Shown in pieces: positions 1-55,058 of a stretch of DNA of 55,058 bases (the stretch's first letter is position 1; each line of letters begins with the position of its first letter). A model generated the notes under the pieces. The model searched no databases. It worked only from the letters and a program-made list of their open reading frames with translations, and was not told the origin of the DNA. The translations under genes and the position numbers were made by a program. Source of the stretch: a virus; the IMG/VR virus record IMGVR_UViG_3300021520_000004, positions 1 to 55,058 of that record, one strand, 5' to 3'.

Positions 1-60
1 AGCCAATTCTTGAAACGTCACATAGGTCATTTCAAAGACCAAAGGTCAAAAATCGAACAC

Positions 61-1629
61 TCACCTGGCCGAGCGAAAACCGATGCCGCCGCCCGCGTGG
101 CCCGCGGAGATGTTCGCGAGAGCTGCTCGCACCCCAGCGAGGGAACTGCCGTCCCAAGCGCCGCCCACAGAGAGGAGAGCTGGAATACCCTCGGTGTATC
201 CACCACTGTCGGGGTTATAGCTCTGGCCCAGGAAGTTGTATGCCTGGTCGCCCTCGTTGTAGCCTGCGCCCGTGCTCCACGAAGTGGCGCCGCCAACCGC
301 GCCGCCCACCCCAGCCCAGCCACCGCGCAGACCCCCGAAGAACTGTCCAACCCATTCCCAGATGTTGCCCACAGCGTCTGATACTCCGGCAGGGGAGTAC
401 CAGGAACGCGCAGTCTTGGTGGCGGTCCATACGGCAGTGCGTGGCCCAGTGCCACACAGAGTCCGCCCTGCTTGTGTCGGGTCGGCCGTCCCCTGTTGCG
501 AGCCCGTGGTATTCCAGCCGGGTTCTACCGTCGCGCTCAGTGTGGCGTCGGCGGTGTTATCCGTGTAGACGACGGTGGTGTTGTCCGCCAGAGCCGCCGT
601 ACCCGCGACGTGCAGATAGTAGGTGCTGCCGCCGACCTTGGTTCGGTAGAGCTTGCGAGCCGTGGTGCCCGCCGCACCAGTGGGGATACCGGAGAGAGCT
701 ATCTGGCCGTTCGTAGTGTAGTCCGCCACCGTGGTCCCGGCGTTGTCCGCGCCGCCGGTGGTTTCGCCGGTGGCGTTGACCAGCGTGACCTTGTACTTGT
801 ACACCCCGTTGCCCAGAACGCCCGCTCCCGCACCAGCGAGCGCGGAGGTCAACGCGGCGGGAGGTGCGAGATAGGTGGTCGTATCGTCATCGCTCGATCC
901 GTAGGCCGTGTTGCCGTTCATCCGAGCCGGCGTGATGCTGCCGGGGTTCCACTCCGCGCAGCCCAGCCATTCCTCCCAGGTAGGCATACGACAGCCCACA
1001 TTTCTGAGTGCGGCCATGGCGTCCCAGCCCTGAACCGTGTGCCAGGGCACGACACCGTAGCGACTGGTGGGGTAGGCGGAGGTTCCCACGGCCGATGCGG
1101 TCGCGTCCTCGTGGCTGGCAAGGTAGATGCCGATGGCGAGTGCGCCGATCTTCACCATGCCCGGAAGCGGTATACCTGGAGCAAGCTCGGGATGGGCGCG
1201 GTAGGGAGCGGCCATGTTCAGCAGGTCGTTGGAAGTGATCGAGTACTGGAAGATGGCCCCGTCGGCGCCGCCACCCACCACGTCCTTGCCGTTGTGGAAG
1301 TAGCCGAGCAGACGGCTATTGGTCAGCGTGTAGCCTGACGGCAGCAGTCCATCTCCAGCATGGGCCGTAGCGATGAGGGTCAGCTTCGGACCGTCCGGCG
1401 TGGCGAACACGGCGTAGTCCTTGCCCTGCGCGCGCGCCCCAGTGTCGAGGATGGAGAACGTGTAGGTGGTAGTCGCAGCCAGGCTCCAATAGGAGCCCCC
1501 AGTGAACTGCACCGCGCCTGGAGCGATGGAGAACGAATCATCGTCCACCCAGCCGAGCCGCAGGCCCTGACGGGCACCCAGAAAGCGACGGAATAGCTCA
1601 CCACGAGAGATGAGGCTCTGTGTTCTCAT
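61..1629 (-). CDS. DGR-type variable receptor-binding protein with FGE/C-type-lectin fold
   Basis: The 522-residue protein has an N-terminal virion-attachment-like part. An FGE-sulfatase-like core follows, with MPTWEEW near residues 215-221 and VGNIWEWV near 418. The core is split by an Ig/FN3-like insert at about 251-370. The last 36 residues (487-522) hold GGAW, an AGV triplet and terminal GIGFRSAR, the layout of DGR variable regions. Positions that are Asn in typical DGR templates are all NNC codons here (GAC, GGC, CTC, AAC, ATC, CAC, GGC), as expected if AAC codons mutate at adenines. The likely role is a tail-tip or surface-binding protein with a hypervariable face. The start has an AGGGGG Shine-Dalgarno. 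The gene lies directly downstream of a probable virion protein. Function is inferred from family resemblance. Confidence 0.75.
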   Translation of the reverse strand: MRTQSLISRGELFRRFLGARQGLRLGWVDDDSFSIAPGAVQFTGGSYWSLAATTTYTFSILDTGARAQGKDYAVFATPDGPKLTLIATAHAGDGLLPSGYTLTNSRLLGYFHNGKDVVGGGADGAIFQYSITSNDLLNMAAPYRAHPELAPGIPLPGMVKIGALAIGIYLASHEDATASAVGTSAYPTSRYGVVPWHTVQGWDAMAALRNVGCRMPTWEEWLGCAEWNPGSITPARMNGNTAYGSSDDDTTTYLAPPAALTSALAGAGAGVLGNGVYKYKVTLVNATGETTGGADNAGTTVADYTTNGQIALSGIPTGAAGTTARKLYRTKVGGSTYYLHVAGTAALADNTTVVYTDNTADATLSATVEPGWNTTGSQQGTADPTQAGRTLCGTGPRTAVWTATKTARSWYSPAGVSDAVGNIWEWVGQFFGGLRGGWAGVGGAVGGATSWSTGAGYNEGDQAYNFLGQSYNPDSGGYTEGIPALLSVGGAWDGSSLAGVRAALANISAGHAGGGIGFRSAR

Positions 1630-1632
1630 CGC

Positions 1633-2502
1633 CTAGGCCCCCTTGGTCTGCGAGCAATGGATTGTGGCCGAAGTGGCTCCCGTGCGGATGAACTTGGCAG
1701 CGACGGCCAGTGCCTTGCTCCAGGTGCCCCAGTCCCCGGCCTCCAGAATGTGCCCATCGGTGGCCGTAGGCGCGGAGCCGTCGAAGGTCACCCGGACTTG
1801 AGCAGTCTGCACATCGAGTATGACGTGGGTCGTGTCCGCATGGAAGGCGGCGAATTGCACCCCACCTGCCGTGGCGTCCACGGTGAGGGCCTGATCGGCC
1901 TGGGTGGAGTTGGGGACGAGGTTGGTGGGGTTGAGCGGAACGGTGACGGCCCTCATGGCCGGATTCTGTTCCATGTAGCTGATCTCTTTGAGCACCTGCA
2001 TGGCGGTCACGGGCGTGGTGTCGGTAGCCGTGCTCTTCGCATCTGCCTTAGCTCCGAGGGTCACATCGGCCCCATCGGAGATTGCGCCAGGAACAGCCGT
2101 ACCACCGGATATGCCCTCCACGATGACCGAACGCGCGCCGGCGCCCAGCGGCAACTCTTTGTACTGCGGCGTTCCATCGTTCGACTTGCCGCCGACAATG
2201 TTGATCTTGCTGGGGGCGGTGGTGCCTTGCGCGACCAGACAGTCGTCGATGATCTGAACCGCCGTCTTGATGTCGCTGGCACTGGCTTCGGTGACCGTGC
2301 CCGTCGTGGTAACGGCCCCAGTAATAGGTACCGCCGACGCCCGCAACTGCGTGTCGGTCAACGGGTTGGCCGCCATGGCCCCCGCCAGTTGAGCGATGTC
2401 GGCGTCGGAGAGATCCACCGTCACCTTTCCGCCCGCGACGGTATTGGCGATGTCGCTCAGGTACCCCATGATCGTTCGGAGCATGGTCTGTGGCGAAATC
2501 AT
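1633..2502 (-). CDS. Putative virion accessory or fibre protein
   Basis: This is a 289-residue protein of unknown family. Its start is fixed by an AAGGAG Shine-Dalgarno and a 4-base ATGA overlap with the preceding small-terminase-like gene; the frame stays open upstream, but that stretch is antisense-like noise. The N-terminus is helical, the middle is rich in Thr, Val, Ala and Gly (GGKSNDGTPQYKELPLG), and the C-terminus is beta-rich and ends in ATIHCSQTKGA. Low-complexity Thr/Val/Gly sequence next to a receptor-binding protein fits a structural or adaptor role. I recognise no catalytic motif. Confidence 0.6.
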   Translation of the reverse strand: MISPQTMLRTIMGYLSDIANTVAGGKVTVDLSDADIAQLAGAMAANPLTDTQLRASAVPITGAVTTTGTVTEASASDIKTAVQIIDDCLVAQGTTAPSKINIVGGKSNDGTPQYKELPLGAGARSVIVEGISGGTAVPGAISDGADVTLGAKADAKSTATDTTPVTAMQVLKEISYMEQNPAMRAVTVPLNPTNLVPNSTQADQALTVDATAGGVQFAAFHADTTHVILDVQTAQVRVTFDGSAPTATDGHILEAGDWGTWSKALAVAAKFIRTGATSATIHCSQTKGA

Positions 2503-3023
2503 GGTTTTACTCCTTCCATTTCGGGCGCGAAGGCCTTGAGGCCCTCGATCGAACCGGTGCGGATCGCTTCTTCGTCGCCGTTGATGAGGGCGTCTTCCTC
2601 GCCGGCGGCCAGCAGTTGCTCCATCTCGTCGCCAGTGACGGCCTGACCGCGCGAGAGGGCACCCACGCCGCCCCAGGCCGCGGCCTGCTCCCCGATGACC
2701 TTGACGGCCCCCACGAGCTCGCGGACGGTGGCAGTGCCGAGCTTCAGGGACAGAAGGCGCAGCCCCTCGAAGACGATGGGGATGGCGGCGTCCACGAGGT
2801 TCTTGCGCTGCTCCTCCTGGATGCGGTCCCACTCCTCACCCGAGAGAAGGTGTCGCCACTTGGTGACAGTGTTCTCAGAACAGCCCACGAGTTGGGCGAT
2901 CTCGGGCCGAGGTCGGCCGGCGGCGCAGAGCAGGGAGATCTGGACGCGCTGTTCTGGGGTGAGGCTATGCCCCGTCTCCTGTTTTGATGGCACTCTTCGT
3001 ACAAACTCCTTCACGGGCATCAT
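2499..3023 (-). CDS. Second small-terminase-like HTH protein (TerS paralogue)
   Basis: The 174-residue protein has an N-terminal HTH of small-terminase type (LTPEQRVQISLLCAAGRPRP, then EIAQLVGCSENTVTKW, about residues 20-55) and a helical C-terminus. Its tail (GVGAL, LLAAG, GSIEGLKAF) matches the tail of the gene just upstream of the large terminase at the right end of the window (GVGAM, ILAAA, GSMEGLKAF), so the two are paralogues. The start follows AGAAGGGGGTGA and abuts the previous stop. It lies about 52 kb from terL, an unusual place for a small terminase. A 42-bp patch encoding GEEDALINGD is shared with the capsid gene. It could be a packaging variant or a repurposed DNA-binding protein. 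Confidence 0.7.
   Translation of the reverse strand: MMPVKEFVRRVPSKQETGHSLTPEQRVQISLLCAAGRPRPEIAQLVGCSENTVTKWRHLLSGEEWDRIQEEQRKNLVDAAIPIVFEGLRLLSLKLGTATVRELVGAVKVIGEQAAAWGGVGALSRGQAVTGDEMEQLLAAGEEDALINGDEEAIRTGSIEGLKAFAPEMEGVKP
2572..2613 (-). repeat. 42-bp patch shared with the capsid gene (copy 1)
   Basis: This segment matches 49126-49167 at 41 of 42 positions, with 33 consecutive identical bases, in the same orientation and reading frame. Here it encodes AAGEEDALINGDE inside the small-terminase-like gene. Confidence 0.9.
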
Positions 3024-3305
3024 TCACCCCCTTCTATCCGCTATCTCAGCCGCTTCCATCAGGGTGCTTCTGACCCGGTCTGGACCCCAGCTGGGGAACT
3101 TGAACAGCAACGCCGAACCCAGCCCATTCACGAAGTCGTGGTCCTCCTGCGACTCCCCCGCGATGAGTGCGGCACGGTCCTCGATCATGTCGGCCAGCAT
3201 CTCCATGAAGTCGTCCTCCCGGCGGGCCGGCTTGGCCGACTTGCGGAACTCGATCTCCTCGACGATGGGTCGCGCCTGTGTCATGAGGTCGTCGAGGCCG
3301 ATCAT
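3024..3305 (-). CDS. Hypothetical small protein
   Basis: The 93-residue protein is acidic and probably helical (DFMEMLADMIEDRAALIAGE). No known family is recognised. Its start overlaps the end of the neighbour by ATGA, and its stop abuts the start of the small-terminase-like gene. Translational coupling therefore places it in a five-gene leftward unit with the virion and DGR-target genes. The central segment resembles a stretch encoded near the tape measure (EEAEMLADMIAQRITRSA), but this may only reflect shared helix composition. Confidence 0.6.
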   Translation of the reverse strand: MIGLDDLMTQARPIVEEIEFRKSAKPARREDDFMEMLADMIEDRAALIAGESQEDHDFVNGLGSALLFKFPSWGPDRVRSTLMEAAEIADRRG

Positions 3306-3565
3306 TTCAGGAACGCTTCCACAACGACCGCCACAATCAGCCCGGCGCCGACGCTCAGCGTCCCGAAGAAGAGCTTGTCGACCTTGCTCTCGATGCGCTC
3401 AAGGCTGCCGTTCTGCCGCTCCTGCCACTTCTCCAGCGAGAGGAATCGCTGATCGCACGCGCCACGGATACACGCCGTCATCTCGCGCTCGGTTTCGCTG
3501 GACTCCGCCCGGCGCTCGGGTCCGATGTAGCCGGGGACTATGACGGTGCGGGAGTAGTCGGTCAT
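3302..3565 (-). CDS. Coiled-coil protein with C-terminal membrane anchor
   Basis: The 87-residue protein starts at MTDYSRTVIV, chosen because a strong GAGGAGGTG Shine-Dalgarno precedes this ATG. A helical amphipathic segment (FLSLEKWQERQNGSLERIES) leads to one transmembrane helix near the end (LFFGTLSVGAGLIVAVVVEAFL). The layout resembles XhlA-like phage membrane proteins associated with holins, but a structural or superinfection role is equally possible. It is the first gene of the leftmost unit. Confidence 0.6.
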   Translation of the reverse strand: MTDYSRTVIVPGYIGPERRAESSETEREMTACIRGACDQRFLSLEKWQERQNGSLERIESKVDKLFFGTLSVGAGLIVAVVVEAFLK

Positions 3566-3590
3566 GGACACCTCCTCGGTGTTGGGGCTA

Positions 3591-3617
3591 GGTAGCGGCG
3601 GCAGGACTCGAACCTGC
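3591..3617 (-). other. Candidate attP core: 3' end of a tRNA gene
   Basis: Read on the minus strand, this is a perfect T-arm: stem GCAGG, loop TTCGAGT, stem CCTGC, matching the tRNA consensus GGTTCRANYCC. It is followed by a 7-base acceptor strand CGCCGCT and then ACC. No D-arm, anticodon arm or 5' acceptor strand lies upstream, where an HNH gene ends instead, so it is not a tRNA gene. Phages that integrate into tRNA genes carry such 3'-end copies at attP. A tyrosine recombinase lies 2.5 kb away. Confidence 0.6.
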
Positions 3618-3618
3618 G

Positions 3619-4343
3619 CTAGGACCGCTCGACCCAGTGCATCTTGCGGTGGCAGTTGGCGCAGAGGACGATGCACTTGGCTACCTCGTCCAGGATCCTC
3701 TTCCTGCTCCAGTTACGGGCGATCATGGTGCTTATGTTCGCGTCCTTCTCATTCGGATCGCGGTGGTGAAAATCCAGAGTCGCCGGATGGCTTTCTCCGC
3801 ACTGCTCACAAGTGAGGTGCGACTTGAACGCCCGCCACCACTCCACATGTGCATCTTCTCAGCCTCGGCTTCGGTACGGGTCTGCCGGTTGGACTCGATG
3901 GCCGCCAGCCGTTCGAGGTAGCCGGGATTGAGGCGTTCTTGGCGTTCGCGCTTCATGACGCTCTCACAGGCTTTGCAGCGGTACTGGAAACCGGAGGGAG
4001 ACGACGTGTCTCTATGCCAGAACTCGGTGGTGGCCGACTTTACTTCGCCGCACAGGGGACAACGAATGGCACCCTGTGCTTTGGCCGCTTCACGAGCGTC
4101 GAGTTCGGCTATGCGTTTCGGGGAAAGTTTGCGGCGTCTTGCACCGTCGGTATGGCACGCTTTACACCACCCTGACCAGCCACCACCACGGCGGTTCTTC
4201 TCGCGGTACCAGTACGAGGTGTCTAGAGGGAGTGTGCGCTTGCAGGCGGGACACGTTTTGAGGGGAGGCTCGATTTCTGACCCCCCCCGTGTTTGGCCAT
4301 GACGATGCTTGGGGCGCCGAGCGCCATGGACCTTGACCGGCAT
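3619..4343 (-). pseudogene. Frameshifted zinc-finger/HNH endonuclease
   Basis: Two overlapping frames make up one protein. The first carries two Cys-rich motifs (CPACKRTLP with WCKACH, then CPLCGEVKS with RCKACESV). The second, in the -1 frame from about 3860, carries a complete HNH module (CEQCGESHPATLDFHHRDP, then LCANCHRKMHW). Related phage nucleases have both parts in one frame. There is no slippery heptamer at the junction, so a 1-base indel (decay or sequencing error) is likely. A G8 run near 4281-4288 is a second possible indel site. The ATG at 4343 is a tentative start. The stop borders the tRNA-like attP candidate. Confidence 0.6.
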
Positions 4344-4486
4344 CCCCAGGCCCCTGCCGAGGCCCGAAACAGACTCGATCGAGGCGAAACACGGGGGGTG
4401 GTGGCTCGATTCGAGGTCAAACCTGCACATGCGTATCGTTTCTACATAGGAAACGCTACAGCTGGGCACATCTGAGTCAGGTACGC

Positions 4487-4540
4487 TCATTGGTTGCGCT
4501 CTGGCTTACCATTCAAGGTTCGGCGATATTACCAATGAGC
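4487..4540. repeat. 10-bp inverted repeat, operator candidate
   Basis: GCTCATTGGT at 4487-4496 and its exact reverse complement ACCAATGAGC at 4531-4540 are 34 bp apart. The spacing suggests paired protein-binding sites rather than an RNA hairpin. Confidence 0.5.
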
Positions 4541-4590
4541 CAATAGTGTGGGCCGGGCACAGTCCTAGAACGCTGTTCACGACTGGTGGA

Positions 4591-4631
4591 GCTCAGAGAC
4601 GCTCAGAGACGCACGACGCATGCTCAGAGAC
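4591..4631. repeat. Three direct repeats of GCTCAGAGAC
   Basis: Copies begin at 4591, 4601 and 4622. The first two are in tandem and the third follows after 11 bp. They could be binding sites for a repressor or for the integrase or excisionase. Confidence 0.55.
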
Positions 4632-4804
4632 GCGCGCCGCGCTGGTCCGCTGTTCAAGCCTCAAGGAATCATGATGCGCTGCTTGTATGCGCTGCTGTTC
4701 TGCATGCTCACGCTGCCGTGGTGAGTCGTGGTGTTGGCTCGTGCCGTACTGCCCTTCGCGCTGCCGCGCTCCAGAGTAGATTGAGAATGCCCCTGGGTAT
4801 GCCC

Positions 4805-4826
4805 AAACGCTCGGCTACGAGCGTTT
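4805..4826. promoter_or_regulatory. Palindrome, operator or hairpin
   Basis: AAACGCTCG, loop GCTA, CGAGCGTTT forms a perfect 9-bp stem. No T-run follows on either strand, so an operator is more likely than a terminator. Confidence 0.45.
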
Positions 4827-5046
4827 CCTACCGACCACCCAGGATTATCGCCTGCCGACCACGACTGGCGTACGCACGGCGTGAGGTCGCTATCGCGTTG
4901 CGTGAGCACGCTGCCTCGGGGCGCCGAACGTCGATGCTCCTCTAACGAGCGATGCGCGGATGGTGGGTCCGTCTCCTGGAGTGTACGCCGATTGGCGGAC
5001 GAAATGCAAGCGCCGAGAGATTCTCTATAGTAGTGTCCGATATCGC

Positions 5047-5075
5047 TTGACATGCAGCAGAGCATGATGTAGAGT
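5047..5075 (+). promoter_or_regulatory. Sigma70-like promoter for the integration module
   Basis: TTGACA (5047-5052), 17-bp spacer and TAGAGT (5070-5075) lie about 70 bp before the first rightward gene. The same TAGAGT -10 with 17-bp spacing occurs at the early promoter near 22.37 kb. Confidence 0.65.
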
Positions 5076-5145
5076 CGGCTTATCAGAGAGCGGCGCCCGT
5101 AGGACGGCAATCCCCGGGCGCCAGGATAGCGAAAGGACCGCTACC

Positions 5146-5361
5146 ATGAAAGATTCTACTGCATCCATCCCCACCACGTACAGCATCGCCATGCTCGCCC
5201 GCCGCAACAAGTACAACGATCCGATCATCCTGCTCGAAACACGCGACGCATACACGGCATGGTCGCAATGGCGGACCCTTTGCCCAGACCTGCCGGACCG
5301 CACTATCCTGAGCGCTTGGGATGGACACAGCCGCCGCACGTTGGCCGTTAAGGTCGCGTGA
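5146..5361 (+). CDS. Hypothetical small protein, first gene of the rightward operon
   Basis: The 71-residue protein has an AAAGGA Shine-Dalgarno 8 bases before its ATG and follows the promoter at 5047-5075. It is mixed alpha/beta (YSIAMLARRNKYNDPIILLE, AWSQWRTLCPDLPDRT). No family is recognised. As the promoter-proximal gene of the integration module it could be regulatory, but no HTH is evident. Its stop overlaps the next small reading frame by TGATG. Confidence 0.55.
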   Translation: MKDSTASIPTTYSIAMLARRNKYNDPIILLETRDAYTAWSQWRTLCPDLPDRTILSAWDGHSRRTLAVKVA

Positions 5362-5417
5362 TGACCACCACGACCGAATCCCCCCACGGGGGGACGCAGG
5401 AAGCCGAAGAGAAATGA
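5361..5417 (+). CDS. Possible 18-residue peptide
   Basis: A reading frame MTTTTESPHGGTQEAEEK starts in a TGATG overlap with the preceding gene. It contains a CCCCCC/GGGGGG hairpin sequence. Translation is plausible from coupling only. Confidence 0.25.
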   Translation: MTTTTESPHGGTQEAEEK

Positions 5418-5430
5418 GACAGGAGGAACG

Positions 5431-5652
5431 ATGAAACGCTACACCTGCCCACTAGGGCGCCGGTCCGACTACCCGCACCCGGCACCGGAGCGCACCGCGT
5501 ACCGGGTAAGTGCCTGTCTCGCCGATGACTGCTACCAGGTATGGCCGAACCGGCCGAGCATGGCGCGCAGTGTCAGGATGCAGCAGACCCGTGAGCACCG
5601 CACGGGCGACTGGGTACCCATGGTGAAACTGTCCGACGTGGAGGGGTACTGA
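5431..5652 (+). CDS. Hypothetical small protein
   Basis: The 73-residue protein has a near-perfect AGGAGGAACG Shine-Dalgarno. It has three cysteines (YTCPLGRR, SACLADDCYQVW) and a conserved-looking C-terminus (DWVPMVKLSDVEGY). No family is recognised. It lies between the promoter and the excisionase-like gene, in the same orientation. Confidence 0.55.
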   Translation: MKRYTCPLGRRSDYPHPAPERTAYRVSACLADDCYQVWPNRPSMARSVRMQQTREHRTGDWVPMVKLSDVEGY

Positions 5653-5653
5653 C

Positions 5654-5731
5654 ATGCAAGGGCGGCCGACCGCACCCGAGCCAATGGGCAATCGTAGGAC
5701 TCCAGACTCCGGAACGAAAGGACGTCAATGA
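5654..5731 (+). CDS. Possible 25-residue peptide
   Basis: This short frame starts 4 bases after the preceding stop (TGACATG) and ends in an ATGA overlap with the excisionase-like gene. Its end contains that gene's ribosome-binding site, so it may serve translational coupling rather than encode a functional peptide. Confidence 0.3.
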   Translation: MQGRPTAPEPMGNRRTPDSGTKGRQ

Positions 5732-6084
5732 ACAAGCGTCTGACCCTCACCCGCGGGCAAGACCCCTTCCCGATCGTCTCGTTTCGCGATATCGCCAGGC
5801 GCAGCGGAACGCTGGAGGACACGGTGAGCAAATGGATACTCCGCGGTCGGGGACCGAAACCCATCGGCGCCTGCGCCGCCGGCGCCCTGTACTGGTGGCC
5901 GGACTGGCTGGAGTGGTTCGCCGCCAAGCGGCCGGCGGTGCTCGCTGCAATGAGCAATGGGGGGACTCCGGAATCGGCTCTGGCGCCCATCAAGCCGCGG
6001 CCGCCCTGCAATAGCGACGCTGTGGACTCCTGTGCCGACTGCGAATGCACCGCGGACGAGTGCGATTTGAGGGAGGAGTCATGA
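5728..6084 (+). CDS. Excisionase-like winged-HTH DNA-binding protein
   Basis: The 118-residue protein has a MerR/AlpA-type HTH at residues 17-65 (SFRDIARRSGTLEDTVSKW, GPKPIGACAAGALYWWPDWL, EWF). The C-terminus is Cys-rich (DSCADCECTADECD), possibly metal binding. It is translationally coupled by ATGA to the recombinase. The pairing suggests a recombination directionality factor, though a transcriptional regulator of the module is an alternative. The start has AAAGGACG upstream. Confidence 0.6.
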   Translation: MNKRLTLTRGQDPFPIVSFRDIARRSGTLEDTVSKWILRGRGPKPIGACAAGALYWWPDWLEWFAAKRPAVLAAMSNGGTPESALAPIKPRPPCNSDAVDSCADCECTADECDLREES

Positions 6085-6677
6085 CCACCGCGACCCGCCA
6101 CCGCGTCACCGTCCCCGAGGGCCTATCCCGCATGGAGTTCGACCGCCTGATGGACCCGCACACGGTGGGCGATCCGCGCGCCTCGACCTATGCCCGGGAC
6201 CGCATGCTGCTCGAGCTGCTCGCCGGGACGGGGCTGCGCATCAATGAGGCGTTGACACTCAATCGGGATCGGGTGGACTTGGTGGAGCGAAGCATCTGGG
6301 TCCCGGCAGCGCTCAGCAAATCGGGCCGCGCTCGAAAAGTGTACGTGGGAGACACGCTGGTGGGCAAGCTCCGCGCGTACCTCGATTCGCTGCCCGCAAC
6401 GCAATGGGCATTGTTCAGTACCCGCACCGGCGCGCGCCTAACGGATTCGCATGTGCGAAGACTCTTCAAGAAGTTCGCCATGCGCGCAGGAATCGACCCG
6501 GAGCGGTGCCACCCTCATGCCATGAGACATTGCTATGCAAGCCGCTTCTTGGGGAATGGCGGGACGCTCGAAGCTCTGAAAACGCAACTGGGTCATAGCA
6601 GTACCCAGGTGACCAGCATCTATTTGCAGGGAAGTTCTTGGCAAAGGGCGGACGAAGCGCAGAAGCTGGACCTGTAG
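6081..6677 (+). CDS. int: Short tyrosine recombinase (integrase catalytic domain only)
   Basis: The 198-residue protein catalyses strand exchange between attP and attB. All catalytic residues are visible: R53 in GTGLRINEAL, a lysine at 80 or 86, H146 and R149 in HPHAMRHCYASRF, H172 in LGHSS and nucleophile Y181 in IYLQG. The start is set by GGGAGGAGTC and the ATGA overlap with the excisionase-like gene. At 198 residues it lacks both the usual arm-binding domain and most of the core-binding domain (typical phage integrases have 350-400 residues), so it resembles stand-alone minimal XerC/D-like catalytic domains. The candidate attP at 3.6 kb is its likely substrate. Confidence 0.85.
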   Translation: MTTATRHRVTVPEGLSRMEFDRLMDPHTVGDPRASTYARDRMLLELLAGTGLRINEALTLNRDRVDLVERSIWVPAALSKSGRARKVYVGDTLVGKLRAYLDSLPATQWALFSTRTGARLTDSHVRRLFKKFAMRAGIDPERCHPHAMRHCYASRFLGNGGTLEALKTQLGHSSTQVTSIYLQGSSWQRADEAQKLDL

Positions 6678-6739
6678 CCGGACCAATGGGGCGGCCGTGG
6701 ACTTGGCAATGCGGTCACCCTGGACTCCGGGAGAAATGC

Positions 6740-6772
6740 GAAGCGCCACAAGGCGGGTACCTGTGGCGCTTC
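6740..6772. terminator. Bidirectional terminator-like hairpin between convergent operons
   Basis: GAAGCGCCACA (6740-6750) and TGTGGCGCTTC (6762-6772) form a perfect 11-bp stem between the rightward recombinase and the leftward early operon. U-tracts are short on both sides. Confidence 0.65.
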
Positions 6773-6850
6773 TCGAAACGGCTGGCGAGCCTTGGGTAGC
6801 TCATGGCTTTTGCTACCTTATCCGATAGTACACTAACGCTCGATGAGAAG

Positions 6851-8887
<2,037 letters not shown>

Positions 8888-8891
<4 letters not shown>

Positions 8892-10534
8892 GCCTGGCCG
8901 CCTTCCAGAACCGACCAGCCCTGTTCTCTCATGCGATCCTCCAATGGGTCTTGAATGGCGAAGGTCAGCGCCTTCCCGTCGAACAGGAAGGGTATCGGCC
9001 GGCCGGCGGCCGCGTGACGGCTCTTGGCGACAATGAAGCGACCCTCACACTCACCGGTCGGGTGCCCGTGCTCGTCGTCCTTGGATTCATCGCGGTATAC
9101 GATCACGATGTGGTCGGCGTCTGCCTCCAGCGCGCCCGAGTTGCGGAGGTCGAACATGGTGGGGATATGCGGTTCCTTGGAGCCCCTGTCCGGCGGCCGC
9201 GTCAGTTGCGAGAGAGCCACGGTCGGCACTTTGTATTCGAGCGAGAGGTCCTTCAACCCCCTCGATATCTTGGTGGTGCCGTCGTACAGGCTGTCTCTGC
9301 CCATATCCATAAGGCCGATATAGTCGATGGCGACGAGGTCCGGCTTCAGCTCTACCACCCGCTCAGCTATCGCCGGGATCGTCTTCTCCTTGCAGTACAG
9401 CACGTTTTCGTAGCCGGGCAGGTTGTACGCCAGGTCGAAGGCCAGGCGGTCGTCGTCGGTCATCCGGTTGCCGTAGAGACGCCCGGTATCCAGGCCCCAA
9501 CGCTGGATCATGCGCAAGCCGAGTTCCTCCTTGCTCATTTCGAGCGAGTTCAGCAGTACCCGCTGCCCACGCTTGCCCGCCGCGAAGCAGATCTCGAGCA
9601 AGGCTGCGGTCTTTCCCGAGCTCGGATACCCGGCCCAGATGATGAACCACCCTGGGCGCATGCCGCGGGTCCGGCGGTTCAGGATCTGCCAGGGATAGTC
9701 CACTCCCGGGGGCATCGGTTCCGTCTTGTACCTGCCGAGTCCCCCGATGATCGCCTTCATGTCGGTCACACCGGGGATGGTGGCCGGACTTTGCACTAGT
9801 CGCTTGAGATCTTCGAGCGTCCCGCCGGCGCGCACCCAATCGGTGACGTCACCCTTCTGGGGCAACCCGGGCAACTGGATGATCCTCACGCTCTTGACCC
9901 TGCCATCCAGTGAGGCATTCACGGTTCGCGCGTGTTCTATCCCGGCTTCGTCGTTGTCCGGGAGGATGACCACGTGAGCGTCCTCGAGGTATTCCGCGAA
10001 CTCCTCCAGCCACTTGCCCGCGCCGCCGGCGTTGGTAGTCGCCACCAGATTCCAGGCCTCGAGAGTGTGAACGTCCTTCTCGCCCTCGACGATGAAGATG
10101 CGTCGGCCGGCCATGGCAGCCGTGATGACCTGTGGCAGCCGGTAGGGCACGCGCCGAACGTCTCCCAGCTTCCACTCCCAGCCACCGCTTGCATCGGGGC
10201 GGCGCTGTCGGAAGCCCTTCGGGTTCATGCGGCAGACCTGGAACAGAAGCGTCCCGTACTCGTCGACGTAGTCGTAGGTAGCCGTGATGGTGGCGTGCTC
10301 CGGTGCCGGTCGTTCCCGGTCCGGCAGGAGGTCGGTCGCCTCAAGCCCCATGGCCGCGATGATGTGCTCGAACGCGCAGCCGGCGTGGCACTTGACCAGC
10401 ACCCTTCCGTCGCCGCCTTGGGTCACTGAGAGGCTCTGACGCCGGTCTCCGTGAGCGGGGCACCTGGCAATGTAGGCGCCGCCGGATTTCTTCACGCCCT
10501 CGAGCTTGGCCAGGAACTGATCGAGGATAATCAC
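8888..10534 (-). CDS. Bifunctional primase-helicase (T7 gp4-like)
   Basis: The 548-residue replication protein combines priming and 5'-3' unwinding. The N-terminal zinc site is C25, H28, C49 and C53 (CPAHGD, CHAGC). The TOPRIM domain has E150 in IFIVEGEKD and D193/D195 in LPDNDEAG. The RecA/DnaB helicase core has Walker A GYPSSGKT (302-309) and Walker B D404 in LVAIDYIGLM, followed by the DnaB-like motif ALSQLTRPPDRG. Length is normal for the family. The start is GTG in a GTGA overlap with the initiator stop, preceded by GAGGACGA. Confidence 0.9.
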
Positions 10535-11514
10535 TCGTCCTCACCCCCCCATTCCGCGTCGATCATTTCCAGAGCCGAGAGTTGCTTCGGTACCTCGTCC
10601 TTCCACCGTTCGTTGTGCAGCCACGTGGCCGCATGTGGAACCCAGTTGGTCTCCTTGGCGGCTATCCTCGCCAGCATCTCCGGCCTCTGCAACTCAAGTC
10701 CGGCAAGGATGGCGGCGGGTGTGTCCTTGCCGACAGCCACGCCCCACTTCTCGCGAGCTTTGGCGACTGCGACCTTTCGGGGGTATCGCTGCCAGAATTC
10801 AGGGAAACGTTTCACGTCCTCGGCGTGCTGCTGTTTCTTCGGAGCATTGCGAGTGATTTTCATGGAGGACGAATCGTCACTTTCATCCTCCGCGAGTGCA
10901 TCTGGCGAGGACGAATCGTCACTTGAGCCTGAGTCGGCTCCGTCCGACGAAGACAAAAGAGGTTTTAATGACTGGACAGGACCGGACAGGACAGGACAGG
11001 ACCGGACAGGGGTTTCGTTAGGGTTGTCGTATGACAACGGTACGGTTTCGGTAGTGTTGTCATACGGTTGTGGTAGTAGGTCTGTGAGTACAACGTAGCT
11101 ATTCGTCGAGTATTGCCTACCTCGTCCAGAATCCTTCCGTTCGACCGTCGTGGTCTGCCACAAGACCCACGGTGGAAGGGGCAAGTCCGGCGGTTGCGGG
11201 TTACGTGGTTTCTCGTGCTGATGGAAGTTCTTGATGTACAGATACGTCTTCCCCTCGGCGGTGTAGGGGATGATCTTGCCGGTCGCGACGAGTTCATCGC
11301 GCCATGTGGCGAGCAATTCGACAGTGATGTCGGCATCCATCGGACTGGGCCACAGAAGAAGTTTCCAGCCGAAGGGGTCATCCTCCAGACAGGCTGAATC
11401 CTCGGCGATTGCCCAGAGCCCCCGGTATGTCTCCCGCTTGTCGCGGGGCCATCGCAACAGTTCAGCATCAGTCCAGAAGTCAGCTTTGACGATGCGATTC
11501 CGTAGGCGGCTCAT
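10531..11514 (-). CDS. Replication initiator / helicase loader-like protein
   Basis: The 327-residue protein has three parts. A winged-helix-like N-terminus (residues 1-110, MSRLRNRIVKADFWTDAELL, YIKNFHQHEKPRNPQ) resembles phage replisome organisers. A Ser/Asp-rich low-complexity linker spans about 180-225. The C-terminal domain (FPEFWQRYPRKVAVAKAREK, PHAATWLHNERW) is of the kind found at the ends of phage DnaD/O-like initiators. It is coupled to the downstream primase-helicase. The linker DNA contains tandem iterons and inverted repeats, as in lambda O, where the origin lies inside the initiator gene. Confidence 0.7.
   Translation of the reverse strand: MSRLRNRIVKADFWTDAELLRWPRDKRETYRGLWAIAEDSACLEDDPFGWKLLLWPSPMDADITVELLATWRDELVATGKIIPYTAEGKTYLYIKNFHQHEKPRNPQPPDLPLPPWVLWQTTTVERKDSGRGRQYSTNSYVVLTDLLPQPYDNTTETVPLSYDNPNETPVRSCPVLSGPVQSLKPLLSSSDGADSGSSDDSSSPDALAEDESDDSSSMKITRNAPKKQQHAEDVKRFPEFWQRYPRKVAVAKAREKWGVAVGKDTPAAILAGLELQRPEMLARIAAKETNWVPHAATWLHNERWKDEVPKQLSALEMIDAEWGGEDE
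10971..11065. repeat. Iteron cluster inside the initiator gene, candidate origin
   Basis: Four tandem 10-mers ACNGGACAGG run from 10971 to 11010. Next come the palindrome GTTGTC-GTAT-GACAAC (11023-11038) and the inverted pair GTATGACAAC (11029-11038) / GTTGTCATAC (11056-11065). An A/T-richer stretch (10951-10970) borders the iterons. Confidence 0.6.
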
Positions 11515-12325
11515 TTCGGATCCCCCCTCCGTCCGCCATGATGCGAATAGTGGCAGTCCTTACAAAGCCACCGAACTTCCAGGGGTTTGGAGTAATCCTG
11601 GTGGTGAGCTTCCACCCCATCTTCACTGCCACAAACCTCACATGCTGTTATCCGAGTCACGTAGCCGCCCTTCACGGCATTGTTGAGCCGATTCCTGGCG
11701 CGTTGGTGTTCGTATCGAATCTGGTATCCAGGGATGAAGGCTCTCATCCCCTTTTCTCCGCAGTCCGGACAGTCATGGCACGTCCAGTTGTACGATCCGG
11801 GATGAACAAGGTCGAAGGTACAGTTTCCGTCGCTGTGTCCGCAGGCCGGGCATCCCCACCCCATCGCGGACTCTTCGAAGTACCACTTGCCGCACTCGGC
11901 GCATCGGACGAACGCCACCTCATTGTCGAGGTCGGCTTCGATGCTGAAGGACCAGCCCGCCACCGTGGCACACTCCGAAACCTCCCGGCCCATCTGCCAC
12001 ATCTGCGGTGACGGCTGGCACAGTCGATAGCGCCCTGACTCGGCGAGGATGAGCATGATTCCCTGGCTGGCGGCCGGCTGCACGAGCGCCCCGAGCTTCG
12101 CTTCGTCGGTGGCGTCCAGTACGCCTTTGACTTCCACGATGGTCTGATCTCGGGCAGGTAGAAATCCGGCAGGTAGTACACGTTGCCGATGTGGAAACCT
12201 TCGGGCTCGTAGGCCCACTGGACGTGGTGACCGTCGAAGAACTTGGCCCAACTAACTTCGAGCTTCGAGCGGAAGCGGATCCCCTGGTACATCTCGGGGA
12301 TGCTCCATTTGCCGCGAGCATTCAA
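11511..12325 (-). pseudogene. PD-(D/E)XK plus HNH nuclease fusion, frameshifted
   Basis: The frame starting at 12325 encodes IRFRSKLEVSWAKFFDGHHV and YLPDFYLPE. The -1 frame then gives DQTIVEVKG, so the PD and ExK halves of one nuclease site lie in different frames, with the junction near 12150. The second frame continues through Cys pairs (CAECG, CPACG) to an HNH module (CEVCGSEDGVEAHH, LCKDCHYSHH). The TTG start is chosen because a perfect GGAGGTGA lies 4 bases upstream. No slippery heptamer is present at the junction, so an indel (real decay or sequence error) is most likely. An intact product would carry two nuclease folds. Confidence 0.6.
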
Positions 12326-12378
12326 AGCGTCACCTCCACAGTGATCCTGACGAACTGCTTCCCATCCACGGCCGGGCA

Positions 12379-13308
12379 TCATTCCCAACCATCCAGCAGA
12401 GGGGCAATCTGTTTTGCGAGAGCGCGATACTGCCCCGCATCAATGACAATGAGAGTCACCTCGGGGTGGTACTTCGCCATGCGCTTGATCGTTGTCTTGC
12501 TTCGGTCATCCATCCAGCCCTTGACCTCGTGATAGGCCACACTGCCGTTCTTCTCAGTGACCCTGAAGTCGGGCAAGTAGCTCATGCACCCGCGTTTGAT
12601 GCCCTCGAACCAGAACGTCTCGGGCTCATGCTCCCATTCGAGGATGGCGCCTCGTTCCTTGAGCCACTGGAGGTATCGAGCATAGTTGGCCTCCCAACGC
12701 GAGCGGAAGTATTTGCGCTTACCTCCGATTTCGCGCCAGCCGGCCTTCCAACTGGCCTTCTCACGATTCTGTACCGTCCGCATCCCCAGCAGCGAGGCTC
12801 GCTTGCTGTAGGCGTCCCGCATTTCATCGTCCATGTCTGCCCATCTCGCTTTCGCCTTCGCAGCGATCTTGGCCTTCGTCTCAGCAGTGTGCTGCATACC
12901 AAGAGCCCCTCGGGGATGCCCGTGCTCAGCTATCCATGCCTTCGTCCTCACCCCCACTGCGATACGGGCCTCTGGCGTCTTCTTGAGTTTGCCCTCGTCG
13001 TGGAGACGTCTTATCACGAGGGCTTGGTCGGGACGTTTCTTGCCGACCTTGGACGCTGCTGCGCGGGACTGGAATTCCTCCCAAAACGGCGAAGAATGGC
13101 TGAGATGAAGACCGAGTTCAGATGCCTTGCCCCGGGTCGCGCCTTCGCCCCTGCCCAACTGTTCCGCACACCACATCTTGCCTCGCTCCGGGTAGTGATC
13201 CCGGAGAAACTGAATCTCCTCTTCCGTCCAGCAGGGGTACTTGTCAGAATGGCGGGGCCTCCCCTTGGGCACGGGTCTTCCCGGGATCTCAAAGGTGATG
13301 GCGCTCAC
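12379..13308 (-). CDS. PD-(D/E)XK endonuclease with RusA-like N-terminal tag
   Basis: The 309-residue protein begins with AITFEIPGRPVPKGRPR, nearly identical to the start of RusA Holliday-junction resolvases, but RusA does not continue. Instead there is a SANT/HTH-like segment (WTEEEIQFLRDHYPERG), a basic helical region, and a DUF1064-like nuclease domain with YLPDFRV and AYHEVKGWMDDRSKTTIKRM (PD...ExK). It looks like a nuclease or homing element fused to the first residues of a rusA gene. The GTG start overlaps the previous stop. The downstream neighbour has the same nuclease type. Confidence 0.65.
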   Translation of the reverse strand: MSAITFEIPGRPVPKGRPRHSDKYPCWTEEEIQFLRDHYPERGKMWCAEQLGRGEGATRGKASELGLHLSHSSPFWEEFQSRAAASKVGKKRPDQALVIRRLHDEGKLKKTPEARIAVGVRTKAWIAEHGHPRGALGMQHTAETKAKIAAKAKARWADMDDEMRDAYSKRASLLGMRTVQNREKASWKAGWREIGGKRKYFRSRWEANYARYLQWLKERGAILEWEHEPETFWFEGIKRGCMSYLPDFRVTEKNGSVAYHEVKGWMDDRSKTTIKRMAKYHPEVTLIVIDAGQYRALAKQIAPLLDGWE

Positions 13309-13715
13309 GCCTCCATCTCCACCGGTTCCAGCGCCAGCCAAGCCTCCACGGCATCGTCGAACTCCTGAGCTGTGGGATACGGCGTCTCATCAAACATCGG
13401 CCGCAGTTCGGCGTACCCACCAACCACGATCTGCCGGGCGACCTTGGCGTCCGGGTAACGCACGTACACCACGATCGCCCAGGTCGTAGCAGGCGTGGCT
13501 ACAGGCTTCCTCCTGCGTGTCGCCTGGCCCTTGTCGCTGATGACGAAGGCGTTGCTGTACTTGCGCCGGTGCTCCCGCATGTGGGCCGCGTGGCAAGGCT
13601 TGCAGCGGCAGTTGTACTCGGGGGCCCGACGATCTCCGCGGTTCCTCACGTGGAAGAACTCGGGGGTCTTCGGGTACTCCATGCCGCATTCTTTGCAGAC
13701 CTTGGTTTCGTTCAC
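13305..13715 (-). CDS. Zinc-ribbon protein, HNH-associated type
   Basis: The 136-residue protein starts at GTG in a GTGA overlap. It begins with KVCKECGMEYPKTPEFFHV and CRCKPCHAAHMREHRRKY, the Cys-rich finger often seen before HNH modules, but no HNH follows. The C-terminal part (TTWAIVVYVRYPDAKVAR, EFDDAVEAWLALEPVEMEA) is a separate small domain of unknown role. It may be a nuclease remnant or a DNA-binding accessory. Confidence 0.55.
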   Translation of the reverse strand: MNETKVCKECGMEYPKTPEFFHVRNRGDRRAPEYNCRCKPCHAAHMREHRRKYSNAFVISDKGQATRRRKPVATPATTWAIVVYVRYPDAKVARQIVVGGYAELRPMFDETPYPTAQEFDDAVEAWLALEPVEMEA

Positions 13716-13912
13716 CCCGCCTCTTCCTCCCGTATCGATTCTGCGGCTCCTGTGGCCGCCGTGAAGCCCTGCCGCCAACCGCATTGGTAGTCGATGCCTT
13801 CCAGCGGGTCTGGACGCGCCACAGGGCATCTGAGGGCCGCTTCCCACCCATCATCGAACCCGCGGTCCCACGCGCGGATCTCGGACTCGCGCATCGCCCA
13901 GAGCCGAGCCAC
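13712..13912 (-). CDS. Hypothetical small protein
   Basis: The 66-residue protein has a GTG start preceded by GGAGGTGGGG. It is Trp-, Asp- and Gly-rich (IRAWDRGFDDGWEAALRCP, CGWRQGFTAATGAAESI). Similar short 'RGFDDGWEA' proteins occur in phage early operons and are uncharacterised. It overlaps both neighbours by a few bases. Confidence 0.55.
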   Translation of the reverse strand: MARLWAMRESEIRAWDRGFDDGWEAALRCPVARPDPLEGIDYQCGWRQGFTAATGAAESIREEEAG

Positions 13913-14304
13913 CCCCCACCTCCAACGTCAACTGGGCCCGGCTGACAGGCCTCTCCCAGAACATGGCGCACTTGCCGGCCCTGGACGCCCTCCATCGGGA
14001 TCAGCATCTCCAGGATGACCTTGCCCGGGTCGTCCTTCTTGTTGCAGAGCTCGTAGTTGTAGAGGAAATGCGCCTCTTCGACGGCGCACATGGGCGAGTC
14101 GTCATCCGCGGGCCAGTGGACGCACCTCTCGCACCAATGCTCGGCGAAGAGATCGTGACTCCCACAGTACACCGCTTTGTCCTCCACACGAAGGTTCTTC
14201 TGCCACTGCGCGATCGGCACCGCGCAGCCGCCTTCCTCCTCGTCGCTGTGAACGCAGTCATCGCAGCCACGCCAGTTGATGCTGCCGATACTGACGTCAG
14301 TCAT
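13851..14304 (-). CDS. Cys-rich protein, 3' end probably frameshifted
   Basis: The start at 14304 has GAGGACG upstream. The N-terminal frame is clearly coding, with regular Cys spacing (CDDCVHSDEEEGGC, WCERCVHWPADDDSPMC, LYNYELCNK). Near 13985 it turns into a frame that runs open to 13390 across two other genes with Arg/Pro-rich, antisense-like sequence. A +1 shift there gives AGKCAMFWERPVSRAQL, restoring the terminal Cys pattern, and stops at 13851. I prefer the shifted end. Zinc binding is likely, the role unknown. Confidence 0.45.
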
Positions 14305-14578
14305 CGTCCTCATCCTCGATCACAGGCACCCAGACCCACGCGCCCATGATCATGACGCGCTCCCAGCCGGTGATGTCGGCTCCGTCCAGGCACCAGTCGG
14401 TGGGTTTGGTCGCCGGCCATGCTTCCTCACCAACGTGTGGAGCGTAGATCTGGCACTCCCCCTGCCGTTCATGGCCCCACGGGTCATCCCCAGTCGAGCA
14501 CCACGCGGCGCAGATGTCGCAGCAGAAGGTAGTAGGTTCTGAACTGTCAGGCTCTGGTTGAGGGTGAGGGTCAGTCAT
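14297..14578 (-). CDS. Hypothetical acidic Cys-containing protein
   Basis: The 93-residue protein has a cysteine cluster (FCCDICAAWCSTGDDPWGHE) and an acidic tail ending EDEDDD. It may be a small zinc-binding protein. ATGA overlaps its upstream neighbour; the downstream start overlaps its end by 8 bases. No family is recognised. Confidence 0.55.
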   Translation of the reverse strand: MTDPHPQPEPDSSEPTTFCCDICAAWCSTGDDPWGHERQGECQIYAPHVGEEAWPATKPTDWCLDGADITGWERVMIMGAWVWVPVIEDEDDD

Positions 14579-14778
14579 GTGTTCTCCCCTTCGTTGTAGC
14601 CTTCGGTGTACCCGGCCTCATAGCCCTTCTCCTCGGCGCATTGGGTGCAGCGTGGGCAGGGTTCCGCGGTCACCCCGACCTCCAGACCCCCCCGGCGGTT
14701 GACCGAGAGGGTCGCCTGTCCTTCCAGATCCTGGCCGCACGAGCATGCCATCTCGAAGGTCATCGTCATCTCAGGCAT
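14575..14778 (-). CDS. Hypothetical zinc-ribbon-like small protein
   Basis: The 67-residue protein has two Cys pairs (CSCGQ, CPRCTQC) separated by a beta-rich segment, consistent with a zinc ribbon, and a Gly/Tyr-rich end (GYEAGYTEGYNEGENT). The start shares TAATG with the previous stop. Confidence 0.55.
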   Translation of the reverse strand: MPEMTMTFEMACSCGQDLEGQATLSVNRRGGLEVGVTAEPCPRCTQCAEEKGYEAGYTEGYNEGENT

Positions 14779-15317
14779 TACTCGATGATCTCGTCTGTCG
14801 GCTCGGGTTCCTCATCGACAGGCACCTCATCCTCCACCTGATCCTTCGGCTCTCCGTCGACGTTCAGCGCCGCCTCTACCTTGGTGCCCTTCACGTGGCC
14901 GGTGACGTCGACCGACCTGATCACGTCCAGGACGATGGTGGTCTTGCCCTCGTGGATGCCCTTGGTGTAGATGGGCGCGTGTTCCTTCACGATGCCGCGG
15001 GCGTGGATCTCGACGATGGCGCCGGGGCTGAGTTCGCCGGTCACGAGCTTGTCCAGCATCGCCTGCAGAAACTCGTCGCCACCGCTCACCGAGAGCCGGG
15101 TGGAGTAGACCTGATAGATCTCCCACTGCGCCCCAATGAGGGACATCTGGGTGACCTCACCCGTGTTGTTGTCGAAGACGCTGAAGCTCGGGGCCGGTTT
15201 GGGCTGCGGGTCAGTCTCACCCTCAACTTCAGGTTCAGACTCGTACTGGGGGCCGGTGTAGTCGGGATCCTCGGGGGCGTCGGCGACTGGTTCATGCCGT
15301 TCGATCACCTTGGTCAT
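14778..15317 (-). CDS. Hypothetical acidic protein
   Basis: The 179-residue product starts at MTKVIERHEP, preceded by the strong AGGAGGTAGAG. Both ends are acidic and disordered; the middle (SVFDNNTGEVTQMSLIGAQW, EFLQAMLDKLVTGELSPGAI, KTTIVLDVIRSVDVTGHV) is a folded alpha/beta domain. The same frame is open upstream to a GTG at 15455 that overlaps the previous stop (GTGA); that extension encodes a zinc-ribbon-like CPNHQG...CRRCGH. The protein may therefore be 225 residues, or the extension is a separate gene that lost its stop. The role is unknown. Location near the recombination genes suggests DNA metabolism. Confidence 0.6.
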   Translation of the reverse strand: MTKVIERHEPVADAPEDPDYTGPQYESEPEVEGETDPQPKPAPSFSVFDNNTGEVTQMSLIGAQWEIYQVYSTRLSVSGGDEFLQAMLDKLVTGELSPGAIVEIHARGIVKEHAPIYTKGIHEGKTTIVLDVIRSVDVTGHVKGTKVEAALNVDGEPKDQVEDEVPVDEEPEPTDEIIE

Positions 15318-15451
15318 CTCTACCTCCTGAGTTGTAAACCCTTGGGCTAGGACAGATTGACGGTCCTTCGGTATGGCGATCGGATGACCGCACCGCCGGC
15401 AGGGCCGGTTGTCGATGAAGATACCCTGGTGGTTGGGGCAGGTTGGGCGGT

Positions 15452-15850
15452 TCACAGGGTGACCCCCAGAGTACGGGCGGCCACGCGAATGCGCTCCATG
15501 TCCTCGCCGTACCCCCAGAGGTCGTCGTCGCACCATTCCGGCCAGGGTCCGAAGATGCTGCGCGGCAGGAGTTTCCCGGTCTGGATGAAGTCCCGCAGGG
15601 CGCGAATGAGGTACTCGAGCGTCCCGCCCTCGCAGAAGTACCGCCACCGGCCGGCATAGTGGGTGTAGATCGAATGCCTCGAGTGAGCGTCCCAGTACCA
15701 GATGCGGCCCCGAAGGTCTATCCAGAAGTGGGAAATGGAGTTCTTCTCGCGGTTCAGGAAGAACTGACGACCGCACCCACCGATGTGGACGATCAGGTCG
15801 TTGGCGAGCGCGAGGCGGGTCTGTTTGAGGTCGTCCAAGGCGGCGTTCAT
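15452..15850 (-). CDS. Hypothetical protein
   Basis: The 132-residue protein has an ATGA overlap with its upstream neighbour. It contains aromatic-rich beta segments (FFLNREKNSISHFWIDLRG, RIWYWDAHSRHSIYTHYAG) and helical ends. No known family or catalytic motif is recognised. Composition is typical of a globular coding sequence. Confidence 0.6.
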   Translation of the reverse strand: MNAALDDLKQTRLALANDLIVHIGGCGRQFFLNREKNSISHFWIDLRGRIWYWDAHSRHSIYTHYAGRWRYFCEGGTLEYLIRALRDFIQTGKLLPRSIFGPWPEWCDDDLWGYGEDMERIRVAARTLGVTL

Positions 15851-16143
15851 TCCCCATCACACTCTGGGTCGTGCCACCGAACCACGTCCTTCGCATCCAG
15901 CACCCGTTCGTTGGTCAGCCCCACCATCTGCTGATACGGGGCAGTGGCACCACCTCGGGATTCGAGAATGATCATGTTCGGGAACTTCTTGGCCCTTGAG
16001 TAGCCAGTTGAGTAGCCAGACGCGACTGCCACCTTGAAGTCTTCAGGCAGGCAGTGCGAGTCGCAGCATGACTGCGTCTCGTCGATTGTGTCGTAGACCG
16101 ACTTGCACGTGGGACACCTGTAGTGAATGACCGTTTCGATCAC
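15847..16143 (-). CDS. Hypothetical zinc-ribbon protein
   Basis: The 98-residue protein starts at GTG 16143, chosen for its GGAGGAGGG Shine-Dalgarno. It contains YRCPTCKSVYDTIDE and a CCDSHC cluster, consistent with zinc binding, then a mixed alpha/beta C-terminus. The role is unknown. Confidence 0.55.
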   Translation of the reverse strand: MIETVIHYRCPTCKSVYDTIDETQSCCDSHCLPEDFKVAVASGYSTGYSRAKKFPNMIILESRGGATAPYQQMVGLTNERVLDAKDVVRWHDPECDGE

Positions 16144-16165
16144 CCCTCCTCCTCTCCTGTCATGT

Positions 16166-16402
16166 TCATCGCGCCGGCCACCAGTCGTCGTCCAGCGGCT
16201 CGCATTCGCGCAGGGCCTGCGGGGCCGGGACGACCGGCCGCCGCAGTTCCAGGAGCAGACGTAGCTCATACCCGATGGCGTCCGCCACGCACTCGTGGCA
16301 GTCCCAGTCATCCCCGCCGCGCGGGCACTCCCAGCAGCCGGTGCGGGTGTCAAGGGCGGGGCCGGAACAGGTGGTGCAGACGGCGCTACCAAGGGATGTC
16401 AT
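16166..16402 (-). CDS. Hypothetical zinc-finger-like protein
   Basis: The 78-residue protein starts at MTSLGSAVC and overlaps the SSB-like gene end by 17 bases. It has Cys pairs CTTC, CWEC and CHEC, followed by an amphipathic helix (IGYELRLLLELRRPVVP). No family is recognised. Confidence 0.5.
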   Translation of the reverse strand: MTSLGSAVCTTCSGPALDTRTGCWECPRGGDDWDCHECVADAIGYELRLLLELRRPVVPAPQALRECEPLDDDWWPAR

Positions 16403-16874
16403 CGTCTCCCGCCTCTTCGTTGGTGAAGCTGATGTCGGAGCGATCGTCAACCGGGGGCGCCTGAGCCTTCGGCGTCTCCTGCGGAGTGGCTTCCGTTGCG
16501 CGTCCGAACACCCGAGCGATCTTGTGGGAGTCACGTGTCTGGCCGTCGGAGCCGACGTAGGGGTCGTTGGCCACTTCGATCATGGCCGGACGTCCGACGA
16601 ACTTCTCCGTATCGAAGCGGAGCGGGCTGTCGGCCTTGACGCCGAACGCCTGCAGGACTTCCTTCAGCTTCCAGAGAGCGTTCGCGGAGAGCGAGGTCAT
16701 GATGGTGCTCTTGAGCCCTTCGGTGTCGGGCTCGGCACTGGTGAACGTCCAGAGCAGGTAGGGGGCCTTCTGGCCCTCCTTGCGCTCCAGGCCGGACACA
16801 CGGGCGCGGTAGATGCCGGCGGGCAGGTACCCGCCGGTCTCGACTCCGGTGAAGTCCACGGCTACGTTAGACAT
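16386..16874 (-). CDS. DUF669-like / SSB-like single-strand-binding protein
   Basis: The 162-residue protein starts at MSNVAVDFTGVETGGYLP after CAGGAGGCCAAGC. It has a beta-rich core (GIYRARVSGLERKEGQKAPY, LLWTFTSAEPDTEGL) and an acidic tail ending GDDDIPW, like the DDDIPF tip of bacterial SSB that recruits partners. In phages this family sits beside Sak4-type recombinases and RecB-like exonucleases, exactly the arrangement here. Binding of ssDNA during recombination or replication is inferred from tail and context. Confidence 0.7.
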   Translation of the reverse strand: MSNVAVDFTGVETGGYLPAGIYRARVSGLERKEGQKAPYLLWTFTSAEPDTEGLKSTIMTSLSANALWKLKEVLQAFGVKADSPLRFDTEKFVGRPAMIEVANDPYVGSDGQTRDSHKIARVFGRATEATPQETPKAQAPPVDDRSDISFTNEEAGDDDIPW

Positions 16875-17601
16875 GCTTGGCCTCCTGGTATTTCTCGGGG
16901 AACATGGCGCGGTGAAGGGCATCGAAGGTCAGAGGGATCACGGCCGGGACTCCTTGGCCGGCGGGGACACGGATCTTTGCCCGGCGTCCCTTGGCCGCGA
17001 CGGTCTGCCCGCGATACTGGACCGTGCCGTCTTCTGCCTTGGTCGGGCCGCCGCAGTACACCACGGCGTCGACCCAGCCGCAGAGTTCGTCTGGCAGCGT
17101 CTTGCCGTTCATGGCCGGACGGGTCACGTTGTCTCCGTCCACCTCCACGTCCTGCGAGAGCGTGATGAACACCACGTTCAGCGGCAGGTCGCGGAAGGCG
17201 CGACAGAGTTTCCGTGAGCGGTCAATGATGTAGCCCCAGTCCGACTCACTGGAGAGGTCGATGTAGGCGCGCTTCACGGCCGGGAACTTGCGGACCACGT
17301 AGTCTGCGAGCTTCTTCTGCATCTCGGTGAGCGAGTCGAGCACCACGCTCTGGTACCCGTGACCGCCCTTGCGCAGGAAGTCGAACGCCGCTTCGAGATC
17401 CTCCCAAGTGTTGATCTCCCACACGTCGACGTTGCGGTCGCGGATGGACAGCAGCCCGCCCTCGGCGGAGAGGAACAGCGGTTTCGGCCAGGTAGACGCC
17501 GCGGTGGTCTTGCCACTTCCCGGCGGCCCGTACAGCACCACCTTGGCCGTGTCCATGGCCAGGTCCTTGGTGCTCTTGATGTTCGGATTCGCGGTTGTCA
17601 T
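16867..17601 (-). CDS. Sak4-like RecA-family ATPase
   Basis: The 244-residue ATPase has Walker A GPPGSGKT (25-32) and a Walker-B-like strand (YQSVVLDSLTEMQ). A later sensor-like segment reads LNVVFITLSQDVEVDG. It matches phage single-strand annealing ATPases of the Sak4 / AAA_24 group. With the SSB-like protein downstream and the RecB-like exonuclease upstream it forms a probable recombination module: exonuclease, annealase, binding protein. The start has AAGGAGTGGCGGC. Confidence 0.8.
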   Translation of the reverse strand: MTTANPNIKSTKDLAMDTAKVVLYGPPGSGKTTAASTWPKPLFLSAEGGLLSIRDRNVDVWEINTWEDLEAAFDFLRKGGHGYQSVVLDSLTEMQKKLADYVVRKFPAVKRAYIDLSSESDWGYIIDRSRKLCRAFRDLPLNVVFITLSQDVEVDGDNVTRPAMNGKTLPDELCGWVDAVVYCGGPTKAEDGTVQYRGQTVAAKGRRAKIRVPAGQGVPAVIPLTFDALHRAMFPEKYQEAKHV

Positions 17602-17626
17602 GCCGCCACTCCTTGCTGTTTGCTCA

Positions 17627-18691
17627 TTAAGCCGCCACTTCCTCCGTCTCGTATTCAGCGTGACGCCGCTCGCGCACGTAGTAGCCCTCGTGCTCCAGTT
17701 CGTCGGAGCGCTCGAGGCAGAGCGGCTTGTAGGCGCACTGGGTGCAGGTCCGGTCCACCACGCGGAAGGTGAAACCGTCGGCCAGGAAGCGCGTGGTGGC
17801 GTAGATGCTCTGACCTATCTCTGCCAACTCGTCCGCGTTGCGGTACACCCGCTCGCGCACGTGGAAGGTGTCACCCTTGGCCGCCAGCAGTTCCAACACT
17901 TCGGCGTAGTCCGCCGGGTCCTGGCTGCGCTCCAGGATGGTGGCCAGGTAGACGGCGTGCGTGGTGTCAACCGCTTTGTCCTGGCTTGTTCCGCCCTTCT
18001 TCAGCAGCGCCGGGACGGTGGGAACCTTCTTGCGAATGACGTTGTAGAACACGCCCACGGGCAGCCCGTACTCCGCTACCGCCCGCATGACGGCCGGGTC
18101 CGCGGTCCCGCGCTTGATCTGCTGTGTGAGCGCCCAGAGGTACCAGCCGCATTGTTCATCCATGGCCAGCAGACCGATGGACGCACGGTCGACCGTGGCC
18201 CAGGCCTTGTTCTCCAAGAGCCACAGTTGCCCGTCGATCACCACCAGGCCGTCGGCTTTGTATCGGTAGTCGAAGCGGCTAGAGGCGCGGCCGCTCAGTG
18301 CAAGCACAGGCGTCCGGCCCTCCAGTTGCGTGCAGATCACGTCGTCAAACTGGTCGGCCGTCCGGGCGTAGTCCACGTACAGCGCCGCGATCTGCTCCAG
18401 CGTCTCGGCGCGTTCGCGGATGGCCACCCACTCTTCCTCGAACAGATCCATCTTGGCCGCGATGCGCTCGGACTCTTCGTGCTCGGCTACCCGCATGGCC
18501 ACCAGCATCGTGTCGTAGTTGTACGCCGGCCAATCGTTGTACAGCGCGTTCAGCCCCGCGTCGATCACGGAGCCCTCGCGGAACCCAGCCGACTTGCGGA
18601 TGGGAGATAGACGACGGTCGTAGTTCAGGTGGCCCTTGTATGGGCACCGACGCCGGTCCTTCATTTCTGAGTACGTAACGGCAGTCTTCAT
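17627..18691 (-). CDS. RecB/Cas4-like PD-(D/E)XK exonuclease with Fe-S-type cysteines
   Basis: The 354-residue nuclease has an N-terminal Cys (C16 in RRCPYKG) and a C-terminal C316, C319, C325 cluster (CTQCAYKPLC), the spacing of the 4Fe-4S staple in AddB and Cas4 nucleases. The active site is visible as RYKADGLVV followed by LWLLENKAW (D...ExK). It probably resects DNA ends for the Sak4-like annealase. Its start overlaps the upstream HNH gene by ATGA. Confidence 0.8.
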   Translation of the reverse strand: MKTAVTYSEMKDRRRCPYKGHLNYDRRLSPIRKSAGFREGSVIDAGLNALYNDWPAYNYDTMLVAMRVAEHEESERIAAKMDLFEEEWVAIRERAETLEQIAALYVDYARTADQFDDVICTQLEGRTPVLALSGRASSRFDYRYKADGLVVIDGQLWLLENKAWATVDRASIGLLAMDEQCGWYLWALTQQIKRGTADPAVMRAVAEYGLPVGVFYNVIRKKVPTVPALLKKGGTSQDKAVDTTHAVYLATILERSQDPADYAEVLELLAAKGDTFHVRERVYRNADELAEIGQSIYATTRFLADGFTFRVVDRTCTQCAYKPLCLERSDELEHEGYYVRERRHAEYETEEVAA

Positions 18692-19218
18692 ACTGCTTCC
18701 TTCCAGTTCTCACCGCGGACCACGTGGCCCACGTTCTGGAAACTGATGCCATAGATGACCGCTATGTCTTGATAGCGCATGGCACCGGGAGAACTTCCCA
18801 AATCACGAATCTCACGGGCCTGGACGGCGGTGAGTTTTGCTACTGTGCTGCGCCGGATATTGGTGGTTTCCGTCACGGGTTCCAGGTGGTCAGGATTGAC
18901 GCATCCCCGGTTGCAGCAGAGATGATCGAGTTCCATACCAACCGGGATGCAACCCCTCGTCTGCTGGTAGACGTAGCGATGAGCAAAATGCTCACCTTGG
19001 ATGTTCACCCTTCCGTAGCCGTGGGAGTCTTTGAAACCGTTCCAGTTCCAGCATCCCGTTAGGTCGTCAAGGGTGTATCGTTCGTGGAGCGCTGCGGGAG
19101 AGCGCTTGTAATGCCCGGCGACGAACCGGAAGAAATCTCCCTTAACCGCTCCGGTCGCCTTGTGGTTCTTGGTGATTCGATTGGTCGGTTCGCCGCAGCC
19201 ACATTCGCAGAGCTTCAT
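18688..19218 (-). CDS. HNH homing-type endonuclease
   Basis: The 176-residue protein has an N-terminal Cys motif (CECGCGEP), a central HNH_3 module (CWNWNGFKDSHGYGRV, HRYVYQQTRG, ELDHLCCNRGCVNPDHLEPV) and a C-terminal HTH (LTAVQAREIRDL, RYQDIAVIYGISFQNV). This is the usual build of free-standing homing endonucleases. It sits, fully coupled, at the head of the exonuclease gene. Its start has GAGGTGAGCGGCG. Confidence 0.85.
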   Translation of the reverse strand: MKLCECGCGEPTNRITKNHKATGAVKGDFFRFVAGHYKRSPAALHERYTLDDLTGCWNWNGFKDSHGYGRVNIQGEHFAHRYVYQQTRGCIPVGMELDHLCCNRGCVNPDHLEPVTETTNIRRSTVAKLTAVQAREIRDLGSSPGAMRYQDIAVIYGISFQNVGHVVRGENWKEAV

Positions 19219-19268
19219 CGCCGCTCACCTCCTCGAAAACACTTGCTCTTTGACAGTCGCAGATTCAT
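19215..19268 (-). CDS. Possible 17-residue leader peptide
   Basis: A short basic frame (MNLRLSKSKCFRGGERR) has an AGGAG Shine-Dalgarno and ends in an ATGA overlap with the HNH gene. Its codons contain the HNH ribosome-binding site, so it may only couple translation. Confidence 0.3.
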   Translation of the reverse strand: MNLRLSKSKCFRGGERR

Positions 19269-19306
19269 GGTGTTACACTCCTCTCAGATTGTTTCTCAGC
19301 CGCCAC

Positions 19307-19582
19307 TCAAGCGGCACTCCGAGCGCCCGCGTCAACGGGCGCTTTCCTTTGCATGGCCACGTTGCGTTCCCTCGCGGCCGTCGCCAGCGTGTTGTTCACG
19401 CGCTCCATGTGCGCCGCCACGGCTATGGCCATATCCAGCTCTGCCAGCACCCGCCGCGCGTCTATGGCCGACTGCCTGAGCACCCGCTGCTGGTACTCGA
19501 TCTGCTGCCTCAGGTCGTCCACGACCGCGTACTCGTTCTCACTCGCAGCCATGATGGTCGTGTCGATGCGTGTTCTGTTCAT
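19307..19582 (-). CDS. Hypothetical coiled-coil protein
   Basis: The 91-residue protein is almost wholly helical (YAVVDDLRQQIEYQQRVLRQ, AELDMAIAVAAHMERVNN). It starts after a perfect GGAGGTGAC. No family is recognised. The end of the gene contains an 8-bp-stem hairpin (AGCGCCCG/CGGGCGCT) without a T-run. Confidence 0.6.
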   Translation of the reverse strand: MNRTRIDTTIMAASENEYAVVDDLRQQIEYQQRVLRQSAIDARRVLAELDMAIAVAAHMERVNNTLATAARERNVAMQRKAPVDAGARSAA

Positions 19583-19583
19583 G

Positions 19584-19940
19584 TCACCTCCTCCCAGAGT
19601 GCGTCGAACGATTGATGATCCCGGTCACGGTGCTTCGATTCAGCCCGTATAACTGGGCCAGGTCGCGGTGCGATATCCCGCCCTGCGCGTAGCGTTCGCG
19701 GATGGCGTCCGCCTCGGCGTCTGTCACCTTCTGATTGCGATAACCGCAGTACAGGCGGCTCTCATCAGGCTGCAGGTCGCGGTGCAGATCGCAGTACACT
19801 GCCAAGTCGCCCGCAGGCTTCGTGTATCGGCCCACCTGACTGCCACACACTGCGCAGCGACGTCCCACGCCGAAGTCATGTGGCGGCTTCTCGGATCGAG
19901 GTATCGACGCCGACACTCTGTGGTCGCGCGCCTGGATCAC
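19584..19940 (-). CDS. Zinc-finger/HTH protein, homing-endonuclease-associated type
   Basis: The 118-residue protein starts at GTG in a GTGA overlap. It has a zinc-finger-like part (CAVCGSQVGRYT, YCDLHRDL) and a C-terminal HTH (TDAEADAIRERYAQGGISHR, DLAQLYGLNRSTVTGI). Such pairs are DNA-recognition parts of homing endonucleases, but no nuclease core is visible. It may be a regulator or a nuclease remnant. Confidence 0.6.
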   Translation of the reverse strand: MIQARDHRVSASIPRSEKPPHDFGVGRRCAVCGSQVGRYTKPAGDLAVYCDLHRDLQPDESRLYCGYRNQKVTDAEADAIRERYAQGGISHRDLAQLYGLNRSTVTGIINRSTHSGRR

Positions 19941-20050
19941 CGCGGCGGGAACAGCCCGAGGATCCCGAACGCCGCCGCCAGGCCGAGCGGCATCCCGAAC
20001 CATGCGCCGAGGCGCCGCCACGACCAGAGCCAGAGCGGCCGGAGCCTCAC
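19937..20050 (-). CDS. Small membrane protein (37 residues)
   Basis: GTG starts in a GTGA overlap with the preceding small membrane protein, and the stop overlaps the next GTG. The peptide has an Arg/Trp-rich N-terminus and one hydrophobic helix (FGMPLGLAAAFGILGLF). The tight coupling at both ends supports translation. Confidence 0.5.
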   Translation of the reverse strand: MRLRPLWLWSWRRLGAWFGMPLGLAAAFGILGLFPPR

Positions 20051-20163
20051 GGTTGCCGTCCCTTCTCCCGGTCACACCGGGCGGCGTTGATGGCCAGGCT
20101 GATGACGATGCCGAAGGCGGCGGCGTAGAAGGCGACGATGAGAATTGTGATGAGGATGGACAT
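20047..20163 (-). CDS. Small membrane protein (38 residues)
   Basis: ATG lies in a TGATG overlap with the preceding stop. One transmembrane helix (SILITILIVAFYAAAFGIVI) and a basic tail (RCDREKGRQP) suggest N-out/C-in insertion. With the following 37-residue protein it forms a pair of coupled membrane peptides in the middle of DNA-metabolism genes. The role is unknown. Confidence 0.55.
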   Translation of the reverse strand: MSILITILIVAFYAAAFGIVISLAINAARCDREKGRQP

Positions 20164-20726
20164 CAGGAGCACCTGAATATCTTGATGTCGGCACCGTGCA
20201 ACTTCGCCCAGTCCCAGTCCACAAAGATGAAGGATGCGTTTGAGGTCCGCCTGATACCGTAGAGCCCGGCGATGCTGCGGGGGAGATCGACTACTTCTTG
20301 CGCGAGACGTATGAGGCCTGCGGTTCTCATGGCTGCGGCCGACAGAAGAACTCCATCCTGTCTCTTGCTCACATACGCCTGCACCCACAGGTGCGGGTAA
20401 ATCCAGCCACGGTCAGACTCGATCGCGCTGAGACGTTTCTCGTACTCGGTCTTTGCACCGGACGTGCGCGAGTAGCGAATGGTGAAGGTGTCCCAGGCCG
20501 TCTCCCACTGGATCCGACTGGCGATGCCTCGGATACCAAGCTCCTCCTGGTGATGCCAGGCGTCGATACCGGACGCCATGTCCATCAACCTGGCCATGCC
20601 GCTGTCGGTGACAGTCTCCACGGGGATGAGAGCGCCGCCGCCGAACCACGGAGACACAACCGGCCAGACAATCTCCACGAAGTCGCGAGCGCTGTCGGAC
20701 AGGTCTTTCGCGACAACCGCCCTCAT
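20163..20726 (-). CDS. Hypothetical protein, possibly nuclease-like
   Basis: The 187-residue protein starts at MRAVVAKDLS in an ATGA overlap with the ParB-methyltransferase fusion. The central part (MDMASGIDAWHHQEELGIRG, RIQWETAWDTFTIRYSRTSG) has acidic and basic residues in strands in a D...E-type arrangement, and the C-terminus is IFVDWDWAKLHG. This is reminiscent of small PD-(D/E)XK phage proteins, but the motif is not clear enough to call. It is certainly a coding gene. Confidence 0.55.
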   Translation of the reverse strand: MRAVVAKDLSDSARDFVEIVWPVVSPWFGGGALIPVETVTDSGMARLMDMASGIDAWHHQEELGIRGIASRIQWETAWDTFTIRYSRTSGAKTEYEKRLSAIESDRGWIYPHLWVQAYVSKRQDGVLLSAAAMRTAGLIRLAQEVVDLPRSIAGLYGIRRTSNASFIFVDWDWAKLHGADIKIFRCS

Positions 20727-21955
20727 GCCGTCACCGTGAGTCCGCGTTGCTCGCAGATAGCGAGCATGGCGGGGTTCGTGTCGCATCCCCACCCTTGGCG
20801 TCCCAACCGCGCAGCCGCCAGAAGGTGCGTGCCGGTACCCGCAAATGGATCAATCACCAGCTGCCCCGGCGTGGTGGCGTGACGGATGTACTGCTCCACC
20901 AGATCGTCCGGCTTCTGCCAGGTGTGGTAGCGCACTTCGTGGCGCGCGTCGGGTGCGTTGACGATCTGGGCCGAGAACTGCTCGGTGAGTAGTTCACAGT
21001 TGAGAGACGGAGCCGCCGATCCGCGCAGGTAGAAACACGCCTGCCAGTTTCGCTTGTAGCCCATGCTGGGCGCCGGGCCGATGGTGTTGCGATAGGCCCA
21101 GACGAGCACATCGTCGAGCATCAGACGTTGCTGAGAGAGCAGCACGTCGAGGTAGGCGTGCATCTCTTGTGGGTAAGAGCCCGTGAAGATGTAGGCGCGG
21201 CCGGTAGGCTTCACCGCGTCGAGCGCCACCGGGAGCCAATGACGGGCGAAGGCAACCACGTCGTCAACGTCGGTCGAGTAGGGCGGGTCGGTGAGCAGCA
21301 GGTCCGCACCGCCGGAGTCGGCCACCATGCGCAGAAAGTCACAGGCGTCCGACTGCATCACCCGCGCGGTCAGAGTCTGAGGTAGGTCGGTTTCGATCCG
21401 GGCCGTCTCGCGCTCGACCTTCTGCAGCGCTTTGTACGCGCCGTCAACCTTGCCCGTCTTGTCCATCTTCTCGACGAGAGGCAAGAGTACGGGATCCGCC
21501 TCGGCGGCCTCGACAACGCGCCGCGCCTTCTCCAGCGTGCGGCCGGACATGCCGACGTAGGTGGCGGCCTTGTCCACCGTGCGACCGCTAGGGATAGCGA
21601 AACTTTCGCTATCCTCCCGATATGCCTTGTTCACACCTACCGGCGTCCGGACCTCATCCTCCACCGCCCGAGCGATATCCACAGCCTCGGACGGCGATAA
21701 GTCGAGTCGCTCGACGTTCTCGTCATGCTCGCCGCGCAGGATGTCCGCGAGGTCGAGGACGGTCACCGGCGTCTCAGTCCAACCGAGCAGACGCACGGCT
21801 GCAAGCCGCCGCTCTCCGGCGATGAGCCGATGGTCGGGAGTGACAACCGGCGGATGGAGTAGGCCGATTGCGGCAATGCTGTCGGCAAGGGACTGGATGT
21901 CCCCGAGGTTCTTGCGCCGCCGGGTACCGACGATGATGGAGTCGGTAGGGATCAT
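20723..21955 (-). CDS. ParB-like domain fused to DNA methyltransferase
   Basis: The 410-residue protein has an N-terminal ParB/Srx-type domain (SLADSIAAIGLLHPPVVTPD, LIAGERRLAAVRLLG, 21-58) and a helical linker. The methyltransferase follows, with DPPY at 223-226 and FAGTGT at 371-376, i.e. beta-class order. Such fusions are common in phages and are thought to direct methylation. Together with the 7.5-8.7 kb enzyme the phage has two adenine/cytosine-N4-type methyltransferases. ATGA overlaps couple it to both neighbours. Confidence 0.85.
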   Translation of the reverse strand: MIPTDSIIVGTRRRKNLGDIQSLADSIAAIGLLHPPVVTPDHRLIAGERRLAAVRLLGWTETPVTVLDLADILRGEHDENVERLDLSPSEAVDIARAVEDEVRTPVGVNKAYREDSESFAIPSGRTVDKAATYVGMSGRTLEKARRVVEAAEADPVLLPLVEKMDKTGKVDGAYKALQKVERETARIETDLPQTLTARVMQSDACDFLRMVADSGGADLLLTDPPYSTDVDDVVAFARHWLPVALDAVKPTGRAYIFTGSYPQEMHAYLDVLLSQQRLMLDDVLVWAYRNTIGPAPSMGYKRNWQACFYLRGSAAPSLNCELLTEQFSAQIVNAPDARHEVRYHTWQKPDDLVEQYIRHATTPGQLVIDPFAGTGTHLLAAARLGRQGWGCDTNPAMLAICEQRGLTVTA

Positions 21956-22170
21956 GCCCTTGGCTCCCGTGCGCCGAACGTCTCAAACGTGTAGTCGAGA
22001 TCAGGCGTGTTGAACTGGGCCTGGTGCCTCAACTCATTGGCGTAGTGGCGCAGGCCGTTCGCCTGCTTGATGGCTTTCGCCAAGGCTCGCTCAAGTTCAG
22101 CGATCCGTGCAGGTTGAGAAGAGACGCCAGTCCCCTGCCTTACCGTAGGCGCGGGGGCAGGGAACTTCAT
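21952..22170 (-). CDS. Hypothetical coiled-coil small protein
   Basis: The 72-residue protein has a basic Pro-rich start and a central amphipathic helix (IAELERALAKAIKQANGLRH). ATGA overlaps join it to the HTH regulator upstream and the ParB fusion downstream. The role is unknown. Confidence 0.55.
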   Translation of the reverse strand: MKFPAPAPTVRQGTGVSSQPARIAELERALAKAIKQANGLRHYANELRHQAQFNTPDLDYTFETFGAREPRA

Positions 22171-22352
22171 GCCGCTACCTTCCCACGCTGCAGAAGCCAG
22201 CGCATGATCTCGTCGGGACGGAACACGGGCGTGTCGCCGTAGACGGCCGCCGGGCGGGGGAAGTCCCCGTGTTTAGCTCGCCATGAACGCACGGTCACCG
22301 GGCGGCAACCTGCGAGCTTGGCTATGTCCTTGGTGGTAAGTAAAGTTTCCAT
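22167..22352 (-). CDS. AlpA/MerR-like HTH regulator heading the early operon
   Basis: The 61-residue protein is a single HTH_17-type domain (TTKDIAKLAGCRPVTVRSWR, VFRPDEIMRWLLQ). It is paralogous to the gene at 23.9-24.1 kb: both share TT-[KR]-[DE]-IA, P-x-TVR-x-W, DFP and a Y-G-x-T turn. There is no Shine-Dalgarno, and the -10 box ends 6 bases before the ATG, so the transcript is probably leaderless. A palindrome over the -10 may be its own operator. As first gene of the 15-kb early operon it may autoregulate early expression. Confidence 0.7.
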   Translation of the reverse strand: METLLTTKDIAKLAGCRPVTVRSWRAKHGDFPRPAAVYGDTPVFRPDEIMRWLLQRGKVAA

Positions 22353-22358
22353 GCCGTC

Positions 22359-22387
22359 ACTCTAGCACGAGTGCTACCGGCCGTCAA
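22359..22387 (-). promoter_or_regulatory. Early promoter with overlapping palindromic operator
   Basis: On the minus strand TTGACG (22387-22382), 17-bp spacer and TAGAGT (22364-22359). The palindrome TAGCAC-GA-GTGCTA (22363-22376) covers the spacer and reaches the -10; a further half-site GTGCTA lies at 22393-22398. Transcription should start at or next to the ATG at 22352. Confidence 0.7.
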
Positions 22388-22412
22388 CAGGCGTGCTATA
22401 GAACGACAGAAA

Positions 22413-22442
22413 GCCCCGCCGCCTGTACTAGCGCGACGGGGC
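22413..22442 (-). terminator. Terminator-like hairpin
   Basis: GCCCCG/CGGGGC outer stem with additional GC pairs inside, followed on the minus strand by TTTCTG. It separates the Arg-rich small gene from the early promoter. Confidence 0.5.
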
Positions 22443-22587
22443 AGTATGGCTCAGTGAATGGCTTTGAGCCATTGAGTGAGCCATTGCTCACCCTACTGAC
22501 GCCGATAGGGTGATGGGGCGTATGGCACGGAGGGTGACGAGAGGCACGCGTCCAACCATTTCGCCGATCTCGACAGAATGGTCCGCG

Positions 22588-22821
22588 CTACCAGCCGATA
22601 TCCCACAGCGCCGAATGACGGTGTGTGAACCGGGTTGGGCTCACTGACTCTGAATCGTTCCACCGGCCGTCCCGCCACTGGCGCCTCAGACGATGCTCGT
22701 ACTCCTTGCTGGCCCAACGGCGGGCACCGATGCCGGGCTGGATACAGCCCCACAGTAGATGCCTGCGATTGCGGAAGTCCTTGCGCTTCTCAATGCGCGG
22801 GTTCGGGTTGAGACGGGCCAT
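22588..22821 (-). CDS. Arg-rich hypothetical protein
   Basis: The 77-residue, highly basic protein (IEKRKDFRNRRHLL, EYEHRLRRQWRDGRW) starts after GGGGAGGTATGAC. It may bind nucleic acid. It is a single-gene unit between hairpins; a two-codon frame ATG-TTG-TAG with its own GGAGGGGCC lies just upstream. Confidence 0.5.
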   Translation of the reverse strand: MARLNPNPRIEKRKDFRNRRHLLWGCIQPGIGARRWASKEYEHRLRRQWRDGRWNDSESVSPTRFTHRHSALWDIGW

Positions 22822-22987
22822 GTCATACCTCCCCTCGGATACCTACAACATGGCCCCTCCTAATTATCGTTTCAGCCCGATCCCGGAAATGGCGGCGGTG
22901 CGGCCAGACTCTTATTTCAGCGGACAGCAATAGCCGCTCCTCCCGTGTTACTCTGAGTACAGATCCCTTCGTCCGGGCCTTCGCAAG

Positions 22988-23017
22988 GGCTCGCCGGCCA
23001 ACGCCAGCGGGCCTTTT
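22988..23017. terminator. Terminator-like hairpin
   Basis: GGCTCGC (22988-22994) pairs with GCGGGCC (23007-23013, one G-T pair), with TTTT following on the plus strand. It lies just beyond the stop of the leftward gene at 23021. Confidence 0.45.
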
Positions 23018-23020
23018 GCG

Positions 23021-23329
23021 TTACCACTCGCCCCCCGTCCATCCCTTGACCGACCGCGTGTCCATGGCGAGCGCGGCAGCGATAGTCACCTCAAGTTTTG
23101 CGCCCCGCGATTTCGTCCAGCCGAAAAGCATCACCACCCCATCGCAGTCCGTGAGCGCCTTGATATCCCGGCGCATGTGGTGCGCCCACGGGAGCGACGT
23201 ATCGTCGCCAGCCTCGGCCGGGTTGACCACCTCATACCCGGCGGCTCGAAGCTCTGCGGCTGCCGCGTGGAAGGCGGGGTAGTTGAAGTCGGCTTTCCCG
23301 GACATGGGGCCGGCGAGGTAGAGTTTCAT
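23021..23329 (-). CDS. DUF4406 / nucleoside 2-deoxyribosyltransferase-like protein
   Basis: The 102-residue protein begins MKLYLAGPMSGKADFNYPAF and contains LTDCDGVVMLFGWTKSRGAK followed by LEVTIAAALA, the Rossmann-like pattern of nucleoside deoxyribosyltransferase relatives. In this family the SRGA-x-LE segment carries the catalytic Glu. Possible roles are nucleotide salvage or a DNA-modification precursor. Its start overlaps the previous stop by ATGA. Confidence 0.75.
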   Translation of the reverse strand: MKLYLAGPMSGKADFNYPAFHAAAAELRAAGYEVVNPAEAGDDTSLPWAHHMRRDIKALTDCDGVVMLFGWTKSRGAKLEVTIAAALAMDTRSVKGWTGGEW

Positions 23330-23532
23330 CGCTCGAACACCAGCCACCAGGCGCCCACCAACAGCCCGGTCACACCCAACTGGATCCACCACCCGGCGTT
23401 GGAGAGGGCCAGGGCGAAGCAGACGGTGACCACGGCGATGCCGATGCGGGCCTTCCACGTCTCGTGGCGCTCGCGGCGGTGTTCCTCGCGTTGTTCGCGC
23501 CAGAACTCGGCGATCTGGTGACGCTCGTTCAT
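23326..23532 (-). CDS. Small membrane protein with two helices
   Basis: The 68-residue protein has a charged helical N-terminus (EFWREQREEHRRERHETWKA) and two hydrophobic helices (IGIAVVTVCFALALS, LGVTGLLVGAWWLVF). The ATGA overlap couples it to its upstream neighbour. The role is unknown. Confidence 0.6.
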   Translation of the reverse strand: MNERHQIAEFWREQREEHRRERHETWKARIGIAVVTVCFALALSNAGWWIQLGVTGLLVGAWWLVFER

Positions 23533-23750
23533 TCTCCACGCTCCAAGGTTGTGTCCTCGAACCAGTCGCTCGGCACCCCGAGATACTTCGTACCGTTGAG
23601 GCCCTCGACATCGCGGTGATCGTCCGGCCACACCTTCAGCACCTTGACCAGGATCGTTTTCCTCGCTTCTGGCAGGTACATGGGTACCACAGGAGGGTGG
23701 AGGTTCTCGTACATGCAAGAATCGAACCGAGAGCCACCTGGGTTGTTCAT
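23529..23750 (-). CDS. Hypothetical small protein
   Basis: The 73-residue protein is taken to start at MNNPGGSRFDSC, 8 bases after AGGAG. It has one likely beta domain (ARKTILVKVLKVWPDD, GTKYLGVPSDWFEDTTLE). It is the first gene of a three-gene unit with a promoter directly upstream. Confidence 0.55.
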   Translation of the reverse strand: MNNPGGSRFDSCMYENLHPPVVPMYLPEARKTILVKVLKVWPDDHRDVEGLNGTKYLGVPSDWFEDTTLERGE

Positions 23751-23782
23751 CCGCATCTCCTGTGTCTGGGACGTTACAGTAC

Positions 23783-23811
23783 ACCATACATCGACTGCCC
23801 CTCTCATGCAA
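23783..23811 (-). promoter_or_regulatory. Sigma70-like promoter for the three-gene unit
   Basis: Minus-strand TTGCAT (23811-23806), 17-bp spacer and TATGGT (23788-23783), about 33 bases before the ATG at 23750. The -35 touches the preceding hairpin. Confidence 0.5.
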
Positions 23812-23845
23812 GTAGCCCGCCGGGTCGAAACCTGACGGGCTACTT
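23810..23845. terminator. Terminator-like hairpin
   Basis: AAGTAGCCCG and CGGGCTACTT form a perfect 10-bp stem, with a small inner TTCG-type hairpin in the loop. It separates the HTH gene at 23.9 kb from the next promoter. Confidence 0.6.
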
Positions 23846-23915
23846 TGCGAGACGGCCCTGGACACGAAAGGTGGTCAGTCCGTCCTGCCGGTGATCAATG
23901 TCGGGCTCTGCCGGC

Positions 23916-24116
23916 CTACCCGTCCTGCTTGGGCGCGGTGTCCCGGTGATGCTCGGACAACCACGTTTTCACGAGATCCCAGTCGTACACCAGGGTGCCC
24001 CCGTACTCGGCGAGATACTCGGGGAAGTCATCGAAGCGGTAGCGCCACTGGCGCACGGTGCCGGGTAGCACCCCGCATTCCCTGGCTATCTCGCGAGTAG
24101 TCACCACGGTGTCCAT
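23916..24116 (-). CDS. Leaderless HTH regulator, paralogue of the early-operon regulator
   Basis: The 66-residue protein (VVTTREIARECGVLPGTVRQ, RFDDFPEYLAEYGGT, DLVKTWL) is an HTH_17/AlpA-like domain clearly related to the 61-residue regulator at 22.2 kb. No Shine-Dalgarno is present: TACAAT ends 6 bases before the ATG, the same geometry as its paralogue. It is a single-gene unit beside the DnaA-box region and the end of the late operon. It is probably a transcriptional regulator. Confidence 0.7.
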   Translation of the reverse strand: MDTVVTTREIARECGVLPGTVRQWRYRFDDFPEYLAEYGGTLVYDWDLVKTWLSEHHRDTAPKQDG

Positions 24117-24122
24117 GCGGCC

Positions 24123-24151
24123 ATTGTACCACGGATGTCCTGATGTGTAAC
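24123..24151 (-). promoter_or_regulatory. Promoter for a leaderless transcript
   Basis: Minus-strand GTTACA (24151-24146), 17-bp spacer and TACAAT (24128-24123), then GGCCGC and the ATG at 24116. Confidence 0.6.
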
Positions 24152-24291
24152 GTGTGAGGTACTCACTGTCATCGCTGACCGCTCCCACTCCTTCAAGGAG
24201 GGGGCGGGGGGGGTGGATGGTTTGCTGGTTCTTCCTCGGTGTGTCCTAGGTTTGTTCCTCCCTAGGTAGTAAAGATAAGCAGTCCCATTCC

Positions 24292-24377
24292 TGTGGACAA
24301 CTGCCACTAAGCCAGGACTGAACCCGTTTCATCATGTGTGAAATGTTGTTCACAACCTGTGGATACTGTGTGGATAA
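24292..24377. other. Cluster of DnaA-box-like sites, candidate origin
   Basis: TGTGGACAA (24292-24300), TTGTTCACA (24346-24354), TGTGGATAC (24358-24366) and the perfect TGTGGATAA (24369-24377, reverse complement of TTATCCACA) lie within 86 bp. The intergenic sequence is A/T-richer than its surroundings and lies between a terminator and a promoter. No gene is seen from 24117 to 24451. Confidence 0.6.
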
Positions 24378-24381
24378 CGAC

Positions 24382-24426
24382 AAAAAGGCCCCCGCCTAGA
24401 CCGTTGGGCGTCGGTCTAGGCGGGGG
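24382..24426 (-). terminator. Strong intrinsic terminator of the late operon
   Basis: CCCCCGCCTAGACCG (24389-24403) and its exact complement (24412-24426) form a 15-bp stem with an 8-base loop. On the minus strand CCTTTTTG follows. It ends the leftward structural and glycan operon. Confidence 0.9.
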
Positions 24427-24451
24427 CAGCCGGGGAGGGAGAGAACTTGGG

Positions 24452-25246
24452 TCAGAGTCCGCGAATCATCGGACCCGACCAGTCGATAGCCAGAGCGGAG
24501 ATCTCCTCGCCGCAGAACTTGTGCGCCACGCGCGACGGCCGGGGGCGCTTGCGGTCAACACCCGTGCGCCCCGGTACCAACGATGGGCCGTCGGCATGGT
24601 CGGCAAGACAGGGCCACGTGTACCATGCGCGAATGCCCCACTCCTCCCAGTAGCGCGAGAGCCTGAGATCGTAGTTCAGGATGTCCACCAGGGGGTCGCA
24701 GAACTCGATCATCGGCACCACCGTCTCGGTCGGCACGACGATGAGCGGACCCCAGTGAATCTGTCGCATGGTGATCCACGATGCGCCCTTGCGGTCGGCG
24801 AGCGCGACGAGATCCTTCACCTTGTCGTTCTGGGGCCTCAGACGGCCCACGTAGCCCACGAGGGGAGCTTCGGGAGGGATGTAGGCCAGAGCGCGCTCCA
24901 GGCCCGCCAGGAGGTCGTGAGGGATCAGTACGTCATCCTGGAGGACGAGGTGATGGGTGCAGTCGGGATCGGCCGCCAGCATACTGCGCCGACCGGTGTC
25001 CCATCGGTCCTGCAACTGATCCCAGACCACCGGCACCTCGCGGTCGAGCTTCCCGATGAGATGCTCGACCTGTCCCGCTCTGGCCGGGTGCGCCATGATG
25101 GCGGCCGAGAGCCGGATCTCCCTGTCGGAGGGTATCGTCCGAGGGAGGGGGGCTTCACGCTGTGGTTCCCGCGGCGCTCGCACTGGTTCCGGTCGCTCGC
25201 GCTTCGCCTTCTGCATCTGGGCGTTGGTGAAGATGGGGCCGTTCAC
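24452..25246 (-). CDS. Glycosyltransferase-like protein 1 of 3
   Basis: The 264-residue protein belongs to a family present three times here. Shared features are the N-terminal AAIMAHP strand, WD-x-[LR]-x-[DR]-RWDTGRRSML, HHLVLQDDVL (the acidic DD suits metal and sugar-nucleotide binding), WGPLIVVPTE and WYTWPCLADH near the C-terminus. The fold suggests a GT-A-type transferase. It may glycosylate virion proteins or host polymers; no substrate is evident. The GTG start overlaps the previous paralogue's stop. It has an extra basic Pro/Arg-rich N-terminus of about 40 residues. Confidence 0.65.
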   Translation of the reverse strand: MNGPIFTNAQMQKAKRERPEPVRAPREPQREAPLPRTIPSDREIRLSAAIMAHPARAGQVEHLIGKLDREVPVVWDQLQDRWDTGRRSMLAADPDCTHHLVLQDDVLIPHDLLAGLERALAYIPPEAPLVGYVGRLRPQNDKVKDLVALADRKGASWITMRQIHWGPLIVVPTETVVPMIEFCDPLVDILNYDLRLSRYWEEWGIRAWYTWPCLADHADGPSLVPGRTGVDRKRPRPSRVAHKFCGEEISALAIDWSGPMIRGL

Positions 25247-25962
25247 TGCCCACCCCGCCGGTCGATAGTGATCTCGGGGAGTAGGCCGCCGGCCGCATTC
25301 ACCACAGGCCCGTCCCAGTTCACCTTGAGCGCCGACCGGTCCCGGCCCAGAAAGTGTTCGGCCACCCGGCCGCCGGGATGACCCGGTCGTGCCATCGGCC
25401 GGCCGGGTACCACCGAGGGACTCTCACGATGGTCGACCAGCGACGGCCACGTGTACCAGACCCGCACCCCGCGCTCCAGCTCCCAGTAGCGGGAGAGGCG
25501 CCGGTCATAGTTGGGGATGGTCGTGAGCGTGTCGCAGTGAGCCACCATCGCGTCGATGGCCTCGGTGGGCACCACGACAAGCGGTCCCCAGTTCAGCGTG
25601 TGCATGGTCAGGAACGACGCCTTCATGCCGTCCGCCGTCGTCACGGCATCCGCAAGGAAGGGCAGCCGCGGCCGGTAGCGACCCACGTAGCCGCACAGAG
25701 GGGCCTCAGAGGGCACGTAGGCGAGCGCGGCGGCCAGACCGGCCAGGAGGTCGCGACAGGGCACCGCGTCGTCCTGGAGGACCACGTGATGCGTACAGGC
25801 GGGGTCGTAGGCGAGCATGGCACGGCGGCCGGTATCCCAACGGTCAGCCCACCGGTCCCAGATCACCGGGAGCTCGGGGTCGCCCAGTGCGGCGAGCAGA
25901 TCCGGTATGAACGACTGGCGCATCGGGTGGGCCATGATGGCCGCCGACAGGGTGACGGTCAT
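25243..25962 (-). CDS. Glycosyltransferase-like protein 2 of 3
   Basis: The 239-residue protein starts at MTVTLSAAIMAHP after AAGGAGG. It shares RWDTGRRAML, HHVVLQDDAVPCRDLLAGL, GPLVVVPTEAID and WYTWPSLVDHRESPSVVPGR with its neighbours on both sides and looks like a tandem duplication. The DD pair in VLQDDA is the likely metal site. ATGA overlap with the methyltransferase. Confidence 0.65.
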   Translation of the reverse strand: MTVTLSAAIMAHPMRQSFIPDLLAALGDPELPVIWDRWADRWDTGRRAMLAYDPACTHHVVLQDDAVPCRDLLAGLAAALAYVPSEAPLCGYVGRYRPRLPFLADAVTTADGMKASFLTMHTLNWGPLVVVPTEAIDAMVAHCDTLTTIPNYDRRLSRYWELERGVRVWYTWPSLVDHRESPSVVPGRPMARPGHPGGRVAEHFLGRDRSALKVNWDGPVVNAAGGLLPEITIDRRGGQ

Positions 25963-26531
25963 GCTTCCTCCTTGCGGAAGACCCACATGCCGATCTCCTC
26001 CTCCATCTCGTCCTCCGGTCTGCTCACGATGCCCCAGCCCTTCGGTACGTCATCCAAGAACCTCCGGTGCAGGACATGCGCCCGCCCGCGCTCCACCTTG
26101 TTACTGGACTGGATGCAGACCAGGGGCGCCGACCCGAAGACGAGCTCCAGGTGCCGGCGGTAGAGAGTGTCATCCACCAGATGGAAGATGATGTCCAGGG
26201 AAAGCGCGAGGTCGGCCTCGGGCAGTGGCGGCGGGGTGACTCCATCATAGAGGGCGAAGGCCCAACCGGGGCGGTCACCACAGGCGTCCTTGCACAGTCG
26301 TAGGCCCTCGGGCGAGACGTCCAGACCCAGGTACCGAGCCACCCGCAGCCGCGAGGCCACCCGGCCATCACCGCAGCCCCAGTCGATGACGGACGCCACG
26401 CCCTCGCTCTCGATCAGGGTATTGACGAAATTCCCCTTGGTCCGCGCCGCCCTGCGCCGGGAGCCCAAGCCGGAGCCTTTGCCGCGGCGGTAGCGGTCGT
26501 CCCAGTAGGCCAACGTGTCGAAGTCGCTCAT
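25959..26531 (-). CDS. Class I SAM methyltransferase
   Basis: The 190-residue enzyme has the SAM-binding motif VIDWGCGDGRVASRL (about 48-62), LGLDVSPEG as the motif II acidic strand and ADLALSLDIIFHLVDDT as motif IV. The rest resembles small-molecule or sugar methyltransferases rather than DNA enzymes. It lies between glycosyltransferase and deacetylase genes, so the substrate may be a carbohydrate. Both ends are ATGA-coupled. Confidence 0.75.
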   Translation of the reverse strand: MSDFDTLAYWDDRYRRGKGSGLGSRRRAARTKGNFVNTLIESEGVASVIDWGCGDGRVASRLRVARYLGLDVSPEGLRLCKDACGDRPGWAFALYDGVTPPPLPEADLALSLDIIFHLVDDTLYRRHLELVFGSAPLVCIQSSNKVERGRAHVLHRRFLDDVPKGWGIVSRPEDEMEEEIGMWVFRKEEA

Positions 26532-27118
26532 GCTTCATCCAATCTCACGAAATCACCCAGAAGACGCAGCTTCTCAATGAGCCGCGGCAAGGCGAACAAG
26601 GTGGCATCCGGCCATGCATGGAGAACGATCTTCACGGGGTCTGCCTTGGAAGCGATGACGTCTTTCACGCACTCGAGTATCGACGCCGGCGTGGCCTCGG
26701 GATCCCAGTCCCTCGGGTCGACATCCCAGCCCACATGGCGATACCCAAGGTTGTCGAGAAGTTCTGTCATGCCTGGATGGCGTGGGCCCGCTCCGTCCCC
26801 GTAAGGCAGTCGAAACCAGGGCCGGGGGTCAACCCCGCACACGGCTACGATGGCGGCCTCGGCCTTGGTCACACTTTCCTTGGCCCCCGGTTCCCGCAGC
26901 TTGGTCATCGGCGCATGCCAGTGCGAGTGGTTCCCGATGAGGTGACCATCGTCGCGGATCCTCCGCAGCAGATGCGGATGCGAGAGCGCCCAGGCTCCTT
27001 GCACGAAGAAGGTGGCCTTCACCCCTTCGGCCTTGAGTATCTCCACCATGAGTTCGGGGTTCTCGGGGTCGCAGGGTCTATCCGGGTGTTCGGTGTCGAT
27101 CGTGAGCGCGATACGCAT
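26528..27118 (-). CDS. NodB-type polysaccharide deacetylase
   Basis: The 196-residue enzyme removes N- or O-acetyl groups from polysaccharides. Motif 1 is TIDTE (D8), motif 2 NHSHWH (H64, H68 metal ligands), motif 3 RLPYGDG, motif 4 VGWDVDPRDW and motif 5 VLHAW. All catalytic motifs are present and the length is normal for a single domain. There is no signal peptide, so it acts in the cytoplasm on precursors, or is released at lysis or with virions. It is part of the glycan cassette. Confidence 0.85.
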   Translation of the reverse strand: MRIALTIDTEHPDRPCDPENPELMVEILKAEGVKATFFVQGAWALSHPHLLRRIRDDGHLIGNHSHWHAPMTKLREPGAKESVTKAEAAIVAVCGVDPRPWFRLPYGDGAGPRHPGMTELLDNLGYRHVGWDVDPRDWDPEATPASILECVKDVIASKADPVKIVLHAWPDATLFALPRLIEKLRLLGDFVRLDEA

Positions 27119-27781
27119 TCAGCATCTCCTCCCGGTCACGGGCCCCAGCCAGTTCCATTCAAGGGCCGAGGCATCTTCGCCAATGAACCGAAACGCTCGC
27201 GTGAACCCGCTGCCCAGAAGCGACGGACCCTCGCGATGGTCCACCAATGACGGCCACGTGTACCAACAGCGCCAGTCCATCACGTCACGGCAATACCGGC
27301 CGATGCGCTGGTCGTCTGCCGGGAAGGCAGCGCCACCTTCCCACGCGAGCATCGGTTCGATGATCCAAGCCGGGAGGACGATCGCGAGTCCCCACCGGAG
27401 CGTCGGCAGCACGAGCCATGAGCAGTCGTCCGCCTCAGCGAGCGCCACCCGCTGCCGCACGCGCGCTACTCCCGTGGCACCCGGGTGAGGCGTCCCCACG
27501 AAGAGGGAGGCGATGGTGTCGAAGGGAGCGCGGGAGGCGAGCGCGGCTTCGAGCCCGGCCCGAAAGTCGCGGCAGACGAGCGCGTCATCTTGGAGAACGA
27601 GGTGGTGAGTCGCGTCCGGGTGGTACATCCTCCAGGCCCGGGAGCATGTGTCCCATAGGCCGAGGCTGCGGTCCCAAGATACGGCGCTGTCCTCGAGGCC
27701 TACCTTCTCCTGGAGATCGTGGACCCATCCTGAGCGCGACGGGTGAGCCATGATGGAGACGGAGAGGCGGGTCTCGCTCAC
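27119..27781 (-). CDS. Glycosyltransferase-like protein 3 of 3
   Basis: The 220-residue protein is the most diverged of the three paralogues (SVSIMAHPSRSGWVHDL, HHLVLQDDALVCRDFRAGL, WYTWPSLVDHREGPSLLGSG). The GTG start lies in TAGTG with the upstream methyltransferase stop. It is separated from the other two copies by the methyltransferase and deacetylase genes, so duplication preceded or accompanied the insertion of those genes. Confidence 0.65.
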   Translation of the reverse strand: MSETRLSVSIMAHPSRSGWVHDLQEKVGLEDSAVSWDRSLGLWDTCSRAWRMYHPDATHHLVLQDDALVCRDFRAGLEAALASRAPFDTIASLFVGTPHPGATGVARVRQRVALAEADDCSWLVLPTLRWGLAIVLPAWIIEPMLAWEGGAAFPADDQRIGRYCRDVMDWRCWYTWPSLVDHREGPSLLGSGFTRAFRFIGEDASALEWNWLGPVTGRRC

Positions 27782-28380
27782 TACTTGAAGCCGACGGCCG
27801 GATGCGGCTGTAGATCCCAGCAGCGCCAGCCGCCGCGGCGCACCAGTTCGTTCACCGCTTCAGTGACTCCGCGGTTGCACTTCTTCTCGCTGTCGTAGTC
27901 ATCGAAGCAGACGATGGCCCCCGGCGCGAGATGCGGTTCCCATGCGGTGAAGTCGCCCATCACGCCCTCATAGGTGTGGTGAGAGTCGATGTGGAGAAGG
28001 CCCACGGGGCGGCCGGTCCACTCCTTGCCAGCGTCGGCGCCGAAAGCCCGGAAGGCGGTGATGCGTTCGCCCAGTCCCGTGCTCCCCACCTGAGAGCAGA
28101 ACGCCTTCATGGTGTCCTCCTCTGCGAAACCGAAGCGGCCGGTGATGTTACCGGCGAGGTTCCAGGGGTCGATGCACCACACCTTGGCCCCGTTGCCGCA
28201 CTGGGCGCCCTCGGCGAGGTAGCACCCGCTCTTGCCCTTGTACGACCCGCACTCCACGATCACTTCGTCGGCCGGTACGGTTGCGGCAAGCTCGGCAAGT
28301 CGCAGGCCCATCTCGTCAGAGATCAGCCCCTCAAGCGCGGCCAGCATCTTCAGACGGTCCTCCGGTATGGATACGCTCAC
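27781..28380 (-). CDS. Class I SAM methyltransferase (Methyltransf_24-like)
   Basis: The 199-residue enzyme starts at GTG after GAGGAGAAAACCGCT. It has EVIVECGSYKGKSGCYLAEG as the SAM site, KVWCIDPW as the second strand, VGLLHIDSHHTYEGVMGDF and IVCFDDYDSEKKC. This pattern is typical of glycan-cluster and cephalosporin hydroxylase-like methyltransferases. It lies between two glycosyltransferases, so a sugar or capped glycan is a likely substrate. Confidence 0.75.
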   Translation of the reverse strand: MSVSIPEDRLKMLAALEGLISDEMGLRLAELAATVPADEVIVECGSYKGKSGCYLAEGAQCGNGAKVWCIDPWNLAGNITGRFGFAEEDTMKAFCSQVGSTGLGERITAFRAFGADAGKEWTGRPVGLLHIDSHHTYEGVMGDFTAWEPHLAPGAIVCFDDYDSEKKCNRGVTEAVNELVRRGGWRCWDLQPHPAVGFK

Positions 28381-28393
28381 AGCGGTTTTCTCC

Positions 28394-29089
28394 TCAGTCG
28401 GCGCTGATTGACTCAGTGTGACCACGCGAAATGTCAGAGACGGAAGGCAGGGGGCGCTTCCTGAGCCGATGTTGATTTCCCCACCAGTGAAGACAAGAGG
28501 CGTCAGGGTACTGGTCGTAGTGCCCCAGCCGATCAAGTTGATGACACCGCACCGGGTAGAACCACTCCTCTGGAAACACCTTCACGTCCGGGTGCCTCCG
28601 CAGGACCGAAGTGAGGTAGTGCGGCCCGGTCATCTTCGCCGGTCGAGAGCCAGCCAGCCGACTCACCCGGTCCGGTAGACCGGCTACCAGATCGAACAGC
28701 AGGGGATGGCCAGGGACGCAACCCATGATGGCGTTGTTGGCAACCTCGTCCTGAATCTCCCACGCGCAGAAAGCATCCACGTCCTCAAGCAGGGCGTCGA
28801 TGGGCTTCAGGCACTCGAAGTCCGTGTCGATGTAGACCCCGCCGTAGCGGTGGAGGATCTCGAAGCGCGCGAGGTCGGAACGGAACTGTCCCTCGAAGCC
28901 GGGGCAGATGTCCGAGGCCGCATCGTAGAGTCGTTGGTTCACCAGGGGCGGAAGTTCGGCCTCCGTCCACAGGCACATCTTCCAGTCTGGATGAAGCCGC
29001 TGCCAGCCCTCTCCGAACGTCTCGAAGAGGGTTGGCATGGCGGGGCCCACCCAAATCCTGTGGAACACCCGTGGGATGGTCTGGTCCAC
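28394..29089 (-). CDS. DXD-type glycosyltransferase (OCH1/capsular sugar family)
   Basis: The 231-residue enzyme begins IPRVFHRIWVGP and contains FRSDLARFEILHRYGGVYID with the DXD motif D88-T-D90, then NNAIMGCVPGHP. These are hallmarks of the Gly_transf_sug family. The start is GTG in TAGTG with the stop of an Ala-His repeat gene. It probably transfers hexose to a glycan or protein; the acceptor is unknown. Confidence 0.85.
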   Translation of the reverse strand: MDQTIPRVFHRIWVGPAMPTLFETFGEGWQRLHPDWKMCLWTEAELPPLVNQRLYDAASDICPGFEGQFRSDLARFEILHRYGGVYIDTDFECLKPIDALLEDVDAFCAWEIQDEVANNAIMGCVPGHPLLFDLVAGLPDRVSRLAGSRPAKMTGPHYLTSVLRRHPDVKVFPEEWFYPVRCHQLDRLGHYDQYPDASCLHWWGNQHRLRKRPLPSVSDISRGHTESISAD

Positions 29090-29262
29090 TATCCCTGCGC
29101 TTCCTGGATCAGATGGGCCTCGTGGGCCTCATGAGCCGTGTGAGCGGCTTGGCGGACATCGGTGGCTACGGCGATGCCGTGCGCTCTGTGGGCCGCCTGA
29201 CGAGCGACGGTCGCCACATGGGCGACGTGGTTGACGTGGGCGGTGCGGCGGGCAGATGCCAT
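29089..29262 (-). CDS. Ala-His repeat microprotein 2 (57 residues)
   Basis: The start follows AAGGAGGATCCACAC. The N-terminus MASARRTAH is identical to that of the upstream microprotein. The body has His-x-Ala spaced every three residues (HVNHVAHVA, HRAHG) and ends AAHTAHEAHEAHLIQEAQG, so it should be one helix with a His stripe. TAGTG couples it to the DXD glycosyltransferase. It is a diverged tandem duplicate. Metal binding or peptide-membrane interaction is speculative. Confidence 0.6.
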   Translation of the reverse strand: MASARRTAHVNHVAHVATVARQAAHRAHGIAVATDVRQAAHTAHEAHEAHLIQEAQG

Positions 29263-29303
29263 GTGTGGATCCTCCTTCTCCCGGTGCGGGCTTCAGAGCG
29301 TTG

Positions 29304-29390
29304 CTACAGGGTCGCCAGATGTGCCAGATGGGCGACGTGGGCGACGTGGGCCAGATGGGCGAGGTGGGCGGTGCGACGTGCAGATGCCAT
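29304..29390 (-). CDS. Ala-His repeat microprotein 1 (28 residues)
   Basis: The start follows AGGAGGCAGCAAC. After MASARRT the peptide consists of AHLAHLAHVAHVAHLAHL and ends ATL. It has six His at three-residue spacing. Codons of the repeats vary (CAC/CAT, CTC/CTG/GTC), which suggests selection on the peptide rather than recent slippage. It is homologous to the next gene. Confidence 0.55.
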   Translation of the reverse strand: MASARRTAHLAHLAHVAHVAHLAHLATL

Positions 29391-29407
29391 GTTGCTGCCT
29401 CCTTCCG

Positions 29408-30019
29408 TCAGGAGCAGGGATAGATATGTTGGCCCGTGCCGTCCTCGATCAGCACGAACCGGTCTGGACCGCCCTGATGCACCTCGAGGAAGAGGCGGGC
29501 CGTGGGTGCTGGAACCGCCGCCGGGGGGGTCGGGGTCGCCGGCGGCGGTTCCAGTGGTTGTGACGGCGGCGCGGGGATGGGGTCCGCAGGCACCGTCGGA
29601 GGATCTACAGCGGGGGCAGGAAGCACACGAGCACATGCAGCGGCAACTGCGGCCTGGGCTGTGGCCTTGCTGGCCGGCGCGAGCAGGGCGGGGTACAAGA
29701 CCTTGGAACTCAGCACTGTGAGGAGGATCCCCGATACGATGGCAGAGAGCCACCAGGGTAGCCATGTGGGCCACTCGTTCCCGGCCAGGGACGCGCCGAC
29801 ATCGAGCTTCAGCGCCAGACATGCTCCGATGCAGATCGCCCCGGCCAACCCCATCCAGACCACCTTGTCGGGCAGACTGGCCTTCCACTTGGCGGGGATC
29901 CTCTTCCACCAGTAGAAGGCGCCCTTCACCCCTTGGGTGATGGCGAGGGCGATGAACGGGATCGCCATCGCGATGACGCCGACGGTAGCCGGACTGAGCG
30001 AAACCGGGAAGTCCTCCAT
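29408..30019 (-). CDS. Holin-like membrane protein with Pro-rich tail
   Basis: The 203-residue protein has three hydrophobic segments (VGVIAMAIPFIALAITQGV, VVWMGLAGAICIGACLAL, WLSAIVSGILLTVLSSKVL), then an Ala/Pro-rich stretch (about 130-175) and a small C-terminal part (LFLEVHQGGPDRFVLIEDG). Its position after amidase, glucosaminidase and a second three-helix protein suggests a holin or co-holin. The tail is longer than usual for holins. The start lies 1 base after the previous stop. Confidence 0.6.
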   Translation of the reverse strand: MEDFPVSLSPATVGVIAMAIPFIALAITQGVKGAFYWWKRIPAKWKASLPDKVVWMGLAGAICIGACLALKLDVGASLAGNEWPTWLPWWLSAIVSGILLTVLSSKVLYPALLAPASKATAQAAVAAACARVLPAPAVDPPTVPADPIPAPPSQPLEPPPATPTPPAAVPAPTARLFLEVHQGGPDRFVLIEDGTGQHIYPCS

Positions 30020-30020
30020 C

Positions 30021-30380
30021 CTACCAGGGCGGTTTGTCGTGGGTCTTGGGATCCACTACCTTCATCTCATCGTCCGGTGTGGGCGCCATGACGGGGTCTT
30101 GGCGCAGTTTGTTCTGGTAGGCGGCCGTCACTCCGAGGATGGCTCCGCAGACGACCAGGGAATTCAGCACGGCTAGCACGTAACCCCACCAGAGTAACCC
30201 CGGCGTTGAGGCTGCGACTGCCGCCACCATCACGGCGGCGCTCAAGCCAAGAGCACAATAGCGATTGATCTGATCGGTGTACTTTTCACCGATAACGCTT
30301 TTGAGCACAGTCAAAAGTAGACTAACCGCAGCAACAGCTCCCGGAATAGTCGCCAGTTGCAATAACGAAAACTCAGTCAT
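30021..30380 (-). CDS. Holin-like three-helix membrane protein
   Basis: The 119-residue protein starts after AAGGAGCGCAAAGGC. Three transmembrane helices (IPGAVAAVSLLLTVLKSVI, ALGLSAAVMVAAVAAS, YVLAVLNSLVVCGAILGV) and a charged cytoplasmic tail (PDDEMKVVDPKTHDKPPW) fit class I holins. It directly follows the cell-wall hydrolase genes. Confidence 0.65.
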   Translation of the reverse strand: MTEFSLLQLATIPGAVAAVSLLLTVLKSVIGEKYTDQINRYCALGLSAAVMVAAVAASTPGLLWWGYVLAVLNSLVVCGAILGVTAAYQNKLRQDPVMAPTPDDEMKVVDPKTHDKPPW

Positions 30381-30420
30381 GCCTTTGCGCTCCTTCTCAT
30401 TAGAACAGCCGGACGGAAGG

Positions 30421-30858
30421 TCAGAACCCAACGTCAGCCAAGCGCGCCATGTATCTCGCGTCCTTCTCCTCCAGGTCGGCCACGTATTGGTCAAGGCCGG
30501 GTTTGTCACCGTAGTAGATGGTGGCGAACTCGCGGTATCGTTTCTGCCGCAACAGTGGGATGTAGGCCCCGCCGGCCGACTGCTTGAGGAAGCACCCCCA
30601 GGCGCGCATACCAACATCCGGTGACGGGAAGATGAACCACACGCCCTCCCCCACTCCGGTCATCTTGCCGCTTGAGTAGTCGTGCCAGCAGGCGTTCTCC
30701 GGTGTCCGGTCACGGTAGCGGATGTTGCCGTAGTTACAGGCGACGGCAGTGATGGGACCGCCAAGTATGGGGTCCCCCAAGGATGACTCGTTGCCGAGGA
30801 CGCACAGTTGCCCGACCACTGGGACGCCGAACTCCTCCAGGTTTCGGAGAATCATCAC
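30421..30858 (-). CDS. Glucosaminidase-like peptidoglycan hydrolase (endolysin)
   Basis: The 145-residue protein resembles FlgJ/LytG-type glucosaminidases. Catalytic-type E24 lies in LCVLGNESSLG, followed by AVACNYGNIRYRD, WFIFPSPDVGMRAWGCFLKQ and YYGDKPGLDQYVADL. It has neither signal peptide nor separate wall-binding domain, so release would depend on the adjacent holin-like proteins. Together with the amidase upstream it gives two peptidoglycan-cleaving activities. Confidence 0.65.
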   Translation of the reverse strand: MMILRNLEEFGVPVVGQLCVLGNESSLGDPILGGPITAVACNYGNIRYRDRTPENACWHDYSSGKMTGVGEGVWFIFPSPDVGMRAWGCFLKQSAGGAYIPLLRQKRYREFATIYYGDKPGLDQYVADLEEKDARYMARLADVGF

Positions 30859-30911
30859 TCCAGTGATTGGACTGTGATGCGGCCCGAACCATTGGGCGTC
30901 GAGGAGGTCGG

Positions 30912-31871
30912 CTAGGGCTTTGGGAGAGGCCAGATTTCCCCTTTGGGATCGAGCTTCAACCTCTCGGCGGCCAGGTCGTGGTCAAGGACCGCCTGCAGCC
31001 GAGTGGCCTCTGCGATGTTGCCCGCAGCCTTGGCCTGGTCAATGAGCCGGAGGAACTTCAGCTCCATGCTGTCGCTCCGAGCCTTCGCCAACCAGAAGTG
31101 GTCTTGTTCGGAGAGCATGTCTTCCTCCTGTGCTTGGGTGGCCGTGAGCAGTTGCGCTTGGGTGATGTACGTGCCGGGGCAGGACTTTGGACTCTGCCCG
31201 TTGATGTAGCACTGCCGGTGCATGGTCAGGCCGTCACGGGTCTTGAGCGCCCCGCCATTGCTGCCGAGATTCACCCACTGCAGCGGGATGTTGGCCCACT
31301 CGCAGATGATGCGGGCGGCGCGGCCGGCCATCGCCAGTTGAACCGCCGTGAGCGGCCCCGCGTCGCCGTTGTGGACTTGCTCCATGTGAAGCACGTACCC
31401 GTTCCAATCGGTCGCCCCGACCTGGTTGTACAGGGACGGATGGTGCCCGATCCAGATGCCGTCCCACGAGAGCCAGAACTGCGGCCCGTGACCGTAGGGG
31501 AAGCCCCGAGCGTCCCGGAAGTAGTTGAAGCACCCCTGCACCGAAGACGCTCCATGCCACTGGGCCTCGGTCGGCGACTCAGTGTGGTGGAACACGAAGA
31601 AACGTGGCGCTCCCCCAGGGCGAGGCTGAGAGAGCAGCCACAGCTTCAGGTCGTCCAGGCTCAGGTGCCGGATGACCAGCATATGACTGGACTCGTCTTG
31701 GAACACTCCACCAGTGGCAGGAGCTTCCGCAGCGACCGGCTCGGGGTGAGTCGGCCACCAGTGGACGCGGCAGAGCACGGGTGCCTTAGTGTCCGCGTAC
31801 TCTGCCGCTCTGAGGGCGGTCACCTCTACTAGCTGGCCGCACTCCGCGCAGGGCAGGTAGATGGTGTCCAT
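30912..31871 (-). CDS. N-acetylmuramoyl-L-alanine amidase (Amidase_2)
   Basis: The 319-residue protein has a short N-terminal zinc-ribbon-like part (C8, C11, C34, H37). The amidase domain follows, with H95 in FFVFHHTES, E164 in HMEQVH, and H218 and C231 in MHRQCY...SCPG as the zinc ligands. A helical C-terminus follows. The start is TGATG-coupled to the papain-like protease. It cleaves the amide bond between MurNAc and the stem peptide. Confidence 0.85.
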   Translation of the reverse strand: MDTIYLPCAECGQLVEVTALRAAEYADTKAPVLCRVHWWPTHPEPVAAEAPATGGVFQDESSHMLVIRHLSLDDLKLWLLSQPRPGGAPRFFVFHHTESPTEAQWHGASSVQGCFNYFRDARGFPYGHGPQFWLSWDGIWIGHHPSLYNQVGATDWNGYVLHMEQVHNGDAGPLTAVQLAMAGRAARIICEWANIPLQWVNLGSNGGALKTRDGLTMHRQCYINGQSPKSCPGTYITQAQLLTATQAQEEDMLSEQDHFWLAKARSDSMELKFLRLIDQAKAAGNIAEATRLQAVLDHDLAAERLKLDPKGEIWPLPKP

Positions 31872-32953
31872 CACTTCACCAGCCAACGAGCCAGAAGTAG
31901 ACACAGCTCAAAGCGGGTCAAGAAGTCCAGCCACCGCTCCTCCAGCCAGACCAGACCGGGGAAGGTCGCTTTCACCCAACCCCTCGTCGCCAAGGTCTTC
32001 CAGTTGTCCACGTCCTGTACCCCGCTGATCCCGGCCCGCCGTGCCACGGTGATGACTTGGTGCTGAGTGACGTTGTTCTTGGGCCGGAACATATCGTCGG
32101 GGTAGCCCTGCATCAGCTTGGCCGTCTTGACGAGGTTGCCCTCTGGGAACCAGCCATTCGAGGTCGGCGGGTGGACGGACCCGTTCAAGTCGGTGTAGCC
32201 GTTTGGAAAGTCGCCCCAGGGGCGAGTCGCGAGGTTGGGTGCATCGATGATGGTGTGCGCTTCCATGGTCGAGCGGTCGAGGACGGGCTTGGTGTAGACG
32301 AGATTGCCACGGTCTCCGTACTCGTCACCCCAACTGTTCCAGAGCTTGTACGGGTTGGCGTCTTGGGGGACGTAAGCCACGAACAAGATGCGGTGGTAGC
32401 CACGCCGAACGTCGCCGTATCCTCCTGGCATGGGGACCACTCCACCGACGCGGGCCTTGTCGAACAGCGACTGCCAGACCTCGATGGAGATTGCCACGGG
32501 ACACTTCGAGGCTATCGCCATCTGCACCAGCGAGTCAGGGTCGTGCTTGGTTCCGGCATAGGACTCGATGCGATGAGTCCGGGCATTCTCATCAGCCCGT
32601 GCAGTGCGGTAGAACGGCGTCTCGCAGATTCCACGGTCGCGCTGGATGGTGTAGGCGACTCGTGGGTAAGTGCCGGGTTCGTCGTTCCCATCCTTGAGCT
32701 TGCACAGCTCGTACAGGTCGTCGGGGGAGAGGTCGTTCACCGTCCCCTGCTGCCGCTCGAAATACCACGACTGCTTGGCGTGGGCGTGACCGACACACCG
32801 AGGCTGACTACCTTGATTGCTATGGACGCCCAAGCCGGGGCGGTAGTCGAATGGCTCGACTGCTACGGTGGGGACGTACAGGCTTGCCAGGAAGTCGCGC
32901 TCATCTGGGGGGTTCAGTTGGCAGCCCAGTCCGAACTCATTCTGCATATCCAT
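31871..32953 (-). CDS. Papain-like (C1A) cysteine protease with SLH-like C-terminus
   Basis: The 360-residue protein has Q47 and C53 in NQGSQPRCVGHA, H187 in GYHRILFVAY and N206 in WNSWGDEYG, the complete C1A catalytic set. Residues about 270-312 (GYPDDMFRPKNNVTQHQVIT) match an S-layer-homology repeat, which binds secondary wall polymers. There is no signal peptide. It sits between tail-fibre and lysis genes, so it could be a virion-bound protease that opens the cell surface, or a lysis enzyme. In many phages and bacteria such C1A-SLH fusions remain uncharacterised. Confidence 0.8.
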   Translation of the reverse strand: MDMQNEFGLGCQLNPPDERDFLASLYVPTVAVEPFDYRPGLGVHSNQGSQPRCVGHAHAKQSWYFERQQGTVNDLSPDDLYELCKLKDGNDEPGTYPRVAYTIQRDRGICETPFYRTARADENARTHRIESYAGTKHDPDSLVQMAIASKCPVAISIEVWQSLFDKARVGGVVPMPGGYGDVRRGYHRILFVAYVPQDANPYKLWNSWGDEYGDRGNLVYTKPVLDRSTMEAHTIIDAPNLATRPWGDFPNGYTDLNGSVHPPTSNGWFPEGNLVKTAKLMQGYPDDMFRPKNNVTQHQVITVARRAGISGVQDVDNWKTLATRGWVKATFPGLVWLEERWLDFLTRFELCLLLARWLVK

Positions 32954-32968
32954 CCTCCCGTGTTGTCA

Positions 32969-33433
32969 TCAAGAACCCTCTTCGGCCGGCGCATTCGTCT
33001 CCACCACGGTCCAGTGGCCTTGGGCCAGCGTCTGGACGTGGCCGTTATCCAGCGTCACCACGAGTCGATAATCCCGGACACCGTCCGGCATGTCCGCGGT
33101 GTCATCGGCGCTCAGTTCCAAGTGGATGTGCTTGTTCACTCCCGTCGGCGTGATGATCGTGCATGGGTACTCCACCGGCGCATCGAACATGACACGAACG
33201 ACCGCGACGGCCTCGGTGAGGTCGGACGGCCACCCGGCACCGGTCGCGTTGTTGAAGGGGATCTCGCGGCCCTCGGTAGTGGAATAGTCGTCGCCCTGGA
33301 TGATGGGCCCGATGTCGTCCGTGGTCGTGACCGGGCTGATCACGGTGATGGTCGCCGCGCCCACCTTGGCGTCGATGGCGGCGACGGTGAGAGCCAGTGC
33401 GGCGATCGCGTCCAGGATGTCTTGCTCGGCCAC
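32969..33433 (-). CDS. Putative baseplate or tail protein
   Basis: The 154-residue protein has a helical N-terminus (DILDAIAALALTVAAIDAKV) and a beta-sandwich-like remainder (AVAVVRVMFDAPVEYPCTII, VRDYRLVVTLDNGHVQTLAQ). This resembles BppU-type baseplate upper proteins. The GTG start follows GGGAGGTTCAAC. Confidence 0.55.
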   Translation of the reverse strand: MAEQDILDAIAALALTVAAIDAKVGAATITVISPVTTTDDIGPIIQGDDYSTTEGREIPFNNATGAGWPSDLTEAVAVVRVMFDAPVEYPCTIITPTGVNKHIHLELSADDTADMPDGVRDYRLVVTLDNGHVQTLAQGHWTVVETNAPAEEGS

Positions 33434-33451
33434 GTTGAACCTCCCGATTTG

Positions 33452-33880
33452 TTAGGTGAGTTCTGTTCCCAGAAATCTTTGGCTGAACACAGTTCCCCGA
33501 ACGCTCCCGGTAGCGCCGTTCGTTATGGTTGTGAAGCTGACTTTGTGCCACCCCTCAGTGATTTTTCCGTTTCCATCCAGCGCCACGAACGGCAAGAGGT
33601 CTGCGTCCGAGACATACGTCAAATCGTTCAAGCTCGGGATGGTCACCCCATCAAGCGCCACGCGCACCGTGGCTGGCATGGCGCTCTCACGGATACCAAA
33701 ATCCAGTTCATGTGTGTGGTCCGGCGTCTCAAACTCGTGTGTATGATCCGGCAAAGAGACATCGTGCGTGTGCGCCATCCCGTGCTCGTGCGCGCCCGTG
33801 GCCGTCAGGATGCCCGAGATGAGGAAGTTGACGTAGGGCGATTCCTCGTCGTAGATCGGGTGGATGTGGGTGTCAGTCAC
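33452..33880 (-). CDS. Tail-fibre tip-like protein with His-rich repeats
   Basis: The 142-residue protein contains HEHGMAHTHDVSLPDHTHEF followed by ETPDHTHELDFGI. HxH motifs of this kind coordinate iron in trimeric phage tail-fibre needles. The C-terminus (GWHKVSFTTITNGATGSVRG) is beta-rich. It is probably a trimeric fibre or its tip. Confidence 0.65.
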   Translation of the reverse strand: MTDTHIHPIYDEESPYVNFLISGILTATGAHEHGMAHTHDVSLPDHTHEFETPDHTHELDFGIRESAMPATVRVALDGVTIPSLNDLTYVSDADLLPFVALDGNGKITEGWHKVSFTTITNGATGSVRGTVFSQRFLGTELT

Positions 33881-33889
33881 GAGTCCTCC

Positions 33890-34438
33890 TCATGGCGTCA
33901 CCAAAAGCACAGGGTGCAGCCACCCATAGAAGTATGCGGCATTAGCGAATCCGTCTAAGGGTTCTGCACTCTCGGTTGTTGCCTTCAGTACCAGATAGGT
34001 GAGGTCTTCCAGAACAATCGAGGATAGTTCGATGTCGTAGACCGCGCCCGCTAGGAACGGTCCAGCCAGTTCTCCGATCTTAGTCGAGAAGGCATCCCAA
34101 TCGCCTGGAGCGTCAAAATCTGGTCCCCACGACCCCATGTATACGCCTATCGTCATGCTCGCTCCGCATGTGGGATAGTCCTCTGTCATGGTCATCCTGA
34201 GTTTGGCCTGAGAGGGCGCGACTGTGAACTGTGTCGTGTCGAACGCCAGATAGTACCGCGCGACGGCATACCACTCGTCGCCAGCAGTCCCGAAGAAAGT
34301 CATAGTGGCCGATTCTGCGTCTCCAGTAAGCGGCCACGTGCCGCCGTACTTGGCTAGAGCGCCAGAGGCGGCCGCTAGGGGTAGTGAGATCGCGGCCGCT
34401 TCGCCTTTAACGGCCACTATGTCGAAGAAGAGCTTCAT
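33890..34438 (-). CDS. Putative tail or receptor-binding jelly-roll protein
   Basis: The 182-residue protein starts at MKLFFDIVAVKG in an ATGA overlap. Strand-rich sequence (YLAFDTTQFTVAPSQAKLRM, VYDIELSSIVLEDLTYLVLK) suggests a carbohydrate-binding-like sandwich. The N-terminus resembles that of its neighbour (FDI-x-A-x-KG), so both may share an attachment domain. Confidence 0.55.
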   Translation of the reverse strand: MKLFFDIVAVKGEAAAISLPLAAASGALAKYGGTWPLTGDAESATMTFFGTAGDEWYAVARYYLAFDTTQFTVAPSQAKLRMTMTEDYPTCGASMTIGVYMGSWGPDFDAPGDWDAFSTKIGELAGPFLAGAVYDIELSSIVLEDLTYLVLKATTESAEPLDGFANAAYFYGWLHPVLLVTP

Positions 34439-34998
34439 GAGAAGACGAAGGGGTTGTGATCCCAGCCTGCGACGGCCGAACCCTCTAAGCCCCAGATGCC
34501 ACCCGAATATGGGGTAAGCAAGAGCCACACAGTCTCGCCAGCGTGTGCCGTCGCGAAGGTAGAGAAGTCGAGTTCGATGATCTCATGCAGCGACCAAGGA
34601 CCGGACGCACTGCCGATGGGATCGCCAGCCACATGGTCCCCTCCCGGCGTGGTCCAGGCGACTCCGTCGGAGCGAGAGTTCCACGTGGTCTGCGAGAGAA
34701 CGGCAACCCCGTCCAGTTCATAGAGGGCTATCACTGGCCCTCCCTCACTAGCGTACCTGTGCGTCACGTCGATTTGTAGAAGGGCCGATGTAGTACCCGC
34801 CGGTATCGCGACGGCGAACACGGTGGACGAGGTGGGATGAGACACCTCGTCGGTTATGTCACTGCTGGCCTCTATGCCCCAGACGCTCCAGTTGGCCCAC
34901 TCGTCCCAGGTGTCGGGCGCCAGAGCGTCTAGCCCCATCGCGCCCTCCATCGGGCCGCCCTTGAACGCTCTGATGTCGAAGGACAACTCAAATGACAT
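34435..34998 (-). CDS. Putative tail protein, related N-terminus to its neighbour
   Basis: The 187-residue protein (MSFELSFDIRAFKGGPMEGA) is beta-rich and Trp-rich (WDEWANWSVWGIEASSDI, AGETVWLLLTPYSGGIWGLE). It overlaps the 3' end of the large tail gene by 11 bases. It is probably part of the tail tip; no enzyme motif is seen. Confidence 0.5.
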   Translation of the reverse strand: MSFELSFDIRAFKGGPMEGAMGLDALAPDTWDEWANWSVWGIEASSDITDEVSHPTSSTVFAVAIPAGTTSALLQIDVTHRYASEGGPVIALYELDGVAVLSQTTWNSRSDGVAWTTPGGDHVAGDPIGSASGPWSLHEIIELDFSTFATAHAGETVWLLLTPYSGGIWGLEGSAVAGWDHNPFVFS

Positions 34999-37900
34999 CG
35001 GCGGTGCCTACCAACTTGCATGTGGTGGCCGATGTACGGACCACACGTATGTCCTTGATGCGTATGGCCGTCTCGTCGTAGTCCCAAGCCGACCACGCGA
35101 ACTGGACGATCTCAGCGTCGGTGTCGAACCCGTGGGTCCACTCTTCCGTCTCGAACTCTCCGTCGGCGGTAATCTCGACCGCGAGCGTCACAGAAGCAGT
35201 GTCGCCGCCACCAGTGCCGCCGCCACCTTCTGCCGGACCCGTGACAGCCGGTGTCCCGGTCTGAGCGTCGATAAGCGCGTCGGTGTCCCAAGCCGTTCCT
35301 GTCTGCTCAACCTCGAAACGCACCGAATAGCCCTCGTCCACGGGTACCTCTACACTCGCAGATCCCCCGGCCGCGATCGTCTCAGAGCCGGAACCGATAG
35401 CGCCCTCCGCTTCCCCGGGATACGTTCCATAGAGTGTCCACGGGAAGGTCGCCTCGGCACTGCCCTCGTTCTGGATGAGGCCCGTGAAGACGATATCGGA
35501 GCCGCCAGCCAACGCCGCGCACTCGACGGAACGCGCGGTGTTGGCGACCTGAACCTGCCGGGACGTGCCGATGCGGACGCCACCCGCGGCGCCGCCGGCT
35601 ATCCCCAGGAAGTGGTTGTTGGCGGCGGCCTTGAGTACGCTGATGCCATGGAGCAGAGAGTCGGCATCGGTCACCGTCGCCACCACGGTGTTGCTGGTGT
35701 CACTGATGCGGTGGATGGAGATCTTGGGGATGTGGATGTTGAACTTCTCGATCGCCTCGACGATCAGGGTGATGCCGGATGCGACCGAATCGGCATCGGG
35801 AGAAGAGATGGTCTGGGTGTCTGCCGTGGAGTGGTAGACATCGCTGTGGATGTGGGTGTTGATCTTGTCCTTGATGAGGTTGCAGGCGGTGAAGATGCCT
35901 ACGCTGGCGCGTCCGATGTGCGGGGTGTAGCTGGCGTCCAGGTCCGCGCAGAGCGTGACCAGAGACGGTTCGTCGTTCGCGTCGGCCGCCGTCGGCGCGT
36001 CATCCACGAAGGCGTAGTGCGAGGCAGTCCTGTTCACGTGGGCGATGATGTTGTCCTTGGCCGCGTTCGCGGATCCGCAGAGCGTCAGCAGTGTCGTGTC
36101 ATCCGGCGCCGCCATCGTGTTGTCGGTGTCGGCCGCCAAGTGATAGTCGGTCGAGCCGATGTGATTGTTGAACTTGGTCGCAAGGTTGCCGAGGAAGACG
36201 CGGCAGGACTCTCGGGTCGCCGGCGCGTGGTAGGTGAGGAGATCGGTGGTGTCCACCTTGTCGTGGACGCCAACCTCCCCGACCGCGACGACGATGGTGT
36301 CGGAGATGTCGAGCTCGTAGTGGATGTTGATCGCCTGGGCGGTCGTGGTCGTCTCTGACGAGGCATCGGCGGTCAGGACATCCGCACCGCCGTCCAGTGA
36401 CGTCACGTTCTCCCCGCCGCCAGACGCCGCTCCCTTGGCGTAGGAGCGCATGCCCCCCACCTGATAGCGCAGACGGAGGTCGAGCATGTCGGCGCCGTAG
36501 GGCACGAAGAAGTTAACCTCGGCCGGGTAGTCCGTGCCGCCGGCGGTCCGCTCGAACGCTTCCGAGAAGGAGGTGTTCGAGTCCGTGGGGACGCCCTGGT
36601 AGGACTTCTGGAGCGTCGCCAGGTTGCGCCGGTTCTCCAGCAGGGTGAGTTCCAGGCTCGCGCTTGGGTCGCCCACGACGAGGTTGGCTTCCAGGCTGCC
36701 GGTAGAGCGCTGGATTTCGAGGACCCGCCGGGAGAGATTGAGCGTCTTGTAGAGGAAGTGGATGGTGTCACCGGGAACGATGAGTGCCGCCTCGGTGTCC
36801 GTGATGCCGATGGTGTAGGTGTCCGTGTCCCAACAGGTCTGCTCGACCATGTTCGCCACCTTGGCCTGAGCCGTGGCGAGGTCTTTGATCTCCTTGTCGG
36901 TCGCGGTCCCACGCTGCACCCCATAGCTCTGCTCGCTGGTCTTCCCGTCGCGAAGGCCGGTGGCGCGGGCGTTCACGACCAACTGGTACTGGCCGTCGCC
37001 GTAGCAGAGCATGGTGAGGTCGTTGGCGATCTTCTGCCGGTCGCGCTTGCGGGCGAGCTTGGTCACGTTCCAGCCGCGCCGGAAGGTCACGACGTTGGCA
37101 GCGCGGAGATCCCGGCCGAGTGCGGCCACGTGCGTGATGGTCTTGGCAACGGCGTCGAAGGACAGTTCCCCGCCGACCGCCTTGACCACGGAGGCCACGG
37201 CCTCGAAGAGGCTCTTGTAGTCCCACTGCATGGAGATCAGGTTGTCGGTGGTGACCGTGAATCCGGTGACCTTGACGGTGCCGGCCACGATCTCCACCTC
37301 GACGGTGTGGCTGTTCGAGGGGTCCAGACCGGGGCACGTGAGAGAGACGGCCGTGCTCACGTCGATGGGAGCAGTGCCGGGCACCAACGTGGTGCCGCTG
37401 ACCGTGTACTGTTTCCCGTTGATGCGAACCTTGGCTGAAGCGCTCGCCCCGCCGGCCGCGAACCCGATGGTGACGAAGGGACCGTTGAATATCTGCCCGA
37501 TCCAGTCACCGGGGTAGGCGCCCGAGATGTCCGATGCGCCTAGCGTCCACACGCCGTAGCGCTCGATGGTCCCGGCGTTGAAGGGGATGAGTGCCGGGCG
37601 GGTGTCCATGGAACCGATGTACGTCCACCCGCTGTCGGGACCGATCTCCCAGGCGCGGGCGTCATCGAACCAGACCGCAACGTCACTCGCGTTGGCGAGC
37701 CCCAGACGCATGCGTCGGCCGGTAGCCGTGGCCGCGTCCGTGAGGACGGTGTGCGGGCCGCCATCGGCCGGGATGACCACCGACTCAGCCTCTGCCCAGG
37801 TTCCGTCGATAGCCTGGAACTGGATGGAGAGCGTGGCCGAGCCCGTGCCCGCTGAGAGCGCACAGGCGGTGATGCCCACCTGATACTGCTTGCCTGCCAT

Positions 37901-38446
37901 GCAGGGGAGGTCATCCGAGAGGGAGACGGTTCCACCGGCCGGGGCCTGCCAGACCCGGCGATTGCTCACGAGCGGGGCCGTCCATCCAGTCGGGTGCGTC
38001 CAGTTGGTGGGCTTGTTCGCGTTGTCGAGTATCCCGAAGCCGGGGTTCTTGACCGGGCGGCCCACGCGGCCAGCAAGCACCGCCGCCAGCATGCGGCTGG
38101 GGAGGCAGTTGAGGTACGTAGCCGGGCCCGGAGAGTAGTTCGTGAAGTAGTTCTCAAGCTCGGACTGCTCGGCGCTCGTGGCCGCGATGGTGAGCCCGGT
38201 TTCAAAATCACCGTCGATGGTGTCGATGACGTAGCGCCCGTCGCCGAAGAGGAACTGCCAGCCGGTGTCCAGCATCCACAGGCGGTCCTCACTGGTGCCG
38301 TCGGCCTTCTGAACGGTGGCGCCGATCTGGGCTGAGTCCACGACGCCCGACCCCTGGAGCCGAGCGCGCCAAGAGACGGTTGCGGGCAGGATACCGACCA
38401 AGGTTCCGACCGGGTCCAGGATGCGAATGTAGCCAGACTCGGCCAC
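34988..38446 (-). CDS. Large tail-tip protein (tail-associated, Gp37-like) with internal repeats
   Basis: The 1,152-residue protein directly follows Dit, the usual place of the siphovirus tail-tip or baseplate hub protein. The N-terminal third has RILDPVGTLVGILPATVSWR and a hub-like domain. The middle third includes a carbohydrate-binding-like segment. From about residue 730 to 945 there are four or five degenerate repeats of around 50 residues (FNNHIGSTDYHLAADTDNT, HIHSDVYHSTADTQTISSPD, IHRISDTSNTV). The C-terminus is beta-rich. The GTG start lies close behind the Dit stop. Confidence 0.7.
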   Translation of the reverse strand: MAESGYIRILDPVGTLVGILPATVSWRARLQGSGVVDSAQIGATVQKADGTSEDRLWMLDTGWQFLFGDGRYVIDTIDGDFETGLTIAATSAEQSELENYFTNYSPGPATYLNCLPSRMLAAVLAGRVGRPVKNPGFGILDNANKPTNWTHPTGWTAPLVSNRRVWQAPAGGTVSLSDDLPCMAGKQYQVGITACALSAGTGSATLSIQFQAIDGTWAEAESVVIPADGGPHTVLTDAATATGRRMRLGLANASDVAVWFDDARAWEIGPDSGWTYIGSMDTRPALIPFNAGTIERYGVWTLGASDISGAYPGDWIGQIFNGPFVTIGFAAGGASASAKVRINGKQYTVSGTTLVPGTAPIDVSTAVSLTCPGLDPSNSHTVEVEIVAGTVKVTGFTVTTDNLISMQWDYKSLFEAVASVVKAVGGELSFDAVAKTITHVAALGRDLRAANVVTFRRGWNVTKLARKRDRQKIANDLTMLCYGDGQYQLVVNARATGLRDGKTSEQSYGVQRGTATDKEIKDLATAQAKVANMVEQTCWDTDTYTIGITDTEAALIVPGDTIHFLYKTLNLSRRVLEIQRSTGSLEANLVVGDPSASLELTLLENRRNLATLQKSYQGVPTDSNTSFSEAFERTAGGTDYPAEVNFFVPYGADMLDLRLRYQVGGMRSYAKGAASGGGENVTSLDGGADVLTADASSETTTTAQAINIHYELDISDTIVVAVGEVGVHDKVDTTDLLTYHAPATRESCRVFLGNLATKFNNHIGSTDYHLAADTDNTMAAPDDTTLLTLCGSANAAKDNIIAHVNRTASHYAFVDDAPTAADANDEPSLVTLCADLDASYTPHIGRASVGIFTACNLIKDKINTHIHSDVYHSTADTQTISSPDADSVASGITLIVEAIEKFNIHIPKISIHRISDTSNTVVATVTDADSLLHGISVLKAAANNHFLGIAGGAAGGVRIGTSRQVQVANTARSVECAALAGGSDIVFTGLIQNEGSAEATFPWTLYGTYPGEAEGAIGSGSETIAAGGSASVEVPVDEGYSVRFEVEQTGTAWDTDALIDAQTGTPAVTGPAEGGGGTGGGDTASVTLAVEITADGEFETEEWTHGFDTDAEIVQFAWSAWDYDETAIRIKDIRVVRTSATTCKLVGTADVI

Positions 38447-38448
38447 GG

Positions 38449-39192
38449 TTACGTGTACCTCCGGCGGTAGTCGGCCCGCAGCACGAAGTTGGCCGAGGAT
38501 TTGGTGATGACGTTGGACCCCACGATGAGGGCCGGGAAGTCAGCATCGGTCGCCGTGTTCGCCCAGTCAAGGACGCCGTTCAGCTTGGGCGTCGGGGCCT
38601 GGGGGTCAGCGTCCACGGTGAGGACATCGCTGCTTGTCAGTGCCCCTTCATATTCGAAGGTTTCTCCGTTCACGGTGAAGGACAGGCCGGACGCAAGCGT
38701 TGCGCCGACCGTGCAGGTCCACAGGGGATAGCAGGGCACGTCTCCCCCGACGGCCATGGGGTTCGTCACCGGGTTGGCCGTGACCGGCGTCACGTCCTCC
38801 CAGTAGGGGTAGCGGTCGAAGACGAGATCGAACTGCGCCACGCGCATGTAGTACGGCAGTTGCTCGATGTCGATGTTCCAGCCCCGGCCTCGCGCCATGA
38901 TCTGCTGGGCGGTGCGGTCCACCACCGTGAGTACCTTGTAGCCAAGGTCAGGGTGCACCCAAGCCTTGAGCGATGCCAGCTTGCTCAGAAGGTCGGCATG
39001 GTCAGTCCCGGCCACTACCACGTTGAAGCTCAGAGGGCGGGCCACCAGGCGCCCGACGCTCTCCACGGGGATGTCCTGACCCGGCAGGTACAGTTGCTGA
39101 ATCTCGCGGCCGGGAAGGTCGAGCGGGCCGCGGACGCCGGGGGTGACGAGGTACGTGGAAAGCTCATGTTGGTCAAAGACGACGTTTGACAT
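38449..39192 (-). CDS. Distal tail protein (Dit)
   Basis: The 247-residue protein has the Sipho_tail pattern: PGREIQQLYLPGQDIPVESV, RPLSFNVVVAGTDHADLLSK, YKVLTVVDRTAQQIMAR and FDLVFDRYPYWED. A beta-rich C-terminal domain follows. It forms the hexameric hub at the tail end and connects tube to tip. It follows the tape measure by a TGATG overlap, the canonical order. Confidence 0.8.
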   Translation of the reverse strand: MSNVVFDQHELSTYLVTPGVRGPLDLPGREIQQLYLPGQDIPVESVGRLVARPLSFNVVVAGTDHADLLSKLASLKAWVHPDLGYKVLTVVDRTAQQIMARGRGWNIDIEQLPYYMRVAQFDLVFDRYPYWEDVTPVTANPVTNPMAVGGDVPCYPLWTCTVGATLASGLSFTVNGETFEYEGALTSSDVLTVDADPQAPTPKLNGVLDWANTATDADFPALIVGSNVITKSSANFVLRADYRRRYT

Positions 39193-42100
39193 CAGTTCCA
39201 GTCCCCCGATACGACGTGGATGTTCCGGTTGATCTGGTCCGACACGAGCGTGGAGAGCTTGCGAATGTCCACACTGCCGAAGTCATCCACCAGGTGGAGG
39301 AAGATGTGCTGCTCGGCTTTCGCGCCCCCCATGATGTCGTGGAGGCTCGATACCGTGCTTCCCACCACGTCCTGGCCCTTGAAGGGGCTCATGATGGTCG
39401 GGACGAATCCCTCCAGCCACTTGTCCAGGTTGGCGAGGGGACCGGCCTTGGCGGGCGAGTGAAGTTCCAGGTAGCGGGCAAGCGCATCGGCAGCCGCGAT
39501 ACCGGCTTGCTCGATGAGGGGGATGGCGGCCACAACCCCGGCCGCCAGACTGGCGCCCAAGGTGTAGCCGGCGTTGTAATACTTGCCCTGCTCGCCCAGC
39601 AGTCGGCTCTCCTCATCGATGACTGCCTGCATCTGGTCGCTGTAGGACTTGATGAGCGCGTCCAGCGCGGCTTGGTAGGCGATCTGAGCGTCCTCACGGA
39701 GCTTCTGGAAGTGCGCGTCGGCTTCGTCCTTCTCCGCCTGATGGGCGGCCCGCACGTCATCCAGGGCGGCAAGTTCGGCTGCCTGCTGGGCGGCGAGTGA
39801 GGCGTTGGAGGCGTCGATCTGATCCTGGAGGGCCACCTTCTCGGCTTCCTGCTGAGCCGTCAGTTGTTCGAGCGCCGCGGCCTTCTGCTCCTCAAGTTGA
39901 CGCCGGGCGTCCTCACGCGCCCACGCGGAGTCCTCCTGGGCCATCGCATCTCTTTGGTCTTGGATGGCGCCCTCAAGTTCACGCATCCGTGCGATGTCGC
40001 CCTCGGTGTAGTAGCCCTGCCCCTGAAGAATGCGAAGCTCGTCCTGGCTTTTGCCGAGTTCACGGAGCGCCTTGTTGCGTTGCTGCGCTCGCGTAATCGC
40101 CCGGTCATTTGAGTCCATGAGCGAGAGTTGGTCGTCGTAGAACTTGGTGAGCGCCTTGACTTCATCGTTCAGAGAATCGCTGAGGTCCGACACGCGCTTG
40201 TCGTTGGCCGCTTTGAGCGCGGCATAGTGCGCGTTGATGGCCGCTTCTTGTTTCTTGAGTTCGACCTCCATGGCAACGCCACGCTCGGTCCAGGCCGCGT
40301 TCCAGTCCGCTTGGGCGCTGTCGATGGCCTTGTTCGTCTCGGCGAGCGCGTTCTGCAGCGCCGTCTTCGAGGCGTTGAACATGGCCGTGAGCGACGAGAG
40401 CGCGGCTGCCGCATAACCCTGGATAGCCTCGGGGGTGGCGGCGTTCCGCATCTGGCCCATCTGGGCCTCGAACTGCTGGCCCAGTTGCTGCATCAGGACC
40501 GGCAGTAGCGCCAGCTGCTGCGCGGCTGAACCGGATGCGTCGGCCAGGATCTGGATCTGCATGGCGGTCTGCGCGGCGGCTGCGCCCCAGAAGCGGGTCG
40601 CTTCGGCCGCGGCGTCCATGACCGGGTTGAGACTGGCGATCTGGGTGTCGAGGGCGAGGATGTCCACCCTGAGAGAGGACAGTTGCTCGTCGGTCGCTCC
40701 CCCGGCCTTCTTCAGGTCGTACAGCGCCTGATTCGCGGCCTTCTGGGCCTCGAGCGCGGCGAGTTGCTTGTTCAGCGCAGCCTGTTGCTCTGCTGCAGAT
40801 GCGCCACGGGCCTTGAGGTTCTCAAGCTCTGCGGCGTAGACGTTCGCGGCCGCCGAGGCCCGCGCGTATGCAGCCGAGGCCGCGGCGAACCCGGCCTCTT
40901 GCTCGGGGGTGAAGGTGACCGGAGTGGCCCCGCCCGTGAAGTCGTTGAAGCCCCCACCGGCATATCCACGTATCCCGCCCCGAGCGTACACGCCCAGGAT
41001 GCGGCCGGTCTGCGCCCAGATGTTGACTGAACGACTGCGCCGGTCGGGCGCCAGGGGGATGAAGGCCTCACCATGCGTTTCCGGTTCGGCCCACTGCACG
41101 AGGCCGCGGGGGCTGACGGCCGGCTGGATGACCGCCTGGGTGGGCAGCATGATGCCACCCTGCGCCAACGGGACGTTCGGACTCCAGTCTGGACTGTTGA
41201 ATATACGGTTATCGGTGTTGACGATGGGTATCTCCTGGGCGCCGAAGGCCTTGAGGATGGTGTTCAAGGCTCTAGCCAGGGACACCCCGACCCCGTCGAT
41301 GGCCGCGTCGATGGCGGCGGTACCGGCGTTGAACTGGGTCACAAGCGCGTCGGCGATGTGCTGGCCGGCGGTACCCGCGAGGGCGCTCATCTCGGCATCG
41401 TATGTGGCGAGGGCGGTCGCCGTCTCTTCACTGCGCTTCGTCGCCATGTCGCGGAGTATCCCGAAGGCGCGGTCCTGGTCTTCCTGCGACCCCGCTATCA
41501 GTTCCTCGGCCATCGTCTGCTTCTGCTCGGCGGTGAGGCCGGATGCGAGGATGGCAGCCTGGATGTCGGGGGGCAGGTGCGTCATGTTGACAACGTACTT
41601 GCCGGCTGCGGTCGCGGCGTCGGCCCAGGTCTGGGTCATCTCCCCGATGGTGAACGCCGCTTCTTCGGCGGTGACCTTGATCGCCTCGATGGCGTCCTTC
41701 TGCGCGGTCGCACGTTCCTGGATTGCCGCCTTCTCGGCGTCAGCCTGGGCGGTGATCGCGTTCTCCTCGTCCTGGATAGTCTTGATGTGGGCGGCGGCAA
41801 TAGCCCCGCCCAGGTCGAAAGTAGCGATCGCGCCGAAGGTAGCCTTCTTCTGCCACTCCGATTCCTGGGCCTTGAGGTCGGCAAGACGCGCATCCTTGAC
41901 CTTCTCTATGGCGGCGATCTCCGCGTCGGCCTGTTTGTCGACGGCCTTCTTCTGCGCGTCTGCGGCCTTCTGGTTGGCCGCGTTGGTGGCTGCGGCCTCG
42001 TCGTTCAACTGATCCTGCTTGGCCTTGAGGGCCTTGTTGTAGGCCCCACCCATGTCGTACTGAGCCTCGAGTTCCTTGACCCAGGCCTTGGTGCCCTCAT

Positions 42101-44552
42101 CGATAGCGTTCTTGAGGTCTTCTTGAGCCTTGGCCGCCGCGTCGGTGGCTGCGGTACTCTGGTTCTGCCGGCGCGTGATCTCCGCGATGGCATAAGCGAA
42201 GGCGTCTGCCGCCGACCGGCCTTGCCCGAAGGTGGTCGCGTTCTTGGCATCCCCGCCGGCCAGGGCATCACGGTAGACCTCGGCGAACTCGTGCAGTTTC
42301 ACGGAACTCGACCCGAGGGACTGCAGCATGAAGTCGGCCATGTCCTTGAACTTGCCCTTCGCCAAAGTCGTGTCACCGAGCATCTCGGCGAAGGCGCGCG
42401 CTCCAATCTGGAAGTCAGGAGAACTGGCGAGTGCCTCGATAGCTGGGATGTACCCTGCCGTGAACCCCTCGGCGGCGATGATGCCAAGACTTCTGCTCTC
42501 AGCGTCCGCTAGCACCTTCGCCTGGAGGTACTGCTCACGCGCCACCGCATTGCGCGGTTCCTTCTGTCGCGCCTCGAACGCCGCGTCGAACTCGGTCTTG
42601 ATCTTGGCTGCCGTTACCTTGGCCGCTTCCACCACCGCTTCGGTGTCTATGGCGGCACTGCCGATCTTCACCGGCAGGGTGACATTGGCGGCGTCGAACA
42701 GTGCCTGGACAGTCGCCGCGATCTCTTCGGGGGCCATGCCGTGGAGTTGCATCTGGTACGCGATCTCGATGGCTTTGGCGCCGGCCGCGGCGACATCATC
42801 CTTCAGTTTCTTGATCTGCTGGATGAGAGCATCGTTCTTGGTGAGGAACTCAGACGATGCCTGGGTAACCCCGTTGTACTGAGCGATGGCGATCGCGCCC
42901 CAGTTGCCGCCCATGCTCTCCGCGAGCGTCTGGGTGGACTTGACTAGGGCGTTGGTCTGAGCCGTAAGGTCTTCCTGGTGTTTCTTGCCCTGCTGGTAGG
43001 CATAGCCGATCATCGCGATGGCGGCGATCGCAAGGGTGACCGGGTTGATGAGTGCGTAGAAGGACGCACCGAGAACCTTAATACCCGCTCCGAGGCCTGC
43101 CGCATTGGTGCCTGCCCCAGCCATCGCGGCCCCCATAGCCGCCGCACGGCCACCCATAGCCCCCATAGCCGGGTACGTCAAAGCTATGGCTCGGGTGACG
43201 CCACCCGTGGTGATCGCCACACTGTTCATGCTCGCCGTCGTCAGGCTCATCGCGGCCCCGAGCGCCCCGGTAGTCTCGGTCGCCACCAGAGCGGCCCCGG
43301 TGTACGCCGCCCACGCCTGGGTGATGGTCTTGACGACGGTGAGGCCGACGATGCCGTTCTTGAGCGCCACGAGTCCTGACGCGACCTTGGAGATGATCAA
43401 GACCCCCAGACCAAGCTTGGCGAAGAACGGCAGGATGCCCCCAGTCATGGCGAGGCTGAAGCCCTTGCCCACAGCCTCTGCCACGTCGCCCAGAGCGTCC
43501 AGGGACGACTGGATGGTGCGGAGGGCATCGTAGACCCCGGGCGCCTCGTTCTTGAGGGCGTTCATGAAGCCGATGCTCTTGGCCTCGGCGTTGAAGGCCG
43601 ACAGCCAATCGCGGATCCCCTTGAGCTTGTCCTTGAGCGTGTCGAAGATCCCGGCCTCGGCGATGCCGGCCATCTGTTTCAACTGGTCAGCGGTGGTGGT
43701 GGTGAGGCCCGACCATGTGTCGGACATCTTCTCCATCATGCCGCCGAAGCGCGCCTCGATACCCGCGATGAGGGCGGGGATGCCCACGTCGGCCGCGATG
43801 CCACTAGTCTCCGAGATCTTCTGAAGCTCGGCCACGCTCTTGCCCATGGCTTTGGAGAGCACGTCCCAGGCAGGGACACCGGCCATGGCGATCTCACGCA
43901 TCTCACGGGCGGTGATCTTGCCCATGGACACCATCTGCCCGATAGAGAACGACATACGGTTGAAGACCTCACTGGAGCCGCCAACGGCGGCCGTGGCGTC
44001 ACCGATGGCCTTGAGCGTCTTCTCCACGTCCTTGGCCGCGACACCGTAGGCGATGAGCCGCTGTGCGCCGGTCACGAACTCGGGGAACTTGAAGGGGGAC
44101 TTCGCGGCCATCGCGTAGAGGCCACTGAGCATGTCCGAGGCGGCAGAGACGGACCCCAGCATGGAGGTCATGGCGATAGTGGACTGCTCCATCATGGCGT
44201 CGAACTGGATACCGGATACGGTCGCGGCCGTGAATGCCGCGGTCAGCGCACCGATCCCGGCCATACCGGCGTAGATGGTGGTGGACATGGCGAGGTACTT
44301 GAGACGCCACTCGAGCATGCCGAGGGTGGTGTGCATGTCCCGGCCGTGCTTCTCCACCGCGGTCCCGGCCGTCTTCATGCTGTTGGAGATCTGGTTGCCC
44401 GCCTGAGTGGACGAGTTTCCGACGTTGCCCCAGGCCTTCTGCTGGTTCTGACCGTGTGCGGCCATAGTCTGGTCGAACTTCTGCAACGCGGCATAGGCCT
44501 GCTGATCCATGACGCTGATGACGTACTCTAGGCGGCCACCTTGGGTGGGCAA
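39192..44552 (-). CDS. Tape measure protein
   Basis: The 1,786-residue protein sets tail length; at the usual 0.15 nm per residue this predicts a tail of about 270 nm. The N-terminus (RLEYVISVMDQQAYAALQKF) and the TMP core (MLSGLYAMAAKSPFKFPEFV, MSFSIGQMVSMGKITAREMR) are typical. Hydrophobic segments lie around residues 360-520. Long Ala/Lys/Glu coiled coils (QKKAVDKQADAEIAAIEKVK, QMEAQMGQM-like) fill the rest. A strong AGGAGGTGAACCC precedes a TTG start. It is translated after the chaperone frameshift pair. Confidence 0.9.
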   Translation of the reverse strand: MPTQGGRLEYVISVMDQQAYAALQKFDQTMAAHGQNQQKAWGNVGNSSTQAGNQISNSMKTAGTAVEKHGRDMHTTLGMLEWRLKYLAMSTTIYAGMAGIGALTAAFTAATVSGIQFDAMMEQSTIAMTSMLGSVSAASDMLSGLYAMAAKSPFKFPEFVTGAQRLIAYGVAAKDVEKTLKAIGDATAAVGGSSEVFNRMSFSIGQMVSMGKITAREMREIAMAGVPAWDVLSKAMGKSVAELQKISETSGIAADVGIPALIAGIEARFGGMMEKMSDTWSGLTTTTADQLKQMAGIAEAGIFDTLKDKLKGIRDWLSAFNAEAKSIGFMNALKNEAPGVYDALRTIQSSLDALGDVAEAVGKGFSLAMTGGILPFFAKLGLGVLIISKVASGLVALKNGIVGLTVVKTITQAWAAYTGAALVATETTGALGAAMSLTTASMNSVAITTGGVTRAIALTYPAMGAMGGRAAAMGAAMAGAGTNAAGLGAGIKVLGASFYALINPVTLAIAAIAMIGYAYQQGKKHQEDLTAQTNALVKSTQTLAESMGGNWGAIAIAQYNGVTQASSEFLTKNDALIQQIKKLKDDVAAAGAKAIEIAYQMQLHGMAPEEIAATVQALFDAANVTLPVKIGSAAIDTEAVVEAAKVTAAKIKTEFDAAFEARQKEPRNAVAREQYLQAKVLADAESRSLGIIAAEGFTAGYIPAIEALASSPDFQIGARAFAEMLGDTTLAKGKFKDMADFMLQSLGSSSVKLHEFAEVYRDALAGGDAKNATTFGQGRSAADAFAYAIAEITRRQNQSTAATDAAAKAQEDLKNAIDEGTKAWVKELEAQYDMGGAYNKALKAKQDQLNDEAAATNAANQKAADAQKKAVDKQADAEIAAIEKVKDARLADLKAQESEWQKKATFGAIATFDLGGAIAAAHIKTIQDEENAITAQADAEKAAIQERATAQKDAIEAIKVTAEEAAFTIGEMTQTWADAATAAGKYVVNMTHLPPDIQAAILASGLTAEQKQTMAEELIAGSQEDQDRAFGILRDMATKRSEETATALATYDAEMSALAGTAGQHIADALVTQFNAGTAAIDAAIDGVGVSLARALNTILKAFGAQEIPIVNTDNRIFNSPDWSPNVPLAQGGIMLPTQAVIQPAVSPRGLVQWAEPETHGEAFIPLAPDRRSRSVNIWAQTGRILGVYARGGIRGYAGGGFNDFTGGATPVTFTPEQEAGFAAASAAYARASAAANVYAAELENLKARGASAAEQQAALNKQLAALEAQKAANQALYDLKKAGGATDEQLSSLRVDILALDTQIASLNPVMDAAAEATRFWGAAAAQTAMQIQILADASGSAAQQLALLPVLMQQLGQQFEAQMGQMRNAATPEAIQGYAAAALSSLTAMFNASKTALQNALAETNKAIDSAQADWNAAWTERGVAMEVELKKQEAAINAHYAALKAANDKRVSDLSDSLNDEVKALTKFYDDQLSLMDSNDRAITRAQQRNKALRELGKSQDELRILQGQGYYTEGDIARMRELEGAIQDQRDAMAQEDSAWAREDARRQLEEQKAAALEQLTAQQEAEKVALQDQIDASNASLAAQQAAELAALDDVRAAHQAEKDEADAHFQKLREDAQIAYQAALDALIKSYSDQMQAVIDEESRLLGEQGKYYNAGYTLGASLAAGVVAAIPLIEQAGIAAADALARYLELHSPAKAGPLANLDKWLEGFVPTIMSPFKGQDVVGSTVSSLHDIMGGAKAEQHIFLHLVDDFGSVDIRKLSTLVSDQINRNIHVVSGDWN

Positions 44553-44556
44553 GGGT

Positions 44557-45380
44557 TCACCTCCTGAACGGGTCGCTATGAAGCTGTTCCTCGGCCATGC
44601 GGAGGATCGCTACCTCTTCCGGTGTGAGGTCTTCTGAGTCCTCTGCTGGTTCTGGCCGGTCTTGCAGGATGCCCACGACCTTGAGGATCTCGATGGCAGA
44701 CCGGGTGATGCGTTGCGCGATCATGTCGGCCAGCATCTCGGCCTCTTCGATCTGGAGCCGCGGCAGATGTCTGCTCATCGTCTGTATGTCGCCGGCCGAC
44801 TCAGAACGCAGGACGCGCCCGAGGGGCATGGCGTAGCCGCGCGCGATGCGGCACAGGCTGCGCTCGATCTCCTCCTCGGTAGGAGGGTCGCGTTCTTCTA
44901 CCGGGCCGCTCTGCGCGCTTCCCGGTTCGCCTTCGCCTTCGCCGGTCCCTCGCGGAAAAAAGCTTCCGCTTCTTCTCCTACCTGCCGAAGGGTGACCCCG
45001 TAGAAGTTCTCGATGAGGTCATCTGCATCAAGTTCAGGTTCGCACACCATCGCGGACACGATTGGCGCCCACTGCTCGGCAGTGGCAAGAGGGTCGATGT
45101 CCTCTATCTCACGCTCGGCGGCCTCGTCTGGCGTGACGACTTTGCCCTCTTCAACAGCTTTCCAGCGCAACTGGTTCGTCGCGATGAGTTTCTGTAGGTA
45201 GTCGGTGTTCTTCAGCCGCGCACGTTCGGCCGCATGTTCCCGGGCCACCGTGAGCGGACGTATCGTCCAAGTCCGTGGAGTTCCATCGGGGTTGTTGTAC
45301 CCCTCGTTCATGTCGGGGATGTCGGTGAAGATCAGGGTTGCCTCTTCGATACTGTTCTTCAAGCTACGCTTGACGATCAT
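44557..45380 (-). CDS. Tail assembly chaperone GT fusion by -1 frameshift
   Basis: About 274 residues arise when ribosomes slip at T TTT TTC (44961-44955). The first 142 residues are the G protein. The T part continues FPRGTGEGEPGSAQSG, EERDPPTEEEIERSLCRI, MPLGRVLRSES and ends at 44557 with LRMAEEQLHSDPFRR. The ATG at 44829 lies inside this frame and needs no separate start. In lambda and related phages the GT protein recruits tail tube subunits to the tape measure. Gene order, just upstream of the tape measure, fits exactly. Confidence 0.85.
44898..45380 (-). CDS. Tail assembly chaperone (G protein)
   Basis: The 160-residue protein (MIVKRSLKNSIEEATLIFTD, RTWTIRPLTVAREHAAERAR, DADDLIENFYGVTLRQVGEE) begins after GGGAGGTATCTGTC and ends in a basic tail (KAKANREARRAAR). 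It is the zero-frame product of the chaperone pair between tail tube and tape measure. Confidence 0.8.
   Translation of the reverse strand: MIVKRSLKNSIEEATLIFTDIPDMNEGYNNPDGTPRTWTIRPLTVAREHAAERARLKNTDYLQKLIATNQLRWKAVEEGKVVTPDEAAEREIEDIDPLATAEQWAPIVSAMVCEPELDADDLIENFYGVTLRQVGEEAEAFFREGPAKAKANREARRAAR
44955..44961 (-). promoter_or_regulatory. Slippery heptamer T TTT TTC, programmed -1 frameshift site
   Basis: In the zero frame it is read GCT TTT TTC (Ala-Phe-Phe). A 6-bp stem ACCGGG/CCCGGT lies about 20 bases downstream and may stimulate slippage. The -1 frame stays open for 132 residues to 44557. Confidence 0.85.
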
Positions 45381-45417
45381 GACAGATACCTCCCGTGTTC
45401 TGTGAATCCCCCCGGCC

Positions 45418-45433
45418 CCCGTGATGACACGGG
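45418..45433. promoter_or_regulatory. Hairpin between tail tube and chaperone genes
   Basis: CCCGTG-ATGA-CACGGG forms a perfect 6-bp stem in the 106-bp gap. No T-run follows. It may stabilise the upstream mRNA or modestly reduce downstream transcription. Confidence 0.4.
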
Positions 45434-45486
45434 AGAGGCACCACGAAGGCCGAGGGAAAGGTTGGGACTACAGGGTCGACGCCCTC

Positions 45487-46491
45487 TTAGCTCCCGATGG
45501 CGTAGTTCGCGAGCGCGTTCTTGACGGTCAGGGTGATCTTCGGATCGGAACCCGTGCAGCGCGCCTCGAGAACGAGGTCTTGAGGCTTGCCGTCGGGGTC
45601 GACATTGAGCTTGGGCAGGGCGTTCCGGTACTGGCTCTCCACCACATCGATAGCGACCGAGCACTCGGGGCTGTCCTCCTGGGTGAACTTGGCAGCGAAG
45701 GAACCCATCGAGATGGCCGCCTCGGGTTCCGCATCGTTGGCGGGTGTCGCCGTACCCCACACCAGGAGGTTGTACTGCGCCGCCTCGATGATGGTGATGG
45801 TGGCCTTGTAGTCCAGGTCGAGCGGCCCTTCCTGGATGTCGTAGAAGAAGTAGTCCTCGCCGGGGATCCCGGTGAGGTTGTTGTTGATGTTCAGTTCGTA
45901 GGCCTTGATGTAGCCGACGGTGGCGTCATCAAGCTCCCACGTCCCTTTCGCCATGTCCCAGGAGAAGATCTCGGCCACGGCTTCCTTGGTCGCCGGGATG
46001 GCCGGCGGCGAGGTCTTGTTCTGCACGGCCCCGGCGCCCATCAACACCATCTCACCCGTGAACAGACGCTTGTCGCTGGACGTGGTCAGCTTCAGGGTGT
46101 TGATCATCAGGTTGGGGATGACCATGTTGATGGTGTCGATCTTCAGCCACCCGGTGATCCAGAGCGGTTTCCCTGCTTGGTCAGGCGTGACCGCGTGGGT
46201 GAACGGGTTGGCGACACCAGAGGACTCGAGGGCGCCCAAGGCACCGTACAGGACGGCCGCGAGGTTCTTGGGTTGGGCCACGAAGTTGATGGTCCCGCCG
46301 GAACCCATCTCCCCGATGACGCTGATACCATCGGCGGCGCGCTCGCCCTCGGCGGTACGCACAGTCTGGATGGCTCGGTCGGGGCCGATGCTGGTCCCAG
46401 AGAGGAGTCGGAGCGCGTAGTGCGGTGTCGGCGCCGGCACGTCCTTCTCTTCCTGGAACGCGAACATGAAATAGGCACTGTTGAACTTCAC
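45487..46491 (-). CDS. Major tail tube protein
   Basis: The 334-residue protein has the tail-tube pattern (TAEGERAADGISVIGEMGSG, TINFVAQPKNLAAVLYGALG, ALESSGVANPFTHAVTPDQ, YELNINNNLTGIPGEDYFF, LDLDYKATITIIEAAQYNLL). The length suggests one tube domain with an extra domain. The GTG start follows GAAGGAGGTGGACA, a strong site as expected for an abundant structural protein. Confidence 0.8.
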   Translation of the reverse strand: MKFNSAYFMFAFQEEKDVPAPTPHYALRLLSGTSIGPDRAIQTVRTAEGERAADGISVIGEMGSGGTINFVAQPKNLAAVLYGALGALESSGVANPFTHAVTPDQAGKPLWITGWLKIDTINMVIPNLMINTLKLTTSSDKRLFTGEMVLMGAGAVQNKTSPPAIPATKEAVAEIFSWDMAKGTWELDDATVGYIKAYELNINNNLTGIPGEDYFFYDIQEGPLDLDYKATITIIEAAQYNLLVWGTATPANDAEPEAAISMGSFAAKFTQEDSPECSVAIDVVESQYRNALPKLNVDPDGKPQDLVLEARCTGSDPKITLTVKNALANYAIGS

Positions 46492-46733
46492 TGTCCACCT
46501 CCTTCCAGAGGCATATCGTTGCTTGGCTGCATGGGAACGCGCTCGAGGCGGGCCACAACCCGCCGCGCTTGCGCGCCTCTCAACAGCAGGAACGCGATCT
46601 CCTGCTGGTCGTTTGTGGCATAGGGGAACCGGAACGTCTTGCGTCGGCCACCTACCGTGGAGGTCAGTTCGTTGACCTCCATACCCTCGGGATCCTTGAG
46701 GGTGAAGGTACGCAACTCAGGCACGACTGCCAT
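46488..46733 (-). CDS. Small tail-associated protein
   Basis: The 81-residue protein (LRTFTLKDPEGMEVNELTST, TFRFPYATNDQQEIAFLLLR) overlaps the tail tube start by 4 bases (GTGA). Its family is not recognised. Its place between tail terminator and tube fits a minor tail or completion role. Confidence 0.55.
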   Translation of the reverse strand: MAVVPELRTFTLKDPEGMEVNELTSTVGGRRKTFRFPYATNDQQEIAFLLLRGAQARRVVARLERVPMQPSNDMPLEGGGQ

Positions 46734-46751
46734 TGCAGGATCACCTCCTCG

Positions 46752-47243
46752 TCACGGGTAACTGAGGGGCACCTGGATCCCGAACCGATAGCCCTCCGCG
46801 CGGCCTATGTCGCCGAAGCGTTCATAGAGCATCTGGGGGTCTACCGGCTCCAGGGGCCTGATCTCATCCCAGTAACCGGCTGCGTAGCCATAGGTGGTCA
46901 ACAGGATATCGGTCAGTGCGCCTTGGTAGGCATACAGGCGATTGTGGAGTGCGGGCAGACCGGCGGGCGTCGGCACGTCGAAGGCGCAGATGTCCACCGG
47001 GTATTCCCAGAGGTATGCTTCAGTCATGGCTTCAAGTACGACCGGGCCACCGGAGAAGATCACCACACAGGGCGTGAGGACGATCTTGTTGGCATCCTCT
47101 TCGTTGATGTAGACGGCTTTGATGTCGGGGAGCGTCTCGTCGCGGTGCGCGGCGCGGACGACGGCCAGTTTGGCCGGCATGTCGGCCATCAGCACCTCTG
47201 CCAAGTACTCGAGTATGTGCCTGTGCGTCTCGCCCTTCATCAC
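46752..47243 (-). CDS. Tail terminator / completion protein
   Basis: The 163-residue protein (YLAEVLMADMPAKLAVVRAA, VLTPCVVIFSGGPVVLEAMT, WEYPVDICAFDVPTP) lies in the slot of the tail terminator between the HK97 gp10-like protein and tail tube. The alpha/beta pattern suits this family. It is coupled by overlap to its upstream neighbour. Confidence 0.6.
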   Translation of the reverse strand: MMKGETHRHILEYLAEVLMADMPAKLAVVRAAHRDETLPDIKAVYINEEDANKIVLTPCVVIFSGGPVVLEAMTEAYLWEYPVDICAFDVPTPAGLPALHNRLYAYQGALTDILLTTYGYAAGYWDEIRPLEPVDPQMLYERFGDIGRAEGYRFGIQVPLSYP

Positions 47244-47731
47244 AAGCTCGCTATGGCTGCGGCGAACTGCCTGTCGAGAAAGCCGCGCACATGCAGGAGG
47301 GCATAGTAGCCGTAGCTACGGGACTTGACCCCGGGGTGGTGCGCCTCTCTGCGGACGCGCCACTTGCCGGGAGGACCGGCACCGCCGCGCGATGCGGGCC
47401 ATGCGACGAGCGCGGACGTGTTGCGTCTGATCCACCCGTGGCGCCACTTCTTGGCTCTGATGACATGCGCTCGCGCGCCCGTCTCCAGAACCTTGGCCGG
47501 GAGATGGGTCGTCCCGACGGTCGCCTCGAGTTGGGTGGGGAAGTGGGTGGTGATGGACCGGCCAGAGTTGCCGGTCACATGTCCGTCCACCCCGGGCCAG
47601 TCGTGAGGGATGGCATTCCTCCAGTCGGCCTCGACACGATAGGCCCCGTTCCTGAGTACCGGGATCACCGCGGCGCGCAGTTTGATCCGCACTGCCGCAG
47701 GGCTGGTGATGCGGACATACCTCACGCTCAT
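47240..47731 (-). CDS. HK97 gp10-like head-tail joining protein
   Basis: The 163-residue protein starts at MSVRYVRITSPAAVRIKLRA in an ATGA overlap. The features RSITTHFPTQLEATVGTTHL and YGYYALLHVRGFLDRQFAAA match HK97 gp10-family neck proteins, where a conserved region covers the AxVG and Y-x-x-x-xE/H positions. Basic composition is normal for the family. Confidence 0.7.
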   Translation of the reverse strand: MSVRYVRITSPAAVRIKLRAAVIPVLRNGAYRVEADWRNAIPHDWPGVDGHVTGNSGRSITTHFPTQLEATVGTTHLPAKVLETGARAHVIRAKKWRHGWIRRNTSALVAWPASRGGAGPPGKWRVRREAHHPGVKSRSYGYYALLHVRGFLDRQFAAAIASL

Positions 47732-48246
47732 AGCTTCCTCCGGTACGACTCGATGATTTCTCGAGCGTCCTTGGGCCACTTGGTAGGGGCGAACACGTAG
47801 GCGTACTCCCCGCGGGTGGCCTGTTGGAGGAGACTGGTCTGCGCGGCCTGCTCCAGGATGAGCAGACAGGCGAGCTTCATGTCTTCAGGCACGTCATCGC
47901 CGTTGCCGGCGTGGAACTCCACGACGACGTTCTGCCGCCCGGCGGGGAACCCGCTCGCGCAGTAGAGTTCGCCGTGGTCGTAGACGAGCACGTTGTCGAG
48001 GTCCACGTCGTTCCCGTCGACGGTCAGAGATTCGACCGAGATCACCGGACAGTAGGGCAGGCGCAAGGTGGCCTCGCCCGAACCGTCCAGACTCGCGGTG
48101 AAGCTCTCCGTCTCCAAGGGGGCGTCGATGTATCTGCGGACGAACGCGGACAGGCCGGTGATCCAGCGCTGAAGGTGTGTCGGTCGCGTCGTGCCCGCTC
48201 CACCGAGGAAGTCTGTCACCTCGGCCAGCGTCACGATGTCGCTCAC
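47728..48246 (-). CDS. Head-tail connector (gp6-like adaptor)
   Basis: The 172-residue protein (IVTLAEVTDFLGGAGTTRPT, LSAFVRRYIDAPLETESFTA, LRLPYCPVISVESLTVDGND, MKLACLLILEQAAQTSLLQQ) matches phage gp6/YqbG-like connectors with helical N- and C-termini around a beta insertion. The GTG start is coupled to its neighbour. Confidence 0.8.
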   Translation of the reverse strand: MSDIVTLAEVTDFLGGAGTTRPTHLQRWITGLSAFVRRYIDAPLETESFTASLDGSGEATLRLPYCPVISVESLTVDGNDVDLDNVLVYDHGELYCASGFPAGRQNVVVEFHAGNGDDVPEDMKLACLLILEQAAQTSLLQQATRGEYAYVFAPTKWPKDAREIIESYRRKL

Positions 48247-48512
48247 GGTTTCACCTTCGGTCTGGGGATGGGCCGGGGCTTGAGCACCGGGTCCGCCTTC
48301 GTCTGTTCAGGGAGACGCGGTTTCGTTTCCAGATTCATGGCGGGCTTCGTCTCGATGGGTGGGGACTTCTCCACCCGGCGGACGAAGAAGGGCGGGCCCT
48401 GGAAGTTCTCGATCAGGTACTCGCCAATGGAGTCGGGCACCTCATGCTCACCCGGCTCCAGCACTCTGTTGAGCACGTAGCCCCGATAGGTGTCTCGAAT
48501 CGTGATGAGCAT
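48243..48512 (-). CDS. Small head-associated protein with Pro/Lys tail
   Basis: The 89-residue protein has a folded N-terminus (LITIRDTYRGYVLNRVLEPG, IGEYLIENFQGPPFF) and a disordered Pro/Lys-rich end (KPRPIPRPKVKP). It directly follows the major capsid protein and may be a decoration, cement or neck protein. Confidence 0.55.
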   Translation of the reverse strand: MLITIRDTYRGYVLNRVLEPGEHEVPDSIGEYLIENFQGPPFFVRRVEKSPPIETKPAMNLETKPRLPEQTKADPVLKPRPIPRPKVKP

Positions 48513-48533
48513 GAGGTTCTCCTCTCCCGTGCC

Positions 48534-49931
48534 TTACGAGCCGACGGTGATGGTGTTCGGCACGTCGTAGGCGTAGACCACGACGGGTTCCGTGGACGGG
48601 TAGCGGGACTGGAAGTCCTCGCGCATGCTCGCCACGACCTCGTCCGAACCGGCGACGATGTCGCGGAAGGACTCGATCATGGGAGAGCGCTTGCGACCGA
48701 GCACGAAGCCGTTGGTGTTGAGCAGGACGATGCCGGTCTTGGTCTTGGTGGAGTTGTCGTACACGCCGCTCGCGTTCATGTCTTCACGCAGGTAGCCGGT
48801 GGGGATGACGGGAGTACCGTCGAACCGGCCCAATTCCCCGGTGACCACGGTCGCGTTCGGGCCGTATTTCTCCATGGTGATGACCTCGTCGAGGCCCAGC
48901 ATGTGGATCAGTCCGACCGGGGACACGAGATAGGCGAGGCGCCGCACGGAGACGGCGTACTTGCCCATCATGCTGCGCAGGTAGCGCAGACCTTCGGTGG
49001 TCGGGGTACCCATGTCGTAGGTGTCCGACCCGTCCCGGGCGATCTTGCGCAGACCGTCCCAGGCACTGCGGACGTCGGCAGCGGCCGAGGGGCCGGTGAT
49101 GTCCGAGTCCATGTGGGTGCCGTTGTCGTCGCCGTTGATGAGGGCGTCTTCCTCGCCGTCGGCCAGCGCCTGGGCCAGGTCCTGGCGGATGAACGGCAGC
49201 ATGGCGATGATGGCGTCTTCCTCCACCTCGTAGGCCACCGTGCTGTAGGCCGCGATGGTATGGCAGGACAGCGTGATGTCGTCAGTCGTGGACTCCGACT
49301 GAGTCGGGTTGGACAGACGGCCCTTCAGGTACGCGCGGGCCCGAGCGGTCTGCGCCGGGATCTTGAACGGATCGTTGGGCATGGTCACGATGGTGAAGAG
49401 AGCCGCGACCTGGCGCTCAAGCTCGAACTTCATGATGAGGTCCGGGCTGTAGCCGGTGGGAATCCACTCGGAACCGGTGCCGGACCCGCCAACGTAGGAC
49501 GCCTTCACACCTTCGGCCGCCAGTATCTGCTGGATCTCGGCGTAGCTCTTGGTGGCGCGGATGTCGAAGCGAGCGTCCATGCGTTTCACGAACCGCATGA
49601 TCTCGAGGACATCCTGGAGTTCGAACAGACGCTTCAGGTTCTCGTCCTTGGTCACCAGGGACGGCAGTTGGAGCTTGCGCTCGAACGCCATCTTCTTCGT
49701 CTCGACGGAACCTTCCACGTCGAAAGCGCGCTTCAGCATCGGGGCTTCGTCGATGCGACGGACCGCGTCGGATACCTTGGCCACGTCATCGGCGATCCGC
49801 AGTAGCTTCTCCTGCACATCGCCGGGGGCGCCTTCCTTGAACTGGGCCTTGGCTTCCTGGACCGCCGTGGTCAGCGTCGCAACGCCTCCCGCGAGTTCGG
49901 CCATCGCGTCTTTCAGTTCTTCTTGCAACAT
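48534..49931 (-). CDS. Major capsid protein, HK97 fold
   Basis: The 465-residue protein has an N-terminal helical delta-type segment (about 1-90), removed by the protease in this family. The HK97 core follows (YSTVAYEVEEDAIIAMLPFI, LADGEEDALINGDDNGT, LAYLVSPVGLIHMLGLDEVI, GRFDGTPVIPTGYL, GFVLGRKRSPMIESF). Its ribosome site AGGAGGTG is strong. A terminator lies just upstream, between protease and capsid genes. The stretch encoding GEEDALINGD is nearly identical at DNA level to part of the distant small-terminase-like gene. Confidence 0.9.
   Translation of the reverse strand: MLQEELKDAMAELAGGVATLTTAVQEAKAQFKEGAPGDVQEKLLRIADDVAKVSDAVRRIDEAPMLKRAFDVEGSVETKKMAFERKLQLPSLVTKDENLKRLFELQDVLEIMRFVKRMDARFDIRATKSYAEIQQILAAEGVKASYVGGSGTGSEWIPTGYSPDLIMKFELERQVAALFTIVTMPNDPFKIPAQTARARAYLKGRLSNPTQSESTTDDITLSCHTIAAYSTVAYEVEEDAIIAMLPFIRQDLAQALADGEEDALINGDDNGTHMDSDITGPSAAADVRSAWDGLRKIARDGSDTYDMGTPTTEGLRYLRSMMGKYAVSVRRLAYLVSPVGLIHMLGLDEVITMEKYGPNATVVTGELGRFDGTPVIPTGYLREDMNASGVYDNSTKTKTGIVLLNTNGFVLGRKRSPMIESFRDIVAGSDEVVASMREDFQSRYPSTEPVVVYAYDVPNTITVGS
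49126..49167 (-). repeat. 42-bp patch shared with the small-terminase-like gene (copy 2)
   Basis: This matches 2572-2613 at 41 of 42 positions in the same frame. GEEDALINGD-like loops are normal in HK97 capsid proteins, so this is probably the donor copy. Confidence 0.9.
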
Positions 49932-49955
49932 GAGCTATGTCACCTCCTGGGTAAC

Positions 49956-49979
49956 AAAAAACCCGCTCGTGGCGGGTTT
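49956..49979 (-). terminator. Intrinsic terminator between protease and capsid genes
   Basis: Minus strand AAACCCGC, loop CACGA, GCGGGTTT and TTTG: an 8-bp stem with a six-T run. It lies immediately upstream of the capsid ribosome-binding site. No promoter follows it. Confidence 0.85.
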
Positions 49980-50009
49980 GGTTGGGGAGCTTTCGTCCGG
50001 ATCGTATGT

Positions 50010-51116
50010 CTACGTGGACAGCGCTTGGCTGGCCGCGTGGATGTTCTGCGTGGTCGCGCGGATAAGCGCGAGGATGTCGTTGTCCGCTTCGATCTCGATG
50101 TCGTTCACGGCGCAGATGCCTTTGAGCAAGAGCGCCGCCGAGTCGAGTTCCTGGAGCGCCTGCCGCACCTCATCCTCGCGGCCCTCGGCCTTGAGGCTCT
50201 TGGTCAGTTCGTTGAGGTAGGTGGCCTCGTCCAAGAGGAGCGCGATGGGGTCGGCCTTCTCCACGAAGCCGCGGAGTTCGCGGTAGTCCTTGGAGGGGAT
50301 CAGGGCGTCGGTGAGGTCGGTCTTGCCGGTCGCCTTGCCGGTGACGGGGGTGTAGGTGGTCTGCTCCTCCACCTCGGTGGCATCACCCAGAAGGGTGACG
50401 GACCCGTCGGCATCGGCAGTGTAGCCCTGCTGGTAGAGGGTGCTTTGCTCGGTGTCGTAGTTCTCCACAAGGTAGAGCACGGCAGAGGCCGAGTGGTCCC
50501 GGACCCACACGTAATCGGCACCGGGGTAGACCTCGCGCAGAGCCTCCTGAAGGGCAGTGTCCAACGCGCCGGCGGTGACCGCCCCGTCGATGCGCGTGGT
50601 CTTGGCGAACGCCTCAGCCACCATGAGCCGGCCGCCCTTGACGGTAGTGATGAGTGCCCGGTCGTTCATGGCGAAGCCGGTAGCGCAGATGGAATACTCG
50701 TTCAGGTTGAACTTGGAGATCTCCCTGACCGTGCGGCCCTCCTCCTTCACGAATCGCTTGCCGTCGGCGGGCACCGTGTAGCCGATGGACATGGCGCCGA
50801 TGACACCCTCGCGCATGCCGATGAGCACTTCGGACCCGGCGGGAGTGTCGAACATCTTGCCCTTGGTGAAGAGGCCCTGCGGCCGGTCCTCAAAGTACAA
50901 GGACTTGCCGATGGGGCGTTCGTTCTGCAGCCACCCGTGGCTGAAGTAGATGGGCAGCGTGGGGTTGGCCAGTCCGATATGGGCGCCGGCCCCGGCCAAG
51001 ATGCGGTCGTTGCCCTCGTCGATGTTGCCGTAGGCCGCCGCGTAGCCCTCGAACGTGCCTGCATCCACGTCCACCTTGAACTCCTGTGGCGGCGAGGTCT
51101 TGACCTCGATGAGCAT
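50010..51116 (-). CDS. Prohead protease (HK97 gp4-like, peptidase U35) with C-terminal extension
   Basis: The 368-residue protein has the catalytic triad H60 (YFSHGW), S110 (GAMSIGY) and E140 (FNLNEYSI). It trims scaffold and capsid during head maturation. The protease domain ends near residue 190. The remaining 180 residues (ADYVWVRDHSASAVLYLVEN, NELTKSLKAEGREDEV, LQELDSAALLLKGICAVNDI) are probably a scaffold-like extension, since no separate scaffold gene is seen. Confidence 0.85.
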   Translation of the reverse strand: MLIEVKTSPPQEFKVDVDAGTFEGYAAAYGNIDEGNDRILAGAGAHIGLANPTLPIYFSHGWLQNERPIGKSLYFEDRPQGLFTKGKMFDTPAGSEVLIGMREGVIGAMSIGYTVPADGKRFVKEEGRTVREISKFNLNEYSICATGFAMNDRALITTVKGGRLMVAEAFAKTTRIDGAVTAGALDTALQEALREVYPGADYVWVRDHSASAVLYLVENYDTEQSTLYQQGYTADADGSVTLLGDATEVEEQTTYTPVTGKATGKTDLTDALIPSKDYRELRGFVEKADPIALLLDEATYLNELTKSLKAEGREDEVRQALQELDSAALLLKGICAVNDIEIEADNDILALIRATTQNIHAASQALST

Positions 51117-51140
51117 GATCTGCCTCCTTTGTTCTCGCCG

Positions 51141-51866
51141 TCACTCGGCGGAGTAGGTACACCAGCAGCGGCACGCGACGTGGCAAAGCGGCCGCATGTG
51201 CCCGCTTGGGAAGGGCTGGTCAATAGGGATGCTGCCCACATTGGAGTTGGCACGACAGCGCGCCTCCACCCTGTTATCCATCATGTCGTTCCAAGCCTTG
51301 TGCGTCATGCCCTGCCGCATCGCCAGCGCCTCGCGCACGGCCTCAAAGGCGGTCCCGGACTCGTATTGCGCCGCGATCCCGGCCCGCCACTCCGATTGCC
51401 GTTCGTAGTACGCCAGGACCCGTTCGCGCAGTTGGTAGTGACCTTCGCCGCGGGCGATGCCTTCAGCTATCTGGTCGCGGATGCCGCGCACGCTGGTGGC
51501 GCTCACGTCGGCGGCAAAACGGCTCTCCTGAGCCTGGAGGAGTTCGCGGATGAAGTCGGTGTCGATGGTCACGTCCGCACCGATGCCGTAGTCGCGGGTC
51601 ATGCTCGTGATGGCGCGGCCGGCCGTGGTGTTGAGGAAGGGGCGGATGGTCCGCTGCAGCGCGGCCATCTCCACCTCCATGTTGAAGGCGGCGGCGGCCA
51701 GCGCGTCGGCGTCGATCAGAAGGTCGGCCTCCCAGGTCGCCTCGAGCATGACAAGCGACTGCATGACACTGTATGCCTGCCACATGAGCAGCGAGGCGAG
51801 AAGGACGGCGAGTTGCTCGCGTTCGGCGTCGGCGTCACCGGAGGGATCAGACTTCAGCGACCAAAA
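51141..51866 (-). CDS. MuF-like minor head protein, probably made as portal fusion
   Basis: This SPP1 gp7/Mu F-type frame (AALQRTIRPFLNTTAGRAIT, MTHKAWNDMMDNRVEARCRA, FPSGHMRPLCHVACRCWCTY) ends with the conserved His/Cys-rich terminus. It has no start with a Shine-Dalgarno in its own frame: the first ATG (51785) has none and would cut into the domain. The frame joins the portal frame through -1 slippage at 51869-51863. It probably lies inside the procapsid at the portal. Confidence 0.7.
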   Translation of the reverse strand, partial: FWSLKSDPSGDADAEREQLAVLLASLLMWQAYSVMQSLVMLEATWEADLLIDADALAAAAFNMEVEMAALQRTIRPFLNTTAGRAITSMTRDYGIGADVTIDTDFIRELLQAQESRFAADVSATSVRGIRDQIAEGIARGEGHYQLRERVLAYYERQSEWRAGIAAQYESGTAFEAVREALAMRQGMTHKAWNDMMDNRVEARCRANSNVGSIPIDQPFPSGHMRPLCHVACRCWCTYSAE

Positions 51867-53275
51867 GGGCGCACCACCGCCGTCTTTTGGCCTTCTGGGG
51901 CCGCGGGCGGCTGCGGGGGTACCTTTCCATTCCCATCGGGTTTCGGGGGCTCTAGCAGGCCCTGAGGGGGCTTCCCGGCGTAGGGAGCGAGTTGCGGTGG
52001 AACTGGACCTGTTGGCGGGGCCACCTCGTTCACCGGGGTGCCACCGGCCGACATATTGACCGGCACCCAGATCTTGTCGCCCTGCTGCTCCGTGGGCAGC
52101 TTGGGCAGATTCTCCCACTGTCTCTTCTCGTCGGGAGTGATCCACCACGCCTTGGACCCGGCCTCGGCGCGGAGCGCGAAGTTCGGCCGCAGCATCTCGT
52201 CCATGAAGAAGGCGGCGAAGTATTTCTTGTTGAAGGTCTGGGCCACGTGCGTCAGTTTGAACTCGATACGACGCGCCAGAGCCCGTACCGGCCCCTTGTA
52301 CCACGCCTGCCACGCCGCCTCGGCCTCGGAGCGGTTACTGCTCCCCTCTATGCCCAGGACGACCGGGGAGATGCGGTATGCCGCACAGACAGAGGCGCGG
52401 GCGTCCTGTTTGCCCTCCAGCCACTGGGCATCCTTCTGGGAGAGCGAGGCGCCGTTGAACTTCAGACCCTTGTCCAGCACGGCCACCCGACCGGCACGGT
52501 TGACCCCACGGTGGACGGCTTCCCACTCGCCCGAGATCTCCCTGCGCTCGCGCTTGAGCAGATCCTGGTCAGTTTCGAGGACGCCGCCGGGGAGCGAGCC
52601 GTTCGCGAGGAAGCTGCGGTTGTAGCGGGCGGCGGCAAGTTCCGTCTCGATCGAGAGGCGGGCCGCCGTGATGGGCGACAAGCCCCGCCATTCATTGGTG
52701 GGGTTGGTCAACTTGTAGAAGAGGATCTCGTCGGGATCGTAGCCGGTGCCGCTGGTACCGACCACGTACTGATAGCCGACGAGGCCGTCGCGCTGGTTGA
52801 CGATGGGTCCGAAGCGGTCGGGCCGCATGAGCAGCATCTGCACGATGCGGGTCTCCAGGATGTTCTTGACCAGTTCGACCGGACCCTCCCCACCGATGAG
52901 GAGGCTATGCACCAGCGCGTCGATGAACTCGAAGCCATCCTGCTGGGGACTGGGCTGGTCGAAGAGGTCGATCACGTCTCCTTCGGTGACCTCTTCACGG
53001 TCCAGCCCATCGCGCTCATAGACCTTGAGGGGCATGGACGCCAGCGCGTCGGAGTAGGCACGCACACACGCATAGGTCACGTAGGAGGCCGTAAAAAGGT
53101 TCTCAGCGGCCTCCTGGAAGGTCGTGGAGGAAGGCATGGCCGCAGAGGGCATCGGTTGGAACGGTTGCCCCGAGTCGAGCCCCGGTTCATAGCGGTTGCG
53201 GTCAGGCCCACGTTCCCCGCGCCCCACGACCGCCACGGGGGTCGTGAGTAGACCTACAAGGTCGAGGAAAGCCAT
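51854..53275 (-). CDS. Portal protein (HK97/SPP1 type)
   Basis: The 473-residue protein starts at MAFLDLVGLLTTPVAVVGRG. Typical portal features are YVTYACVRAYSDALASMPLK, LLIGGEGPVELVKN, GLSPITAARLSIETELAAAR, PGGVLETDQDLLKRERREI, LSQKDAQWLEGKQDARASVC and FKLTHVAQTFNKKYF. The dodecamer forms the DNA channel of the capsid. The C-terminus is Pro-rich and ends AVVRPFGR, with a slippery heptamer spanning RPF. The start overlaps the small membrane protein by 22 bases. Confidence 0.9.
   Translation of the reverse strand: MAFLDLVGLLTTPVAVVGRGERGPDRNRYEPGLDSGQPFQPMPSAAMPSSTTFQEAAENLFTASYVTYACVRAYSDALASMPLKVYERDGLDREEVTEGDVIDLFDQPSPQQDGFEFIDALVHSLLIGGEGPVELVKNILETRIVQMLLMRPDRFGPIVNQRDGLVGYQYVVGTSGTGYDPDEILFYKLTNPTNEWRGLSPITAARLSIETELAAARYNRSFLANGSLPGGVLETDQDLLKRERREISGEWEAVHRGVNRAGRVAVLDKGLKFNGASLSQKDAQWLEGKQDARASVCAAYRISPVVLGIEGSSNRSEAEAAWQAWYKGPVRALARRIEFKLTHVAQTFNKKYFAAFFMDEMLRPNFALRAEAGSKAWWITPDEKRQWENLPKLPTEQQGDKIWVPVNMSAGGTPVNEVAPPTGPVPPQLAPYAGKPPQGLLEPPKPDGNGKVPPQPPAAPEGQKTAVVRPFGR
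51863..51869 (-). promoter_or_regulatory. Slippery heptamer C CCT TTT at portal end, candidate -1 frameshift site
   Basis: The portal ends CGC CCT TTT GGT CGC TGA. A -1 slip on CCT TTT reads TGG TCG CTG AAG and enters the MuF frame, giving a product of about 711 residues. Confidence 0.65.
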
Positions 53276-53451
53276 GCTGTCACCCCCAGTAGCGTCAAGC
53301 CCAAGGCGAAGAGCACAGCCGCTCCCAGCACCTTCACGGGCACGTATTCGGGGCCTCGGATGACCTTGCGGACCTCGCCGAAGTAGAGCGGCCCCGCCAA
53401 GAAGCAGAGAGCCAAGCCACAGAGGCCGATGAGGGCGGCGAGCGCGACCAT
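53254..53451 (-). CDS. Small membrane protein between terminase and portal
   Basis: The 65-residue protein has two hydrophobic helices (VALAALIGLCGLALCFLAGP, VLGAAVLFALGLTLLGVTAW) separated by a basic loop (GEVRKVIRGPEYVPVK). Its start is 2 bases after the terL stop. A membrane protein at this position is unusual for head genes; the role is unknown. Confidence 0.6.
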   Translation of the reverse strand: MVALAALIGLCGLALCFLAGPLYFGEVRKVIRGPEYVPVKVLGAAVLFALGLTLLGVTAWLSSTL

Positions 53452-53453
53452 GG

Positions 53454-54896
53454 CTACCTCCTTGCGCGTTCGCGCAGACGTTGCATCGCATAGGGTTCGT
53501 CGGAGTCGTAGTCTTCGTCGAGGTCGTCGTCCTTGCCGAGGACGGCTTCCTCGTCGGGTTCTTCTTCCTCATCGTCGATGTCGATGCCGGGGCGGTTGCG
53601 GGCGATTTGAGACAAAACTCCGTAGCGGATCGCGTCTGGGCAATGCGTGTTGTTCTTGGGGTCCGGCTGGTTGTTCACCCATTCGTAGGTGCCGAACTCC
53701 TTGATGGTCATCTTGCAGCGCGGATGCACGAGGATGGCGGGGGCACCCAGAAGTTTCTGCACTTTGAGCAGCCGCTTCACGACCTTGATGCCCACGATGA
53801 CCGGGTTGTCGGACTGAGTGCGGTGATCGAGCGAGGGCGCGGCCTTGGCCTCCCAGCCGAAGATCTTCAAGTCCTTGATACCGTCCGGGGAACGCGGGTC
53901 GCAGTAGAGCACTTCGGGTTTGGCATGGGCCGAGCCGGGACGATCGAACCACTCCTCCAGGCGGGCCGCGTGCTCCGCAGGCGTCATGCGCTGGAAGTAG
54001 TATTCGTCGTGGATAAAGGCTTGGCCCTCCTGAGTCACTTGGACCAAGAGGCAGACAAACGGATCAGAAAAACCGAGGTCCACCCAGCCCGTGAAGGGCA
54101 CGTCCGGGAGCACCTCGAAGCGCTGCACGTGAACGTCGGGGTCGAACTCCTCATAGACCAGCCCGGCGTGCGTAGTGAAGTCCGCGGCGATCTCCTGGGC
54201 GAACTCCACCTTGGGGAGAGATTCCTCCAGCTCCATGATCTCCGGGTCGTTGCGGCCGCCGGGGTAGATCACCGGGTTTGTCCATGAGGGGTTCTGGAAG
54301 GTGGCCCACTGAGACGATTCCTTGGCCTTCTCCACCAGGTCGTAGTACCAGTTGCGGCCTCGAGGCGTGGTGGAGAAGACCGCCACCCCGTGGAAGTCAC
54401 CAAGTGTCGGTCGGATAAGTTCCGTCCAGATGTGGGGCTTGAGGCGCGCGGCTTCCGCCATGATGACGGCGCCCACGCCCTCGCCGACCATCTGGTCTTC
54501 CTTCTCCTGGGAGCGGACCTCGATGGTGGCCCCGTTGCGGACCTTGAGCAGGTAGCGGCCGCCGATGACGTCCAGAACGTCCTTCTCCAGCTTCAGGTGG
54601 CCCTTGCGTTGCTGGATGCGTAGATCGTGCTGGAAGAGGCGAAACTCCTTGACCGCGAGCCCCTGTGTCGGCCCCACCACCCAGATGTAGAGATCGGGGA
54701 TGTAGACCAGGGATCCGATGTCGCGGACCCCACTCACGGTTTTCCCGTACCTTCTTCCACATGTGTTGGTCTTGAACCGCGCCGTGGAGTCGTGGAAGGC
54801 GATCTGGCCCGCATGGGGCGTGTAGCCGATGCGGTCCCAGTATTCGCGCTTGGCTTCGGGCCGCAGGAGTTCCCGGATGGTCGCGCGGATGTTCAC
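53454..54896 (-). CDS. terL: Terminase large subunit
   Basis: The 480-residue packaging motor has Walker A GRRYGKT (47-53), the Walker B strand GAVIMAEAAR with E148 as the acidic residue, and the coupling motif STTPRGRN. The C-terminal RNase-H-like nuclease starts at WVDLGFSDPF with further acids in LYCDPRSPDG and THCPDAIRYG. The C-terminus is very acidic (DIDDEEEEPDEE). It cuts concatemers and pumps DNA through the portal. The GTG start follows the small subunit by 7 bases. Confidence 0.9.
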   Translation of the reverse strand: MNIRATIRELLRPEAKREYWDRIGYTPHAGQIAFHDSTARFKTNTCGRRYGKTVSGVRDIGSLVYIPDLYIWVVGPTQGLAVKEFRLFQHDLRIQQRKGHLKLEKDVLDVIGGRYLLKVRNGATIEVRSQEKEDQMVGEGVGAVIMAEAARLKPHIWTELIRPTLGDFHGVAVFSTTPRGRNWYYDLVEKAKESSQWATFQNPSWTNPVIYPGGRNDPEIMELEESLPKVEFAQEIAADFTTHAGLVYEEFDPDVHVQRFEVLPDVPFTGWVDLGFSDPFVCLLVQVTQEGQAFIHDEYYFQRMTPAEHAARLEEWFDRPGSAHAKPEVLYCDPRSPDGIKDLKIFGWEAKAAPSLDHRTQSDNPVIVGIKVVKRLLKVQKLLGAPAILVHPRCKMTIKEFGTYEWVNNQPDPKNNTHCPDAIRYGVLSQIARNRPGIDIDDEEEEPDEEAVLGKDDDLDEDYDSDEPYAMQRLRERARR

Positions 54897-54903
54897 TCCG
54901 GCG

Positions 54904-55058
54904 TCATACCTTCACGAAGGCTTTGAGCCCTTCCATGGAGCCGCTGCGCAGAGCTTCTTCGATGGCCTCCTGACGGCGCCGGGCTTCAGCGGCCGCGAGG
55001 ATGCTCTCAAGCTCACCCTCGCCCCGGCCCGCCCCGGCTGCCATGGCACCCACGCCAC
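54904..55058 (-). CDS. terS: Terminase small subunit, C-terminal part (cut by window edge)
   Basis: About 50 residues are visible (GVGAMAAGAGRGEGELESIL, AAAEARRRQEAIEEAL, RSGSMEGLKAFVKV). The end matches the intact small-terminase-like protein at 2.5-3.0 kb, including GSxEGLKAF. Its position before terL is the canonical one, so this is the likely packaging subunit. The N-terminal HTH lies beyond the window. Confidence 0.8.
   Translation of the reverse strand, partial: GVGAMAAGAGRGEGELESILAAAEARRRQEAIEEALRSGSMEGLKAFVKV

Follow-up and report, generated by a model that had tools for sequence, protein, structure and literature searches.

The window analyzed here comprises an entire linear virus record (55,058 bases). 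Its left end quite probably carries a phage diversity-generating retroelement (DGR) of which only the left portion is included. Bases 1-1629 of the minus strand would thus belong to a cassette that is intact in cis, with the layout Mtd-type target gene with variable region (VR), accessory gene avd, template repeat (TR) and reverse transcriptase (RT). The likeliest location of the template and the RT is just outside the window, beyond base 1. Most likely the contig ends inside the cassette, because the peptide MTYVTFQELA is encoded at the place of an avd start and scores well above any other start-codon 10-mer of the window. We infer that this phage has the intact remainder of avd, a TR and an RT, and that the cassette is active; the weights that we give below to an intact, a lost and a trans-acting cassette are judgements. 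Coordinates of the features are given in Table 1.

Table 1. Features of the putative DGR at the left edge of the window and of the cassette of ortholog L017
Feature	Location	Coordinates	Strand	Basis
avd, first 10 codons (MTYVTFQELA), cut by contig end	window	1..30	-	place and sequence similarity to avd of L017 and L018
spacer, target stop to avd	window	31..60	-	similar to spacers of L017 and L011; no BPP-1-like hairpin
predicted VR	window	66..184	-	extent as in L017, where TR and VR match over 119 bp; codons opposite AAY in the orthologs' TRs are taken as variable
DGR target gene, Mtd-family virion/tail protein, 522 aa	window	61..1629	-	mtd_2nd, phrog_11262, family profile, orthologs L011, L017 and L018
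avd	L017	6493-6861		bAvd 7.6e-15 (Pfam); NF033474 1.2e-17, under that model's cut-off
RT	L017	7131-8192		PF00078, phrog_1423, YMDD motif

The product of the leftmost gene, with the C-terminus GGAWDGSSLAGVRAALANISAGHAGGGIGFRSAR, matched two Pfam models, that of the second Mtd domain (mtd_2nd) with 6.5e-8, which passes the curated cut-off, and FGE just under its cut-off; in PHROGs it fell into phrog_11262 (1.4e-7), a family that also includes the Mtd protein of BPP-1. A family profile made of this protein and 11 relatives matched six solved Mtd sequences over nearly full length, VR included, with E-values from 6e-34 to 7e-32. The same profile matched structure 5vf4 (1.2e-5), listed just as ‘uncharacterized protein’, which we take to be the DGR variable protein of Thermus aquaticus. 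Judged by sequence, the gene product belongs to the Mtd family (phrog_11262 / PF21916) and appears to be related to Mtd, the receptor-binding protein of Bordetella phage; its C-terminal VR is predicted to lie in a C-type-lectin fold, since the family profile runs through the VR at 6e-34. The structure predicted from 12 sequences was of too low quality for use. The first-pass annotation had read the left edge as a DGR target with an FGE/C-type-lectin fold, and this reading is borne out by the Mtd profile, by the Pfam and PHROGs matches and by orthologs with cassettes.

With a two-sequence alignment we recovered three full-length orthologs of the target protein, L011 (64% identity), L017 (55%) and L018 (53%), the first of them from a Chloroflexi genome bin. 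L017 has target, avd, TR and RT in this order, all in cis. L018 has target, avd (bAvd by Pfam), TR and then an apparent RT start, where its contig stops. The TR is located ∼400 bp beyond the target stop in both. Their translated TRs, GGNWNNGANAGVRAANANNSPGNANTNIGFRLAN for L017 and GGNWNNGSNAGVRAANANNSPGNANTNIGFRLAN for L018, align without gaps to the C-terminus of the window protein and have Asn at 10 of the 11 tested positions, the eleventh being Ile. Both TRs have AAY codons exactly at the variable positions of the window, and their single AAT codon aligns with the single NNT codon of the window. In a wider set, 34 related targets had 1.5 kb or more of downstream sequence; an RT was present on the same strand in 23 of them and absent from the sequenced flank in 11; these targets were gathered by target similarity, they are not independent and some are possibly cellular FGE proteins.

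The variation itself is of the kind made by adenine-specific mutagenesis. Compared with its own TR, the VR of L017 has mismatches at 10 of 22 adenines and at none of the 74 other sites; for L018 the counts are 11 of 22 and 1 of 74. Taking the orthologs' TRs as the reference, we saw that the window VR differs at TR-adenine columns: 15 of 22 against 20 of 74 other columns in comparison with L011 (p=6e-4), and 16 of 22 against 19 of 74 in comparison with L017 (p=1e-4). The first-pass annotation had asked for a check of A-biased variation among related phages; such variation is present, with the differences concentrated at TR-A columns across orthologs. In a comparison of all four orthologous VRs, position 1 varies in 10/10 of the AAY-derived codons, position 2 in 9/10 and position 3 in 0/10, while the other 24 codons vary at these positions in 7, 3 and 18 cases; the pattern of the AAY codons is the reverse of ordinary codon evolution. 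For the window against L011, no case as extreme was seen in 200,000 random samples of ten codons or in 466 slid copies of the spacing pattern. In the positive controls (BPP-1, vir525 and YPCBV-1) TR/VR mismatches within the matched stretch occurred at TR adenines only. Such comparisons of sequences support the conclusion that the VR of the target has been rewritten by a DGR.

The place of the VR had been given correctly at 61-171 by the first-pass annotation, though by homology to L017 its extent is slightly larger (∼66-184). The annotation had also described the variable positions as all NNC; where the BPP-1 TR encodes Asn or Ile (11 positions), NNC occurs ten times in the window and NNT once. 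NNC occurred at 6 of 18 neighbouring codons (Fisher p=0.003 against the 11 variable positions), and the probability of 10 NNC among 11, given the amino acids and the codon usage of the phage, was ∼0.04. Correct as it is for ten positions, the codon argument is weak by itself. The Mtd genes of Synechococcus phages S-CBS1 and S-CBS3 and of Marinomonas phage P12026 have the same pattern in genomes without RT; NNC codons are thus compatible with earlier as well as ongoing diversification, and they do not prove an adjoining RT. We rejected the pattern as sufficient proof of a DGR for the same reason. The three genes (loci L007, L005 and L006, respectively), with the signature present and RT absent from the genome, are possible frozen DGR targets.

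An avd start at bases 30..1 of the minus strand had escaped the first-pass annotation. At the corresponding place past the target stop L017 encodes MAYKTFQELT and L018 MAYKKFQELA, and the noncoding spacer ahead of it is also similar; the window differs from both in codons 2 and 4 (MTYV instead of MAYK). The similarity score of the window decapeptide was 34, while the best of the other start-codon 10-mers in the window (among 4,147) scored 20; among 38,781 10-mers from all loci a score of 34 was reached only by the avd starts of L017 (seen twice) and L018. By place and sequence, then, the first ten codons of the accessory gene appear to be present. The most similar ortholog shows what a broken cassette looks like: in L011 (6522-6604) the spacer and eight avd codons (MAYQKFQE) are kept downstream of the target and are followed by unrelated sequence. 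No RT was found in the 34.5-kb contig of L011, a search of its genome bin for a TR-shaped pattern (≤3 mismatches) returned the VR itself only, and bAvd had no match in the bin, while the same bAvd search detected avd in L017, L018, BPP-1 and YPCBV-1. Judging from the retained segment, L011 appears to carry the deletion scar of a DGR. As this closest ortholog lost everything past the eight avd codons, an intact cassette in the window phage is likely rather than certain.

The absence of RT and template from the window, stated in the first-pass annotation, was confirmed by searches of all 55,058 bases: no RT was found, and no TR either, the window stopping 60 bases past the target stop. Single-protein scans of viral contigs with the target protein and two fragments gave no match, and the missing piece was not detected in any contig by DNA scans with the 3′ end of the VR, with the left flank or with a TR-shaped pattern. 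A scan of viral contigs with the portal gene returned only L001, a 99.98% identical contig that covers the other (right) end; L001 (1-73) extends the right end of the window (55058) by 73 bases and then stops. As to a wrap-around genome, no overlap of these extra 73 bases with the left end was seen on inspection.

These observations bear on whether the DGR is still there. The VR could have been written by a past DGR whose TR and RT were since lost, leaving the binding site frozen. L011, with target, spacer and eight avd codons and neither TR nor RT, is a direct precedent, and the RT-less Mtd genes of S-CBS1, S-CBS3 and P12026 as well as the fraction of related targets with no RT nearby point the same way. 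Yet the avd frame of the window stays open beyond the site at which L011 diverges and on to the end of the contig, and the cassette is kept in two of the three full-length orthologs and in most relatives (23 of 34); we consider loss unlikely. It would mean that this clade readily loses the DGR behind the target, leaving a frozen site and an avd scar, with the window phage as an improbable second case after L011; binding sites would then be made by a DGR that the phage carries for a time and not permanently.

Diversification in trans, by an RT and a TR located elsewhere in the phage or in the host, is to be thought of as well, as DGRs with remote targets exist (PMC8144416) and the phage record is incomplete. 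The avd start is situated directly behind the target, however, where L017 and L018 have it in their cis cassettes too, and the other 55 kb are without RT, which makes this arrangement very unlikely. Finally, an ordinary FGE/C-type-lectin tail protein that never had a DGR could owe its NNC codons to codon bias, and the marginal p-value obtained with amino acids and codon usage taken into account leaves some room for this. Such a history is contradicted by the TR/VR pairs of the orthologs, with cognate TRs at the same place, and also by the inverted codon-position variation and the avd start behind the target; its probability is close to nil. The intact cis cassette remains the reading that we prefer.

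If the cassette works by analogy with BPP-1, a complex of Avd and RT would reverse-transcribe a TR situated beyond base 1 and put random bases into the cDNA wherever the TR has an adenine; this cDNA would replace the 3′-terminal portion of the target gene (∼119 bp), thus altering about ten residues of the ligand site in the C-type-lectin fold of a virion protein. Recognition of the target has been described for BPP-1 (PMC3240598), where the IMH is followed by a hairpin/cruciform structure. Between VR and avd we found no such hairpin in the window, L017 or L018 (no stem longer than 4 bp), while the same search recovered the BPP-1 hairpin with its 8-bp stem; the combination of IMH and hairpin/cruciform, a feature of BPP-1-like phage DGRs and not of all DGRs, is thus missing from the window, and target recognition in these three may differ in detail.

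By analogy with Mtd, the target protein may bind the host surface; receptor binding with tropism switching, as in BPP-1, and hence the label of a ‘host-range-switching phage’ given in the first-pass annotation, would follow from the same analogy. The target gene of L011 is situated inside the head-gene module, with portal upstream and a Mu F gene downstream; that of L017, also in this module, is between the head protease and the major head protein. One would not expect a tail-tip protein to be encoded there, and with these two locations a tail-tip position of the protein is not certain. In the window the target is at the opposite contig end from the head-gene module.

The kind of system is already well known, and the window adds to it a divergent Mtd/DGR lineage, one ortholog of which is in a Chloroflexi genome bin. 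The BPP-1 DGR (mtd, avd, TR, brt; NC_005357) has a target of the same family, with an ungapped match between the VRs (GGAWNGTSLSGSRAAL / GGAWDGSSLAGVRAAL); also similar are the position of avd directly behind the target in the window and the order mtd-like gene, avd, TR, RT in L017. Unlike BPP-1, the window has no match to the N-terminal domain of Mtd, a domain of ∼100 residues is inserted in the lectin part of its target, no hairpin follows the VR, and TR and RT are not seen in the window. In pairwise comparison with three characterized phage targets the best match to the window protein was that of Chromohalobacter phage YPCBV-1 (OP380511; 3e-8 over 142 aa), which has target, Avd, TR and RT in cis; identity is only ∼30%, and the variable positions and VR sequence differ. 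Phages S-CBS1, S-CBS3 and P12026 share the protein family and the NNC signature with the window; they have no TR near the target and no RT in the genome, whereas the window has the avd start behind its target. The related contigs form a natural comparison with and without the cassette, L017 having it and L011 only the scar. In addition, a few avd codons can be enough to read a contig end just past an Mtd-type gene as a cut cassette.

The inserted domain covers residues ∼254-370 of the target (window ∼520-870, minus strand). All three full-length orthologs have it, whereas Mtd and the more distant relatives do not; residues 274-364 are similar (38.5% identity, E 2e-4) to a protein of Thermoanaerobacterium phage THSA-485A.

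Elsewhere in the window we observed, through L001, a 42-bp stretch at 2572-2613 that is 97.6% identical to ∼49126-49167, both copies encoding GEEDALINGD; the first is inside a helix-turn-helix gene (2499-3023), the second inside the major head protein gene (48534-49931). The gene at 2499-3023 and the one at 54897-55058 (continued in L001:1-240) have similar ends, AWGGVGAL...RTGSIEGLKAF and GWGGVGAM...RSGSMEGLKAF, and on this similarity a terminase-small-like gene appears to be present twice, with one copy upstream of the large terminase and the other near the DGR target.
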